DNA of 64,000 nt from Pseudomonas sp. B21_DOA (GTDB lineage: Bacteria; Pseudomonadota; Gammaproteobacteria; Pseudomonadales; Pseudomonadaceae). Location: NCBI GenBank assembly GCA_030544685.1, contig CP086683.1:2170001-2234000 (forward strand), read 5' to 3'. Shown here one piece after another: positions 1 through 64,000 of this stretch. The notes under the pieces were generated by a model that worked only from the letters and a program-made list of their open reading frames with translations, made no database searches and was not told where the DNA came from. The stretch's first letter is position 1, and each line of letters starts with the position of its first letter. The position numbers and the translations under genes were made by a program.

Positions 1-2064
1 ATCATCGTGGGTGTAGACCTCTTCGCTACCATCGGCGTTGGTAACGGTAACGCTGCCTTTGTCGTCCCAGGCGTATTGCGCTTCCATCTGGGAAAAGTTG
101 GCCCAGTGACGTGTACACCGAGACAGTTTGCCTTCGTTTTCCCACTCCCAGTAGAACGCCGCGCCGCCTGCCAATTGCCGCTCGAGAATGACGTGCTGGT
201 CGTTGTAGCGATAGCGTTCGGCTTCGTCGGCGGCATTCTTCGCCTCGATCAGGCGATGCTGCGTGTCGTAGCTGTAAGTGACCAGCGTCTGCACTGTGTT
301 CCATGCGGCCTCAAGATTGTCCGCTGGCAGGAACTGTTGATAGTCGACGGCGATGATGTGCTTGCGATCGTAGCGCAGGAGCAGGGCGCGGCCGGCACCG
401 TTGTCGAGACGTTTGATGCGCCCATGGATGTCTCGAGTAACGTGCAAGCGGTTGCCATAGCTATCGCTGATGGCGATCAGGGTCGCGCCTTTGCTGTCGA
501 AGCGGAAGTGATAGAACGATGGTCGCTTGCCAGCCTGCGCGAGAATCAGCTCGGATGGATCGTCACCTAGAAAAATGGCCGCGTGCGATAGGCTGTTGGT
601 GATGGCGGGACGCTGCTCGCTCGGAAGTGGGAAAACGGTGGAGCGGTTTTCCTGATCGGTCCAGATGACTTCATCGCCATTGATCTCGATGCGATGAGCG
701 AGCGCGTGGCTCCAGCCATAGCCGAGACCGCAGTCGATTTCCACAGCACTGGTGCGATAGAGGCGGCTCCATTCAAACGGGAGCAGGCCGTCGAGGTGGC
801 CGTCAGTTAACGTCAGTAATTCTTCGCCAGTGACCATCGAAACAGGGCAGCCGCTAGTGCAAGTCTTTGCAGCAGGCTCTGCGCTCTTTTCGGCGGGATT
901 TGTCGCCTGGGTCGATACATCATCAGCGACTCTGCCTTCAGCAAGTCTGGCGTTTCTCTTGCCATCAAAACGCAACTCGGAAATCCCGTTCCTGACCTTC
1001 GCCGTCACCCCTCGGGCCGCCACTGCGGTGTACTTGGCGACATACTCCATAAAGCCGTTGATGATCTTGAACACCGACTTCACGAAGCCGATCACAGCCT
1101 TGATGACAAGCTCTCCGTACTTCTTGAGTCGGGCCGCAAGGTAGATGACGCCGGTACCTTCTGCCGCGATGGTCAATACCACGCCGATCACGATGTCGAT
1201 CGCAATGCCAACGACAATTGCCGTGGTCATCTTCGCTACATCGCCCGCCATCTTCATCGGCGGCAAGCCCGCGAGCCAGATCACCGCACTGCGCACCAGC
1301 AAAAACAAAGCCGCTTCGTCACTGGCCAGCAACATGGCCTTTTTCATGATGTCCGGCGAGCTTTTGGCGACTTTGATCAGCTCGTCTGCGCCAGCGCCGA
1401 GATCCTTGGCGAATTTCTTCGGATCCTGGAGGATATCGAGCACAAGGCTGATGCCGTCCCACACACCCTTGATGGCCTCCCAACCACCTTCAAGAATGCC
1501 GTTGCCGATGGCCATGGCTGTGCCGGAGGTCGAAAGATTCGACCATTGCGGTTTGAAGCCCGCCCATTCCTTGCGCAGGAAACCTTCCAGGTCCGCGGTC
1601 ACCCCGCTGTAGGAGCTGAAGAGGGCGTCGATCTGCGCCGGCGTCACTTCGTTATGCACGCGGATCTGGTAGAACTTGCCGGGTACACCGCCGGTCCAGG
1701 CGGCTTTGCCTTGGGCGTCGAGTTTGACCTTGCTGACTGCGCCACCATCCACAGCAACGATTTCGACTTCGATATCACCAACCGGAATGTCGTAAACCGA
1801 TTCGAATTTGCTCTCGATCAGCAACGGACCTTTGAGTGGACATTGAGCCACGTTCGAGCTGAAGCTACCGTCAGTCATGCTCAACGCTTTACTGGTGTTG
1901 CCAACCTTGATGACACGCTCCATGCCCAACAAGGACGGCATGTCAGTTGCACGACTGCCCTTGTCGAGCGCTCGCGCGTACCAGGTTTTGGTTTGTTCCT
2001 GATACAGCTTCAGACTGTCCTTGAAGGTGTTCAGTTGGTTGTCAACAAAGGCAACGCGATCCAT
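1..2064 (-). CDS. Rhs-family T6SS effector, N-terminal part (truncated by window edge)
   Basis: The frame is open from the ATG at 2064 to the window edge, about 688 codons, so the C-terminal toxin lies outside. The first ~200 residues are an uncharacterised N-terminal region. A hydrophobic stretch follows at roughly residues 240-330, which could be transmembrane or chaperone-bound. From about residue 400 a DUF6531-type module begins (SGCPVSMVTGEELL), leading into Rhs/YD-repeat sequence. The start overlaps the stop of the upstream DUF4123 gene by one base (TGATG), indicating translational coupling. Rhs proteins of this type form a shell that encloses a toxic C-terminal domain and are delivered on the VgrG spike. 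I see no N-terminal PAAR motif. The activity of the toxin cannot be predicted from this window. Confidence 0.85.
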   Translation of the reverse strand, partial: MDRVAFVDNQLNTFKDSLKLYQEQTKTWYARALDKGSRATDMPSLLGMERVIKVGNTSKALSMTDGSFSSNVAQCPLKGPLLIESKFESVYDIPVGDIEVEIVAVDGGAVSKVKLDAQGKAAWTGGVPGKFYQIRVHNEVTPAQIDALFSSYSGVTADLEGFLRKEWAGFKPQWSNLSTSGTAMAIGNGILEGGWEAIKGVWDGISLVLDILQDPKKFAKDLGAGADELIKVAKSSPDIMKKAMLLASDEAALFLLVRSAVIWLAGLPPMKMAGDVAKMTTAIVVGIAIDIVIGVVLTIAAEGTGVIYLAARLKKYGELVIKAVIGFVKSVFKIINGFMEYVAKYTAVAARGVTAKVRNGISELRFDGKRNARLAEGRVADDVSTQATNPAEKSAEPAAKTCTSGCPVSMVTGEELLTLTDGHLDGLLPFEWSRLYRTSAVEIDCGLGYGWSHALAHRIEINGDEVIWTDQENRSTVFPLPSEQRPAITNSLSHAAIFLGDDPSELILAQAGKRPSFYHFRFDSKGATLIAISDSYGNRLHVTRDIHGRIKRLDNGAGRALLLRYDRKHIIAVDYQQFLPADNLEAAWNTVQTLVTYSYDTQHRLIEAKNAADEAERYRYNDQHVILERQLAGGAAFYWEWENEGKLSRCTRHWANFSQMEAQYAWDDKGSVTVTNADGSEEVYTHDD

Positions 2065-2834
2065 CAGCCTTGCTCCAGAATCAGGTGGTTTATCAATGCT
2101 TCTTTAAGATTTTGCGGCGCATCCGGGCGGCGCACGAAGCGGGTGATTTTCAGCTTCAGATTGTTATCGGGCCACGCGGTGTAGAGGTCCGGGCGGTCTT
2201 CTTCCAGCCATTGCATCAGGTTGCTGACCAGCGTCGCCGGATTGTCCTTGCTCAACCCTTCCAACAACCCCTTCGGCACCTCCCACCACGGCCAGTCCCG
2301 CACCTTCGGCACCACCCGCGTGCCCACTTCCAGCGCCTGCCCATTGATCAGATACCGCTCAAACACCGGCAGCACTTCTCCAGCCTTCTCCCCAAGCCCC
2401 CGCAGAATCGGATAAATATGCCGCCCATCCCAAAACCGGAAAAACACCTCTGTGCCATCCGGCATTTTTACCTGCGTCAGGCTGCGCAGATGCTCGAACA
2501 CTTCGTTCGGTTCTGAACGCGATACCGCCAGCCAGCCCCAGTCGAGGGCGTCGGTTTCGGCGATCCATGGCAGGAAGGCGGAGTTGGCTTTGAGTTCGGT
2601 GAGGTAGGGCATCACCGGTTGCCAGGTGGAGTAGGGCGTGCCGCCCCAGATCGGAATGAGCTGGGCGGTGGGTTCGGTGAGGTACAGGGTTTTCAGGGCG
2701 TCGGCATCGCTGGCCGCGCTGACGATCAGGTACAGGCGCTCGCCGCTTTGCAGCGGCTGTTGCGCCAGCCAGTCCTTGGGGGTGATTGGTTCAGATGGCA
2801 CAGGCACCTGCCTTGCATTTTTCGCATTCTTCAC
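2064..2834 (-). CDS. DUF4123 domain protein (T6SS effector adaptor/chaperone)
   Basis: The 256-residue protein has the features of DUF4123 adaptors: GERLYLIVSAASD near residue 30, then PYL and WGWL segments, and a FFRFWDGRHIYPIL motif near residues 125-140. Members of this family load a specific effector onto its cognate VgrG. The gene sits between vgrG and the rhs gene, which is the classic vgrG-adaptor-effector order, and its stop overlaps the rhs start. The ATG at 2834 makes it overlap the end of vgrG by 44 bases; an internal GTG near 2810 would reduce that overlap. The family call is firm. The pairing with the Rhs effector is inferred from position. Confidence 0.85.
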   Translation of the reverse strand: MKNAKNARQVPVPSEPITPKDWLAQQPLQSGERLYLIVSAASDADALKTLYLTEPTAQLIPIWGGTPYSTWQPVMPYLTELKANSAFLPWIAETDALDWGWLAVSRSEPNEVFEHLRSLTQVKMPDGTEVFFRFWDGRHIYPILRGLGEKAGEVLPVFERYLINGQALEVGTRVVPKVRDWPWWEVPKGLLEGLSKDNPATLVSNLMQWLEEDRPDLYTAWPDNNLKLKITRFVRRPDAPQNLKEALINHLILEQG

Positions 2835-4831
2835 AGAACGGCGCGTTACGTTTGAGGGTGTTGATCTGCGCCGGGGTCAGGACTTGGCCGGCCTTGTCGG
2901 CATCCGCTTGTTTCAACACGCCGGGCATCAAGGGCGCAGCACCAGTCCCACTGCCAGGGCTGCCACCGGAATTCATGTTGATCACCGGCCCGCTCATGGT
3001 CACGCCGCCAGCATCGATCTTGATGAAGCTGCCGCCGCCGACCAGGGTCAGCTCCGCACCGGCTTCCATCACCACTTTCATGCCGCTGCTCAGGTGGATT
3101 TCTTGCCCGGCGTCGATGAACTGTCCGGTGCCGATCTTGATGTGCTGGTTGACGCCGACGGTGAGGTGGTCGTTGGCGCGGGTTTCGACTTTGCGGTCGG
3201 CGTAGACGGTGTGGTGTTCTTCGGCTTTGAACTCCGTGTAGCTGTTTTGCTCGACGGTGTCGTGGCGTTCGTTGGCGACGCGGATTTTCTGATCGTGCTC
3301 GATGTTTTCGTCCCAGTCGCGCTGGGCGTGCAGGTAGATCTGTTCCTGGCCTTTTTGTCTTCGATGCGCAGTTCGTTGTAGCCGCCACCACCCATCGAAC
3401 TCAGGGTCTTGAAGGTGCTGCGGGTCTTGTTCGCCGGCAGTGGATAGGGGACGGTGTTTTCCTTGTGGTACAGGCAGCCGCTGATCAGCGGTTGATCGGG
3501 GTCGCCTTCAAGGAACGTGACCAGCACTTCCATGCCGATGCGCGGGATGGCGATGCCGCCGTACTGGGCGCCGGCCCAGGCGCTGGAGACGCGCAGCCAG
3601 CAGCTGGTCTTGTCGTCGGCCTGGCCTTCGCGGTCCCAGTGAAACTGGACTTTGACCCGGCCGTACTCGTCGCAGTGGATTTCTTCGCCTTTCGGGCCGG
3701 TAACTACGGCGCTCTGGCTGCCGAGGATGCGCGGTTTCGGGTGGCGCAGCGGCGGGCGGTTGGGCACGTCCATGGCGTGGCCTGGAAGCGGTTGCGGTAG
3801 CCCTGGTGGAAGTCGTCTTTCAGCGCCGTGGTGTCGCTGGTCACCGACTCTTCGAGGACTTGCGGCTGTTTGCCTTCGTGCAGGACTTCAGTGAGCAGCC
3901 AGAGGTCGTTCCATTTGGCTTTCGGGTGTTCGGTCAGGGCGAGGAAATGACCGCTGACCAGCAACGGCTGATCGCTCTTGCCTTCGGCGAGCTGGAAGTC
4001 GCTGCGGTGGCGTTCGAGGGCGCGTTTGGCCAGGTGCTTTCCGCGCTCACGGTCGATGAAGCGGCCCGGGTAATCGTAGTCTTCGAGGTCGGGCAGGGCG
4101 TCGCCACGGTTTTCGCTTTCCAGGGTCAGGCGCGGTTTTTCGAAGTCGTAGTCGCGGCGGGTGGTGCGGCTGGTGCGGGTTTCCAGGCGCAGGTCGAAGC
4201 GCTTGATCACCGGGTTGCTGGCGACCATGCCGGAGTCTTGCTGATAGGGCACCGGGGCCAGTTTCGGGAACACCGTCTGGTCGTCGCCGAACACCAGCTT
4301 GTGCGCCGTGGCGCTGTGCTGGAAGTGGTAGTGAATGCCTTCCTCTTCGCACAGGCGCTGGATGAAGTGCAGATCCGACTCGTCGTATTGCACGCAGTAG
4401 ATGCGTTCGGGATAGATCGAGCCGGTCTTGAATTCGTAGGCGTTGCCTTGAATACCGTGCTCTTCCAGCACCATGCCGATGATTTTCGGCACGCTGAGGT
4501 TCTGGAAGATGCGCTGGTTGATGCGGTGCGCCAGATACGCCAGTTGTGGGCGCAGCGTCACCGAATAACGCGTCAGACGCTTGCCGGAATCGCCTTGCGC
4601 GGCGCGGTAGATCTGGCCATGAATGCCGCTGCCGTCAGGCGACAGCTGCAGAAAGGCCGGTTTGTGCAGCAGGGTTTCGAGGTCCAGCGACGGCTGCTCA
4701 CTGACCAGCTCCACCTCGAAAACAAAAGGCTGGCTGATGGCTTCCCGGCCGGTCAGGGTGAATACCTGAAAATCGGCGGAAAGCCCTTCGATGGTCAGGG
4801 CAAAGTGGGTTTCATTGGCCGGCGCGAACAT
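2791..4831 (-). CDS. vgrG: T6SS tip protein VgrG (two apparent frameshifts)
   Basis: This is the trimeric spike of the type VI secretion tail. Residues ~5-380 contain the gp27/phage-D-like part ([16 protein letters not shown] at the start, [22 protein letters not shown] in the middle). The gp5-like OB fold follows ([21 protein letters not shown]), then the needle repeats and a Cys-rich C terminus (CEECEKC). The reading frame breaks at about 3770 and 3350. In each case restoring one C in a CC run recovers the family sequence, giving about 680 residues, a normal length. The start at 4831 is chosen because AAGGG and AGGA lie just upstream; an ATG at 4876 is also in frame. It lies downstream of hcp and upstream of the adaptor and effector. 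The breaks are probably sequence errors. Confidence 0.9.
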
Positions 4832-4965
4832 CCCTTGTTCCTCGTGCTGTACAGCGGCGCTCGTCGACGACCGCAAAAAAGCGGCTCAACGTACGCGAAA
4901 TTCTGGAGGGGCGTAAACAACATCGACCAGCAGAGCTGGCCGATGCGTGTAACGGTCAGCCGTAA

Positions 4966-5481
4966 TTAAACGACTGGAGCACGCCAGTCATCGGAACCCG
5001 AAGTACCGGATACTTCGTGGGTCCAGGTGATTTTGCGGTAGGTGAACTGCACTTCTTCCAGGTGGGTGAAGTGCGCGTTGCCTGGATCCTGGCAGTTGTG
5101 CATTTTGTTGTTGATGGCGACGATGATCGCGTCTTCCAGTTTGGTGGTGTAGTAGTGCTCTTGGGTGCCTTGAGCCGAAGTGCGGTACCACTGGATAACG
5201 ATTTCGCTCATGCGCTCGCCGGAAGTCAGAGCTGCTTGCAGCAGTGGCGAAGCCTTGTCGTAGACCTTGGTGATCACAACTGGCTTGTGAACGCGCTGAC
5301 CGGTTGGCTGACCGGATTGCGGGTCACGCGGGATGATCACGTCGTGGGTGAAAGCCTGAACCATGACCTGGTCTTCGTGGCCTTCCTGGTAGGTGTTGCC
5401 AACGGAGTCAGCGGTGAATGCGCCTGCAGTGATCAGGCCTTGTTTTTCGCCGGTAACCGACATGTACGCTGGTGTTGCCAT
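4966..5481 (-). CDS. hcp: Hcp, T6SS inner tube protein
   Basis: The 171-residue protein is a typical Hcp: it starts MATPAYMSVTGEKQGLITAG, has the EGHEDQVMVQAF segment, and ends in the beta-strand region FTYRKITWTHE. Hcp hexamers stack to form the tube that is fired by the sheath and can carry effectors. A GGAGAG ribosome binding site lies upstream of the ATG. It stands at the head of a tip cluster (hcp-vgrG-adaptor-rhs) with no sheath or membrane-complex genes in the window, so the main T6SS apparatus must lie elsewhere. Confidence 0.93.
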   Translation of the reverse strand: MATPAYMSVTGEKQGLITAGAFTADSVGNTYQEGHEDQVMVQAFTHDVIIPRDPQSGQPTGQRVHKPVVITKVYDKASPLLQAALTSGERMSEIVIQWYRTSAQGTQEHYYTTKLEDAIIVAINNKMHNCQDPGNAHFTHLEEVQFTYRKITWTHEVSGTSGSDDWRAPVV

Positions 5482-5649
5482 GGGGTGCTCTCCTTGCGGA
5501 TAAAGTTAGGGTGCCCGGAGGCGAAATCGCCCGGTGGGTGGCTGACTGTTATCAAGGAGCGTGCCAGGTTTTGTGCGATGCCCGGATGGCGGGGGCGGCG
5601 CGGTAGTTGGTCATCATTCGCGGCGATTTTCACCGCGATAACCGGGAGA

Positions 5650-5695
5650 AAGTGCGCAAGAAGTTGCGCAGTACTGCGCAACTTCTTGCGCACTT
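5650..5695. repeat. Perfect 46-bp palindrome containing two TGCGCAA-N4-TTGCGCA units
   Basis: The left arm from 5650 to 5672 is the exact reverse complement of 5673-5695, with no loop. Each arm is itself an imperfect hairpin (TGCGCAAGAAGTTGCGCA), so the element is two inverted copies of one dyad. It could be a pair of operator sites, a cruciform-forming element, or the remnant of an inverted insertion. It is unlike the REP families elsewhere in the window. Confidence 0.9.
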
Positions 5696-5752
5696 GGCTG
5701 CAGGGCTTGTGCCGCCCGGGCTGCAGTGCATTCACGTGCCGGAATATTACGA

Positions 5753-5780
5753 CCTACTGCGCAACTTCTTGCGCAGTAGG
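5753..5780. repeat. 28-bp hairpin sharing the 46-bp palindrome core
   Basis: The 12-bp arms CCTACTGCGCAA and TTGCGCAGTAGG flank a CTTC loop. The inner 18 bp repeat the core found twice in the palindrome 58 bases upstream. Three copies of one dyad in 130 bp suggest binding sites rather than a transcription terminator, since no T-run follows. Confidence 0.85.
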
Positions 5781-6029
5781 GCATTTGTCCGAAAAAGCGC
5801 GATGTAGGAAATTGGGCGTTTCGGCGAGGCTATACGTCTGTAGGAAATTCCTGTTTTTGCATCGCTTTCGCCTAAAAGCCCCCGATCGATGATTTTTCCG
5901 TTAATCATTCGGTTCTCACGTTTCGCTGCTGATACTCGGCTCTTTATTTGACTCGACAAAGTCCGACGATGGCCATCGTTGCATGTGTCTTACGGAGAAA
6001 TTTTTATTGAAGAAGGACGCTTCAGGAAA

Positions 6030-7116
6030 ATGATCAGCAGTCATCGATTGACTTATCTCGACTCTGTCCGGGCCTTGGCAGCGCTGGCAGTCGTGGTTTC
6101 TCACTATATTGAAAGAACGCCATTGTTCGACTGGGCAGCTTTCGATTATTTCCGTCCCGGGCAGTTCGGAGTCGTGGTTTTTTTCATGGTCAGCGGGTTC
6201 GTGATTCCGTTCAGTTTCAAGGACGGACCCGGCAAGAACCGGCAATTCCTGATTGCAAGATTCTTCAGGTTGTACCCGGCTTATTGGTTGTCAGTGATAC
6301 TGGCCTGCTTCGCGATCGTCTTTTTTGTTTCGGGGAACTTGCTACAAGCAGAGTGTTGGCAAATATAACCATGATTCAGGCCGTGTTGGGATATCCCAAC
6401 TTGTTTGGCGTGTATTGGACTTTATTTGTCGAACTGGTTTTTATGGCCTTTGCATCGCCCTGAGTATCTTCGGCTTGCTTGAGCATCTCAAGGCACGGTT
6501 CTGCCTGGCCATGGCGTTATTGTTGCTTGCGCTGGCGGGAGCGGCAGGAAGATATTATTACTCTGTTCCGTCCCCTGTCGGAATACTGTCATCGCTATCC
6601 TTGATGTTGTTTGGAGGGATGTGGCGCAACTATCAGATCGATCGGGATCTGCGGGCAAAACAATACAGCATCATCTGGATTGTGATGTTTGTTGCTGTAT
6701 TTCCGATCATCGCCCTGCTGACTTACGATGTCGATCAAGGGCTGCGAGAGAGTGCGTGGAATTTTACCGGTAGTTACTTTGCTGCGCTGATCTTCTTTAT
6801 GTTGGCCACTACGATATTGAAGCTGGAAAGTCGGGTGCTCGCTTTTTTAGGAGGCATCAGCTATTCCGTCTATCTGGTTCATCCGTTCTTTCTTGAGTTG
6901 GCAAATTCGAGAGTGAATTTGCAAAGCAGTTTCAATATTCCAGTCTTTGTACTTTATTGCACGAGCACGCTTGTCTTCTCATCGCTTTGTTATTTCGTGA
7001 TAGAAAAGCGCTCGATCCGATTAGGCAAGCGTATCAATGCTGTCCTTGATGCACGGTCGGCGAACAGCAAAGCGCTCGTCGCAGCGAAGGCATTATCGAT
7101 CGAAGCGGGAGCCTGA
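6030..7116 (+). CDS. Acyltransferase 3 family membrane protein, copy 1 (two apparent frameshifts)
   Basis: This is an integral-membrane acyltransferase (OatA/WecH-like fold) that would O-acylate a surface polysaccharide or other envelope glycan. The N terminus has the family signature RLTYLDSVRALAALAVVVSH with the conserved His, then FFMVSGFVIPFS and RFFRLYPAYW; the C terminus has GGISYSVYLVHPFF. The frame breaks at about 6335 (GGGG) and 6440 (TTTTT). Adding one base to each run gives 362 residues, exactly the length of the next gene, and aligns with it throughout (NITMIQAVLGYPNLFGVYWTL). It is more AT-rich than its surroundings. The ATG at 6030 is chosen because family homology begins there; an in-frame start at 5979 exists. 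Confidence 0.82.
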
Positions 7117-7121
7117 GTTCA

Positions 7122-8210
7122 TTGAAAAACTTATCCCTTGCTACTGACGGGGCAGGAAGTCCGATCGATCGACTGACGCATCTGGATGCCTTGAGAGGCA
7201 TCGCTGCAATGCTCGTGGTGGTCGCGCACTTTATCGAACGAACCCCGCTCAAGGACTCTTTCTTCTTTGTTCATGTAAACCTGGGGCAGGTGGGAGTGGT
7301 AATTTTCTTCCTGATCAGCGGGATGGTCATTCCTTATAGTCTGAAAGAGGGGCGGAATGCGCTGGCGGTTTTCGCCGTTTCGCGGTTTTTCCGACTTTAT
7401 CCGGCGTACTGGTTTTCCATCGCTCTGGCAGTTGCTAGTTCGGACTGGTTTCTATCGACGCCCGTATCGCTCTCGGCAGTATTGATCAACATGACGATGC
7501 TGCAGGCCGTTTTAAAAACGCCGGATCTGCTTGGCGTGTACTGGACGCTGATCATCGAGATGTTTTTCTATGTGGCTTGCGCGGCGTTATTCAGCGTCGG
7601 GCTCTTGAGTAAAGCCTGGGTGCGACTGAGCGTGGCAATCGGTTTGCTGGCAGTGGCTCTGATCTTTGCGATCAGCAGATACTACCTGGCCGAAAAGATC
7701 CCCGTGGCGCTGCCGTTGTGCCTGTCGATCATGTTTTTTGGCAGTCTGTGGCGGGATGTCAGCCTGGGCATAGCACACGGGCAGGCTCGTCGATACGTGG
7801 CTGTCTGGCTGGCATTGTTCGCAGGTCTGCTGCCGATAATCTGCGTCCTGGCTTACAGCACCGATCAGGGCTACAAGGAAAATCCGCTAACTTACCTGAT
7901 CAGTTACCTGATCGGTATGACCATTGCCCTGGTCGTGACCTTGTACCTGCGCAGAGCCATCAACAGCCTGGCGTTTCTCGGCACGATCAGTTATTCGATG
8001 TATCTGATACACCCGTTCTTTCTGGAGTGGGCGGCATATGCAACAGACCTCCAGGCGGAATTCAGTATCATGGTTTTTCTTGGCTATCTGATGGCGACGC
8101 TGGTGCTGGCCAGTTTCGTTTATGCGTTGCTGGAAAAGCCAGGTATCGCCTTGGGCAAATCGATCAATTCGAGATTGCACGGTGACGTCCGGCAAAGGGC
8201 GCAGGCGTGA
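7122..8210 (+). CDS. Acyltransferase 3 family membrane protein, copy 2
   Basis: The intact 362-residue protein is a clear paralogue of the preceding gene. It has RLTHLDALRGIAAMLVVVAH at the N terminus, FFLISGMVIPYS, RFFRLYPAYWFS, a NMTMLQAVLKTPDLLGVYWTL segment and about ten predicted membrane segments. The start is a TTG five bases after the stop of copy 1, so the two are probably co-translated; no better in-frame start precedes the conserved region. The likely role is acylation of an envelope glycan, with unknown substrate. The pair lies between the T6SS island and the wsp operon and looks like a tandem duplication. Confidence 0.82.
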   Translation: MKNLSLATDGAGSPIDRLTHLDALRGIAAMLVVVAHFIERTPLKDSFFFVHVNLGQVGVVIFFLISGMVIPYSLKEGRNALAVFAVSRFFRLYPAYWFSIALAVASSDWFLSTPVSLSAVLINMTMLQAVLKTPDLLGVYWTLIIEMFFYVACAALFSVGLLSKAWVRLSVAIGLLAVALIFAISRYYLAEKIPVALPLCLSIMFFGSLWRDVSLGIAHGQARRYVAVWLALFAGLLPIICVLAYSTDQGYKENPLTYLISYLIGMTIALVVTLYLRRAINSLAFLGTISYSMYLIHPFFLEWAAYATDLQAEFSIMVFLGYLMATLVLASFVYALLEKPGIALGKSINSRLHGDVRQRAQA

Positions 8211-8287
8211 GGGTTGCAAGCGTCTTATAAATGAAACACCGCGCTCGGCTATACTCCCCGCATTTCGATCAGGCACGAGGATTCACT

Positions 8288-9910
8288 GTGAAGAACTGGA
8301 CGTTGCGCCAACGCATTTTGGCGAGCTTTGCGGTGATTATCGCCATCATGCTGTTGATGGTGGTGCTGTCCTACTCGCGGTTGTTGAAGATCGAGGCCAG
8401 TGAAAACAGCGTGCGCGACGATGCCATCCCCGGCGTCTATTACAGCTCGATGATTCGCGGCGCGTGGGTCGACAGTTATTTGCAGACCCAAAAACTGCTC
8501 GGCCTCAAGGAAGGCCAGGGCGTTTCCAGCGAAGACGCTGCCGACTACAAGGCGTTCGAGGCGCGTCTGCAAGAACATATGGCCAACTATCGCAAGACCA
8601 TGGCCACCGATGAAGACCGTTCCGAATTCGCCCTGTTCGAGAAGTACCACGATACCTACATGCAGATTCAGGATGCCGTGCTGGACCTGCACAAGCGCAA
8701 TCTGGAAGCCGATGCCATCAAGCTGTTCAACGAGAAGCTGACCCCGGCGTGGTACACCGGGCGCATGAAGCTCAACGACATCATTGGCGAGAACAAAGTT
8801 GTTGCCGATACCGCCATGGCCAACATCGACGATGCGGTCGCAACGGCCAAAGTCAGCATGGTCATTTCCCTGCTGGTTGCGGTGCTGGCCGCCGGGCTCT
8901 GTGGTCTGCTGTTGATGCGCGCGATCATGGCGCCGATGAACCGCATCGTGACCATCCTCGACATCATGCGCACCGGTGACCTGAGTTCGCGTCTGAATCT
9001 CGATCGCAAGGACGAGTTCGGCGCGGTCGAAACCGGCTTCAACGACATGATGACCGAGCTGACGTCGCTGGTGTCCCAGGCCCAGCGCTCTTCGGTGCAG
9101 GTGACCACCTCGGTGACCGAGATCGCTGCCACGTCCAAGCAGCAACAGGCCACCGCCACCGAAACCGCAGCGACTACCACCGAAATCGGCGCAACCTCCC
9201 GCGAGATTGCTGCGACGTCGCGGGATCTGGTGCGCACCATGACCGAAGTGTCCACCGCTGCCGATCAGGCCTCGGTGCTCGCCGGCTCCGGCCAGCAAGG
9301 CCTGGCGCGCATGGAAGACACCATGCACTCGGTCATGGGCGCGGCCGATCTGGTCAATGCCAAACTGGCGATCCTCAACGAGAAGGCCGGCAACATCAAT
9401 CAGGTGGTGGTGACCATCGTCAAGGTGGCCGACCAGACCAACCTGCTGTCGCTCAACGCGGCGATCGAAGCCGAGAAGGCCGGCGAGTACGGTCGCGGTT
9501 TTGCCGTGGTCGCCACCGAAGTCCGGCGTCTGGCCGATCAGACCGCCGTGGCCACCTACGACATCGAACAGATGGTTCGCGAGATCCAGTCGGCGGTGTC
9601 GGCCGGGGTGATGGGCATGGACAAGTTTTCCGAAGAAGTACGCCGGGGCATGTCGGAAGTGCAGCAGGTCGGCGAGCAGTTGTCGCAGATCATCCATCAA
9701 GTGCAAGCGCTGGCGCCGCGGGTGTTGATGGTCAACGAGGGCATGCAGGCCCAGGCCACCGGCGCCGAGCAGATCAACCATGCGCTGGTGCAGTTGGGCG
9801 ATGCCAGCAGCCAGACCGTCGAATCGCTGCGTCAGGCCAGTTTCGCCATCGACGAACTGAGCCAGGTGGCCGTCGGCCTGCGCAGCGGCGTTTCGCGATT
9901 CAAAGTCTGA
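8288..9910 (+). CDS. wspA: WspA, surface-sensing methyl-accepting chemotaxis receptor
   Basis: This 540-residue receptor of the Wsp system has an N-terminal membrane segment (residues ~10-30), a periplasmic four-helix sensor, a second membrane segment near 195-215, a HAMP domain (MAPMNRIVTILDIMRTGDL), and a cytoplasmic signalling domain. The signalling hairpin tip is VADQTNLLSLNAAIEAEKAGEYGRGF-like, typical of MCPs. The start is a GTG with GAGGA about 8 bases upstream. It opens the wspABCDEFR operon and its stop overlaps wspB (TGATG). WspA responds to surface contact and drives the WspE kinase. Confidence 0.95.
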   Translation: MKNWTLRQRILASFAVIIAIMLLMVVLSYSRLLKIEASENSVRDDAIPGVYYSSMIRGAWVDSYLQTQKLLGLKEGQGVSSEDAADYKAFEARLQEHMANYRKTMATDEDRSEFALFEKYHDTYMQIQDAVLDLHKRNLEADAIKLFNEKLTPAWYTGRMKLNDIIGENKVVADTAMANIDDAVATAKVSMVISLLVAVLAAGLCGLLLMRAIMAPMNRIVTILDIMRTGDLSSRLNLDRKDEFGAVETGFNDMMTELTSLVSQAQRSSVQVTTSVTEIAATSKQQQATATETAATTTEIGATSREIAATSRDLVRTMTEVSTAADQASVLAGSGQQGLARMEDTMHSVMGAADLVNAKLAILNEKAGNINQVVVTIVKVADQTNLLSLNAAIEAEKAGEYGRGFAVVATEVRRLADQTAVATYDIEQMVREIQSAVSAGVMGMDKFSEEVRRGMSEVQQVGEQLSQIIHQVQALAPRVLMVNEGMQAQATGAEQINHALVQLGDASSQTVESLRQASFAIDELSQVAVGLRSGVSRFKV

Positions 9911-10446
9911 TGAGCGAAATCATCGCCAAACGTGGCGCTGCGCCAGTGGCGAAGCAAGCGCTGTTTCTGCTGTTTCGCATCGGCAGCGAACGCTACGCCC
10001 TGCGTGCCACCGAAGTGGCCGAAGTGCTGCCGCGCCTGCCGCTGAAACCGATTGCCCGGGCACCGCATTGGGTGGCCGGGGTGTTCGCCTATCGCGGGGC
10101 GGTGGTGCCGGTGATTGATCTCAGCGCGCTGACGTTTGGGCAGCCCGCCGAGGCGCGGACCAGCACGCGCCTGGTGCTGGTCAATTATCAGCCGGATCCA
10201 GCGCAAGCAGCGCAATGGCTCGGGCTGATTCTCGAGCAGGCCACCGACACGCTGCGCTGCCATCCGCAAGATTTCCAGCCTTACGGCCTCGACAACCGCG
10301 AGGCGCCGTACCTCGGTCCGGTGCGCGAAGATGCGCAGGGATTGCTGCAATGGGTGCGGGTCAATGACTTGCTCGATGACGCCGTGCGCAGTGTGCTGTT
10401 CCCCGACCCGCCGCGTGATCCGGCGCAGTTAGAGGCGCAGCCATGA
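9910..10446 (+). CDS. wspB: WspB, CheW-like scaffold protein
   Basis: The 178-residue protein is a CheW-domain adaptor that couples the WspA receptor to the WspE kinase. It has FLLFRIGSERYALRATEVAEVLP near residues 18-40, the VAGVFAYRGAVVPVIDL core and a C-terminal LGLILEQATDTLR strand. It overlaps both wspA and wspC by a few bases, consistent with a tightly coupled operon. One of two CheW proteins in the cluster, the other being WspD. Confidence 0.93.
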   Translation: MSEIIAKRGAAPVAKQALFLLFRIGSERYALRATEVAEVLPRLPLKPIARAPHWVAGVFAYRGAVVPVIDLSALTFGQPAEARTSTRLVLVNYQPDPAQAAQWLGLILEQATDTLRCHPQDFQPYGLDNREAPYLGPVREDAQGLLQWVRVNDLLDDAVRSVLFPDPPRDPAQLEAQP

Positions 10447-11715
10447 GTGGTGATCAGCGCTTTTTCGATTTTCTCAAAGAACGCATTGGCCTTGATGTCG
10501 CGTCGGTGGGCGCGGCGATCATCGAGCGTGCCGTACGCCAGCGCACCACGTTGTCCCAGGCTGCCCATGCCGACGAATATTGGCAGCTGTTGCAAGGCTC
10601 GCGGGATGAACAGCAGGCGCTGATCGAAGCGGTGATCGTTCCGGAAACATGGTTTTTCCGTTATCCGGAATCTTTCGCGACGCTGGGCAAACTGGCGCGA
10701 GGTCGGCTTAAAGAACTCAATAATATGCGCGCGCTGCGCATCCTCAGCCTGCCGTGCTCTACCGGCGAAGAACCCTACTCGATTGCCATGGCCTTGCTTG
10801 ATGCCGGATTGCAGCCGCATCAATTCAAGGTCGACGGCATGGACATCAGTCCGCTGTCGGTGGAAAAGGCGCGGCGTGCGTTGTATGGCAGGAATTCGTT
10901 TCGCGGTCAGGATCTGGAATTCCGCGAACGACACTTTTTGCCGAGCAGGACGGCCACCGGGTCAACGAATACGTTCGCGAACAGGTGCGCTGGCAGGTCG
11001 GCAATGTCCTCGATCCGACGCTGTTGGCGAGCGAGCCTGCCTTCGATTTCGTGTTCTGCCGCAACCTGCTGATCTACTTCGACCAGCCGACGCAAAAGCA
11101 GGTGTTCGAAGTGCTCAAGCGCCTGACTCATGTCGACGGCGTGCTGTTTATTGGCCCGGCGGAGGGCAGTCTGCTCGGGCGTTTGGGCATGCGCTCGATC
11201 GGCATCCCGCAGTCGTTCGCTTTCAGCCGTCACAGCGAGCCGTACCCCGAACCGTTGCCAACGCCCAAACCAGTCGCCGTGCCGGTCAGCCAACCACTGC
11301 GCAGCGCGGCGTCGCCAGCGCCAGTGCGCAATCGGCCGTTCGCTGCCGTGACGGCTTTGCCGGTGACGAAAAAACTGCCAATCCCGACGCCGCGACATTG
11401 TTGGCGCAGATTGCCGCACTGGCCAACGAAGGCAAAAGCGCCGAGGCCCGTGCCGCATGCGAAGACTATCTGCGCAGCCATGAACCGGTGGCGCAGGTGT
11501 TCTATTGGCTCGGCCTGCTCAGCGATGTCGCCGGCCTGAGCCTCGAGGCCCAGAGTTTCTATCGCAAGGCCTTGTACCTTGAACCGCAACACCCCGAAGC
11601 GCTGATGCACCTGGCCGCGTTGCTGCAGGCCCAAGGCGACACGGCGGGTGCCCGACGATTGCAGGAGCGCGCCGCCCGCAGCGGGCGCACCGCCGACAGT
11701 GAGCGTAAACGATGA
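10443..11715 (+). CDS. wspC: WspC, CheR-type MCP methyltransferase with TPR tail (two apparent frameshifts)
   Basis: This S-adenosylmethionine-dependent glutamate methyltransferase modifies WspA. Features are the N-terminal CheR helices, the VPETWFFRYPESF substrate motif, a SAM pocket around LSLPCSTGEEPYSIAM, VFCRNLLIYFDQ, and a C-terminal TPR region (VFYWLGLLSDVAGLSLEAQSFYRKALYLEP). The frame breaks at about 10941 (CC) and 11370 (A run). Restoring one base at each yields 424 residues, the normal WspC length, ending four bases into wspD. The breaks resemble the many others here and are probably sequence errors; if real, the strain would lack receptor methylation. Confidence 0.9.
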
Positions 11716-12395
11716 GCGCGTCCGACACCTTGAACGTTACCCACGAAGACGCCCGCGCCATCGACGATTGCTGGAACCGCATCGGCATTCATGGCGACAA
11801 GTCCTGCCCGCTGCTGGAAGAGCACATCCATTGCCGCAACTGCTCGGTATATTCCGCCGCAGCCACGCGCCTGCTCGACCGCTATTCGTTGCAGCAGGAC
11901 CAGCGCGAAGCGGTGGTCAGCAAAGTCGAAACCGATGTCAAAACCCGCTCGCTGCTGATGTTCCGCCTCGGCGAGGAATGGCTCGGCCTGGCGACGCGCA
12001 GCCTTGTCGAAGTCGCGCCGTTGCAGGCGATACATTCGCTGCCGCACCAGCGCTCACGCGCCTTGCTCGGCGTGGCCAATGTCCGTGGCGCACTGGTCGC
12101 GTGCCTGTCGCTGGTGGAATTGCTCGACCTCGGCGCCAGCGTTGCGCCGGTCAGCGGCGGGCGAATCATGCCGCGCATGCTGATCATCGCTGCCCATGGC
12201 GGGCCGGTGGTGGTGCCGGTAGACGAGGTCGACGGCATTCACGCCATCGACGAACGCATCCTCGACGCGGCGTCGCAGTCCGGTGCGCAGGCCAGTGCCA
12301 AATACACCCGTGGCGTTCTGCAATATCGCGGTCGTAGCTTGCGCTGGCTGGATGAAGAGCAACTGCTGTCCGCCGTGACCCGGAGCCTGACATGA
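11712..12395 (+). CDS. wspD: WspD, CheW-like scaffold protein
   Basis: The 227-residue second CheW-type adaptor of the Wsp complex. An N-terminal extension of ~75 residues with a CPLLEEHIHCRNC cysteine cluster precedes the CheW domain (LLMFRLGEEWLGLATRSLVEVAPL, then GVANVRGALVACLSL). Starts inside the end of wspC and overlaps wspE by four bases (ATGA). Confidence 0.93.
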   Translation: MSASDTLNVTHEDARAIDDCWNRIGIHGDKSCPLLEEHIHCRNCSVYSAAATRLLDRYSLQQDQREAVVSKVETDVKTRSLLMFRLGEEWLGLATRSLVEVAPLQAIHSLPHQRSRALLGVANVRGALVACLSLVELLDLGASVAPVSGGRIMPRMLIIAAHGGPVVVPVDEVDGIHAIDERILDAASQSGAQASAKYTRGVLQYRGRSLRWLDEEQLLSAVTRSLT

Positions 12396-14660
12396 CCCCC
12401 GAGCAAATGCGCGACGCCTCCCTGCTCGAACTGTTCAGCCTCGAAGCCGAAGCCCAGACCCAAGTGCTCAGCGCCGGGCTGCTGGCGCTGGAGCGCAATC
12501 CGACCCAGGCCGATCAACTGGAGTCGTGCATGCGCGCGGCGCACTCGCTCAAAGGTGCGGCGCGGATCGTTGGTATCGACAGCGGCGTCAGCGTCGCCCA
12601 CGTCATGGAAGATTGCCTGGTCAGCGCGCAGGAAGGGCGTTTGTTGCTGCGTCCCGAGCACATCGATGCGTTGTTGCAGGGCACCGACCTGCTGATGCGC
12701 ATCGCCACGCCGGCCAATGCGCCGCAACCTGCGGACATTGAAGCCTACGTGGCGCTGATGGGGCGTTTGCTCGATCCGTCGGCGTCAGCCGCTGTGGTTG
12801 CCGCGCCGCCGATGGCCGAGGTGCAGATCGAGCCAGCGCCGATAGTGTCAGCGCCGATGGTCGACGAGCCCGCCGAGCCGACCCCGCGCAAAAACAAACG
12901 TACTACCGAGGGCGGCGAGCGCGTATTGCGCGTCACCGCCGAACGCCTGAACAGCCTGCTCGATCTGTCGAGCAAATCGCTGGTGGAAACCCAGCGTCTC
13001 AAGCCGCATCTGGCGACCATGCAGCGCCTCAAACGCATGCAGAACAACGGCCTGCGCGCGCTGGAAAATCTCAATGTGCACCTCAAGGAGCATGCGCTGA
13101 GCCTGGAAGCGCTGGAGTCGCTGGAAGATGCGCGACGTTTGCTCGCCGAGTCGCAGCAACTGCTCAGCGAGAAAAACGCCGAACTCGACGAATTCGCCTG
13201 GCAGGCCAGTCAGCGCGCGCAAGTGCTCTATGACACCGCGCTGGCCTGTCGCATGCGCCCGTTCGCCGACGTGCTCAGCGGGCAGGCGCGTATGGTTCGC
13301 GACCTCGGTCGCAGCCTCGGCAAGCAGGTGCGCCTGGAGATCGAAGGCGAGAAACCCAGGTCGATCGCGATGTGCTGGAAAAGCTCGAAGCGCCGCTGAC
13401 TCACTTGCTGCGCAACGCCGTCGATCACGGCATCGAAACCCCGGAGCAACGCCTGCTCAAGGGCAAGCCGGAAGAGGGTCTGATTCGCCTGCGCGCGTCC
13501 CATCAAGCCGGTTTGCTGGTGCTGGAATTGAGCGATGACGGCAATGGCGTCGATCTGGAGAAAGTCCGCCGCAGCATCGTCGAGCGGCAGTTATCCCCAG
13601 CCGAAACCGCAGCGCAATTGAGCGAAGAGGAGCTGCTGACGTTCCTGTTTCTGCCGGGATTCAGCCTGCGCGACAAGGTCACCGAAGTGTCCGGGCGTGG
13701 CGTCGGCCTCGACGCGGTTCAGCACATGGTTCGCCAATTGCGCGGGGCCGTGGTGCTGGAGCAGACGGCGGGCGAGGGCAGTCGTTTCCATCTGGAAGTG
13801 CCGCTGACGCTTTCGGTGGTGCGCAGTCTGGTGGTGGAAGTCGGCGAAGAGGCTTACGCGTTCCCGTTGGCGCACATCGAACGCATGTGCGATCTGGCCC
13901 CGGAAGACATCGTGCAGGTCGAAGGACGTCAGCATTTCTGGCACGAAGGCCAACATGTCGGCCTGGTTGCGGCCAGTCAGTTGCTCAATCGCCCGGCCAG
14001 CCAGAACGATGGCGCTACCCTGAAAGTCGTGGTGATCCGTGAGCGCGAGGCGATTTACGGGGTGGCGGTCGAGCGCTTCGTGGGTGAACGCACGCTGGTG
14101 GTGTTGCCGCTGGACGAGCGTCTGGGCAAGGTTCAGGACATTTCCGCCGGGGCCTTGCTCGATGATGGCTCGGTGGTGCTGATCGTCGATGTCGAAGACA
14201 TGCTGCGTTCGGTGGACAAGCTGCTCAATACCGGGCGCCTGGAGCGCATTGCTCGCCACGGCAATCAAGCTGCCGAAGCGGCGCGCAAACGAGTCTTGGT
14301 GGTCGACGATTCGCTGACCGTGCGCGAGCTGCAACGCAAACTGCTGCTCAATCGCGGCTATGACGTCGCGGTGGCAGTGGACGGCATGGACGGCTGGAAT
14401 GCGCTGCGTTCGGAGAACTTCGATCTGCTGATCACCGACATCGACATGCCGCGCATGGACGGCATCGAGCTGGTCACGCTGCTGCGCCGCGACAACCGTC
14501 TGCAATCGCTGCCGGTGATGGTCGTGTCGTACAAGGATCGTGAAGAAGACCGCCGCCGTGGACTGGACGCCGGCGCCGACTATTATCTAGCCAAAGCCAG
14601 TTTTCATGACGACGCCCTGCTCGATGCGGTGGTCGAGCTCATCGGGGAGCGCGGGCATGA
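12392..14660 (+). CDS. wspE: WspE, hybrid CheA-type histidine kinase/response regulator (two apparent frameshifts)
   Basis: WspE autophosphorylates and passes phosphate to WspR and WspF. The domain order is HPt with His51 in AAHSLKGAAR, linker, dimerisation helices, HATPase (HLLRNAVDHGIETPEQR, LSDDGNGVD, GRGVGLDAV), a CheW-like domain, and a C-terminal receiver (VLVVDDSLTVR, LLITDIDMPRMDG). The frame breaks near 13353 (AAA before CCC) and near 14646 at the very end. Restoring one base at each gives 756 residues ending with an ATGA overlap onto wspF. Without the second correction the frame would run on uselessly through wspF. Probable sequence errors. Confidence 0.92.
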
Positions 14661-15667
14661 GGATCGCAATCGTCAACGACATGCCCCTGGCGGTGGAGGC
14701 CCTGCGCCGAGCGCTGGCCTTCGAGCCGGCGCATCAGGTGATCTGGGTCGCCAGCAACGGCGCCGAGGCGGTGCAACGCTGCGCCGAGTGCACGCCAGAC
14801 CTGATTCTGATGGACCTGATCATGCCGATCATGGATGGCGTCGAAGCCACGCGGCGGATCATGGCCGAGACGCCGTGCGCGATTGTCATCGTCACGGTGG
14901 ATCGTCAGCAAAACGTGCACCGCGTGTTCGAGGCCATGGGCCACGGCGCGCTGGACGTGGTCGACACCCCGGCGATCGGCGCCGGCAATGCCCAGGAAGC
15001 GGCGGCGCCGTTGTTGCGCAAGATCCTCAACATCGGCTGGCTGATCGGCGACAAGGCACCCCGTTCGCGCCCGGCGCCGAGTTCACCGCGCAGCTCGCCG
15101 TCGCGTCAGCGGCTGGTAGCGATCGGTTCGTCCGCTGGTGGGCCGGCGGCACTGGAAGTGTTGCTCAAAGGCCTGCCGAAGGATTTTTCCGCGGCGATCG
15201 TGCTGGTGCAGCATGTCGATCAGGTGTTCGCCGCCGGCATGGCCGAATGGCTGGCCAGCGCCAGTGGCCTCGATGTGCGTCTGGCCCGTGAAGGCGAGCC
15301 GCCGCAAAGTGGCGCGGTGCTGCTGGCCGGGACCAATCACCATATTCGCCTGTTGAAAAACGGCACGCTGGCCTACACCGCCGAACCGGTCAACGAGATC
15401 TACCGCCCTTCGATCGACGTGTTTTTCGAGAGCGTTGCCAGTTACTGGAACGGTGACGCGGTCGGGGTTTTATTGACCGGGATGGGGCGCGATGGCGCGC
15501 AAGGGCTTAAGCTCATGCGCCAGCAGGGTTATTTGACCATTGCGCAGGATCAGCACAGCAGTGCGGTGTACGGCATGCCCAAGGCTGCCGCGGCGATCGA
15601 TGCTGCGGTGGAAATCCGCCCGCTGGAAAAGATAGCGCCACGATTGCTGGAGATTTTCCCCAAATGA
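14657..15667 (+). CDS. wspF: WspF, CheB-type protein-glutamate methylesterase
   Basis: The 336-residue protein demethylates WspA and resets the pathway; loss of WspF gives wrinkly, high c-di-GMP colonies in pseudomonads. It has an N-terminal receiver with phospho-acceptor Asp53 (LILMDLIMPIMDG), a variable linker rich in Ser and Pro, and the CheB catalytic domain with the nucleophile in AIGSSAGGPAA, the His in VQHVDQ, and the Asp in TGMGRDGAQG. The frame is intact. The start overlaps the wspE stop. Confidence 0.95.
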   Translation: MRIAIVNDMPLAVEALRRALAFEPAHQVIWVASNGAEAVQRCAECTPDLILMDLIMPIMDGVEATRRIMAETPCAIVIVTVDRQQNVHRVFEAMGHGALDVVDTPAIGAGNAQEAAAPLLRKILNIGWLIGDKAPRSRPAPSSPRSSPSRQRLVAIGSSAGGPAALEVLLKGLPKDFSAAIVLVQHVDQVFAAGMAEWLASASGLDVRLAREGEPPQSGAVLLAGTNHHIRLLKNGTLAYTAEPVNEIYRPSIDVFFESVASYWNGDAVGVLLTGMGRDGAQGLKLMRQQGYLTIAQDQHSSAVYGMPKAAAAIDAAVEIRPLEKIAPRLLEIFPK

Positions 15668-15715
15668 ACAGCTTGATCGGCAATCCAGGCTCCCGCAGTA
15701 CTCAGGTGACCGCCC

Positions 15716-16717
15716 ATGAATGATTTACAGATCGACGACATTAAAACCGACGAGAACGCCGCCATGGTGTTGTTGGTGGATGATCAGGCGATGATCGGCG
15801 AAGCGGTGCGCCGTGGGCTGTCGAATCAGGAAAACATCGACTTCCACTTCTGCTCCGACCCGCAGCAGGCCATCGCCCAGGCGGTGCGGATCAAGCCGAC
15901 GGTGATCCTGCAGGATCTGGTGATGCCCGGCCTCGATGGCCTGAGCCTGGTGCGTGAATACCGCAATCACCCGGCGACCAAGGACATCCCGATCATCGTC
16001 CTCTCGACCAAGGAAGACCCGCTGATCAAAAGCGCAGCGTTCTCCGCCGGCGCCAACGATTACCTGGTGAAACTGCCGGACACCATCGAACTGGTCGCAC
16101 GCATCCGCTACCACTCGCGGTCCTACATGACGTTGTTGCAACGCGATGCGGCGTACCGAGCGTTGCGGGTCAGCCAGCAGCAACTGCTCGACACCAATCT
16201 GGTGCTGCAACGGCTGATGAACTCCGACGGCCTGACCGGGCTGTCCAACCGCCGGCACTTCGACGAGTACCTGGAACTGGAGTGGCGCCGTTCACTGCGC
16301 GATCAGACGCAGCTGTCATTGCTGATGATCGACGTCGATTACTTCAAGTCGTACAACGACAGTTTCGGCCACGTGGAAGGCGATGAAGCGTTGCGCAAGG
16401 TTGCTGCAGCCATCCGTGACGCCAGCGCGCGACCGTCGGATCTGCCGGCGCGTTATGGCGGCGAGGAGTTTGTGCTGGTGCTGCCGAACACCTCGCCGGG
16501 CGGCGCGCGGCTGTTGGCCGAGAAGCTGCGCCAGACTGTGGCGGCGTTGAAGATTCCCCATAACACGCCGACCGAAGGCTCCAGTCTGACCATCAGCATT
16601 GGTCTGGCGACCATGGTGCCCCAGGCGGGCAGTGATTGCCGGCTGCTGATTTCGGCGGCGGATCGCGGGTTGTATCTGGCCAAGAACAATGGGCGCAATC
16701 AGGTCGGGATCGAGTAA
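15716..16717 (+). CDS. wspR: WspR, response-regulator diguanylate cyclase
   Basis: WspR is the output of the pathway and makes c-di-GMP from GTP. The receiver domain spans residues ~17-140 with phospho-acceptor Asp67 ([12 protein letters not shown]), followed by a coiled-coil linker and a GGDEF domain. The active site is GGEEF ([12 protein letters not shown]), and an inhibitory I-site RPSD sits five residues before it, so product inhibition should operate. The gene is intact, 333 residues, 48 bases after wspF. Confidence 0.96.
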
Positions 16718-16741
16718 CTTTCCTGACAATGCAATCCGCCT

Positions 16742-16831
16742 CTGGGAGCGAGCCTGCTCGCGAAAGCGGTTGTGCACTCGACATTGCCGGCGGCTAGCAG
16801 GTCGCCTTCGCGAGCAGGCTCGCTCCCACAG
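16742..16831. repeat. REP doublet (inverted pair)
   Basis: Two REP units face each other: GGGAGCGAGCCTGCTCGCGAA at the left and its reverse complement at the right, about 45 bases apart. Lies between wspR and prfB. This is the common Pseudomonas REP family that recurs throughout the window. Confidence 0.9.
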
Positions 16832-16952
16832 GAGATCGCGTCAGGTCAGTGTCAAGTGAATCACCCCCATACCCGCCAGACGGGCTGCCGCGACAGCCTC
16901 TTTACGTTATACTCGCCGGCTTTCAAAAGTTCGCCAACGAGTGCTGCCCGTC

Positions 16953-18048
16953 ATGGAAATCAACCCGATCCTGAACACCATCAAGGACCTGTCCGAGCGC
17001 TCCGAAACTATTCGGGGGTATCTTTGACTACGATCAAAAGCATGAGCGTCTGACTGAAGTCAATCGCGAGCTTGAAGATCCGAGTGTCTGGAACAAACCT
17101 GAATACGCCCAGGAGCTGGGCCGCGAGCGTGCCGCGCTGGCGCAGATCGTCGATACCCTCGACGAACTGAACGGCGGTCTGGCCGATTGCCGCGACCTGC
17201 TGGACATGGCCGTCGAAGAAAACGACGAAGGCGCAGTGGGCGATGTCGTCGCCGAGCTGGCCCGTCTCGAGGAAAATCTGGCCAAGCTGGAATTCCGCCG
17301 CATGTTCAGCCATGAAATGGACCCGAACAACGCCTACCTGGACATCCAGGCCGGTTCCGGCGGCACCGAAGCGCAGGACTGGGCCAACATCCTGCTGCGC
17401 ATGTACCTGCGCTGGGCCGACAAACGCGGTTTCGATGCGACCATCATGGAACTGTCCGCCGGTGAAGTCGCCGGGATCAAGGGCGCGACCGTGCACATCA
17501 AGGGCGAATACGCCTTTGGCTGGCTGCGTACCGAGATCGGCGTGCACCGTCTGGTGCGCAAGAGCCCGTTCGACTCCGGCAACCGTCGTCACACCTCGTT
17601 CTCCGCGGTTTTCGTCTCGCCAGAGATCGATGACAAGGTGGAAATCGAAATCAACCCGGCAGACCTGCGGATCGACACCTATCGTTCCTCCGGTGCCGGT
17701 GGTCAGCACGTAAACACCACCGACTCGGCCGTACGTATCACCCACGTACCGACCAACACCGTGGTCAGCTGCCAGAACGAGCGTTCCCAGCACGCCAACA
17801 AGGACACCGCGATGAAAATGCTGCGGGCCAAGTTGTACGAGCAGGAAATGCAGAAGCGCAACGCCGCCTCGCAAGCGCTGGAAGACACCAAGTCGGACAT
17901 CGGCTGGGGTCACCAGATTCGCTCTTACGTGCTCGATGCGTCGCGGATCAAGGATCTGCGTACCAACATCGAACGCAGCGATTGCGACAAGGTGCTCGAC
18001 GGCGACATCGACGAGTATCTGGAAGCCAGCCTGAAATCCGGCCTGTAA
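16953..18048 (+). CDS. prfB: Peptide chain release factor 2 (programmed +1 frameshift)
   Basis: RF2 recognises UGA and UAA and triggers peptide release. The first frame encodes [20 protein letters not shown] and stops at a TGA at 17025-17027; translation then shifts +1 and continues to 18048. The product is 364 residues. Domain 2/3 has the peptidyl-transferase-centre GGQ motif ([10 protein letters not shown]) and the SPF stop-recognition motif (KSPFDSG). The frameshift is autoregulatory: low RF2 slows termination at UGA and favours the shift. A TATACT -10-like box lies near 16908. Unlike the other breaks in this window, this one is real and conserved. Followed by lysS, as in many gammaproteobacteria. 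Confidence 0.97.
17013..17030 (+). promoter_or_regulatory. prfB: RF2 programmed +1 frameshift site
   Basis: The sequence CGGGGGTATCTTTGACTA contains the hallmark elements: a G-rich Shine-Dalgarno-like stretch, the slippery CTT codon at 17022, and the in-frame TGA followed by C. Ribosomes slip from CTT to TTT and continue with GAC. Confidence 0.96.
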
Positions 18049-18056
18049 CACCCTCT

Positions 18057-18080
18057 GTGGGAGCGGGCTCGCCCGCGATC
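18057..18080. repeat. Single REP unit
   Basis: One REP-like unit (GTGGGAGCGGGCTCGCCCGCGA) between prfB and lysS, without an inverted partner. Confidence 0.7.
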
Positions 18081-18127
18081 TCCAGCCGAAGGCTGGGGGC
18101 AACGAACCTGATGGAATACTTAAAGAC

Positions 18128-19630
18128 ATGAGCGACCTACAACTCGACCCGCAAGCCCTGCAACAGGAAGAAAACTCCCTGATCGCCCTGCGCAAGGAAA
18201 AGCTTGCTGCCGAGCGCGCCAAGGGCAATGCCTTCCCGAACGACTTCCGCCGCGAAAACTACTGCGATGCCTTGCAGAAACAGTACGCGGACAAGACCAA
18301 GGAAGAGCTGGCAGAGGCTGCAATCCCGGTCAAGGTTGCCGGTCGCATCATGCTCAACCGTGGCTCGTTCATGGTGATCCAGGACATGACCGGGCGCATT
18401 CAGGTCTACGTCAACCGCAAGACGCTGTCCGAAGAAACCCTGGCCGCGGTGAAAACCTGGGACATGGGCGACATCATCGCTGCCGAAGGCACCCTGGCGC
18501 GTTCCGGCAAGGGCGACCTGTACGTTGAAATGACCAACGTGCGCCTGCTGACCAAGTCGCTGCGTCCGCTGCCGGACAAGCACCACGGCCTGACCGACAC
18601 CGAGCAGCGCTACCGCCAGCGCTACGTTGACCTGATCGTCAACGAAGACGTGCGCCAGACCTTCCGCGTGCGTTCGCAAGTGATCGCGCACATCCGCAGC
18701 TTCCTGATGAAGCGCGACTTCCTCGAAGTCGAAACGCCGATGCTGCAGACCATTCCCGGCGGCGCTGCGGCCAAGCCGTTCGAAACCCACCACAACGCAC
18801 TGGACCTGCCGATGTTCCTGCGTATCGCGCCGGAGCTGTATCTGAAGCGTCTGGTGGTTGGCGGATTCGAAAAGGTGTTCGAGATCAACCGCAACTTCCG
18901 CAACGAAGGCGTTTCGACCCGTCACAACCCTGAATTCACCATGTTGGAGTTCTATCAGGCGTACGCCGATTACGAAGACAACATGGACCTGACCGAAGAA
19001 CTGTTCCGCGAGCTGGCGCAGCTGGTGTTGGGCAGTACCGACGTGCCGTACGGCGACAAGGTGTTCCACTTCGGCGAGCCGTTTGTGCGTCTGTCGGTGT
19101 TCGACTCGATCCTCAAGTACAACCCTGAGTTGACTGCCGATGATCTGAACGACATCGACAAGGCTCGCGCCATCGCCAAGAAGGCCGGCGCCAAGGTGCT
19201 GGGCTTCGAAGGTCTGGGCAAATTGCAGGTGATGATTTTCGAAGAGCTGGTCGAGCACAAGCTGGAGCAGCCGCACTTCATCACTCAGTACCCGTTCGAA
19301 GTGTCGCCGCTGGCCCGTCGCAACGACGAGAACCCGAACGTCACCGACCGCTTCGAGCTGTTCATCGGTGGCCGTGAAATCGCCAACGCCTACTCCGAGT
19401 TGAACGACGCCGAAGACCAGGCCGAGCGCTTCATGGCTCAGGTGGCCGACAAGGACGCCGGTGACGACGAAGCCATGCATTACGACGCCGACTTCGTTCG
19501 TGCGCTGGAGTACGGCATGCCGCCAACCGCCGGTGAAGGTATCGGCATTGATCGTCTGGTGATGTTGCTGACCAACTCGCCGTCGATCCGCGATGTGATC
19601 CTGTTCCCGCACATGCGACCGCAAGCGTAA
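18128..19630 (+). CDS. lysS: Lysyl-tRNA synthetase, class II
   Basis: The 500-residue enzyme charges tRNA-Lys. An N-terminal OB-fold anticodon-binding domain ([22 protein letters not shown]) precedes the class II catalytic core with motif 1 around [15 protein letters not shown], motif 2 [18 protein letters not shown], and motif 3 [12 protein letters not shown]. The length and motifs are typical and the frame is intact. A strong terminator follows. Confidence 0.97.
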
Positions 19631-19641
19631 ACGTTTCAGTT

Positions 19642-19670
19642 AAAAAGCCGCCTAAAACAGGCGGCTTTTT
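19642..19670 (+). terminator. Rho-independent terminator after lysS
   Basis: The stem AGCCGCCT/AGGCGGCT is flanked by an A-run and a T-run (AAAAAGCCGCCT ... AGGCGGCTTTTT), 11 bases after the lysS stop. The symmetry means it could act on both strands. Confidence 0.93.
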
Positions 19671-19732
19671 ATTGCCTGTCTGGTACAAATGTATCAATTG
19701 GTTAATTTGGAATTAGTAGAGGAAGTGCTGTC

Positions 19733-20449
19733 GTGATGGGTGCAATAGCTCAAGAAGGTGCAGCGGGTATCGCCACTGCGGTCGCTGAAAGTGTTCAGTA
19801 CCAGGGCCGCAAGGCCAGCCGACAGGGCAGTGAGCAGCGTCGCCAGGACATTCTCGACGCCGCGATGCGCATTGTCGTGCGCGACGGCGTGCGTGCCGTG
19901 CGCCATCGTGCGGTCGCGGCGGAGGCCGGCGTGCCGCTGTCGGCGACCACGTATTACTTCAAGGACATCGATGACCTGCTCACCGATACCTTCGCCCAAT
20001 ACGTTGAACGCAGCGCGGCGTACATGGCCAAGTTGTGGATCAACAACGAAGGCCTGTTGCGCGAAATGGTGGTCAGCGCCGACGGCAGCCCGGAGTCGCG
20101 CTCGCAACTGGCCGATGACATTGCGCGATTGATGGCCGATTACGTGCATCGGCAACTGATCAACCGCCGTGAGCATCTGATGGCCGAACAGGCGTTCCGC
20201 CAGGAAGCGCTGCTCAATCCGCGTCTGGCCATTCTGGTGCGCTCTCACCAGCAGATTCTGTTGCAGGGCACCTGCCAGTTGTTCCAGGTACTGGGCTCGC
20301 GTGAACCGCAGCAGGATGCCAAGGTGTTGACGGCGATTATCGGGCGGATGGAATATCAGGGCCTGCTCAATGACGCCGAGCCATTGGCCGAAGAGGACAT
20401 GCTCGGGATCCTGACGCGGTATATGCACCTTGTATTGGCGTCGGTCTAG
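19733..20449 (+). CDS. TetR family transcriptional regulator
   Basis: The 238-residue regulator has an N-terminal HTH (residues ~35-85: RRQDILDAAMRIVVRDGVRAVRHRAVAAEAG and SATTYYFKDIDDLL) and a helical ligand-binding domain. The GTG at 19733 has GAGGAAG seven bases upstream; the ATG at 19736 is the alternative. The tail before the HTH is about 30 residues longer than usual. It sits just downstream of the lysS terminator with its own short leader. Target and ligand are unknown. Confidence 0.85.
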   Translation: MMGAIAQEGAAGIATAVAESVQYQGRKASRQGSEQRRQDILDAAMRIVVRDGVRAVRHRAVAAEAGVPLSATTYYFKDIDDLLTDTFAQYVERSAAYMAKLWINNEGLLREMVVSADGSPESRSQLADDIARLMADYVHRQLINRREHLMAEQAFRQEALLNPRLAILVRSHQQILLQGTCQLFQVLGSREPQQDAKVLTAIIGRMEYQGLLNDAEPLAEEDMLGILTRYMHLVLASV

Positions 20450-20467
20450 CGTTTCACGCTACACCCC

Positions 20468-20600
20468 GTGGGAGCGAGCCGTTGATGATCGTTCCCTCGC
20501 TCCGCGTGGGAATGCATCCTGTGACGCTCTGCGTCACGCAGCAAAAGGGACGCGGAGCGTCCGGGCGACGTTCCCACGCAGAGCGTGGGAACGATCAAAA
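20468..20600. repeat. Interspersed palindromic repeat (GATCGTTCCC family)
   Basis: A REP-like start is followed by a long imperfect inverted repeat whose ends are GATCGTTCC and GGGAACGATC, with an inner GTGACGCTCTGCGTCAC palindrome. This is a different family from the GTGGGAGCGAGC REPs and lies between the TetR gene and the DUF1704 gene. Confidence 0.75.
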
Positions 20601-20641
20601 GACTGAGTTTCAGCACGTCACGTTTTCTACAGGAGTTACGG

Positions 20642-21919
20642 GTGGACGATTACCAGCAGACGATACGCATGTTGTCCGACCGCATTGTGCTGGCGCAGAC
20701 GCCTATCCGCGTGCTCGATGCGGTCAAGTGGGACGACAATGTGCGCAAGGGCTTCCTCAAGGCCAAAGGCAAGGAAATGCCGGCGGTGGATCGCGACTAC
20801 TACCTCAACCGCCCGCTGTCGTTCGATTCGAGCCAGGTCAAACTGGAATTCCAGAACATCGAGCGCGACATCACCCGCCAGCTCGGCCAGTTCAACCCGG
20901 TCGGGCAGATCATGCGGCGCATGTGCAAGGAATACCGCATGGTGGTGCGCATGCTCGAAGCGCGCGGCACCGAGGATTTCGGCCTGATCTCGCAAGAGCT
21001 GTACGGCGCGGCGTCCGATGCCTTCCACGCCGGTGACCCGACCCTCGCCGACCTCGGCCTGATGATGTCCGACTACCTGAACAACATCGACGGGCGCGGC
21101 GACCTCAAGGACGAACCGAAAATCCTTACCGCCAAGGACGCGGTGCACCTGCTGCAAACCCGCTTGAACAAGGTGTTTGGCGAAGCCGAAGAAACCATTC
21201 GCGTGTTCGAGTCCGACGGCATCGTCGCCGACGCTGCGGCGGGCGCCGACTACATCAAGATCCGCACCGATGCGCTGTTCAACGACCGCGACGTGCGCGC
21301 TCTGGAAGTCCACGAAGGCCTGGTGCACGTCGGCACCACACTCAATGGCTTGAATCAGCCGATCTGCACCTTCCTGTCGAAAGGCCCACCCTCGTCCACG
21401 GTGACCCAGGAAGGCTTGGCGATCCTGATGGAAATCATCACCTTCGCCTCCTACCCGAGCCGCCTGCGCAAACTGACCAACCGCACCCGTGCGATTCATA
21501 TGGTCGAGGAGGGCGCGGACTTCTTGCAGATCTACGAATTCTTCCGCGAGCAAGGTTTCGAAATGGCCGAAAGCTACGGCAACGCCAGCCGGGTGTTCCG
21601 TGGGTCGACGCCGACCGGTCTGCCATTCACCAAAGACTTGTCCTACCTCAAGGGCTTCATCATGGTTTACAACTACATTCAGTTGGCCGTGCGCAAGGGC
21701 AAGCTTGAGCAGATCCCGCTGTTGTTCTGCGGCAAGACCACCCTGGAAGACATGCGTACCCTGCGGCAACTGGTGGATGAAGGGCTGGTGGTGCCGCCCA
21801 AGTATCTGCCGGATCAGTTCCGTGACTTGAATGCGTTGTCGGCGTGGATGTGTTTCTCCAACTTCCTCAACCATTTGAGCCTGGACCGGATTGAGGCGGA
21901 CTACTCCAATATCCTTTAA
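20642..21919 (+). CDS. DUF1704 / QEGLA-motif protein, putative MATCAP-like metallopeptidase
   Basis: The 425-residue protein belongs to the flavohemoglobin expression-modulating QEGLA motif family. It contains VHEGLVHVG (an HExxxH zinc-type motif, near residue 225) and VTQEGLAILME about 35 residues later. In the eukaryotic tyrosine carboxypeptidase MATCAP the equivalent His, His and Glu bind zinc. The GTG at 20642 is chosen because AGGAG lies seven bases upstream; an in-frame upstream GTG falls inside the repeat. The substrate in bacteria is unknown, and the older link to flavohaemoglobin expression is only a family name. Confidence 0.85.
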   Translation: MDDYQQTIRMLSDRIVLAQTPIRVLDAVKWDDNVRKGFLKAKGKEMPAVDRDYYLNRPLSFDSSQVKLEFQNIERDITRQLGQFNPVGQIMRRMCKEYRMVVRMLEARGTEDFGLISQELYGAASDAFHAGDPTLADLGLMMSDYLNNIDGRGDLKDEPKILTAKDAVHLLQTRLNKVFGEAEETIRVFESDGIVADAAAGADYIKIRTDALFNDRDVRALEVHEGLVHVGTTLNGLNQPICTFLSKGPPSSTVTQEGLAILMEIITFASYPSRLRKLTNRTRAIHMVEEGADFLQIYEFFREQGFEMAESYGNASRVFRGSTPTGLPFTKDLSYLKGFIMVYNYIQLAVRKGKLEQIPLLFCGKTTLEDMRTLRQLVDEGLVVPPKYLPDQFRDLNALSAWMCFSNFLNHLSLDRIEADYSNIL

Positions 21920-21938
21920 CCCCAACCCGTATATCCCC

Positions 21939-22028
21939 TGTGGGAGCGGGCTTGCTCGCGAAAGCGGTCTGACATTCAAAAAAGGTGTCGACTGACACAC
22001 CGCCTTCGCGAGCAAGCCCGCTCCCACA
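21939..22028. repeat. REP doublet (inverted pair)
   Basis: TGTGGGAGCGGGCTTGCTCG and its reverse complement face each other about 45 bases apart, after the DUF1704 gene. Confidence 0.9.
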
Positions 22029-22070
22029 TTTGATCTGCGTTGGTCTCACGTTTTTGCGAGGTTTCACCGG

Positions 22071-22976
22071 ATGAGAATCCTCGGCATTCTTTGCCTGCTC
22101 TTGACCCTCGGCGGTTGCAGTTCGCTGCTGTTTTATCCCGAACCGGGTCAGGTCTTCACCCCGGACAAAGCCAAGCTCGAATACCGCACCGTCACGCTGG
22201 TCACCGCGGATGGCTTGAAACTCAACGCCTGGTGGCTGCCGGCCAAACCTGGGGTCGAGGTCAAAGGCACGGTCCTGCATCTGCACGGCAACGGCGGTAA
22301 TCTGCCGATGCATCTGGGCGGCAGTTGGTGGTTGCCGAAGAACGGCTATCAGGTGCTGCTGGTGGACTATCGCGGCTACGGTTTGTCCGAAGGCAAGCCG
22401 AGCCTGCCGGCGATCTATCAGGACATCGACGCGGCGTTCGCCTGGCTCGACAACGCGCCTGAGGTCAAAGGCAAACCGCTGGTGCTGCTCGGGCAGAGTC
22501 TGGGCGGCGCGATGTCGGTGCATTGGCTGGCGCAGCACCCGGAGCGGCAAAAACAACTCAAGGCTTTGGTGCTGGATGGCGTGCCGGCCAGTTATCGCAG
22601 TGTCGGTCAATTCGCCCTCAGCACTTCGTGGCTGACCTGGCCATTGCAAGTGCCGCTGTCGTGGCTGGTGCCGGACGGCGACAGCGCGATCAACTCAATG
22701 GCGCAGCTGACGGGCGTGCCCAAGCTGATCTTCCACAGCATCGACGATCCGCTGGTGCCGATGGCCAACGGCATACGCCTGTATCAGGCAGCGCCGCCGC
22801 CGCGCGTGTTGCAGCTGACCCGTGGTGGTCATGTGCAGACCTTCGGCGACCCGGTGTGGCGGCAGGTCATGCTGCGCTATCTCGACGATCCGGAACACTT
22901 CGACGGCCTGCGCCGCCTCGGCGAAATCCCCAACTATCCGCCGCCCCCGAATTCTGAAGATGAGACCCCGCAATGA
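22071..22976 (+). CDS. Alpha/beta hydrolase lipoprotein
   Basis: The 301-residue protein starts with a lipoprotein signal peptide (MRILGILCLLLTLGGCSS; lipobox LGGC, Cys16). The alpha/beta hydrolase core has HLHGNGGN (oxyanion region), VDYRGYGLSEG, and the nucleophile elbow LGQSLGGAMS. A late His is present in TRGGHVQTF. It is likely a membrane-anchored serine esterase or peptidase-like hydrolase similar to the BEM46/YfhR group. Its end overlaps the next gene by four bases (ATGA). Confidence 0.87.
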   Translation: MRILGILCLLLTLGGCSSLLFYPEPGQVFTPDKAKLEYRTVTLVTADGLKLNAWWLPAKPGVEVKGTVLHLHGNGGNLPMHLGGSWWLPKNGYQVLLVDYRGYGLSEGKPSLPAIYQDIDAAFAWLDNAPEVKGKPLVLLGQSLGGAMSVHWLAQHPERQKQLKALVLDGVPASYRSVGQFALSTSWLTWPLQVPLSWLVPDGDSAINSMAQLTGVPKLIFHSIDDPLVPMANGIRLYQAAPPPRVLQLTRGGHVQTFGDPVWRQVMLRYLDDPEHFDGLRRLGEIPNYPPPPNSEDETPQ

Positions 22977-23302
22977 CTGAAGAACGTAATGCCATCCCGC
23001 TGATCATCACCGGTATCTGCAGCATCCTCGGCACCGTCGGGGCGCTGTGGTACTACGGCTACCTGCACTTTGCCAAGCCGGAGGATGCGCTGCTGCTCAA
23101 TGAATTCACCATGCTCAAGACCGTGCCCGGCGAAGACTACAAAGTCTCGCTGACCCCCGCGCCGCAAGTGGCGCAGTGCATTGATGGCGTGCTGGTGTTG
23201 TTTGATACCGAGCAGAAAGGGTTGACCGGGGTGTTGGTCAATGCGCAGAAGAAAGCCGTGCGTTGCATGGGTGAAGAGACCCCGCAGAAGCTTGAGCAGT
23301 AA
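22973..23302 (+). CDS. Small membrane-anchored hypothetical protein
   Basis: A 109-residue protein with one N-terminal membrane segment (residues ~9-30, AIPLIITGICSILGTVGALW) and a soluble tail with two cysteines. I do not recognise a domain. It overlaps the hydrolase gene by four bases and is probably co-translated with it, so a partner or stabilising role is possible but unproven. Confidence 0.75.
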   Translation: MTEERNAIPLIITGICSILGTVGALWYYGYLHFAKPEDALLLNEFTMLKTVPGEDYKVSLTPAPQVAQCIDGVLVLFDTEQKGLTGVLVNAQKKAVRCMGEETPQKLEQ

Positions 23303-23312
23303 CCCCATCAAA

Positions 23313-23401
23313 TGTGGGAGCGAGCCTGCTCGCGAATACGGTTTCACCTTCAACATTGATGTGTATGACACTCCGCTTTCGCGAGCAGGCTCGCTCCCAC
23401 A
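23313..23401. repeat. REP doublet (inverted pair)
   Basis: TGTGGGAGCGAGCCTGCTCG on the left and its reverse complement on the right, between converging genes, just upstream of a terminator hairpin. Confidence 0.9.
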
Positions 23402-23423
23402 AGGAATTTCTGGTCGCGCATGA

Positions 23424-23458
23424 AAAAGCCCCGCCTGATCAAGTCAGGCGGGGCTTTT
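23424..23458. terminator. Bidirectional rho-independent terminator
   Basis: A strong hairpin with stem AGCCCCGCCTGA/TCAGGCGGGGCT is flanked by A and T runs. It lies between the converging 22973 gene and the OmpA-like gene, and can serve both. Confidence 0.92.
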
Positions 23459-23475
23459 GCGTCACCAGGTGAAGC

Positions 23476-24264
23476 TTAGTTCGAGCTCACCGAAGAACGC
23501 GGTGCTACTGGCTGGTTGTCGTTGGAAATGGTCACTTCCACACGACGGTTCATCGCACGGCCCGAGACGCTGCCGTTATCCGCTACCGGGTATTCCTTGC
23601 CATAACCCTGAGCGACGATGCGCGAAGGATCGACGCCCATCTTGATCAGAGCCATCTGCACGGAAGTCGCGCGGCGCTCGGACAGCGACTGGTTGTAGCT
23701 GGCGGTGCCAGTGCTGTCGGTGTAACCCTCGACGATCACTTTGCGATCCGGGTTTTCCTGAAGGAATTGCGCCAGTTTGTTGATGTTCACCAGACCGCTG
23801 GATTTCAGATCAGCCTTGTTGGTGGCGAACAGCACGTCACCGAAAGTTACCAGCGTGCCGCGATCGGTCTGCTTGGCATTGAGGCTGTCCTGCAGCTGTT
23901 TGATCTGCTGGTCACGCGCGTCCAGGCGAGCCTGAGCTCGTTGGGCGGCGGCGTTTTTCAGATTGTTTTCAGCGGTGCGCAGAGCGATGGTCTGCTTGGC
24001 CACTTCCACGCGCTGGTTGGTCAGGTAAGCCAGTTGATCAACCTTGGCTGCGTCTTCTTTGTCCAGATAAGCCTTGTCGGCCTTGTCCAGGTAATCGCTG
24101 GCGTCTTTGGTTTCCAGTGCTGCGACTTTGCTCGCCTGTGGGTTGGCCTGCAGGCCGGCATAGTTGGTGCGCGCCTGTTCCAGGTTCGGGTTAGGCGGGG
24201 TGGAGCAGGCAGCCAGGGCAACGCTTGCGGCCAGAAGAGCGGGAATCATCAGTTGCTTACGCAT
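23476..24264 (-). CDS. OmpA-like outer-membrane lipoprotein (LptF-type)
   Basis: The 262-residue protein has a lipoprotein signal (ALAACSTPP, Cys20), a DUF4398-like helical region (residues ~25-120) with coiled-coil character, and a C-terminal OmpA peptidoglycan-binding domain (VTFGDVLFATNKADL ... VIVEGYTDSTG ... SERRATSVQ ... NRRVEVTI). It probably ties the outer membrane to peptidoglycan. It matches in length and order the P. aeruginosa outer-membrane protein called LptF (lipotoxin F), not the LPS exporter LptF, so no symbol is given. It lies 55 bases downstream of the DUF4398 gene and probably shares its AlgU-type promoter. Confidence 0.88.
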   Translation of the reverse strand: MRKQLMIPALLAASVALAACSTPPNPNLEQARTNYAGLQANPQASKVAALETKDASDYLDKADKAYLDKEDAAKVDQLAYLTNQRVEVAKQTIALRTAENNLKNAAAQRAQARLDARDQQIKQLQDSLNAKQTDRGTLVTFGDVLFATNKADLKSSGLVNINKLAQFLQENPDRKVIVEGYTDSTGTASYNQSLSERRATSVQMALIKMGVDPSRIVAQGYGKEYPVADNGSVSGRAMNRRVEVTISNDNQPVAPRSSVSSN

Positions 24265-24319
24265 AATTTGTCGTCCTTTCTATCGGTAAGAGTTTCAGCT
24301 TTGCGGTCGGGATGCGCGC

Positions 24320-24724
24320 TTACTGCACGGTGCGCTGGCTTTCCTGACGCAGTTCCTGAACACCTTTCTGGGAATCCTTCACAGCCTGTTCGGCCTTGGC
24401 GGCCTGAGCCTTGCGTTCAGCGACGCGAGCGTCCCATTCAGCCTGTTCGGACAGGCGACGGGCTTCGTCATACTTCTTGTCGTGCATGGCGATTTCAGCT
24501 TGTTTCAGTTTGTCCTGAGCCTGCTTCATTTCCACCGCGGCGAACTCGGTACCGCCAGCGCTGACGGCGCTGTTTACGGCCGATTGGGTCACGGCGTACT
24601 GCTCGGTCGGTGGGTTACCGGCGCAACCGGCCAGTACGAAGCTGGTGCCGATGGCCAGAGCGGCCAGTTTCAGACCGCGCAGGTGGGAAAACGAGGTTTG
24701 GGTTTTCATGGTCTTCAACTCCAT
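24320..24724 (-). CDS. DUF4398 lipoprotein
   Basis: The 134-residue protein carries a signal peptide with lipobox LAGC (VLAGCAGNPP) and an Ala/Glu/Lys-rich helical DUF4398 domain (AAVEMKQAQDKLKQAEIAM). It is probably a periplasmic, outer-membrane-anchored coiled-coil protein paired with the OmpA-like lipoprotein downstream. The ATG at 24724 has AGGAG seven bases upstream; an internal ATG at 24709 gives a shorter signal peptide. Confidence 0.85.
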   Translation of the reverse strand: MELKTMKTQTSFSHLRGLKLAALAIGTSFVLAGCAGNPPTEQYAVTQSAVNSAVSAGGTEFAAVEMKQAQDKLKQAEIAMHDKKYDEARRLSEQAEWDARVAERKAQAAKAEQAVKDSQKGVQELRQESQRTVQ

Positions 24725-24827
24725 TAGGCATCTCCTGAAAATACAACTGAATCCATCCTGGCAGAGGAGCCGAAAGCATCGCTTGTTGACGCGAATTGAA
24801 ACGCTCGTTCCAGGCGTGGTTACCTGT

Positions 24828-24855
24828 TCCGACCGGCGGCATTTTTGAAAAGTTC
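24828..24855 (-). promoter_or_regulatory. Probable AlgU (RpoE/sigma-22) promoter
   Basis: On the minus strand GAACTT (24850-24855) is followed after 17 bases by TCGGA (24828-24832), matching the AlgU consensus GAACTT-N16/17-TCnnA. It lies about 100 bases upstream of the DUF4398 start. Envelope stress control of this lipoprotein pair is therefore expected, in line with what is known for P. aeruginosa lptF. Confidence 0.75.
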
Positions 24856-24982
24856 AGAAAAGATGGCCTATCGCCAAAAATTAAATTGACCGTTTGGACA
24901 AGGCTCTGGGACGGGAACTTTGGCGATTTGAAGCGGTACGCGCGGGTGAGTTTTAAGGTGATATCAGGGATGATCAGCACCC

Positions 24983-25071
24983 TGTGGGAGCTGGCTTGCC
25001 AGCGATGAGGCCATCATGCTCAGCACATCTTTGACTGAACTGCCGCCATCGCGGGCAAGCCCGCTCCCACA
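24983..25071. repeat. REP doublet of mixed type
   Basis: TGTGGGAGCTGGCTTGCCAG (the GCTGGC variant) on the left faces GCGGGCAAGCCCGCTCCCAC on the right. The rest of the gap 24725-25090 holds the AlgU promoter and otherwise nothing I can identify. Confidence 0.85.
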
Positions 25072-25090
25072 TTTTTCTCGGTGTCAGGAA

Positions 25091-25435
25091 TCAGTGCTTC
25101 TGCTTGTTCTCAGCCGAGGACAAATCATGCAAATGCCGCCGCGACAACGCCAGAAAACGCGGCGTCGGGCCGACATCCTCGTACAACGGATCACCTTCCT
25201 CATCCGTCGCCACCACCGTCGAACCCTTCACATACGGCAGGCTCGCTTCGAACTCCTCGAGCGCGGCGCCGATCAGTTCGCCGAGCAGTTCTTCGGGATG
25301 GCGCTTGGGATACATCTCGGCAATCGCCGCCAGCCTGGCGGCGGATTCCACATCCAGATGAATCGTGTAGCCGGTGTCGGTCAGGCGACCTTTGGCGTTT
25401 TCTTCCCAATGCTGGGCGAGTTCACGAATTTTCAT
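25091..25435 (-). CDS. Conserved hypothetical protein (pilin-assembly-annotated family)
   Basis: A 114-residue soluble protein beginning MKIRELAQHWEENAKGRL, with an acidic centre (HPEELLGELIGAALEEFEASL) and a polar C terminus. It lies divergently upstream of ppc, a position I recall as conserved in pseudomonads, where databases sometimes label it a pilin assembly or type 1 pili tip component. Nothing in the sequence supports a pilus role. Start at ATG 25435; longer in-frame starts reach 25606 but add low-quality sequence. Confidence 0.7.
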   Translation of the reverse strand: MKIRELAQHWEENAKGRLTDTGYTIHLDVESAARLAAIAEMYPKRHPEELLGELIGAALEEFEASLPYVKGSTVVATDEEGDPLYEDVGPTPRFLALSRRHLHDLSSAENKQKH

Positions 25436-25647
25436 GATGACCTCATTTAGCGCCTGCGGATGGCAGGCCTGGGTGAATGGCCGGCAGCGCCGGCAGCGGG
25501 CCGTCGTACGGCTTACTGTTGAGACTGGCTTTCGCGCGCAAGGTTTAAGTCGATTCGTCGCCTGCTTGTAAGAAGCGGCGCAGAGCGGCACTCTCTGGCA
25601 AAGCATTCATTTCTGCGCTGTCCCCGATTACCGCTGGAGAACTGCTG

Positions 25648-28278
25648 ATGACCGATATTGATGCACGCTTGCGCGAAGACGTTCACCTGCTCGGAGAGCT
25701 GTTGGGCAACACCATTCGAGACCAGTACGGCGAGGCGTTCCTCGACAAGATCGAGCAGATCCGCAAGGGTGCCAAGGCCGACCGGCGCGGTTCGATGGAC
25801 GCCGAACTCAGCGCCAGCCTCAATCAATTGAGCGAAGACGAATTGCTCCCGGTCGCCCGGGCCTTCAACCAGTTTCTCAACCTGGCCAATATTGCCGAGC
25901 AATATCAGTTGATCCATCGCCGCGAGGAGTCACAACCGGCGCCGTTCGAATCGCGGGTATTGCCGGAACTGCTCGCGCGCCTGCGCAGCGAAGGCCACAG
26001 CGCCGAATCCCTGGCCCGGCAACTGGCGCGGCTGGAAATCGAACTGGTGCTGACCGCGCACCCGACCGAAGTGGCGCGACGCACGTTGATCCAGAAATAC
26101 GACGCGATCGCCGCGCAACTCGCCGCGCAGGATCATCGCGACCTGACGAGCGCCGAGCGCGAGCAGATCCAGACCAGGTTGCAGCGCTTGATCGCCGAAG
26201 CCTGGCACACCGAAGAAATCCGCCGCACCCGCCCGACGCCGGTCGATGAAGCCAAATGGGGCTTTGCGGTGATCGAGCATTCTTTGTGGCAGGCGATCCC
26301 CAACCATATGCGCAAGGCCGATCAGGCGCTGTTCGCCGCCACGGGCCTGCGCTTGCCGCTGGAAGCCGCGCCGATCCGCTTCGCCTCATGGATGGGCGGC
26401 GACCGTGACGGCAACCCCAATGTCACCGCCGCCGTCACTCGCGAAGTCTTGCTGCTGGCGCGCTGGATGGCCGCTGATTTGTATCTGCGCGATGTCGATC
26501 ACCTTGCTGCCGAATTGTCGATGCAGCAGGCCAGCGACGCGCTGAAGGCCAAGGCCGGCGACAGTGCCGAACCCTATCGCGCGGTGCTCAAGCAATTGCG
26601 CGAACGTCTGCGTGCGACGCGTAATTGGGCGCACGCTGCATTGACCGCCCCGACCCCTGCACCCGCCGATGTGCTGCACGACAATCGCGACCTGCTTGAG
26701 CCTTTGCAGCTGTGTTTCAACTCGCTGCACGAGTGCGGCATGGGCGTTATCGCTGACGGGCCGTTGCTCGATTGCCTGCGCCGCGCGGTGACGTTCGGCC
26801 TGTTTCTGGTGCGCCTCGATGTGCGTCAGGATTCGACCCGGCACAGCTCGGCAATGACCGAAATCACCGATTACCTCGGCCTCGGCCGCTATGAGGAATG
26901 GGACGAAGAACGGCGCATCAATTTCCTCACCGAAGAATTGAGCAACCGCCGTCCGCTGCTGCCCGCGCATTTCAAACCGTCGGCCGACACCGCTGAAGTG
27001 CTCAATACCTGCAAGGAAATCGCCGCCGCACCCGCTGCATCGCTGGGTTCTTACGTGATCTCCATGGCTGGCGCCGCCTCTGATGTGCTCGCGGTGCAAC
27101 TGCTGCTCAAAGAGTCTGGTGTCCTGCGGCCAATGCGCGTGGTGCCGCTGTTCGAAACCCTCGCCGACCTCGACAACGCCGGACCGGTGATGGAGCGTCT
27201 GCTGTTGTTGCCGGGCTATCGCGCGCGCCTGCACGGCCCGCAGGAAGTGATGATCGGCTATTCCGACTCGGCCAAGGATGCCGGCACCACCGCTGCGGCT
27301 TGGGCGCAATATCGCGCGCAGGAACGCCTGGTGGAAATCTGCCGCGAACAGCAAGTCGAACTGCTGCTGTTCCACGGTCGCGGCGGTACCGTTGGCCGTG
27401 GCGGCGGTCCGGCGCACGCGGCGATTCTGTCGCAGCCGCCGGGCTCGGTGGCCGGGCGTTTCCGTACCACGGAGCAGGGCGAAATGATTCGTTTCAAATT
27501 CGGCCTGCCGGACATCGCCGAGCAAAACCTCAATCTGTATCTGGCCGCCGTGCTCGAGGCGACCTTGCTACCACCACCGCCGCCGACGCCTGAATGGCGG
27601 CATCTGATGGACGAATTGGCGGCGGACGGTGTCAGCGCTTACCGCCAGGTGGTGCGGGAAAATCCGCAATTCGTCGAATACTTCCGTCAGTCGACCCCGG
27701 AGCAGGAATTGGGACGTCTGCCTCTGGGCAGTCGCCCGGCCAAGCGCCGCGCCGGCGGTATCGAAAGCCTGCGGGCGATCCCGTGGATTTTCGGCTGGAC
27801 CCAGACGCGGCTGATGCTGCCGGCCTGGCTGGGCTGGGAGACCGCACTGAGCAAGGCGCTGGAGCGCGGCGAGGGCGAATTGCTCGGGCAGATGCGCGAA
27901 CAGTGGCCGTTCTTCCGCACCCGTATCGACATGCTCGAGATGGTTCTGGCCAAGGCCGACGCGGATATTGCGCAGTCCTACGACGAACGTTTGGTCGAGG
28001 CGAACCTGCTGCCGTTGGGCGCGCAGTTACGCGACCTATTGTCGCAGGCCTGCTCCGTGGTGCTTGGTCTGACCGGGCAGTCGCAGCTGCTGGCGCACAG
28101 TCCGGACACCCTCGAATTCATCCGCTTGCGCAATACCTACCTCGACCCGCTGCATCTGTTGCAGGCCGAACTGTTGGCGCGTTCGCGGCAGCAGGAAGTC
28201 GAGCAGGGCAGCCCGGTGGAACAGGCGCTGCTGGTGTCTGTGGCGGGGATTGCCGCCGGATTGCGCAATACCGGCTAA
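25648..28278 (+). CDS. ppc: Phosphoenolpyruvate carboxylase
   Basis: The intact 876-residue enzyme carboxylates PEP to oxaloacetate, replenishing the TCA cycle. Signature sites are the catalytic His in [14 protein letters not shown] (residue ~138), the [14 protein letters not shown] glycine loop (residues ~575-590), [17 protein letters not shown], and the C-terminal RNTG. GGAG lies eight bases before the ATG. It is usually allosterically controlled by acetyl-CoA and aspartate. A long G+C-rich gap separates it from adk. Confidence 0.97.
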
Positions 28279-29229
<951 letters not shown>

Positions 29230-29251
29230 AAAGTCTGATCGGCTGCATCAT

Positions 29252-29272
29252 CCACGGCCCGCTTGCGGGCCG
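29252..29272 (+). terminator. Hairpin after adk
   Basis: GGCCCGCTTGCGGGCC forms a strong stem about 25 bases after the adk stop and is followed by a short T-rich stretch. It is also close to the TATACT-like box before tsaB, so it separates the two genes. Confidence 0.7.
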
Positions 29273-29323
29273 TAGTTGTTTATACTGACGCACTTTTTCC
29301 CCACCCCTGTTTTGGAAACATCG

Positions 29324-29997
29324 ATGAGCACCTTGCTGGCCCTGGACACCGCGACTGAAGCTTGCTCCGTTGCCTTGCTGCATGACGGCAAGGTCACGAG
29401 CCATTACGAGGTGATCCCGCGTTTGCACGCGCAGAAGCTGCTGCCGATGATTCAGCAATTGCTCGCCGATGCCGGCACCACGCTGCAAGCGGTCGACGCG
29501 ATTGCCTTCGGCCGTGGCCCGGGCGCGTTTACCGGTGTGCGCATTGCCATTGGTGTCGTGCAGGGTTTGGCCTTTGCGCTGGATCGACCGGTGTTGCCAG
29601 TGTCCAACCTTGCCGTGCTGGCGCAGCGTGCCTTTCGTGAGCATGGCGTAAGCCAGGTCGCGGCCGCCATCGATGCCCGGATGGATGAAGTGTATTGGGG
29701 CTGCTACCGCGAGACGGCGGGGAGATGCGCCTGGTCGGCGCCGAAGCGGTGCTGCCGCCGGAAGTCGCGGCGCTGCCGGCTGATGCCGGCGGCGGCTGGT
29801 TCGGTGCCGGAACCGGTTGGGGCTACGCCGAGCGCATTGCCGTCAATCTGAGCGGCTCCGATGCGGGCATGCTGCCCCACGCCGAAGACTTGCTGACGCT
29901 CGCGCGTTTCGCCTGGGAACGCGGCGAGGCGATCCCGGCGGACGACGCACAGCCCGTCTACCTGCGCGATAAAGTCGCCACCCCCAAAGTCCGCTGA
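29324..29997 (+). CDS. tsaB: TsaB, tRNA t6A37 biosynthesis scaffold (one apparent frameshift)
   Basis: TsaB binds TsaD and TsaE to make threonylcarbamoyl-adenosine-37 in ANN-reading tRNAs. The N-terminal ASKHA fold is clear ([48 protein letters not shown]). The frame breaks at about 29714; restoring one C (GAGACC GGC) continues as [16 protein letters not shown] to the TGA at 29995, giving 224 residues, the normal length. TsaB is essential or nearly so, so the break is probably a sequence error. Confidence 0.92.
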
Positions 29998-30011
29998 CAG
30001 ACACTTTCTCC

Positions 30012-30101
30012 TGTGGGAGCGAGCCTGCTCGCGAAGGCTTCTGGTCAGTCAATGCATATGTTGAATGTGCTGGACTCTTCGGGAGCGGGCCCGCTCCCAC
30101 A
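30012..30101. repeat. REP doublet (inverted pair)
   Basis: TGTGGGAGCGAGCCTGCTCG faces a GGGAGCGGGCCCGCTCCCACA unit. The rest of the gap between tsaB and 30255 shows no other feature. Confidence 0.85.
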
Positions 30102-30254
30102 GGTTTATTGGTCACATACAAATATCGCCAATCGTCAGTTTCTTCCCGCTCCCTTAAAACCTTTTGCGCTTTCTGTGTTCTAGTTATCACTCGGCGGTTT
30201 GCTAAGTCGGTCAAGTGCCGCTAAATTGCCATCATCGATACCGAGCATGACATT

Positions 30255-30563
30255 ATGCGTATAGACGGCGTTTCCACTCAGTCCTACCCCATCAAGCGCA
30301 AGCCGCGTAAAGGCAATGCGGCGCTGGATGAATCCGTCGACATCATCGACGGCGAGCTGGAATTCCCGAGCGAAGAGCAGATGGCCGCCCGTGCAGCCCA
30401 AGCCACCGCGCAACGCCTGAGCAACCTGCCTGCCCGCCAACAAGACATGATCTACCACCGCGCGATGAAGAAAAGCGTAGCCATGGCCTTGGCCAGCTAC
30501 CTGAGCACCGCCGGTTTTGTTGATTGGGATGCGGACGTGCTGGGCCTCGATCTGTATATCTGA
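30255..30563 (+). CDS. Conserved hypothetical protein
   Basis: A 102-residue soluble protein beginning MRIDGVSTQSYPIKRKPRKG, with an acidic mid-section and a helical Ala/Gln-rich stretch. I do not recognise a domain. It sits next to the DUF72 gene, which it overlaps by one base (TGATG), so the two are probably translationally coupled. Confidence 0.75.
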   Translation: MRIDGVSTQSYPIKRKPRKGNAALDESVDIIDGELEFPSEEQMAARAAQATAQRLSNLPARQQDMIYHRAMKKSVAMALASYLSTAGFVDWDADVLGLDLYI

Positions 30564-31423
30564 TGAATTTGCCTTACTACCTCGGATGCCCGTCCTGGAG
30601 TGAAAATGCCTGGCGCGAGTATCTGTATCCGGTAGACGCAAAAACTTCTGACTTTCTCGCTCTCTACTGCCAGGTGTTCAACGCCGTCGAAGGCAACACC
30701 ACCTTCTACGCCAGCCCATCGCCAGCCACTGTGCAGCGCTGGGCCGAGATCATGCCGGCGCACTTTCGCTTCACTGCCAAATTCCCCGGCGACATCAGCC
30801 ACAGTGGCGACTTGCGCGAGCAACTGACCGCTGCCGAAACCTTCCTGCAATTACTCAAGCCGTTAGGCGAACGTGTTTCGCCGCTGTGGCTGCAACTGTC
30901 GAAAAGCTTCACGCCGCAGCGTCTGCCGGAGCTCGCGGCGTTTATCGATGCGCTGGATTGCCCGCTCGCGGTCGAGGTGCGCAATGAACAGTTCTTCGCC
31001 AAGGGCGAGAGCGAGCGTCTGCTCAATCGTCTGTTGCTGGATCGCGGTGTCGAGCGCATCTGTCTCGACCCGCGCGCGCTGTTCAGTTGCCTGTCGACCG
31101 AGTCCTCGGTGATCCACGCACAATCGAAAAAGCCGCGTGTACCGACGCGTCCCGCGGCGTTTACCCAGTTTCCGCAGGTGCGCTTCATCGGCCATCCCGA
31201 GCTTGAGGCCAACGATGCGTTTCTCATGCCGTGGGTGGCGAAGATTGCTGAATGGATCGAAGAGGGGCGCACGCCTTACATCTTCCTGCACACCGCCGAC
31301 AACCTGTTGGCAGCGAAACTCGCGCAACGTTTTCACGCCCAGCTGATGCAACGTTTGCCTGGCTTGCCCACGTTGCCTGAGCTATACAGAGAACCCGCCG
31401 TCGAGCAGCTTGGCTTGCTCTGA
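30563..31423 (+). CDS. DUF72 family TIM-barrel-like protein
   Basis: The 286-residue protein has DUF72 hallmarks: YYLGCPSWSENAWREYLYP at the start, FNAVEGNTTFYASPS, and RFTAKFPGDISHS in the middle. The family folds as a TIM barrel related to apurinic endonucleases, but its function is unknown. The ATG at 30563 overlaps the preceding stop. Confidence 0.85.
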   Translation: MNLPYYLGCPSWSENAWREYLYPVDAKTSDFLALYCQVFNAVEGNTTFYASPSPATVQRWAEIMPAHFRFTAKFPGDISHSGDLREQLTAAETFLQLLKPLGERVSPLWLQLSKSFTPQRLPELAAFIDALDCPLAVEVRNEQFFAKGESERLLNRLLLDRGVERICLDPRALFSCLSTESSVIHAQSKKPRVPTRPAAFTQFPQVRFIGHPELEANDAFLMPWVAKIAEWIEEGRTPYIFLHTADNLLAAKLAQRFHAQLMQRLPGLPTLPELYREPAVEQLGLL

Positions 31424-31452
31424 GGCGGTTTTTTCTGCCCGGGAGCTCGTCG

Positions 31453-32289
31453 ATGAACGTCGAAGTCAGTCCACAGCAACTCCTCAAAGCCCAAGCCTTC
31501 AAGGCCCTGCATGATCGCCAGGGGATCTTCGTCATTCCCAATCCGTGGGATGCCGGCTCGGCGAAGATGCTCGCCAGTCTCGGCTATCAGGCCTTGGCCA
31601 CCACCAGTGCCGGTTACGCGTTTTCCCAGGGCAAGGCTGATGGTGCGCTAAGTCTCGACGAGACCCTGGCCAATGTCCGGGCGATTGTCGCAGCGACGGA
31701 TCTGCCTGTGGCGGTGGATTTGGAAAACGGTTTTGCCGATGATCCGCTGGAGTCCGCGCAGAGTCTTCTGCGCGCCGCCGAAGCGGGCGCGGTGGGCGGG
31801 TCGATCGAAGACGCGACAGGGCGCCCGGACGCACCGATCTATTGCTTCGAACACGCCGTGGCGCGCATTGAAGCCGCTGTCGCGGCGGTGCGCACGCTGC
31901 CGTTTCGCTTCATCCTCACCGCTCGAGCGGAAAACTACCTGCACGGCAACCCTGACCTCGACGACACCGTTCGCCGATTGCAGGCATTTGCCGAAGCGGG
32001 TGCCGACGTCCTCTATGCACCGGGTTTGCGCAGCGCCGAGGAAGTACGCGCAGTGGTGCAAGCGGTGGCGCCAAAACCGGTCAATGTGTTGATGTCTGGC
32101 GGTTTGAAACTGACCGTGCAGCAACTTGAGGAAATGGGCGTACGCCGCATCAGCACCGGCTCGGCACTGGCGCTGGCGGCGTTCGGCGAGTTCTTCCGCG
32201 CGGCTGAAGAAATCCAGCAATCCGGCACCTTTGGCTTCACGTCACAGTCGATGCCGTACGCCAGGGCCAATCAATTCTTCAAGGACTGA
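31453..32289 (+). CDS. Isocitrate lyase / PEP mutase superfamily protein
   Basis: The 278-residue protein belongs to the PEP mutase/ICL superfamily: NPWDAGSAKMLASLGYQALATTSAG, VDLENGFAD (metal-binding acids), GGSIEDATG, and FILTARAENYL. The usual KKCGH lyase loop is absent, as in many carboxyvinyl-carboxyphosphonate phosphorylmutase-like paralogues, so isocitrate lyase activity is not expected. A GGAG sits upstream. The substrate is unknown; it starts a two-gene unit with the extensin-like gene. Confidence 0.82.
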   Translation: MNVEVSPQQLLKAQAFKALHDRQGIFVIPNPWDAGSAKMLASLGYQALATTSAGYAFSQGKADGALSLDETLANVRAIVAATDLPVAVDLENGFADDPLESAQSLLRAAEAGAVGGSIEDATGRPDAPIYCFEHAVARIEAAVAAVRTLPFRFILTARAENYLHGNPDLDDTVRRLQAFAEAGADVLYAPGLRSAEEVRAVVQAVAPKPVNVLMSGGLKLTVQQLEEMGVRRISTGSALALAAFGEFFRAAEEIQQSGTFGFTSQSMPYARANQFFKD

Positions 32290-32291
32290 GC

Positions 32292-32984
32292 ATGGGACGT
32301 TGGCTGTTCTGGGGGCTGTTGCTCGCGATGGGTGGTGCAGCGGTAAGTGTCTGGCGCGGCTGGCTGGAGGTGCCGCCACAGTGGAACCCGTGGGCGCCAT
32401 TGGACATAAAAAACGCGCCCAACTGGCTGACCGGTTACAAACTCATACGCCTGCGCAGTGATCCTGAATTGTGCGCACAGGCATTGAGCAGCTCGGATTT
32501 GCGCTACAGCCGTCAGGCCGACAGTCCCGGGGCCAAGTGTCCGCTGATCGGCGCTCTGCGGGTGCAGGGCGGTGAAGTGGCACTGAGCAGCAGTTTCATC
32601 GCCAGTTGCCCGCTGGCGGTGGCCTACGCGATGTTTGAACACCACACCCTGCAACCGGCGGCGCAATCGGTTTACCGCCAGAAGATCGCGCGGGTCGATC
32701 ACTTGGGCAGCTTTGCCTGTCGCAATGTCTACAACCGTGAGAACGGTGCGCTCAGTCGACACGCCAGTGCCGACGCGCTGGACATCGCCGGTTTCCGCCT
32801 GTCTGACGGGCGCACGATCAGCGTGCTCAAGGATTGGCCCAAGCAGAATCAGGACGCAGAGTTTCTGCGCCAGCTGCGTGACGGCGCCTGTGAGTCATTC
32901 AGTGTGGTGTTGAGCCCGGATTACAACGCCGCTCATCGCAATCACTTTCATGTCGATGTCGGGCGCTGGAGCGTGTGTCGCTGA
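32292..32984 (+). CDS. Extensin-like C-terminal domain protein
   Basis: The 230-residue protein has one N-terminal membrane segment and a C-terminal extensin-like domain. HASADALDIAGF and NHFHVDVG supply the His/Asp metal-ligand pattern shared with M15 D-Ala-D-Ala peptidases, and four cysteines are spread through the domain. This suggests an envelope or periplasmic hydrolase, possibly acting on peptidoglycan. It follows the PEP mutase-like gene by two bases. Confidence 0.82.
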   Translation: MGRWLFWGLLLAMGGAAVSVWRGWLEVPPQWNPWAPLDIKNAPNWLTGYKLIRLRSDPELCAQALSSSDLRYSRQADSPGAKCPLIGALRVQGGEVALSSSFIASCPLAVAYAMFEHHTLQPAAQSVYRQKIARVDHLGSFACRNVYNRENGALSRHASADALDIAGFRLSDGRTISVLKDWPKQNQDAEFLRQLRDGACESFSVVLSPDYNAAHRNHFHVDVGRWSVCR

Positions 32985-32987
32985 GAA

Positions 32988-33608
32988 TCAGGCGGCGAGG
33001 CGCAGGTTCTGCAGAACGATCGGGCGCGCCCAGCCATTATCGAAGTCCAGAGCTTTCTGTTGCTCGACGATTTCTTCCGGCGGGAACGGCGGGTAAGGCT
33101 TCTGCAGCAAGTCTAGGTCGAACTCGGCAATCGGCAGGTACAGCGGACGTTTCTGCGGAGCAGGGCCTGGCTCCGGCACTGGCTGGCCATTGTTGATCAC
33201 AATCGGGCGCACCCAGCTGCTGTCGAAATCCTGTTGCTCTTGCTGGGCTTTGAGTTCTTCTGGCGGGAACGGTGGGAACGGCTTGTCCAGCAGCTCCATT
33301 TCGAACTCGGCGATCGGCAGGAACAGTGGCTCTGGCGGGCGAACCTGGGTTTCGACCACATCGCACTCACGCTGGCTGACGATGTGCGCGTGCAGCTCGC
33401 TGCCAACGGTTGGTTCTTCCGGGCTGTTCAGGTCAACCGGTGGAAACGTGCCACAGGCAGGCACCACTTCACTCGTCTGTTCGGCCAGGGCCTGGGCAAA
33501 GAAATCCTGCCACAGGTGACTGACGCCGCTCAGTGCTTGAGTGTTATGACGGCTGAAGTCGCCGTGGGGCGAAACGTAGCCAATCGATGTGGGAAGAATG
33601 CCTGACAT
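32988..33608 (-). CDS. Uncharacterised protein with a duplicated 44-residue module
   Basis: The 206-residue protein contains two copies of one module at residues 94-137 and 155-198, both of the form PLxLPIAEF...KPxPPFPPEE...DFDxxWxRPIV. The modules are Pro-rich in the middle. There is no signal peptide or membrane segment, and I recognise no family. It converges with the extensin-like gene (stops four bases apart) and runs divergently from rsmJ. Start at ATG 33608. Confidence 0.75.
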   Translation of the reverse strand: MSGILPTSIGYVSPHGDFSRHNTQALSGVSHLWQDFFAQALAEQTSEVVPACGTFPPVDLNSPEEPTVGSELHAHIVSQRECDVVETQVRPPEPLFLPIAEFEMELLDKPFPPFPPEELKAQQEQQDFDSSWVRPIVINNGQPVPEPGPAPQKRPLYLPIAEFDLDLLQKPYPPFPPEEIVEQQKALDFDNGWARPIVLQNLRLAA

Positions 33609-33700
33609 TTTTTTCGGTTGACGCTCAGCTCTGGCAAAATGCGCGTTGAATGGTTTATCGGCGGTTTTTGTCGATCCTTAACTTTTTTGAGCGTTTTTTC

Positions 33701-34482
33701 ATGATCGAGTCACCCGCGGCCTGCCGCATCCATGTCCAGGCCCTCGCCCCGACGTTTCAAGCGCAAGCCGAACACTGGGCCGAACGTCTCGGCCTGCCGC
33801 TCGGCGAGGCGGACGGCGAGTTCGCCTTGCAGGTCGGCGAGCAGGGTTTGCAGTTGCAGCAGCTCGGCCCGGATGCCCCGGGCCCGGTGCGGGTCGACTT
33901 TGTCGAGGGCGGCGCGGCGCATCGTCGTTTGTATGGTGGCGGCAGCGGCCAGATGATCGCTAAAGCGGTCGGCATCGCCCAAGGCGTGCGCCCGCGGGTG
34001 CTGGATGCCACGGCAGGCCTGGGCAAGGACGCGTTTGTGTTGGCCAGTCTCGGTTGTGAAATGAGCCTGATCGAGCGTCAGCCGCTGATCGGCGCACTGC
34101 TTGAGGACGGCCTGGCCCGAGCGGCAGAAGATTTCGATGTAGCGCCAATCGTTGCGCGGATGAAATTGCTCAAAGGCAATTCCATCGAAGTGATGCGCAG
34201 TTGGGAAGGGAGCCGCCGCAGGTGATCTATCTCGACCCGATGTTCCCGCATCGTGAGAAAACCGCGCTGGTGAAAAAGGAAATGCGCCTGTTCCGCCCGC
34301 TGGTCGGCGATGACCCGGATGCCCCTGCCTTGCTTGAAGCCGCGCTGGCGCTGGCCACGCACCGGGTGGTGGTCAAGCGTCCGCGCAAGGCACCCTGCAT
34401 CGAAGGGCCGAAACCGAGCCATGCGCTGGATGGCAAATCGAGCCGGTATGACATTTATCCGAAAAAAGCGCTGAAGTCTTAA
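33701..34482 (+). CDS. rsmJ: RsmJ, 16S rRNA m2G1516 methyltransferase (one apparent frameshift)
   Basis: RsmJ (YhiQ) methylates G1516 of 16S rRNA using SAM. The SAM pocket is [21 protein letters not shown] (residues ~105-125) and the catalytic-region motif is [13 protein letters not shown]. The frame breaks near 34210, where one G appears missing from GGG; with it the protein is 260 residues with C terminus [12 protein letters not shown]...KALKS. The break is probably a sequence error. Start at ATG 33701. Confidence 0.9.
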
Positions 34483-34483
34483 A

Positions 34484-34585
34484 GGCAGCTGCAAGCTACA
34501 AGCTACAAGCTACAAGCTACAAGCCAGAGCCAATTCACTGCTTTTGCTTTTTCTTGCAGCTTGTAGCTAGAAGCTCGCAGCTGCT
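34484..34585. repeat. AGCTTGTAGCT-type palindromic repeat with a 9-bp tandem array
   Basis: Four to five copies of a 9-base unit (AGCTACAAG) are followed ~50 bases later by the inverse arm (CTTGCAGCTTGTAGCTAGAAGCT). It lies between the converging rsmJ and TetR genes and probably serves as a terminator for both. The same repeat family is found at 45752-45841 and, partly, near 51204. The TetR stop codon is inside it. Confidence 0.8.
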
Positions 34586-35219
34586 CCTCCCCATAGGCCC
34601 TCATAAACAACCCCACCACCTCGCGCACATGCCGTTCCGCTGCCTCTCCGGTCAGCGGCTCGCCGCAGCCGTACAACAAACGAAAATTTCCCGCGCCTTT
34701 GATCAGGCAAAAGAAGTGCTCAGCAGCGTTGCGTGGCTGGTCGATGCTCAGCGCTCCGGTCGCATGGATCTTCGTCAGCAAACCTTCCATGCCGCTGACT
34801 ACGCGCTCTGGACCAGCCTCGAAGAAGATCAGCGACAGCTTCGGATCCTGGCTGCCCAGCGCCATGATCAGACGATGCAGGTTTACCGATTCATCGCTGT
34901 TGATCAGTTGGTGGAAGCCCCGGGCAATGTTCAGCAATACATTTTCCACCGGGATGTTTTCCGGCAATTCGAAAAACAACGGTGGCAATTGCTCCTCGCA
35001 TTTCGCGACGACGGCAGCGGAAAACAGCGTCTCCTTGTCGTTGAAATGGCTGTAGACCGTCAGCTTCGACACGCCGGCCTCGCTGGCCACCGCGTCCATG
35101 CTGGTGTTGGCGTAGCCATGGCAGAGAAACAGGGTTTTTGCCGCATCCAGGATCGCCTGGCGCTTGGCCAGATCCTTGGGACGACCCGGACCGTTTGGAG
35201 CTGAAAGATTGTTCGACAT
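34503..35219 (-). CDS. TetR-type repressor of the adjacent RND pump (MexL-like)
   Basis: The 238-residue regulator has an N-terminal HTH (KRQAILDAAKTLFLCHGYANTSMDAVASEAGVSKLTVYSHF, residues ~18-58) and a helical effector domain. It is divergent from the adaptor gene, and the neighbourhood (rsmJ, then TetR, adaptor, pump, plsB) matches what I recall of mexL-mexJK in P. aeruginosa, so a MexL-like repressor is likely. The last ~25 residues (LRASSYKLQEKAKAVNW...) are encoded by the interspersed repeat, so the natural C terminus may have been replaced. Confidence 0.75.
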   Translation of the reverse strand: MSNNLSAPNGPGRPKDLAKRQAILDAAKTLFLCHGYANTSMDAVASEAGVSKLTVYSHFNDKETLFSAAVVAKCEEQLPPLFFELPENIPVENVLLNIARGFHQLINSDESVNLHRLIMALGSQDPKLSLIFFEAGPERVVSGMEGLLTKIHATGALSIDQPRNAAEHFFCLIKGAGNFRLLYGCGEPLTGEAAERHVREVVGLFMRAYGEEQLRASSYKLQEKAKAVNWLWLVACSL

Positions 35220-35313
35220 TCTTCGCTTTTAATACTGGACTGGTGAGTTTGCTATTAATACCATACCCGCCAGTATAAATATTCCAAGCCTCATTCGCGA
35301 AAGGTCCGTCACC
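35220..35313. promoter_or_regulatory. Divergent promoter/operator region of the RND locus
   Basis: The 94-bp gap contains the 7-bp inverted repeats ATACTGG (35232-35238) and CCAGTAT (35270-35276), with AT-rich sequence (GCTATTAATACC) between. This fits a TetR-type operator controlling both directions. No footprint data are implied. Confidence 0.5.
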
Positions 35314-36414
35314 ATGTTCCGCCATGCGTTGTCCTTTGCCGTGCCAGTCAGTCTGGCGTTCCTGTTATCGGCGTGCGGTCAGGAAGAGGTGACCAAAGTC
35401 ACCGTGCGACCGGCCATGGTGGTACAGCCCGAGCCTTCGGCGCAGGCGATGGAAAGTTATCCGGGCGAGGTGCGAGCCCGTTATGAGCCTGATCTGGCGT
35501 TCCGCATCGGCGGCAAAGTCAGCCGACGACTGGTCGACGAAGGCCAGCGCGTCAAGGCCGATCAGCCATTGGCCGAACTCGATCCGCAGGATGTGCGCCT
35601 GCAACTGGAAGCCACCCGCGCGCAGGTTGCTGCCGCCGAGGCCAATCTGAACCTGGTGCGCGCTGAGCGCGATCGCTACAAAACCCTGATGGAGCGGCAG
35701 ATGGTCAGCCGCTCGGCCTACGACAACGCGGAAAATCTATATCGCTCCGGCGAAGCGCGCCTTAAACAAATCAAAGCCGAATTCAACGTTTCGACCAACC
35801 AGGCCAGTTACGCGGTGCTGCGTGCGCCACAGGACGGTGTGGTGGCCAAGCGTTCGGTGGAAGTCGGCCAAGTGGTCGCTGCCGGGCAAACCGTGTTCAC
35901 CCTCGCCACCGATGGTGAGCGCGAAGTGTTGATCAGCCTGCCGGAGCAAAGCTTTGGCCGCTTCAAGGTCGGTCAGCCAGTGACCGTGGAGTTGTGGGCA
36001 CAGCAGAATCAACGCTTCGCCGGGCAGATCCGCGAGTTGTCGCCGTCCGCCGATCCGCGTTCACGCACTTTTGCCGCGCGCATCTCGTTCACCAGCGGCA
36101 AAGTCCCGGCCGAATTGGGGCAAAGCGCCCGGGTGTTCGTGCAGTCGGCCGACAGTGTCTCGTTGTCGATACCGCTTTCCGCGCTGACCGCTGAAAACGG
36201 CGCGACCTACGTCTGGGTGGTCAACGGCAACAACACGTTGAAGAAAACCCCCGTGCGGGTCGGTCCGTTCGGCGAGAAAAGCGTGGCGGTGCTCGAAGGC
36301 CTGAATGCCAGCGACTGGGTAGTGGCTGCCGGTGTTCACGTATTGCTCGACGGCCAGCAGGTGCGACCAGTGGATCGTTCCAACCGTGTGGTCAATCTGG
36401 CGAACAAGGAGTAA
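35314..36414 (+). CDS. RND efflux periplasmic adaptor (MexJ-like)
   Basis: The 366-residue membrane fusion protein starts with a lipoprotein signal (LAFLLSAC, Cys21). It has the paired lipoyl half-domains (VKADQPLAELDPQDV and APQDGVVAKRSVEVGQVV), an alpha hairpin between them, and beta-barrel/MP domains. It bridges the pump and an outer-membrane channel. No outer-membrane factor gene follows, as in mexJK, so it would use one encoded elsewhere. It lies six bases upstream of the pump gene. Confidence 0.85.
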   Translation: MFRHALSFAVPVSLAFLLSACGQEEVTKVTVRPAMVVQPEPSAQAMESYPGEVRARYEPDLAFRIGGKVSRRLVDEGQRVKADQPLAELDPQDVRLQLEATRAQVAAAEANLNLVRAERDRYKTLMERQMVSRSAYDNAENLYRSGEARLKQIKAEFNVSTNQASYAVLRAPQDGVVAKRSVEVGQVVAAGQTVFTLATDGEREVLISLPEQSFGRFKVGQPVTVELWAQQNQRFAGQIRELSPSADPRSRTFAARISFTSGKVPAELGQSARVFVQSADSVSLSIPLSALTAENGATYVWVVNGNNTLKKTPVRVGPFGEKSVAVLEGLNASDWVVAAGVHVLLDGQQVRPVDRSNRVVNLANKE

Positions 36415-36420
36415 GCCCCG

Positions 36421-39400
36421 ATGCGCTTCAACCTCTCCGAATGGGCGTTGCGTAATCGCCAGATCGTACTGTTCCTGATGCTTTTGCTCGCCGTTGTCGG
36501 CGCGTTGTCCTACACCAAACTCGGCCAGAGTGAAGACCCGCCGTTCACCTTCAAGGCGATGGTCATTCAGACCCGCTGGCCCGGTGCGATCGCGCAGGAG
36601 GTCTCGCGCCAGGTCACCGAACGCATCGAAAAAAGCTGATGGAAACCGGCGAGTACGAACGGATCATGTCGTTCTCTCGCCCCGGTGAATCCCAGGTCAC
36701 TTTCATTGCTCGCGATTCGATGCACTCCAAGGACATCCCCGACCTCTGGTATCAGTTGCGCAAGAAGGTCGGCGATATCCGCCAGACCCTGCCGCCGGGA
36801 ATCCAGGGGCCGTTCTTCAACGATGAGTTCGGCACCACTTTCGGCAATATCTATGCGCTGACGGGCGACGGTTTCGACTACGCCGTGCTCAAGGATTACG
36901 CCGATCGCATCCAGATCCAGCTGCAGCGGGTCAAGGACGTTGGCAAGGTCGAACTGCTCGGCCTGCAGGACGAGAAAATCTGGGTCGAGCTGTCCAACGT
37001 CAAACTCGCCACCCTCGGCTTGCCGCTGGCGGCGGTGCAGCAGGCGCTGGAAGAGCAGAACGCGGTGTCCACGGCAGGGTTCTTCGAGACCGGCAGCGAG
37101 CGCTTGCAGTTACGTGTTTCGGGGAATTTTCAGACAGTCGATGAGATAAAGAGCTTTCCGATCCGCGTCGCCGATCGTACGTTCCGCATCGCCGATATCG
37201 CCGATGTGCGTCGCGGTTTCAGCGATCCACCGGCGCCGCGCATGCGTTTCATGGGCGACGATGCGATCGGTCTGGCCGTGGCAATGAAGGACGGCGGCGA
37301 CATTCTGGTGCTAGGCAAAGCGCTGGAAGGCGAGTTCTCGCGAATCCAGAAAAACCTTCCGGCCGGCATGCAGCTGCGCAAGGTGTCCGACCAGCCGGCA
37401 GCGGTCAAAACCGGCGTCGGCGAGTTCGTTCAGGTGTTGGTTGAGGCGCTGGCGATCGTCTTGCTGGTGAGTTTCTTCTCCTCGGCGTGCGCACCGGCAT
37501 GGTCGTCGCGCTAACCATTCCGCTGGTGCTGGCGATGACCTTCGCCTGCATGTATTACCTCGGGATCGGCCTGCACAAGATTTCCCTCGGTGCGCTGGTG
37601 CTTGCGCTGGGTTTGCTGGTGGACGACGCGATCATCGCTGTGGAAATGATGGCGATCAAAATGGAGCAAGGCTTCGACCGCATTCGCGCCGCGAGTTATG
37701 CCTGGACCAGCACCGCATTCCCGATGCTCACCGGCACGTTGATCACCGCCGCCGGTTTCCTGCCGATTGCCACTGCGCAGTCCGGCACCGGCGAATATAC
37801 CCGCTCGATTTTCCAGGTGGTGACCATTGCCTTGCTCGCGTCGTGGGTCGCGGCGGTGATGTTCGTGCCGTATCTGGGGAAAAACTCCTGCCGGATCTGG
37901 CGAAAATTCACGCGGCAAAACACGGTACTGGCGATGGTCAGCCTGATCCGTATGCCACGCCGTTCTATCAGCGCGTGCGGCGTCTGGTGGAGTGGTGCGT
38001 GGCCCATCGCAAGACGGTGATCGTGCTCACCGTCGGCCTGTTTATCGCCTCGGTGATGTTGTTCCGCTTCGTCCCGCAGCAGTTCTTTCCGGCTTCGAAC
38101 CGGCTGGAGTTGATGGTCGACCTGAAATTGGCCGAAGGTGTTTCGCTGGCCAATACCACCAGCGAAGTCAAACGCCTCGAAGCGCTGCTCAAGGAGCACG
38201 CCGGCATCGACAATTACGTGGCCTATGTCGGCACCGGTTCGCCACGCTTTTATCTGCCGCTGGATCAGCAACTGCCGGCGGCGAGTTTTGCCCAGTTCGT
38301 CGTGTTGGCGAAAACCATTGAAGAGCGTGAAGCGCTGCGCAGCTGGTTAATCGAAACCCTCAACGAACAGTTCCCGGCCCTGCGTTCGCGGGTCACTCGT
38401 TTGGAAAACGGCCCGCCGGTTGGCTATCCGGTGCAGTTCCGCGTCACTGGCGAGCACATTGAAGAAGTCCGTGCGTTGGCGCGCAAAGTCGCAGCGAAGG
38501 TTCGCGAGAATCCGCATGTGGTCAACGTGCATCTGGACTGGGAGGAGCCGAGCAAAGTTGTTTATCTGAACATCGATCAGGATCGCGCTCGCGCGCTTGG
38601 CGTAAGCACGGCCAATCTGGCGAAATTCCTGCAGAGTTCACTGGTCGGCTCGACGGTCAGCCAGTACCGCGAAGACAACGAATTGATCGAGATTCTGCTG
38701 CGCGGCACCGTGCATGAACGTACTGAGTTGTCGCTATTGCCGAGTCTCGCGGTGCCGACGGATAACGGTCGCAGCGTGGCGTTGTCGCAGATTGCTACGC
38801 TGGAATATGGCTTCGAAGAAGGCATCATCTGGCACCGCAATCGGCTGCCGAACGTGACCGTGCGCGCGGACATTTATGGCAAGGAACAACCGGCGACGCT
38901 GGTCAAGCAGATCATGCCGACGCTGGACCCGATTCGCGCTGAATTGCCCGATGGTTATCTGCTGGATGTCGGCGGCACGGTGGAGGATTCCGAGCGCGGG
39001 CAGAAGTCGGTGAACGCCGGGGTGCCGATGTTCATCGTCGTGGTGCTGACCTTGCTGATGGTGCAGCTGCGCAGTTTCTCGCGTACGGCGATGGTGTTTC
39101 TCACCGCGCCGTTGGGCTTGATCGGGGTGACCCTGTTTCTGATGGTGTTCCGCCAGCCGTTCGGGTTTGTGGCGATGCTGGGGACGATCGCGTTGTCCGG
39201 GATGATCATGCGCAATTCGGTGATTCTGGTTGATCAAATCGAGCAGGATATTGCGTCTGGGCTTAAGCCCTGGCAGGCGATTATCGAGGCTACGGTGCGG
39301 CGCTTCCGGCCGATTGTGTTGACGGCACTGGCGGCGGTGCTGGCGATGATTCCGCTGTCGCGCAGTGTGTTTTTCGGGCCGATGGCGGTGGCGATCATGG

Positions 39401-39486
39401 GCGGGTTGATTGTGGCTACGGCGCTGACGCTGTTGTTTTTGCCGGCGTTGTATGCGGCCTGGTTCAGGGTTCGTCGGGAGGGTTGA
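36421..39486 (+). CDS. RND multidrug efflux transporter (MexK-like; three apparent frameshifts)
   Basis: The proton-driven inner-membrane pump. The N terminus (RFNLSEWALRNRQIVLFLML) and the core TM4 region (GALVLALGLLVDDAIIAVE) are typical of RND transporters. Breaks occur near 36632 (A run), 37480 (CC) and 37877 (GGGG); restoring one base at each gives 1022 residues, as expected for the MexK/TriC-like class. Since all three are in homopolymers, error is more likely than decay. The TM region ends with RFRPIVLTALAAVLAMIPL and FFGPMAVAIMGG. Confidence 0.85.
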
Positions 39487-39529
39487 TCCTTGGCGGCCTT
39501 CGGGCCGACCAGGCTGTTGGGGTTTTGCG

Positions 39530-39870
39530 CGAATATCCGTTGCTGCGGTAGCGGCTGCTGGCGGTTTCGCCTGACGGCGACTTACTTTTTACAAGCGCCA
39601 AAAAAGTAAGCAAAAAACGCTAGCTCCTACGTTCGGCCCTCGCAGGCTCGGGTCCCTTCGCTCCGGGACTGATCCGGGCGCAGCGGCTACGGTTTGCTTC
39701 GCTGCACCTCCTTCCGCTGTGTCTGGCTGCGCCAGACGGTCGCTGCGCTCCCACGCCCGGATCAATCCCTCCACTCAGCCTTCCGACGTCGCCGGTGGAT
39801 CAAGATCAAGAGCACTCGAGCTTGCGCTCATTGTTGAGTGGTGCGGCTTCGCCGCGGGCAGCTGCGCTGC
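39530..39870. repeat. Long interspersed repeat (Pseudomonas intergenic element)
   Basis: The first part has the TTTCGCC..GGCGACTTACTTTTT..AAAAAAGTAAGC inverted motif, followed by a GC-rich stretch of alternating TTCGCTCC, CGCAGCGGCTACGG and GCGCCAGACGG segments. I recall such elements repeated across fluorescent pseudomonads; translations of it are spurious. It fills the space after the RND pump. Confidence 0.6.
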
Positions 39871-39879
39871 TTGCTTTTC

Positions 39880-40044
39880 TGTGGGAGCGAGCCTGCTCGC
39901 GAAGGAGGCCTGACAGCTGACCTGATTTCGCGGGTGTACCCGATCCAATTGTAGGAGTGAGCCTGCTCGCGATGCCGCCCTCTCGGCCAACCATTCTCCA
40001 TCAGATGTACTCGATCTCCTGTGGGAGCGAGCTTGCTCGCGAAG
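39880..40044. repeat. Three REP units in one orientation
   Basis: Units start near 39880, 39950 and 40020 (TGTGGGAGCGAGCCTGCTCG, TGTAGGAGTGAGCCTGCTCG, TGTGGGAGCGAGCTTGCTCG), all in the same direction with ~70-base spacing. This differs from the usual inverted doublets in the window. Confidence 0.85.
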
Positions 40045-40183
40045 GCGGTCTGACAGCCAATTCATTTCGAATCGCCAATTCGCGCTGTCTTCCTACAGTT
40101 TTTTCAGAATCCTCCGATCTTGAGGCGCTGGCCGTCGAATGCTGTACTCCGGGTTCTGTTTTCCGAGTCCTTGAGTCTGTCCG

Positions 40184-41573
40184 ATGAAGAAACCACCGCC
40201 ATTAGCCGGCAGAACGGATCCTGTTTTCGACCTGTTGGCCCGCTCGCCCCACAAGCAACGACTAGCGGATTATCTGGCGCTTCTCAAGCCGCTGGATGAC
40301 CAGGGGCGCTATCTGCCATTCGAGGCGTTGCGCTATCGCTGGGCGGGAGGGTTGGACGCGAATCTTTGTTGGGCGTTGGTGAAAAAGGCGCGGGCGGCCC
40401 AGTACATTCATTTGTTGCCGTTGGGCGAGCCGGTGCAGTGGGGCAAATACGTGCCGACGCCGTTGGCGCAGAAAACCTTGTCTGTGGTGGATCGTTACGC
40501 CAGTACGGCCGCGCTGGAGTACATGACCAGTCAGATCGGCGAGCGGGCGCATTTCTGTTGTCTGCTCAATGACTTGATCGAAGACGAGGCCATCGCCAGT
40601 AGCCAGTTGGAGGGTGCGGCGACCACGACTCGTGTTGCCAAGGACATGCTCAAGCATCAGCGCCAGCCGCGGACGCCGGATGAGCGCATGGTCATGGGTA
40701 ATTATCGAATGATGAATTTCGCTTGGGAAAAGCGTTATGAACCTCTGAGCATTGAGCTGATTGCAGAGATCCATCGAGTGGGTGTGGAGGGATCGATGAC
40801 GAGCAGTACTCCCCGGATTGTTTCGGACCAATGATGAGGTGGTTGTTCAGGATGGTTCAGGCAACACCGTGCACCGACCACCTCCTGCTGCAGGATTGGT
40901 TGCGCGGTTGGCGAGGCTGTCCGCCTGGATCAACCGGCCCGCTGCCTCGATTCTGGACAAAAATTATCTGCATCCACTGATCAAGGCCGTGACGCTGCAT
41001 TTCGCCATGGGTTATGAACATCCATTTCGCGACGGTAACGGGCGGGTCGCGAGAGCCTTGTTTTACTGGTTCATGTTCAAACATGAGTTCGCGGCGTTTC
41101 GCTACATTGCGATCAGTCTGCTGCTGCGCAATGCACCGGTGAAATACGGACGCTCCTACCTACACACCGAGGCGGATGAGCTGGATCTGACTTATTTCAT
41201 CGAGTTTCAATGCGCGGTAATTTTGCGAGCCGTGGTCGGTTTTACAACTGTGTACCGCAAGAGTCTGGCTGATACTCAGGACTTTGAGCGCTGGCTGACG
41301 AGCTCTGGCGTAATTGCCCAACTGACGGAACGGCAGCGCGCGTTGTATCAAGTGGCTAAAAGCGGGGAGGCGAAGGAGTTTACGGCGAGCAATGTCGCGG
41401 AAAATTTTTCCTGCTCGGGTAGCGAGGCGGCGTCGATTCTGGAAGGGCTGGAGCAGTTGCAGATATTCGTCAAAAGAACGTTGGGCAGGGAGACGGTGTT
41501 CTTTTTGCGGGGGCTTTTAGGAGGAGAAGAACATCGGGGCGAATTAATTCGCCCCGGTGTGATGACGTCCTAA
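40184..41573 (+). CDS. Fic family protein (class II, self-inhibited; apparent frameshifts)
   Basis: Fic enzymes transfer AMP or related groups to a target protein. The catalytic motif is HPFRDGNGRVAR. An N-terminal inhibitory motif, SSQLEG (S-x-x-x-E-G), is typical of class II Fic proteins in which a Glu blocks ATP binding. The C terminus has a winged-helix-like region. The frame breaks at about 40790 and 40813; restoring one base at each gives IDDEQYSPGLFRTNDEVVV and a protein of ~463 residues. The last bases converge with the DUF4197 gene. Targets are unknown. Confidence 0.82.
41534..41557. terminator. Hairpin in the end of the Fic gene
   Basis: CGGGGCGAATTAATTCGCCCCG is a perfect 22-base palindrome inside the last codons of the Fic gene, positioned for converging transcripts. 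There is no flanking T-run, so its efficiency as a terminator is uncertain. Confidence 0.5.
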
Positions 41574-42259
41574 AGCGTACCAAACACCTTCTTCGCCAGA
41601 CTCGTCGCAGCAGCGGCCGGGTTCTGACGTATCGTCTCTTCCTGTTTGCCGATCATCTCGAACAAACCATTGAGTGCCTGTTCAGTAACGTAGCTCTCAA
41701 CGTTCGCGCTCTTCGCATCGACTACGCCGAAGGCCGCAGCTTGACCTGCAAAAGCGTTGTATTTCTGCGCGACGCCGACCTTGTCGGTGGCTTGTTTGAC
41801 GATGGGCAGGAATTTCGCGCGGATCTGTTCGCGGCTGGATTTGTTCAGGTACTGGGTAGCGGAATCATTGCCGCCGCTGAGGATGCCTTTGGCGTCGGCG
41901 ACGCTCATTTTCTTCACCGCGTCGACGAGGATGGGCTGGGCCTGGGTCACTGCGGATTCGGCGGCTTTGTTCATCGCGGTTTCCAGTTCTTCGACCTGGG
42001 CGCCCATGCCGAAGGCTTTCATTTTGCTGGCGGCTTTGCCGAGTTTGCCCGGCAGTTCGATTTTCACTTCGGGGTTGTTGCTGAAGCCGCCCGGGGTGCC
42101 GAGTTGTTTCACGGCGATCTGGGCGCCTTGGGTCAGGGCGTCCTTTAGGCCGCCGGTGGCGTCTTGCTGGGACAGGTCGTTGAGCGACAGTGCCAAGGCG
42201 TTGGCGGAGATCAGCAGGCCGGCGCAGGCGGCGGCGAAGCGAAGGGTAGGGCGGCGCAT
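41570..42259 (-). CDS. DUF4197 domain protein, secreted
   Basis: The 229-residue protein has a signal peptide (cleavage near ANALA, residues ~24) and a DUF4197 domain: LNDLSQQDATGGLKDALTQGA at the start, then VKIELPGKLGKAA, SGGNDSATQYL and YVTEQALNGLFEMI. Found in many gammaproteobacteria, its function is unknown; probably periplasmic. The stop overlaps the Fic stop on the other strand. Confidence 0.85.
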   Translation of the reverse strand: MRRPTLRFAAACAGLLISANALALSLNDLSQQDATGGLKDALTQGAQIAVKQLGTPGGFSNNPEVKIELPGKLGKAASKMKAFGMGAQVEELETAMNKAAESAVTQAQPILVDAVKKMSVADAKGILSGGNDSATQYLNKSSREQIRAKFLPIVKQATDKVGVAQKYNAFAGQAAAFGVVDAKSANVESYVTEQALNGLFEMIGKQEETIRQNPAAAATSLAKKVFGTL

Positions 42260-42285
42260 GGCGGCTTCCTTGTGGCGAAAGTGGA

Positions 42286-42684
42286 TTAACGAACGGCGTC
42301 GACGCGGATTTTCAGCGGCTGCGGGTCGTTGCCGTCGAGTTGCACGGCGTGGTTTTCGGTGGTGATGAACATCAGCTCGCCGTTGACTTCAATGCGTGCG
42401 CTGATGGAGTAACGGTGGCCGGATTTGACCTGCGCCGGATCGTAGCTCAAATGAAACGGCAGCGGCACCTGCCCTTTGATTGGGCCTTTCTGTTGGTCGA
42501 GGACGACGGCTGGCGCATCGGCCAGCGACACATCCTGCAGGCTCACGCTCAAAGTCGCGCTCGGGGGCAGGGCGATGCGTTGCAGGTAGAAGACTTCGCC
42601 GTCGAGGCTGGCCTTGCCGGCAGGGGTGGTTGATTGGCAGGCGCTGAGGAGGGTGGCGGCGGCGAGGGTCAGCAGTTTTTTCAT
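42286..42684 (-). CDS. YbaY-like lipoprotein
   Basis: The 132-residue protein has a lipobox (LLSAC) and a YbaY-type beta-sandwich domain (GEVFYLQRIALPPSATLSVSL, PLPFHLSYDP, YSISARIEV). Likely an outer-membrane lipoprotein of unknown function. The ATG at 42684 starts the signal peptide and has AAAGGAG just upstream. It lies 26 bases upstream of the DUF4197 gene, so the two are probably one unit. Confidence 0.85.
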   Translation of the reverse strand: MKKLLTLAAATLLSACQSTTPAGKASLDGEVFYLQRIALPPSATLSVSLQDVSLADAPAVVLDQQKGPIKGQVPLPFHLSYDPAQVKSGHRYSISARIEVNGELMFITTENHAVQLDGNDPQPLKIRVDAVR

Positions 42685-42702
42685 GGGTGAATCTCCTTTC
42701 AA

Positions 42703-42792
42703 TGTGGGAGCGAGCCTGCTCGCGAAAGCGCTGGGTCAGTCAAACTAAATCTCGACTGACATTCCGTCTTCGCGAGCAGGCTCGCTCCCACA
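42703..42792. repeat. REP doublet (inverted pair)
   Basis: TGTGGGAGCGAGCCTGCTCG and its reverse complement, between ybaY-like and plsB genes. Confidence 0.9.
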
Positions 42793-42803
42793 GGGGTAAG
42801 GCT

Positions 42804-45304
42804 TCAAGCCTCAGGCTGTGGCGTGATCTGATCCGCCGCATCTTCACTGCGGTGCAGCGCGACCTGGCGGATCGACAGGCGAATCTCCGCCGGCAGGACG
42901 CGTTTGGCCGCGCCTTCGGCCAGCTCGCCGAGCAGTTCGTGGTAGCTGAGCTTGCCGGCTTCGTCGCGGCGCAGGACGTCGAGGTCGAGCAGGGTCTGGA
43001 TGAAGTGGCGGAACAGGCTCTTGTCAAAGAACTCTGGAGCGTTCAAACCGTGGAGGATCGACAGGCGCTGGGCCATGACCGTGCACAGGTCTTCCAGCTC
43101 TTCGGCGCTGATGCTGTTCTGGCCGCTGTTGAGCAGCAGGGACACGGTCATATAGAACCGCTGCAAGGTCTGCGCGATGCTTTTCGACAGCAACGTCAGC
43201 AGCACGAAATGCCGCGAACTCGGCGCCGGACGCAGATACAGATCTTTCTCGAACCGCAACAAACCCTGCTCGACGAACGCTTCCAGCCACTGATCGATCA
43301 CTGCGTCGAGCTCATCCAGGCTCCAGCGGATGAACAGCTCCGATTGCAGGTACGGATACAGCGCGCGGGTATAGCGCAGGATCTGCTCGCGGCTCATGCG
43401 CGAGGTGCTCTGGAAGAAACTCGCGAGCAACGAGGGCAGGGCGAAAATATGCAGGACGTTGTTGCGGTAGTAAGTCATCAGGACCGCGTTCTGCTCGTCC
43501 AGATACAGAATCTTGCCCAGCGCATCGTTCTGCTCGGCGAGCAGATCCATGTCCTTTACATGCTCGATCAGCGCACGGCCATCGCCTTCCGGCAAGGTCG
43601 TGTGCGGCGAATACGGGACTTTGCGCAGCAATGCCAGATACAGATCCAGCACCCGCGCCATGGCCCGATCGTCCAGGGCCAGACGCGTGGTCGACAGCAG
43701 GGCCAGCGCCACCAGATTCACTGGATTGATTGCCGCCGCTTCGTTCAGATGCCGGGCGACTTTTTCGCCGAGGCGGTTGGTGGTTTCGTTGAGCCACGCC
43801 GGTTTGAACTGCGGGCCGAGCTCCTGCTGGCGCCAGTCCGGTTGCTCGGCGTCGAGGAATTCCGCGAGTTTGATCGGCTCACCGAAGTTGACCGCGACCT
43901 GACCGAAACGCTGCTTGAGCGCGCCGATGACTTTGAAAATATCGAAGATCGATTCTTTTTCTTGCTCGCCCCGCGCAGTTCGCCGAGGTAGGTGCGGCCT
44001 TCGAGCACGCGCTCGTATCCGATGTACACCGGCACGAACACGATCGGCATCCGCGACGAACGCAGGAAACTGCGCAGGGTGATCGCGAGCATCCCGGTCT
44101 TCGGTTGCAGCATGCGCCCGGTGCGCGAGCGCCCGCCCTCGACGAAATATTCGACCGGGAAACCTTTGGTGAACAGGGTGTGCAGGTATTCGTTGAACAC
44201 CGAGGTGTACAGCGGATTGCCCTTGAAGGTGCGGCGCATGAAGAACGCCCCGCCACGCCGCAGCAGGCTGCCGATTACCGGCATGTTGAGGTTGATCCCG
44301 GCGGCGATGTGCGGCGGGGTCAGGCCATTGCGGAACAGCAGATAGGAAAGCAGCAGGTAATCGATGTGGCTGCGATGGCACGGTACGTAGATCACTTCGT
44401 GACCCTGCGCGACATTCTGCACGCCCTCGATGTGGTTGACCTTGATGCCGTCGTAGATCTTGTTCCAGAACCAGCTCAGCACCACTTCGAGAAAACGGAT
44501 CGCGGTGTAGGTGTAGTCCGAGGCGATCTCGTTCCCGTAGCGCAGGGCCTGGGCCTTGGCTTTCTCCGGGGAGATTTTCTCGCGCTCGGCTTCGTCGAGG
44601 ATCGCCTGTTTGACCAGCGGCTGGTTGAGCAGGCCTTTGACCAGATTGCGCCGGTGGGAAATGTCCGGGCCGATCACCGCTGCTTTCAGATTGCGGAAGT
44701 GCACGCGCAGGATGCGCTGGGCCATGCGCACGGTGCGCTCGTGGCCCTTGTTGTGATCGATCAGTTCGCGCAGGTGGATGGGGGCGGAAAACTGCACGCG
44801 GGTTTTACGCCCGAGGACGATGATGCTCAGCAGTCGGCGCAGACGACCGGTGACCGCCCAGCTGTCAGCGAACAACAGTTTCCACGGGCTGTTTTCGCTG
44901 TCTGGCGACTGGCCCCAGAACACGCTGACCGGAATGATTTGCGCGTCTTCGGCAGCGTTCTGCGTCAGCGCGCTGACCAGACGGGTGAGGGTCGGCGGCG
45001 CGCCGCGTTTGTCTTGGCGACCTAGCCAGTCCGGGTCCGGCGTCAGGTAGAAAAACGCCGCCGGCTCTATCAGCGAACCCACCGACACCGCCAGCACCGG
45101 GCGCGGCAGGCCGGCCTTGGTGCATTCGGTGTCGACCACCGCCAGATCGGTCAGCGATGGGTTTTGCAGGACGTAGAACACCGGACGACTGCGGTCGAGG
45201 TTAAGAGTGAACGACGACTGATTGATGGTCTCGGAGCGAACCCAGAGATACAGCAGGCGGCGCAGGGTGCCAAACACAAGACGGCGGAACGGGGAACGGG
45301 TCAT
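42804..45304 (-). CDS. plsB: Glycerol-3-phosphate acyltransferase PlsB (one apparent frameshift)
   Basis: PlsB makes lysophosphatidate at the inner membrane, the first step of phospholipid synthesis. The acyltransferase block I HxxxxD motif is in [17 protein letters not shown]. Block III and IV are [13 protein letters not shown] and [13 protein letters not shown]. The frame breaks near 43958, where the A-run in SKKKES appears one short; corrected, the protein is 833 residues, close to the family norm. The downstream half ([28 protein letters not shown]...) is intact. The gene is normally essential, so error is likely. Confidence 0.93.
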
Positions 45305-45541
45305 ACGGCTTCTGCGTGAGTGAATAAAACCGAGCAGGCGCTCGGGCGGTCGATAGTGTGACGGATTCGCTGAAAATCGGCAAAAAAGCGCCGAAGTAAT
45401 CTCCTGTTGAGAGTTTCTTCACCTGTCATATACTCGGCGCTCTGTTGCCGGTGCCCTGTTATGGACGTCGGACGCAGGCTGACGTTCCTCGAAGGCTTTC
45501 CTGCGAAAAGCCTGTTCAATAATAAAAAGGAGTATGAACCG

Positions 45542-45751
45542 ATGGCAACACGCGAAACCGGCAACGTGAAGTGGTTCAACGACGCCAAAGGCTACGGCTT
45601 TATCCAGCGCGACGACGGCGTGGACGTGTTCGTGCACTACCGCGCGATACGCGGCGAAGGGCATCGTTCGCTGACTGAAGGCCAGCAGGTCGAATACGCG
45701 GTGATTACTGGCGAGAAGGGATTGCAGGCTGAGGATGTTGTAGGCCTGTAA
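45542..45751 (+). CDS. Cold-shock domain protein
   Basis: A 69-residue nucleic-acid-binding CSD protein with RNP1 KGYGFI and RNP2 VFVHY. AAAAGGAG lies 10 bases upstream of the ATG. The RNP2 region reads VFVHYRAI where the common form is VFVHFSAI. An upstream gap of about 240 bases from plsB suggests a substantial 5' leader of the kind used in cold-shock mRNA regulation, but no element can be confirmed. The repeat element follows the stop directly. Confidence 0.9.
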   Translation: MATRETGNVKWFNDAKGYGFIQRDDGVDVFVHYRAIRGEGHRSLTEGQQVEYAVITGEKGLQAEDVVGL

Positions 45752-45841
45752 CAGCAGCTTCAAGTTTCAAGCTGCAAGCCACAAGCTATAAGCAGTTGCG
45801 CTTGAGGCTTGCAGCTTGCAGCTCGTAACTTGCAGCTGCTT
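45752..45841. repeat. AGCTTGCAAGCT-type palindromic repeat
   Basis: CAGCTTCAAGTTTCAAGCTG and GCTTGCAGCTTGCAGCTC arms surround a short AT-rich middle. It lies between two converging genes, like the related element at 34484-34585, and probably terminates both. Confidence 0.8.
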
Positions 45842-46219
45842 TTAAGCCGTTTTCCAGGTGATTTCTTCTTCTCCGTCTTCGCTGATGCGAATCCAGCGAT
45901 CGGCGGTTTCTTCACCTTCTTCTTCGACCCACGTCCCCGGTGCGCAGCGCACCTCGACGTTCAGTGCGGCAAAGGCTGCACGGGCGCAGGCGATGTCGTC
46001 GTCCCATGGGGTCTGGTCGCTTTCCAGGTACAGACTGTTCCACTTGCCCACGGCTTTCGGCAGCCAGGTCACTGGCACGTTGCCGGCCTTGCACTTGTAG
46101 GTCTGGCCTTTCTGCACCCAGTCGCTGCACGGGCCCAGCGCTTGGCTGAGCCAGGCGGCGATGGCCTTGTGGTCGACGTCGGCGTCTTTCAGGTAAATCT
46201 CGATGTCCGGTTGGCGCAT
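45842..46219 (-). CDS. Conserved hypothetical acidic protein
   Basis: A 125-residue protein (MRQPDIEIYLKDADVDHKAI...) with a central CSDWVQKGQTYKCKAGNVPVTW region and an acidic C terminus (WVEEEGEETADRW). No signal peptide or membrane segment. I do not recognise the family; it lies beside rlmA and may be co-transcribed. Start at ATG 46219. Confidence 0.75.
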   Translation of the reverse strand: MRQPDIEIYLKDADVDHKAIAAWLSQALGPCSDWVQKGQTYKCKAGNVPVTWLPKAVGKWNSLYLESDQTPWDDDIACARAAFAALNVEVRCAPGTWVEEEGEETADRWIRISEDGEEEITWKTA

Positions 46220-46294
46220 GGATGTCCTCACTGCGGGTCTGAAAAATCCATTCGCGGATTTAGCCGGCCCCGGGCCTGTGCCCGAGACCAAAAG

Positions 46295-47104
46295 TTATTG
46301 AAGAACGAAATAATCGTAGCGCATCGACACGGTGGTCTCGAACGGCTCGGCCTGTTCGATCACTGCCGCACGACGCTCGGCACTGGCACGCCAGCCGTGA
46401 GGCGTCATCGCCAACAGGTTGGCGCGGTCCTCGGGCTTGTCCAGAGTCAGCTTGAATTCCAGGGTTTCGCTGTGCGCCAAGGCCATGCCTGCCGGCACCA
46501 GAGCCAGGTGCTTGTCGTCGGTGTACTCGCGCACTTCGTCGTACAGGCGCTCGCGCAATTCCATCAGATGGCCACGGGTCGGGCCGACTTTCATCAGCCC
46601 GCCGCCGACGCTAAGCAGACGCTTGGCTTCCTCCCAGTCCAGCGGACTGAAGACGCTGGCGAGAAACTGGCAACTGCCTGACGCCAATGGCACGCGGGCC
46701 ATGCTGGCGATCAACCAGGTGATCGCCGGATTGCGTTTGCAGGCGCGCTTGACCGCTTCGCGGGATATATCCAGCGCATAGCCGTCAGCGGTCGGCAAAG
46801 CCTCGGCGATTTGCGCGGTGTAGTAGCCCTCGCCACAACCGATGTCGACCCAGCGCTCTGGCGCATAGCTCGCCGCCAGTTCAGCCAGACGCCTGGCCAC
46901 CGGCGCGTAATGCCCGGCGTTGAGGAAATCACGCCGCGCCTCGACCATGGCCTGATTGTCGCCCGGGTCGCGGCTGTTCTTGTGCTGCACTGGCAGCAAA
47001 TTCAGGTACCCCTGACGCGCACGGTCGAACCGATGTCCGGCGGGGCAGACCACGCCGTTATCCACCGCGTTCAGCGGTTCACTGCAGATCGGGCAAGCAA
47101 GCAT
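46295..47104 (-). CDS. rlmA: RlmA, 23S rRNA m1G745 methyltransferase
   Basis: The 269-residue enzyme methylates G745 of 23S rRNA. An N-terminal zinc finger (CPICSEPL ... CPAGHRF) is followed by a Rossmann SAM-binding domain (VDIGCGEGYYTAQIAEALP; LDISREAVKRACKR). It shares a four-base overlap with the dapE stop, so translation is coupled. Confidence 0.9.
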   Translation of the reverse strand: MLACPICSEPLNAVDNGVVCPAGHRFDRARQGYLNLLPVQHKNSRDPGDNQAMVEARRDFLNAGHYAPVARRLAELAASYAPERWVDIGCGEGYYTAQIAEALPTADGYALDISREAVKRACKRNPAITWLIASMARVPLASGSCQFLASVFSPLDWEEAKRLLSVGGGLMKVGPTRGHLMELRERLYDEVREYTDDKHLALVPAGMALAHSETLEFKLTLDKPEDRANLLAMTPHGWRASAERRAAVIEQAEPFETTVSMRYDYFVLQ

Positions 47105-48255
47105 CAGGCGAGCAACTTGATCATTGTCTGGTAGTAGATCTCGGTCAGTACGTCGAGATCCGCCGCCAGCACGCGCTCATTGACCTGGTGGATGGTCGCG
47201 TTGACCGGGCCCAGTTCAACCACCTGCGTGCCCATGGTCGCGATGAAACGGCCATCGGAGGTGCCGCCGCTGGTCGATGCTTTGGTCTCGCGACCGGTGA
47301 TGTCTTTGATGCTCGACGACACCGCATCGAGCAGCGCACCCGGTTCGGTGAGGAACGGCAGGCCGGACAGCGCCCAATCGATGTGCCAGTCCAGGCCATG
47401 CTTGTCGAGGATATCGGCAACGCGCTTCTGCAGGCCTTCGACGGTCGATTCGGTGGAGAAGCGGAAGTTGAACACCGCCACCAGATCACCGGGAATCACG
47501 TTGGTCGCGCCGGTGCCGGAATTGAGGTTGGAAATCTGGAAACTGGTTGGCGGGAAGAAGTCGTTGCCGTGGTCCCAATGCTCGGCGGCAAGTTCGGCCA
47601 GCGCCGGAGCAGCGAGGTGAATCGGGTTCTTCGCCAGATGCGGGTAGGCCACGTGGCCCTGCACACCTTTGACCGTGAGCTTGGCACCGAGGGAGCCGCG
47701 ACGGCCGTTTTTCACCACATCGCCGACCAGCGTGGTACTCGACGGTTCGCCAACGATGCACCAGTCCAGACGCTCGTTGCGCGCGACCAGACGCTCGACC
47801 ACAGCCTTGGTGCCGTGATGCGCCGGGCCTTCTTCGTCGCTGGTGATCAGGAAAGCGACCTTGCCTTTATGGTTCGGGTAATCGGCAACAAAGCGTTCAG
47901 CGGCGACGGTCATCGATGCCAGGCTGCCTTTCATGTCCGCCGCGCCACGGCCGCAGAGCATGCCGTGTTCGTCGATCATGGCGTTGAACGGATCGATCTG
48001 CCATGCGGTAACCGGGCCGGTCGGCACCACGTCGGTGTGACCGGCGAAGCACAGCACCGGGCCGTCGTCGTTGCCATGAGTGGCCCAGAAGTTATCCACA
48101 TCTTCGATGCGCATCGGCTCCAGGGTAAAACCGGCATCGCCCAGGCGCTGCATCATCTGCTTCTGGCAGTCAGCGTCGACCGGGGTCACGGAAGGACGGC
48201 GGATCAGGTCGATGGCCAGTTGAAGGGTCGGCGATAGGTCGGCGTGGGCCGTCAT
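47104..48255 (-). CDS. dapE: Succinyl-diaminopimelate desuccinylase
   Basis: The 383-residue di-zinc M20 peptidase releases LL-diaminopimelate in the lysine and peptidoglycan pathway. Metal site residues are in [23 protein letters not shown], and [11 protein letters not shown]; a later SGGTSDGRF carries a conserved substrate-binding motif. The ATG at 48255 starts the conserved [18 protein letters not shown]. Intact. dapD and dapC, which act earlier in the same route, lie downstream in the window. Confidence 0.96.
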
Positions 48256-48292
48256 GGAAAACTCCGGGATCATGAATTTGAGCGAGGGCCAA

Positions 48293-48382
48293 TGTGGGAG
48301 CGAGCTTGCTCGCGAAAGCGGTGTATCAGGCAACATAAGGGTTGAATGTTACAAAGCCTTCGCGAGCAAGCTCGCTCCCACA
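48293..48382. repeat. REP doublet (inverted pair)
   Basis: TGTGGGAGCGAGCTTGCTCG and its reverse complement between dapE and ndvB. Confidence 0.9.
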
Positions 48383-48466
48383 GGGATAGGAGAGCGCCCG
48401 CAAAATGGCGGTTATCTTAAAGCAAAACGGCGACCATTGGCCGCCGTTTAGTGCTGCGTTGCGGAT

Positions 48467-51058
48467 TTAGACGACCGGCACCGGCTCAGCTTTGGCCGCA
48501 GGTTTGGGCAGCGACGACAGGAACGCCATGATCAGCGCCGCCAGATACGGCAGCGACTGCACCAGCAACATGGTCACCCAGAAGCGCATGTCATTGCTCG
48601 GAATGCCCTGCACCAGGAAGATCCCCAGCGCCGCGCCCCACAGCAACAGCATAATGAACAGCTCTTCGCGAGCCTCGCTGATCGCCACCCAGAAACCGTG
48701 GTTGTCGGCGTTTTTCGGCGTGCGGAAAAACGGAATGCTGCTGGTGAAGAAACCGTACAGCACCGCTTTGGCGATGGTGTGCGACAACGCCAGGCCGGCC
48801 AGTGCTGCGCAGAACGCATCCTTCAGATTCACACCGACGGCGCGACGGTAGAGGAAGATGATCTTGCCAACCTTGAACACGAACAGCGCCAGCGGCGGGA
48901 TCGCGAAAATCAGCAACGGCGGATCGACCCGTTGCGGCACGATGATCATCGCCGCCGACCACAGTAACGCGCCGACGGTGAAGAAGATGTTCATGCCATC
49001 AGCGACCCACGGCAGCCAACCGGCGAGGAAGTGATAACGCTGACCGCGAGTCAGTTCGGTGTCCTTGCCGCGCAGCAGGCTGCGGGTGTGGCGCTTGATG
49101 ATTTGGATCGCGCCGTAGGCCCAACGGAAACGCTGTTTCTTGAAGTCGATGAAGGTATCCGGCATCAGGCCCTTGCCGTAGCTGTCGTGGTAATACGCCG
49201 CCGACAGGCCTTTCTCGAACACGCGCAGACCGAGTTCGGCGTCTTCACAGATGCACCAGTCAGCCCAGCCCAACTCTTCCAGTACCGAACGGCGGGTCAT
49301 GGTCATGGTGCCGTGCTGAATGATCGCGTCACGGTCGTTGCGGGTGACCATGCCGATGTGGAAGAAGCCTTTGTATTCGGCGTAGCACAGTTTTTTGAAA
49401 GTGCTTTCGTTCTGGTCGCGATAATCCTGCGGCGACTGCACCACGGCGATTTTCGGGTCGGCGAAGTGCGGCACCATGTGCTTGAGCCAGTTCGGATGCA
49501 CGCAGTAATCGGAGTCGATCACGGCAATGACTTCGGCATCCTTGGCGGTGTGCGGAATCAGGTAATTCAGCGCGCCGCCCTTGAAACCGGCCAGCGGCGA
49601 AACGTGGAAGAACTTGAAGCGCGGGCCGAGGGTTGCGCAGTAATCGCGTACCGGTTCCCACACCGCCGGGTCCTTGGTGTTGTTGTCGATTATCAGGACT
49701 TCGAAGTCCGGATAATCGAGTGCGGCGAGGGCGTCGAGGGTCTGTTTGACCATCTCTGGCGGCTCGTTGTAGCAGGGCACGTGGATCGACACTTTCGGTC
49801 GATAATCGGAATCGCCCAGCACTGGCAGGAATTCCCGACGGCGCTTGTGAATCCACACCGCTTCGGCCAGTTCATGGGCCTCGGTGAGCAGCACGATGAA
49901 GACCCCGAGCGCACCGAGCGCCAAGAGGAATCCGACCGTGAGGCTGAACCACGTGCTGTATTGCTGGCTGTAGTCGTAGCCGATGTACACCAGCACCGAA
50001 CCGCAGAGGAACGCGATAAAGGTCAGAAACGTGCGACCGCGCTGGCGCAGCGCCGAGCCGTCGATCATCAGCAGGGTCAGCGACAGCAGCGCCAGCACCA
50101 CCGAGCCGATGGCCAGCACGCGCCATTGCGGAATCGCCACCACCGGGCCTTCGAAATTGAATTTCTGCTGGCGCGCGGCATTGAACACGCCCCAGTAGGC
50201 GCCGACCGAACCTTCATCGCTGGCCTTCCACGGCTGATCGAACGCTTCGATCACGAAGTAGTTGAAGCCTTGGCGATTGAGCTTGTTAACCAGCGTGCGC
50301 AGATAAATTGCCTGATCCGCCGGCGAGGCATCGGCGCCACCGCGCATGCGACCGTTGCTCGGCCAGCCGACCTCGGAGAGCAGCAGCGGTTTTTTCGGAA
50401 ACAGTTTCTTCAGATCGCGGGCGCGGTCGAAGACGAACTGGCCAGCCTTGTCGACCGGAATGAATTCCCAGTAGGGCAGGACGTGGGCGGCGATCAGGTC
50501 AACGTGCTTGGCCAGTTGCGGATATTTCTCCCAGATGTGCCATTGCTCGGAGGTGGTCACCGGTACTTTGACCGCAGCGCGCACCCGATCCAGCAGAACG
50601 ATCAAGGCCTCAGGGGTGATCTCTTCGCGAAACAGCGCTTCGTTGCCGACCACCACGCGCACGACGCTGCGCGAGGTATTGGCCAGTTCGATGGCTTTGG
50701 TGATTTCCCGTTCGTTGCGTTCCTGATCCGGGCTGATCCAGATACCGAGGGTGACACGCAGGCCGAATTCCTCCGCCAGTTTCGGGATGTCTCCCAGCGA
50801 ACCGTCGACCGAATAGATCCGGATGTTGTCGGTCAGCTTGCTCATGATTTCCAGGTCACGGCGCATTTCATCGTCAGACGGATACTGATCCTTCTGAGGG
50901 AATTGCCCCTGCTGGAATGGCGAATACGAGAAGCCGGAGATTTGCTGCGGCCAGTTCGGCGCCGTGACCGGGCGATTGACCAGCGCCCAGAAACCGGTGA
51001 ACAAGGCAGCGATGGCCAGCACCACCACCAGGTTGAGTCCAAATTTACGCGATGACAT
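48467..51058 (-). CDS. ndvB: NdvB-like cyclic beta-1,3-glucan synthase (GH17-GT2 fusion)
   Basis: This 863-residue membrane enzyme has an N-terminal TM segment, a GH17-like domain (residues ~40-330; the acids are in VVVGNEALFREE and LLSEVGWPSNGR) and several membrane segments. A cytosolic GT2 domain follows with DSDYCVHPN, the EDAELGLRVFEKG acceptor motif and QRFRW. It builds and cyclises periplasmic glucans, which in P. aeruginosa are linked to biofilm antibiotic tolerance. The start at 51058 is the conserved MSSRKFGLN; a longer frame reaches 51154. It lies upstream of dapE, as I recall for P. aeruginosa. Confidence 0.88.
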   Translation of the reverse strand: MSSRKFGLNLVVVLAIAALFTGFWALVNRPVTAPNWPQQISGFSYSPFQQGQFPQKDQYPSDDEMRRDLEIMSKLTDNIRIYSVDGSLGDIPKLAEEFGLRVTLGIWISPDQERNEREITKAIELANTSRSVVRVVVGNEALFREEITPEALIVLLDRVRAAVKVPVTTSEQWHIWEKYPQLAKHVDLIAAHVLPYWEFIPVDKAGQFVFDRARDLKKLFPKKPLLLSEVGWPSNGRMRGGADASPADQAIYLRTLVNKLNRQGFNYFVIEAFDQPWKASDEGSVGAYWGVFNAARQQKFNFEGPVVAIPQWRVLAIGSVVLALLSLTLLMIDGSALRQRGRTFLTFIAFLCGSVLVYIGYDYSQQYSTWFSLTVGFLLALGALGVFIVLLTEAHELAEAVWIHKRRREFLPVLGDSDYRPKVSIHVPCYNEPPEMVKQTLDALAALDYPDFEVLIIDNNTKDPAVWEPVRDYCATLGPRFKFFHVSPLAGFKGGALNYLIPHTAKDAEVIAVIDSDYCVHPNWLKHMVPHFADPKIAVVQSPQDYRDQNESTFKKLCYAEYKGFFHIGMVTRNDRDAIIQHGTMTMTRRSVLEELGWADWCICEDAELGLRVFEKGLSAAYYHDSYGKGLMPDTFIDFKKQRFRWAYGAIQIIKRHTRSLLRGKDTELTRGQRYHFLAGWLPWVADGMNIFFTVGALLWSAAMIIVPQRVDPPLLIFAIPPLALFVFKVGKIIFLYRRAVGVNLKDAFCAALAGLALSHTIAKAVLYGFFTSSIPFFRTPKNADNHGFWVAISEAREELFIMLLLWGAALGIFLVQGIPSNDMRFWVTMLLVQSLPYLAALIMAFLSSLPKPAAKAEPVPVV

Positions 51059-51278
51059 AGCTGTTTCGGGTTCCAAAGGCTGTGGAACGAAGGATCGGTC
51101 GGATAGATGCCCGAGGGGCGCGCATCCTACACCGGCAGTTAACCAGTCGTACAACTGACGGGAAAATGCCTGACATTGGGCAGCCGTCTCTGACTTAAGT
51201 TCTTACACTTGTCGCTTGCAGCTTAAAACTTGTCCCTGCGTGGCCCTATAATGCGCGCCGGTTTTTGGGGTAATGGTC
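51059..51278. other. ndvB-tcdA divergent intergenic region
   Basis: Holds a partial AGCTTGCAAGCT-type repeat near 51204-51235 (TTGTCGCTTGCAGCTTAAAA) and a good -10 box (TATAAT, 51247-51252) for tcdA, though no strong -35 sits at the usual distance. Confidence 0.6.
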
Positions 51279-52090
51279 ATGAGTACAGAAGATCCGCGGT
51301 TTGCAGGCATCGCCCGTTTGTATGGCATCGAGGGCCTGGAACGCCTGCGCGCCGCCCATGTGGCAATCGTCGGCGTCGGCGGCGTCGGTTCCTGGGCGGC
51401 GGAAGCCATGGCCCGTTGCGGGGTTGGCGAGATCTCGCTGTTCGACCTCGACGACGTCTGCGTCAGCAATGCCAACCGCCAGTTGCACGCCTTGGACAGC
51501 ACTGTCGGCAAACCCAAGGTCGAGGTGATGGCCGAGCGTCTGCGCGGGATCAACCCTGATTGCACGGTGCACGCCGTGGCCGATTTCGTTACCCGCGACA
51601 CCATGGCCGAATACATCACGCCGAACATCGACTGCGTGATCGACTGCATCGATGCGGTCAACGCCAAAGCGGCGCTGATCGCCTGGTGCAAGCGCCGCAA
51701 GATCCAGATCATCACCACCGGCGGCGCCGGCGGGCAGATTGACCCGACGCTGATTCAGGTTTGTGATCTGAACCGCACCTTTAACGACCCGCTGGCTTCG
51801 AAAGTGCGCTCAACCTTGCGCCGGGACTACGGCTTTTCCCGCACCGTGACCCGCCACTACAGCGTGCCGTGTGTGTTTTCCACGGAACAGCTGCGCTACC
51901 CCAAACCGGACGGCAGCATTTGCCTGCAGAAGAGTTTTGTCGGCGACGGCGTGAAGCTCGACTGCGCCGGCGGGTTTGGCGCGGTGATGATGGTCACGGC
52001 GACGTTTGGTATGGTCGCGGCGACCAAGGCTGTGGACAAGATTGTGGCGGGGTGCGGCGGCCGGCTGACAGAGTTAAACCTCAGGTTTGA
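51279..52090 (+). CDS. tcdA: TcdA, tRNA ct6A37 cyclase (one apparent frameshift)
   Basis: TcdA (CsdL) is an E1-like ATP-dependent enzyme that cyclises t6A37 in tRNA to ct6A. The adenylation domain has VGVGGVGSWAAEAMARCGVG and FDLDDVCVSNANRQ. The frame breaks near 52050 where one G appears missing from a G-run; the corrected product ends VRRPADRVKPQV at 52090 (270 residues). Its functional partners csdA and sufE/csdE converge on it just downstream. Start at ATG 51279 (a preceding ATG at 51273 is possible). Confidence 0.93.
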
Positions 52091-52105
52091 GCTGTGTGGC
52101 TGCTG

Positions 52106-52205
52106 GCCTCATCGCTGGCAAGCCAGCTCCCACAGATATTTCAGTGAGCTCACTGTATCTGTGAACACCATGGAACCCTGTGGGAGCTGGCTTGCCAGCG
52201 ATGGC
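52106..52205. repeat. REP doublet, GCTGGC variant
   Basis: CATCGCTGGCAAGCCAGCTC (from 52110) faces TGTGGGAGCTGGCTTGCCAG (from 52179). It occupies the gap between the converging tcdA and sufE genes. Confidence 0.88.
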
Positions 52206-52207
52206 GA

Positions 52208-52612
52208 TCAGCCTGCCAACTCATTCATCCGCTGGAGCACCGCATTCAGGCCATTGCTGCGCGAAGGCGACAGCTGCCGCGACAAGCCCAACTGATTGAA
52301 CCACTCCGGCAAATCCACCTGCTGCAACTCCGCCGCCGACAACCCGTTGACCCGCAACAGCAACAACGCCACCAATCCGCGAATCATCCGCGCATCGCTG
52401 CTCGCCTTGAACTGCCAATGACCGTCGCGCAAATCACCGACCAGCCACACCTGGCTCTCACAACCATGCACCCGATTGGCCTCGCACTTTTCAGTGTCAT
52501 CCAACGCCGGCAAGCGATCGCCAAACTGCATCAGCAGCCGCGCCCGCTGTTCCCAGCCAGCCGCGTTCTGAAAGATCTGCAGCGCCTCTGCCGCTTCCAC
52601 CGGCAGGCTCAT
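52208..52612 (-). CDS. csdE: SufE/CsdE sulfur acceptor
   Basis: The 134-residue protein accepts sulfur from the CsdA cysteine desulfurase on its conserved Cys in VHGCESQVWL. It resembles E. coli CsdE and SufE in length and motifs. The start overlaps the csdA stop by four bases (ATGA). The E. coli csdA-csdE-tcdA neighbourhood supports the CsdE assignment. Confidence 0.9.
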   Translation of the reverse strand: MSLPVEAAEALQIFQNAAGWEQRARLLMQFGDRLPALDDTEKCEANRVHGCESQVWLVGDLRDGHWQFKASSDARMIRGLVALLLLRVNGLSAAELQQVDLPEWFNQLGLSRQLSPSRSNGLNAVLQRMNELAG

Positions 52613-53811
52613 CGCAACATCTCCAGCGCCTGATCCAGCGCCTCGAAAAAGCGCTCCAGATCTTCCGAATCGTTATACAGCGCCAGCGACACGCGAATCG
52701 CGCCGGCCAGTTCGAAGCTCTTCATCAGCGGCATGGCGCAGTGATGCCCCGCACGCACGGCAATGCCTTGTTCGGTCAGCAAGTGCGCAAGATCGGCGTT
52801 GTGCACGCCTTCGACGACAAAACTGGCCAGCGCCAATTGCGGCTTGCCGAGCAGGCGAATGCCATTGCGTGCGGCGAGGCCGTGCAGCAGATAGTCGTGC
52901 AGTGCCGCTTCGTGGGCAGATACGGCGTCCTGATCCAGACCGGCCAAGTAGTCGAGGGTTGCTCCGAGGCCGATGACGCTGGCGATCGGGGTGTGCCCGC
53001 CTCGAACCCCAAAGGCGCCGGCCGGAAGCGCGAATCCTGATAGTTGGCGTCGAGCACCATCTCGCCGCCGAACTGCCAGTGCTGCAATCGCTCCAGCGCA
53101 GCGTTGCGCCCGAACAGCACGCCCAGACCATCCGGGCCGTAGAGCTTGTGGCTGGAAAACACATAGAAGTCGCAACCCAGCGCCTGCACATCATGCCGGC
53201 CGTGCACCACACCTTGCGCGCCATCGACTACCGTGAGCGCGTTCTGCGCCTTGGCCATGCCGAGCAAAGCGGTCAGTGGCTGCCAGGCGCCAAGCACGTT
53301 GGACAACTGGCTGACCGCCAACAAACGTGTGCGCGGGCCGATCAGATGCACGGCAGCGGCGAGGTCGATCAGGCCGTCGGCATCCAGCGGCAGGATCACC
53401 AGTTTCAGCTGACGGCGTTGCGCCAGTTGCTGCCACGGCAGCAGGTTGGCGTGATGCTCCAGAGCGCTGATGACAATCTCATCGCCCGGCTGAAACAGAG
53501 GCTCCAGACCATAAGCCAGCAGATTCAGCGCGCTGGTGGCACCATGCGTGAAGATGATTTGCCCGCTGTCACCGGCATTCAGCCATTGGCCAACCTTGCG
53601 CCGACTGTCTTCGAACGCTTGTGTCGCGTGGGCACCGGGCAGGTGTTGCGCACGATGTACATTGGCCGCGCCGTTGGCGTAGTAATGCGTCAGTGCGTCA
53701 AGTAGGGCTTGTGGTTTTTGCGTGGTGGCGGCGCTGTCCAGATAGGTCTGGTCTTGCCGTTGCAGAGCGGCGATGGCCGGGAAATCGGCGCGCCAGGGGA
53801 GGGATCATCAT
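52609..53811 (-). CDS. csdA: Cysteine desulfurase CsdA (two apparent frameshifts)
   Basis: A PLP-dependent class V aminotransferase-fold enzyme that moves sulfur from cysteine to CsdE. Features are TYLDSAATTQKP, ISALEHHANLLPW, VDGAQG, the PLP Lys in VFSSHKLYGPDG, and the catalytic Cys in RAGHHCAMP. The frame breaks near 53798 (G-run one too long, only apparent insertion besides the antiporter) and near 52990 (GGGG one short). Corrected length is 400 residues, the family norm. With the errors, the longest frame starts only at 53399. Confidence 0.9.
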
Positions 53812-53853
53812 GAGTTCAGCCCTGTGAAATTGGGCGGGGTGTACGCCAAACCT

Positions 53854-53926
53854 TGTGGGAGCGAGCCTGCTCGCGAAAGCATCCTTGAGGACGCCAGAAG
53901 CTTCGCGAGCAGGCTCGCTCCCACAG
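53854..53926. repeat. REP doublet (inverted pair)
   Basis: TGTGGGAGCGAGCCTGCTCG faces its reverse complement with a short ~28-base spacer, upstream of csdA and downstream of dapD. Confidence 0.9.
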
Positions 53927-53941
53927 AGATCAACGCGCTGC

Positions 53942-54976
53942 TTAGTTGTGAGCGTGCAGCGCTTCGTTCAGTTCGATCGCCGATTTGTGGGTTTTGCACT
54001 CCACAGCACCGGTTTCCGAATTGCGACGGAACAGCAGGTCAGTCTGACCGGCCAATTCACGCGCCTTCACCACCTTGACCAGATTGTTGTTTTCGTCGAG
54101 CAGCGCAACCTTGGTGCCAGCGGTCACGTACAGGCCCGATTCCACAGTGTTGCGGTCGCCCAGCGGAATGCCGATGCCGGCGTTGGCGCCGATCAGGCAG
54201 CCTTCGCCGACCTTGATCACGATGTTGCCGCCGCCCGACAGGGTGCCCATGGTCGAGCAACCGCCGCCCAGGTCCGAACCCTTGCCGACGAAGACGCCAG
54301 CGGAAACGCGGCCTTCGATCATGCCCGGGCCTTCGGTGCCGGCGTTGAAGTTGATGAAACCTTCGTGCATGACGGTGGTGCCTTCGCCGACATAAGCGCC
54401 CAGACGCAGACGTGCCGCATCAGCGATACGCACGCCGGCCGGTACTACGTAGTCGGTCATTTTCGGGAACTTGTCCACCGAGAACACTTCCAGCAGCTCG
54501 CCGCGCAGGCGTGCTTCGAGTTGCATTTCCGCCAGTTCGCTCAGGTCGATCGCGCCCTGGCTGGTCCACGCCACGTTCGGCAGCAGCGGGAAGATACCGG
54601 CGAGGCTGACGCCGTGCGGCTTGACCAGACGGTGCGACAGCAGATGCAGCTTGAGGTAGGCCTCAGGCGTGGAGGTCAGTTGCGCGTCTTCGGCCAGCAA
54701 AGTGGCGACCAGCGGCTTGTGGCTTTCGGCCAGGCGGGTCAGGAGCTTGCCTTGCACGGCGTCGATGCCTTTGACGGCTTCAGCCAGTTGCGCAGCCTGG
54801 GCGGTGGTGAAGGTGATGGCCTGGTTGCCTTCGGTGTAACCGAGGATCGGTGCAACAGCCGCGACCAGTTCGGCCGAAGGATTGAGCAGTGGCTGGGCGT
54901 AGAACACTTCCAGCCATGCGCCTTGACGGTTCTGGGTGCCGACACCAAAGGCGATGCTGAACAGGGAATTGGACAT
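53942..54976 (-). CDS. dapD: DapD, tetrahydrodipicolinate N-succinyltransferase
   Basis: The 344-residue enzyme transfers succinyl from succinyl-CoA in lysine synthesis. The C-terminal half is a left-handed beta helix of hexapeptide repeats (AARLRLGAYVGEGTTVMHEGFI; GGGNIVIKVGEGCLIGANAG). This is the long Pseudomonas/actinobacterial type, with an extra ~130-residue N-terminal domain compared with the ~275-residue E. coli enzyme. Intact. Confidence 0.95.
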   Translation of the reverse strand: MSNSLFSIAFGVGTQNRQGAWLEVFYAQPLLNPSAELVAAVAPILGYTEGNQAITFTTAQAAQLAEAVKGIDAVQGKLLTRLAESHKPLVATLLAEDAQLTSTPEAYLKLHLLSHRLVKPHGVSLAGIFPLLPNVAWTSQGAIDLSELAEMQLEARLRGELLEVFSVDKFPKMTDYVVPAGVRIADAARLRLGAYVGEGTTVMHEGFINFNAGTEGPGMIEGRVSAGVFVGKGSDLGGGCSTMGTLSGGGNIVIKVGEGCLIGANAGIGIPLGDRNTVESGLYVTAGTKVALLDENNNLVKVVKARELAGQTDLLFRRNSETGAVECKTHKSAIELNEALHAHN

Positions 54977-55007
54977 GTGAATACCTCTACAAAGGGTGAC
55001 GGGCTGC

Positions 55008-55370
55008 TTACTTCAGAGCAGCCGCGTAGATATCTGGCTTGAAGCCAATCAGGGTTCGATCACCGAGATCGAGCACCGGGCGCTTGATCATCGAGGGTTG
55101 CGCGAGCATCAGTTCGATGGCTTTCGACTGGTCGAGATCGGCTTTGCGTTCGTCGTCGAGTTTGCGAAAGGTCGTGCCGGCGCGGTTCAACACGGTTTGC
55201 CAGCCGTGCTCGTCGCACCATTGGCTCAGGTGCTCACGGTCAATGCCGGCGGTCTTGTAATCGTGAAAGTCATAGCTGACAGCGTGTTCATCAAGCCAGG
55301 TGCGCGCCTTTTTCATGGTGTCGCAGGCTTTGATGCCGAAAAGGTGCAACGTTTTACTTGAAACGGCCAA
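55008..55370 (-). CDS. ArsC/Spx-family reductase (YffB-like)
   Basis: A 120-residue thioredoxin-fold protein with a single active-site cysteine in GIKACDTMKKA and the ArsC-family PSMIKRPVL motif near residue 92. True arsenate reductase activity is doubtful for this subgroup; it lies next to dapD, as in other pseudomonads as I recall. The start is a TTG with AGGGGG seven bases upstream. Confidence 0.87.
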   Translation of the reverse strand: MAVSSKTLHLFGIKACDTMKKARTWLDEHAVSYDFHDYKTAGIDREHLSQWCDEHGWQTVLNRAGTTFRKLDDERKADLDQSKAIELMLAQPSMIKRPVLDLGDRTLIGFKPDIYAAALK

Positions 55371-55467
55371 GGAATCGCCCCCTTTACAGGTGCTGGAAAA
55401 AATGGTGACGGATTATGCCATGACCGGACGGTTTCGTCGGCCACGGTTGTCGTAACGCTGTAAAACC

Positions 55468-55557
55468 TGTGGGAGCGAGCTTGCTCGCGAACGGGGCCTG
55501 TCAGTCAACTTCTGTGCTGAATGACACACTGCATTCGCGAGCAAGCTCGCTCCCACA
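55468..55557. repeat. REP doublet (inverted pair)
   Basis: TGTGGGAGCGAGCTTGCTCG and its reverse complement in the ~290-base gap between the ArsC-like gene and the antiporter; the remainder of that gap shows nothing else. Confidence 0.9.
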
Positions 55558-55661
55558 TTTAGTCCGGCGTCCAGGCGTGCGACGTATGTGCAACGGTCAG
55601 CCACAGCCTAAGGCGCTAATATGGCAGTTCAACGCTGTCGATCGCCTGAGATTCTGGTTTT

Positions 55662-57294
55662 ATGCAAACTGCTTACACCGTCCTGATCCTGCTGATGCTG
55701 GTCAGCCTCTCGCGCCTGGTCGGGCGGGTCATCCCGCTGCCGTTGCCGCTGGTGCAAATCGCCGCCGGTGCCTTGCTCGCCTGGCCGACTTTGGGCCTGC
55801 ACGTCGCCCTCGATCCCGAGTTGTTCCTGTTTCTGTTCCTGCCGCCGCTGCTGTTTTCCGATGGCTGGCGCATGCCCAAACGCGCACTCTGGCAACTGCG
55901 CGGGCCGATCCTGACGCTGGCCGTCGGCCTTGTTCTGTTCACCGTAGTCGGCGCCGGTTATTTCATTCATTGGCTGTTGCCGACGATTCCGTTGCCGGTG
56001 GCCTTTGCTTTGGCAGCGGTTTTGTCGCCGACCGACGCCGTCGCAGTTTCGGCGATTTCGCAGAACCGCTTGCCAACGCCGCTGATGCACATGCTGCAAG
56101 GCGAGGCGCTGATGAATGACGCCTCGGGCCTGGTGACCTTCAAGTTCGCCCTCGCTGCGGCGGTCACAGGCGTGTTCTCACTGACCAATGCCAGCCTGAC
56201 GTCTCGTCGCGGTGGCGCTGGGTGGTCTGGCGGTCGGCGTGGCGTTGAGCTGGCTGGTCGGGCGCCTGCGCGCGTGGATGATCGCCCGGGGCTGGGACGA
56301 TCCGGCCACTCACGTGGTGTTCATGTTGCTGCTGCCGTTCGCCGCTTACGTATTGGCCGAACGTTTGGGCGCTTCAGGGATTCTCTCGGCGGTAGCGGCA
56401 GGGATGATGCAGAGCTGGCTCGACCTGTTGCCACGCCAGACCAGCACACGCTTGCTCAACCGCAGTGTCTGGGCGCTGCTCGAATTTGCCTTCAATGGCT
56501 TGATCTTCTTGCTGCTCGGCCTGCAGTTGCCAGACATCATCAAGGCCGTGGTCAGCCACGAACCGACGGTCTGGCCGACCCTGTTCTACCGCTGCCTCGA
56601 TGTACTGGCGATTTTCGTTGCGCTGGTGCTGCTGCGCTTCATCTGGGTGCAGAGCATCTGGCGCTTGTCGGTGTTGCTGCGCCGAGTGCGCGGCAAGGGT
56701 GAGCTGACGCAAGTGCCGACGGCGCGTTCATGCTGGTTGCTGACGGTGGGCGGTGTGCGCGGGGCGGTGACGCTGGCGGGCGTGATGTCGGTGCCGATGC
56801 TGATCGGCGCCGAGGCTTTTCCTGAACGCGACTTGCTGATTTTCATTGCTGCCGGGGTGATTCTGCTGTCGCTGGTCTCGGCCTGTATCGCGCTGCCCTT
56901 GCTGCTGCGCGGCATCGACAAAAGTCCCGACGACAAGCGTCGTCAGGAAGTGCGCGACGCTTGGCGCAAGACTGCCGAAGCGGCGATTCACTCGCTGGAA
57001 AGCGAAGAAGTGGTCCCACAGGATGCCGCTCAAGCGGCGCTGGCGGCGGAACTCAAGGCGCGGATCATGTCCGAATATCGCCATCAACTTGATGTGTTCA
57101 ACGATTCCGCCGAAGCCCAGGCGCTGGCATTCCAGATGGATCTGCTTGAACGGCGTTTGCGCTTGAAAGCACTGCGCGCGCAGCGTCTTGAGCTTTACAG
57201 TCTGAGCCGTCAGCACCAGATCGGTGATGACGTGTTGCGAGAAGTGCTCGGGGAACTGGATTTGAGCGAGGCCAATCTGGGGCAGGTCAAATAA
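55662..57294 (+). CDS. CPA1-family Na+/H+ antiporter (one apparent frameshift)
   Basis: The membrane antiporter has about 12 predicted segments. The ion-binding SPTDAVAVSAI is in TM5 and the neighbouring EALMNDASGLVTF is typical of CPA1/NhaP. A cytosolic C-terminal tail of ~130 residues follows. The frame breaks near 56204 in ...NASLT and resumes as VAVALGGLAVGVALSW; here the shift equals one extra base or two missing ones, unlike most other breaks. Total length ~543 residues. Probably exports Na+ or K+ in exchange for protons. Confidence 0.88.
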
Positions 57295-57338
57295 TCGCTT
57301 GAGCGCTTGCAGCAGTGGCTGCCGCAAGCGCTCCGCAA

Positions 57339-58537
57339 TCACTTCTGGCGGGTGATGAAGTCGCGAATACGTTCGGCGGCTTCAACGCACTCAGCCAGCG
57401 GCGCAACCAGCGCCATGCGTACCCGGCCGGCCCCGGGTTGACGCCATCGACATCGCGAGACAGGTACGAGCCCGGCACAACGGTCACATGCTCCTGCTCG
57501 AACAGATCACGGCAGAACGCCGCGTCATCGCCTTTTACATTCGGCCACAGATAGAAGCTGCCATCCGGGCGCTGTACGTCCAGCACCGGGCTGAGGATGT
57601 TCAGCACCGCATCGAACTTCTCGCGATACAGCGCACGGTTGGCGCGCACATGCACTTCGTCATTCCACGCGGCAACGCTGGCCAGTTGAGTCTGTACCGG
57701 CATCGCGCAGCCGTGGTAAGTGCGATAGAGCAGGAAACCCTTGAGGATGTCGGCATCGCCGGCAACGAAGCCTGAACGCAGGCCCGGCAGGTTGGAGCGC
57801 TTGGACAGACTGTGGAAGACCACGCAGCGCTTGAAGTCATTGCGACCCAGTTCGACGCAGGCGCTGAGCAGGCCCGGCGGTGGGGTTTGCTCGTCGAAGT
57901 ACAGTTCGCTGTAACACTCGTCGGCGGCAATCACGAAGTCGTACTGATCAGCCAGGGCGATCAGCTTCTTCAGGGTCTCGACCGGAATCAGCGCGCCGGT
58001 CGGATTGCCCGGCGAGCACAGGAACAGAATCTGGCAGCGCTGCCAGATCTGCGGCGCTACCGCGTCGAAGTCCGGGTTGAAGCCGTTTTCATCCAGGCAT
58101 GGCAGGTAATGCGGCTTGGCCCCGGCGAGGAACGCCGCGCCTTCGTAGATCTGATAGAACGGGTTGGGGCTGACCACCAGCGCATCGTCGCCACGATTGA
58201 CCACGGTCTGGGTGAAGGCGAACAGCGCTTCACGGGTGCCGTTGACCGGCAGCACATTGCGCGCCGGATCGATCCAGCCGTTCGGCACACCGAAGCGCCG
58301 CTCGCACCAGCCGGCGATGGCTTCGCGCAGAGCCGGAATGCCGAGAGTGGTCGGATACACGGCCATCTGATCCAGATTATTCGCCAGCGCTTCGGCGACA
58401 AAACCCGGCGAACGGTGTTTCGGCTCGCCGATCGACAGGGCGATCGGGCGTTTGTCCGGGTTCGGCGTAACACTGCCGAGCAGGGCACGGAGTTTTTCGA
58501 ACGGGTACGGCTGGAGCTGGTTCAGAGCGTTGTTCAT
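57339..58537 (-). CDS. dapC: DapC, succinyl-diaminopimelate aminotransferase (one apparent frameshift)
   Basis: A PLP fold type I aminotransferase that converts N-succinyl-2-amino-6-ketopimelate. Features are LSIGEPKHRSPGFV, NGTREALFAFTQ, LFLCSPGNPTGALIP, and the PLP-binding Lys in FHSLSKRSNLPGLRSGF. Near 57433 a missing G in the GGGG run shifts the frame and misreads the end; corrected, the C terminus is GRVRMALVAPLAECVEAAERI and the protein has 399 residues. Start at ATG 58537. Confidence 0.92.
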
Positions 58538-58568
58538 GGGGGCCTCTTTTAAATGCTCAAGAGCTTTC

Positions 58569-58699
58569 TGTGGCGAGGGATTTATCCCCGTTGGGCTGCG
58601 CAGCGGCCGCAAAACCATTCACTGCGGTTCAACTGAATGTCCGCATACACAGGTTTTACGACTGCTTCGCAGCCGAACGGGGATAAATCCCTCGCCACA
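58569..58699. repeat. Long palindromic repeat (GTGGCGAGGGATTTATCCCC family)
   Basis: TGTGGCGAGGGATTTATCCC and its reverse complement bound a 131-base element with a second inner stem (CTGCGCAGC ... GCTTCGCAGC). A third repeat family, distinct from the GTGGGAGCG REPs and the 20468 element. Between dapC and glnD. Confidence 0.88.
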
Positions 58700-58756
58700 G
58701 GGATTGTATGTACCGGAGGAAAGCATGGGCTGCATTCACAGGGATAAACGGGTGAT

Positions 58757-61456
58757 TCAGATACTGATCCGCGAAAGTTTGATATCCGGTTCCTGATTGA
58801 CGCTCAGCTGTTCGACGATCGCATCCTGCAAGCGGCTGCACAGCAGCGGATCGGACAGCGGCTGGTTGTGCGCGTCGGTGATGAAGAACACGTCTTCCAC
58901 GCGTTCGCCCAGGGTCGCAATCTTGGCGTTCTGCAGCGACAGGTCGAACTCGAGGAAAATCCCCCGACCCGCGCCAGCAGGCCCGGCCGGTCGGGCGCGG
59001 TCAGCTCCAGCACGGTTACCGGACGCTGGGCATCGTTGTGAATGGTGACCTGCGGCGCAAAGGCAAAATGCTTGAGCTGGCGCGGCACGCGGCGCTGGAT
59101 GATCGTCGGGTAATCGTCCGGGTTGCGCAGAGCTTCGGTCAGACCTTCGCGGATCTGCTTGATCCGCGCCGGGTTGTCGCCGATCGATTCGCCTTCGTTG
59201 TCGAGCACGATGTAGGTGTCGAGGGTGAACTGGCTGCTCGAGGTAATGACCCGGGCGTCGTGAATGTTCAGGTTGAGCTGGTCCATCGCGGCCACGGTCA
59301 CGGCGAAGAAGTCGTGCTGGTCCGGTGCATAAATGAAGATCTGCGTGCCGCCCTCGAACTCGCGCTGGGTGGTTTCCTTGATCAGCACCAGCGGCCCGCC
59401 ATCGACCGGTTGCTGCAGGATCGCATCGCTGTGCCAAGCTACATCGCCGGCGGTATGACGCAGAAAATAGTCATCGCCCAGTTGCGCCCACAGCTGCTCG
59501 ACATCGTCCGGGTCGGTACCGCCGCGCACGAGGATGTCCAGCGCCGCGCTTTGCGTCTGACGGATCTGTTCTTCGCGGTCCACCGGATTTTCCAGACCGC
59601 GGCGCAGGGCCCGTTTGGTTTCGGTGTAGAGCTGGCGCAACAGGCTGGCGCGCCATGAATTCCACAGCGTCGGGTTAGTCGCATTGATGTCGGCCACGGT
59701 CAGCACGTAGAGGTAGTCGAGGCGGGTTTCATCTCCGACCGCCTGGGCGAAATCGTGGATCACCTGTGGGTCGGACAGATCCTTGCGCTGCGCAGTGGTG
59801 GACATCACCAGGTGGTTCTGCACCAGCCAGACGATCAGGCGGCTGTCCCACACCGGCAACTGGTGACGCTGGCAGAACGCTTCGGCATCGACTGCGCCGA
59901 TCTCCGAGTGATCGCCGTGCCGGCCCTTGCCGATGTCGTGGTACAGGCCGGCCATGTAGATCAGTTCAGGCTTGGGCAGTTTGGCCATGAGCTTGGCGGC
60001 CAGCGGAAATTTCTCCGAAACCTGGGTGTACTGCAGTTTGCGCAGGTGCTTGATCAGGTTCAGCGTGTGCGCATCGACCGTATAGATGTGGAACAAGTCG
60101 TGCTGCATCTGCCCGACGATAAAGCCGAACTCCGGCAGATAGCGCCCGAGAATGCCGTAACGGTTCATCCGCCGCAGATTGCGGTGGATGCCGATCTTGC
60201 ACTTGAACAATTCGATGAACAGGCTGGTGTTGCGGATATCGTTGCGGAAGTTGTCGTCGATCAGGTGCCGGTGTTCGCGCAGCAGACGAATGGTGTCGGC
60301 GCGCACCCTTTGATTTCCGGCTGCTGGGCCATCAGCACGAAAATTTCCAGCATGGCGAACGGCGTGCGCCTGAACACGTTGTCATTGCGCGCTTCGATGT
60401 AGCCGTCATGCAGCTGGAAGCGCGAATTGATCGGTTGTGGCGGCGCTTCGTCTTCCGGGGCGAGGATGACTTCCTCGAAGTGCTGGATGATCAGGTCGCT
60501 CAACTGGGCGATGCTCATCACCGTACGAAAGTATTGCTGCATGAAGTTTTCGACCGCCTGTTTGGCGTCGTCACCTTCAAAACCGAGCAGGCCGGCAATG
60601 GTGCGCTGGTGATCGAACAGCAAGCGGTCTTCGGAACGACCGGCGAGCATGTGCAAGGCATAACGCACTTTCCACAGGAATTCCTGCGACGAGGCGAGCA
60701 GGGCGTTTTCGCTTTCGACCAGGAACCCTTCGCCGGCGAGGGCGCGCAGGTTCAGGGTGCCGTACTGACGGCGGGCCACCCACAGAATGGTCTGAATATC
60801 GCGCAGGCCGCCGGGCGAGCCTTTGACGTTCGGTTCAAGGTTGTATTCGGTGTCGTTGTATTTGTGGTGACGTGCTTTTGTTCGGCACGCTTGGCGAGGA
60901 AGAACTCCTTGGCCGGCCACATGTGCGCGGTGCTGGTGACATCGAGCATGCGCTGACGCAGACGCTCGGGGCCGCAGATGGTGCGGCTTTCCATCAGGTT
61001 GGTGACCACGGTCAGGTCGGCGCGGGCTTCTTCTGCGCATTCGTCGACCGAGCGCACGCTCTGGCCGACTTCCAGGCCGATGTCCCACAGCAGGGTCAGA
61101 AAGCGCTCGATGGAATCGCGGAAAACTTCATGGTCAGCGCTGTCGAGCAGGATCAGCAGATCAATGTCGGAGTAAGGGTGCAGCTCGCCGCGACCGTAGC
61201 CGCCCACCGCCACGAGAGCGATGTCGGCGTCTTCGCTCCAGTTGAATTGTTCCCAGGCCTTTTGCAGGATGTTGTCGACGAACCAGGCGCGGTCTTCGAT
61301 GAGGCGGCGGATATCGCGGCCATTGCGAAAACGCGTGTCGAGGACCTCGCGGGCCTGGCGGATCGCCTTCTTGAACGCCGCGATGGGGCTAGCTTTGAGG
61401 GCCAGTTCAGCCTGGAACTGGCCGCGGTCGAAGAGTTCGGGATCCACCTGCGGCAT
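58757..61456 (-). CDS. glnD: GlnD, PII uridylyltransferase/uridylyl-removing enzyme (three apparent frameshifts)
   Basis: GlnD senses glutamine and modifies PII proteins, controlling nitrogen metabolism. The N-terminal nucleotidyltransferase domain has the [19 protein letters not shown] motif; a central HD domain has the metal-binding [16 protein letters not shown]; two ACT domains form the C terminus. Breaks occur near 60877 (T-run on the plus strand), 60307 (CCC) and 58963 (CCCCC); restoring one base at each gives 900 residues, the usual length. The start at 61456 ([14 protein letters not shown]) is conserved; a longer frame reaches 61525. Three errors in one gene fit the window-wide pattern. 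Confidence 0.93.
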
Positions 61457-61496
61457 CGATTGGCTTTCCTTCTGTAGGCTGGGAACGTACTGGGTC

Positions 61497-62279
61497 TCAG
61501 GCCGAGATGCGCGGGATGGTGTCATCGCTGCGCAAGGTGAAGATCTCGTAGCCGGTGTCGGTCACCAGCAGCGTGTGTTCCCACTGGGCCGAAAGCTTGC
61601 GGTCCTTGGTGATTGCGGTCCAGCCGTCGCCGAGTACCTTGGTGTCAGCCTTGCCCTGGTTGATCATCGGCTCGATGGTGAAGGTCATGCCAGCCTTCAG
61701 TTCCATGCCAGTGCCGGCGCGGCCGTAGTGCAGGATCTGCGGTTCTTCGTGGAAGACCTTGCCGATGCCGTGGCCGCAGAACTCACGCACCACCGAGAAG
61801 CCGTTCTTTTCCGCGTGCTTCTGGATCACTTCACCGATATCGCCAAGGCGGCAGCCGGGTTTGACGATCTCGATCGCCTTGTACATGCATTCCTGGGTGA
61901 CTTGCGACAGGCGCTCGGCCCAGACCGGCACTTCGCCGACGTGGAACATGCGGCTGGTGTCGCCGTGGTAGCCGTCCTTGATCACCGTGACGTCGATGTT
62001 CAGCGTGTCGCCGTTTTTCAGCGGCTTGTCATTCGGGATGCCGTGGCAGACCACATGGTTGATCGAGGTGCAGATCGACTTCGGATAGCCTTTGTAGTTG
62101 AGCGGGGCAGGGATGGCCTGCTGCACATTGACGATGTAGTCATGGCAGATCTGGTTGAGCTGATCAGTGGTCACGCCCGGTTTGACATGTTCGGCAATCA
62201 TTTCCAGCACATCGGCGGCCAGTTTACCGGCGACACGCATGCCAGCGATGTCCTCGGGTGTTTTGAGGTTGACGGTCAT
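61497..62279 (-). CDS. map: Methionine aminopeptidase type I
   Basis: The 260-residue enzyme removes the initiator Met. The di-metal site residues are in [33 protein letters not shown], and MTFTIEPMI. Intact and essential. It is transcribed divergently from rpsB across a shared ~370-base region. Confidence 0.96.
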
Positions 62280-62651
62280 ACAGGCTCTCTCTGCGCTCGG
62301 CGGCGCTTACGGATACGAATTGGGTGGCAAGCGTACATTTTGCGACCCTGAAAAACGCGATTCTACCAGACGGGAGGCGCAAATCCGCGCCTGCATGTCC
62401 GGCTTCTATCTATACAATGGTGCGCATCGAGCCGATTCCAAGGGGCTGCGCCCATGTCCCTGGTGCGAATACAGATTCCGGGTTCCGTTTCTGCGCACCC
62501 TGTGGTATAAAATGCGCCGCTTTCCGGGGATGCCCCGAAAAGCTTAAATCCACACACGTGTCGACACGATGACCTGGGTGCCTTGGGCTTTATGCCTCTG
62601 GTTGGTCATTGGGATACGTGGAGGCCAAACCCGACTTATCAAGGAACTATC
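62280..62651. promoter_or_regulatory. map-rpsB divergent region with rpsB promoter and leader
   Basis: A TATAAA box at 62506-62511 with TTCCGT 17 bases upstream is a plausible rpsB promoter. The leader then contains a small stem CGGGG-ATG-CCCCG (62525-62537) about 115 bases before the start codon. In gammaproteobacteria S2 represses its own rpsB-tsf mRNA, and such leader structures are candidates for that control. The remaining ~220 bases show nothing I can identify. Confidence 0.55.
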
Positions 62652-63388
62652 ATGTCCCAAGTCAACATGCGCGATATGCTGAAGGCCGGTGTGCACTTCG
62701 GTCACCAAACCCGTTACTGGAATCCGAAAATGGGCAAGTACATTTTCGGCGCGCGTAACAAGATTCACATCATCAACCTTGAAAAACCCTGCCAATGTTC
62801 AACGAAGCTCTGACTTTCGTAGAACGTCTGGCCCAGGGCAAAAACAAGATTCTGTTCGTCGGCACCAAGCGTTCCGCTGGCAAGATCGTTGCTGAAGAAG
62901 CAGCACGTTGCGGTTCGCCGTACGTCGATCACCGCTGGTTGGGCGGCATGCTGACCAACTTCAAGACCATTCGTGCTTCCATCAAGCGTCTGCGTGACCT
63001 TGAAGTTCAAGCCGAAGACGGTACTTTCGCCAAGCTGACCAAGAAAGAAGCGCTGATGCGTTCCCGTGATCTTGAGAAGCTGGATCGTTCGCTGGGCGGC
63101 ATCAAGGACATGGGTGGTCTGCCGGACGCACTGTTCGTGATCGACGTTGACCACGAGCGCATCGCGATCACCGAAGCCAACAAGCTGGGCATCCCGGTCA
63201 TCGGCGTTGTCGATACCAACAGCAGCCCGGAAGGCGTTGACTACATCATCCCAGGCAACGATGACGCCATTCGCGCTATCCAGCTGTACATGGGTTCGAT
63301 GGCTGACGCAGTTATCCGCGGTCGCAACAATGTTGCTGGCGGTACTGTTGAATTCGCAGCTGAAGAAACTCAGGCTGCAGCTGAGTAA
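62652..63388 (+). CDS. rpsB: 30S ribosomal protein S2 (one apparent frameshift)
   Basis: S2 is an essential small-subunit protein. The N terminus ([26 protein letters not shown]) and the later [13 protein letters not shown] and [21 protein letters not shown] are characteristic. The frame breaks at 62782-62786, where an A-run appears one short; corrected it reads [13 protein letters not shown] and gives 245 residues. Because S2 is essential, this is strong evidence of a sequence error. AAGGA precedes the ATG. rpsB and tsf form an operon. Confidence 0.97.
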
Positions 63389-63417
63389 TCGACGCCCCTG
63401 GCGTTGACTCAGTAAGC

Positions 63418-63440
63418 AAAAAGGGGCTTGGCCCCTTTTT
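63418..63440 (+). terminator. Hairpin between rpsB and tsf
   Basis: AAAAGGGGC-TTG-GCCCCTTTT with flanking A and T runs, 30 bases after rpsB. In a co-transcribed pair this would be a partial terminator (attenuator) that adjusts the Tsf:S2 ratio. Confidence 0.85.
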
Positions 63441-63577
63441 GCCACCTCGAAAACCATTTGTCGGCGCCCACGTCTGTATTTGTCATGTGCGGCAGCCAAC
63501 ATGGGTGGTTCGGGAAGAATTGAACGCCCGTTCGATCGGGTGGAATGGTTGAAAACCTATCCAAGAGGAATTTGAAA

Positions 63578-64000
63578 ATGGCAGCAATTACTGCAGCGTT
63601 GGTCAAAGAACTGCGCGAGCGTACCGGCGAAGGCATGATGGATTGCAAGAAAGCCCTGGAAAAGGCTGACGGCGACATCGAAAAAGCCATTGATGACATG
63701 CGTGCTTCGGGCGCCATCAAGGCTGCGAAAAAGCTGGCAACGTTGCCGCTGAAGGCGCAATCGCCATCAAATCGAATGACAAGGCAGCCGTGCTGCTGGA
63801 AGTCAACTCGCAGACCGACTTCCTGGCTCTGCAAGACGACTTCAAGAACTTCGTTGCTGCCAGCGTAGAAAAAGCTTTCGACGAAAAACTGACCGACGCA
63901 GCTCCGCTGATCGCCGCTCAGGAATCGGCTCGTGAAGCTCTGGTTGCCAAAGTCGGCGAGAACGTCAACATCCGTCGTCTGGTACGCGTAGAGGGTGACG
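63578..64000 (+). CDS. tsf: Elongation factor Ts, N-terminal part (one apparent frameshift; truncated by window edge)
   Basis: EF-Ts recycles EF-Tu. The N terminus [27 protein letters not shown] has the family TGxGMMDCK motif, and the corrected continuation [16 protein letters not shown] carries the conserved NSETDFVA-type element. The frame breaks at 63728-63732 (A-run one short). The rest of the gene extends beyond the window. AAGAGGAA precedes the ATG. Confidence 0.95.

Follow-up and report, generated by a model that had tools for sequence, protein, structure and literature searches.

The upstream region of an hcp gene in Pseudomonas sp. B21_DOA carries three copies of an 18-bp dyad, TGCGCAA-N4-TTGCGCA, and the locus raises the question of which protein reads these sites and which genes they serve. 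We address it from a window of 64,000 nucleotides (contig CP086683.1, positions 2,170,001 to 2,234,000; window coordinates below count from its first base) and from hcp loci of related genomes. Control of hcp-vgrG islands by sigma54 and a dedicated activator is already established in Pseudomonas and Vibrio. In P. aeruginosa, Sfa2 and RpoN activate the hcp2-vgrG islands and RpoN ChIP-seq peaks lie at the hcp2 homologues; the Sfa2 ChIP-seq, as described in the accessible parts of that study, had a high background and gave one clear site 2132 bp from an RpoN site, with none clear at other clusters or islands (PMC8855297). The sequences bound by VasH in V. cholerae were still undetermined in 2018, according to the accessible text of PMC5963220. 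As far as these two sources go, how the regulator is targeted to its islands is therefore a standing question. Even the sign of regulation has been reported in two ways: deletion of sfa2 in P. syringae lowers hcp2 promoter activity (PMC7283901), while Sana et al. 2013, as quoted in the accessible text of the same paper, describe Sfa2 as a negative regulator of the H2-T6SS.

All three cores in the window match the dyad exactly. Dyad C, the promoter-proximal copy, occupies 5653–5670 (TGCGCAA-GAAG-TTGCGCA on the plus strand) and is a candidate activator site whose place is conserved; dyad B lies 22 bp from it at 5675–5692 (TGCGCAA-CTTC-TTGCGCA, plus strand), and the distal dyad A a further 83 bp from B at 5758–5775. 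As the preliminary description held, dyads B and C together form a perfect, loop-free 46-bp palindrome (5650–5695; arms 5650–5672 and 5673–5695, 100% complementary by an inverted-repeat check), and dyad A sits in a 28-bp inverted repeat with a 4-nt loop (5753–5780; arms 5753–5764 and 5769–5780, 100% complementary by the same check). The 46-bp palindrome is the longest of its loop-free, perfect kind in the window, the runner-up measuring 22 bp. A first-order Markov chain predicts 0.0024 exact cores for the window and 0.23 for the genome; the counts seen are 3 and 6, and a reversed control pattern of the core gave no matches. Weak look-alikes are somewhat frequent in the window (27 matches with at most three mismatches, 9.9 expected). 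Symmetry of this extent could indicate that the palindromes act as structure, whether as a cruciform, an RNA hairpin, a terminator, a repeat or a mobile-element end. However, a terminator scan found no terminator-like site on the palindrome or the hairpin, in line with the lack of a T-run recorded earlier, and no Rfam family reached its gathering score over 5000–6500.

The nearest gene on the minus strand is hcp (tssD; 4966–5481), which encodes the 171-aa T6SS tube protein (PF05638, TIGR03344). Its ribosome-binding site, read from the sequence as AAGGAG 8 nt 5' of the ATG (5490–5495, minus strand), falls in a conserved block, and a motif match places a sigma54-type promoter element, TGGCAC-GCTCC-TTGAT (-24/-12; GG-N10-GA), at 5551–5566 on the same strand. 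Also on the minus strand are vgrG (tssI; 3090–4876; PF05954, PF04717), which is read in two overlapping frames (3704–4876 and 3090–3773), a DUF4123 adaptor-like gene (2064–2834; PF13503) and a large ORF with a DUF6531 family match (1–2064) that leaves the window at its edge. The last of these follows the DUF4123 gene and is probably the cargo of the island.

Within the 5.94-Mb genome the exact core is found at two places only, three copies at each, and both places precede hcp. The second (C1:3208030-3208152) is part of an island that matches window positions 2882–5791 at 95% identity; hcp, vgrG and the DUF4123 gene are present in both islands, the dyads are identical between them, and the stretch from B to A has diverged. 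A search of the genome with the window Hcp recovered the two island genes and one distant relative (42% identity, with an internal stop). Homology between the islands stops at 5791, just beyond dyad A, and the next long ORF past the second set of dyads is a 482-aa minus-strand frame (by ORF reading only). The dyads had initially been placed before the divergent acyltransferases as well as before hcp. Because the homology ends at 5791 and a different ORF lies beyond the second copy, they belong instead with hcp on the minus strand, and we dropped the acyltransferase link.

In each island vgrG is broken into two overlapping frames, and the position of the break is shared (window 3090–4876; L005 5133–7267 in the second). 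Other split genes are clpV (L082 16580–19236), tssA (L083 6666–8227) and the first acyltransferase (window 5979–7116). The splits are likely long-read indel errors in this assembly (single contig, 95.3% complete), although a vgrG break common to both islands would be odd for sequencing errors.

To follow the array beyond this genome, we took the best 80 of 394 relatives from an Hcp search of genome contigs, all 97–100% identical and chosen by the Hcp protein rather than by the dyad; 76 had 600 bp of upstream sequence. The core recurs before hcp/vgrG islands in Pseudomonas, a point that the preliminary description had proposed to check: all 76 loci with 600 bp upstream carry at least three dyads with at most two mismatches (three in 75, four in one). 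Among the remaining loci, one cut at 212 bp has two dyads and three are too short. Across the 80 loci, 208 exact cores fall in the 340 bp upstream of hcp, compared with one in the 607,560 other bases, a distribution that contradicts random scatter without a link to promoters.

The conserved unit in these loci is the 18-bp dyad rather than the 46-bp palindrome. Arms are perfect in 205 of the 228 single dyads of the 76 loci, and the middle N4 is GAAG or CTTC, in either direction, in 204 of them, whereas the 40-bp B–C stretch is perfectly palindromic in 37 of the 76 equivalent pairs of relatives. These proportions favor a dimer on each dyad over a cruciform or RNA hairpin. Moreover, the inferred transcription start is downstream of the dyads, which would leave them out of the hcp mRNA, and the copies are not dispersed but confined to two genomic places. 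A structural element, which had been offered earlier as the alternative to an operator, is accordingly a very improbable account of a full palindrome that relatives do not maintain. In an alignment of the 76 upstream regions with that of the window, conservation was 0.92–0.93 over the dyads, 0.87 over the promoter and 0.79 in the leader adjoining hcp; the spacers scored 0.51 and 0.40, and the sequence past the array 0.31.

The position of the dyads relative to the promoter is equally constant. The TGGCAC-N5-TTGAT element, with at most two mismatches, is present in 79 of the 80 close loci, the exception having only 61 bp upstream. Dyads A, B and C lie about 208, 126 and 104 bp from it; among the 75 loci that have exactly three sites, 73 show distances of 206–210, 124–127 and 102–105 bp. 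All three values are near whole helical turns, and the sites could share one face of the DNA. Enhancer dyads of sigma54 promoters typically lie about 80–250 bp upstream at a conserved distance, and the dyads of the window and close loci fall within this range, also at a conserved distance. Upstream activating sequences of the NtrC/NifA type are short dyads some 100–200 bp upstream of a -24/-12 promoter, bound by Fis-type HTH domains; the window dyads differ from these in sequence and in standing as three at locked spacing before T6SS genes. The -12 dinucleotide is GA, not the usual GC, with A in the window and in 72 of the 76 close loci; the published -24/-12 element is GG-N10-GC (PMC9993120). 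GG-N10-GA was also seen in 26 of the 40 divergent same-genus loci described below, and C at this position in 4 of the 20 loci from other genera.

More distant hcp genes keep the promoter throughout and the dyad in most cases. Forty same-genus loci of at most 92% protein identity, hand-picked among the matches listed, all retain the promoter (no more than one mismatch in 9 positions; control windows 2–4). In 33 of them one dyad or more with at most three mismatches stands at the expected place; 7 have none. At control places of these loci no dyad was found within three mismatches, and the count never fell below 6. The 20 loci that we hand-picked from other genera of the family all have the promoter within two mismatches (controls 2–4); one dyad or more within three mismatches is present in 14, a level reached at 2 of 60 control places. 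One of them (G387) carries three dyads with 0, 1 and 0 mismatches.

Searches that started from the sites led largely back to the same genes. Of 30 loci retrieved by the paired dyad, 24 have an hcp relative and 4 lie at a contig edge; the other two precede a VasX_N gene and an ORF of no family, both with a sigma54-like element. A search for the exact core gave 29 loci (one per genome), comprising 10 with an hcp relative, 2 with tssA, 3 at a contig edge and 14 where a single core has no hcp or tssA nearby. None of these 14 has a GAAG/CTTC middle; such lone exact cores look like chance matches, and exact cores average 0.41 per genome across the 138 genomes that lack the activator. In a few loci the array also stands before tssA or another T6SS gene. 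Two genomes, G193 and G077 (L029, L030), have dyads before a tssA that is about 13 kb away from the activator gene; the scan used did not find a sigma54-like element beside these dyads. The suggestion of a dedicated T6SS operator is supported in part, by the recurrence of the array before hcp at a fixed distance from the sigma54-type promoter, but not in its link to the acyltransferases. In one locus (L216) the promoter is 800 bp from dyad C, compared with the usual 104; the roughly 700 bp of extra spacing is perhaps an insertion, which would make this locus a naturally occurring test of whether the enhancer works from farther away.

The T6SS itself encodes a candidate reader. The genome holds one TssK gene and a single T6SS cluster. 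About 2.2 kb from the TssK gene, beside a clpV-like gene, is the gene for a 509-aa activator (P0001; C1:835051-836577) with an AAA+ sigma54-activation domain (PF00158) and a Fis-type HTH_8 domain (PF02954), plus a GAF match below the cut-off. This protein is of the Sfa2/VasH kind, and P. fluorescens MFE01 has the same gene order with the activator gene named sfa2 (accessible text of PMC5256989). Among 298 Pseudomonas genomes, with the activator called at E<=1e-120, 86 have both the paired dyad and the activator, 9 the pair only, 74 the activator only and 129 neither (Fisher 8.6e-20, a P value that overstates independence since the genomes are related). The pair is present in 46 of 46 genomes whose activator is at least 90% identical, in 2 of 37 with a listed identity below 66%, and in none of 11 activator-positive genomes without a listed identity. 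TssK was detected in 3 of the 9 genomes with the pair alone; of the six others, one has a completeness of 73%. Five hcp loci with a sigma54-like promoter (L306, L331, L332, L380 and L383) are in genomes without an activator at this threshold (G267, G034, G238, G280 and G172, the last with TssK); these are possibly stranded islands.

The recognition helix of the activator appears to vary with the site. A first comparison, of 20 activators from genomes with the pair and 20 from genomes without it, showed no division by helix. A second matched each helix to the hcp upstream region of the same genome, giving 35 comparisons in 34 genomes (G018 twice). These genomes were hand-picked and represent few lineages, and several of the Leu type were added once one had been spotted. 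In this set, 26 of the 30 comparisons with Arg at the variable position of the helix show a dyad and 4 do not, and the 5 with Leu all lack one (Arg versus Leu, Fisher 3.9e-4, again a P value that overstates independence); three further Leu or Ile activators without an hcp upstream region lay outside the comparison. Four of the five Leu-type genomes, together with G280, have instead ACGGCAA-N4-(T/C)TGC about 195–197 bp from the promoter, a variant defined from the sequences bearing it, so that its presence there is description. The covariation of helix and site offers support, though not proof, for the activator as the reader of the dyads.

The fixed geometry of the sites, their link to hcp, their conservation, the co-occurrence of the activator and the helix covariation lead us to conclude that the dyads very probably constitute a triple enhancer through which the activator of the main cluster drives the hcp-vgrG islands. 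The dyads would be upstream activating sites of a sigma54-dependent hcp promoter, each 18-bp site bound by a dimer of the Sfa2/VasH-type protein. Bound dimers would oligomerize, the DNA would loop over about 100–210 bp, and ATP hydrolysis would open the sigma54-RNA polymerase complex at TGGCAC-N5-TTGAT, turning on hcp and vgrG together with the cargo genes. With the activator in the main cluster and its sites at orphan islands, tube, spike and cargo would be made along with the machine. Binding by the activator, looping, activation and the signal behind them are steps that we infer from sequence comparison. Evidence against an enhancer of this kind comes from the 74 activator-only genomes, the 7 of 40 divergent hcp loci without a dyad and the 4 of 30 Arg-type cases without one. 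The departure of the -12 dinucleotide from GC, the first helix comparison, the P. aeruginosa reports of no clear Sfa2 peak at the islands and of a negative role for Sfa2, and the binding of CueR described below also weigh against it.

The main T6SS cluster of the window genome bears on whether a different protein might read the sites, such as another sigma54 activator (for example FleQ) or a repressor. Its tssA (the two frames at L083 6666–8227) has no dyad in front: L083 6901–9500 offers nothing closer than 4 mismatches, and the stretch preceding tssA nothing closer than 5. Elsewhere in the cluster, matches with 2–3 mismatches in L082 fall inside ORFs by their coordinates, and L083 and L084 contain one 3-mismatch match each. 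A tssA without a dyad slightly lowers the case for the enhancer and slightly raises that for another protein. FleQ affects the T6SS in P. fluorescens and P. putida (accessible text of the review PMC10482370), and 23 stretches of the genome match the sigma54-activation domain, 20 of them strongly. Restriction of the exact core to hcp in this genome is nevertheless ill-suited to a global regulator, and the paired dyad tracks the T6SS-encoded activator and its helix; we thus consider a different reader unlikely.

Another candidate reader of the sites comes from P. aeruginosa. Truncation EMSAs there mapped binding of the MerR-family regulator CueR to a 50-bp hcp2 segment, -208 to -159, and a cueR mutant makes more Hcp2 (PMC6907878). 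This segment contains the same dyad pair, one exact and one with three mismatches, 21 bp apart and at a similar distance from the start codon. The accessible text assigns it to the copper regulator and mentions neither its symmetry, nor a third site, nor the sigma54 geometry. The dyads could on this basis be CueR operators that repress hcp when copper is plentiful, but the authors themselves state, in that text, that the hcp2 sequence differs from known CueR sites. Our genome has one cueR gene above the cut-off; in the 3.4 kb around it (L355) no dyad comes closer than 4 mismatches, and exact cores are restricted to the two hcp sites. A CueR half-site pattern gave nothing clear at cueR or at the window dyads. 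CueR also leaves unexplained the fixed geometry relative to the sigma54-type promoter and the covariation with the activator helix, and as an account of the dyads we find it improbable.

The proposed triple enhancer has near counterparts in other systems. The P. aeruginosa hcp2ABC-vgrG promoters likewise serve orphan hcp-vgrG islands, there under RpoN/Sfa2 control; in the accessible text, their repeats are neither defined, counted nor assigned to a protein (PMC8855297). The VasH/RpoN system of Vibrio is similar in its T6SS-encoded activator, sigma54 hcp promoter and orphan clusters, going by the accessible parts of both reports (PMC5963220, PMC9972734). IHF contributes in Vibrio (PMC5963220, accessible text), whereas no conserved block is evident between dyad C and the promoter here (mean 0.40). 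A dyad named as the Sfa2/VasH site was not found in the literature covered, which comprised main texts and the smaller part of the subscription papers, and Sfa2 is not listed among the mapped factors in the main texts of two regulator surveys of P. aeruginosa. Within this incomplete coverage, we did not find the enhancer, its triple geometry, its spread or its probable reader in print.

A broader and more doubtful idea, which we put forward tentatively, is that the triple dyad serves the whole family as a "T6SS address tag" and co-evolves with the activator, and that the CueR site of P. aeruginosa is the same tag, from which copper may displace Sfa2. If so, an hcp, spike or effector operon that gains the tag would join the regulon of the T6SS activator, and the change from Arg to Leu in the helix of one group would have accompanied that from TGCGCAA to ACGGCAA, with the inner GCAA kept. 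This would be a possible natural case of a regulator and its site changing together. Reading the dyads as activator sites also offers an alternative view of the published CueR result. A defined 18-bp site in fixed geometry makes the question of how one regulator serves scattered islands directly testable, and the dyad gives a sequence handle for locating orphan islands and new effectors. In Pseudomonas, the array probably marks which of the scattered weapon genes switch on together.
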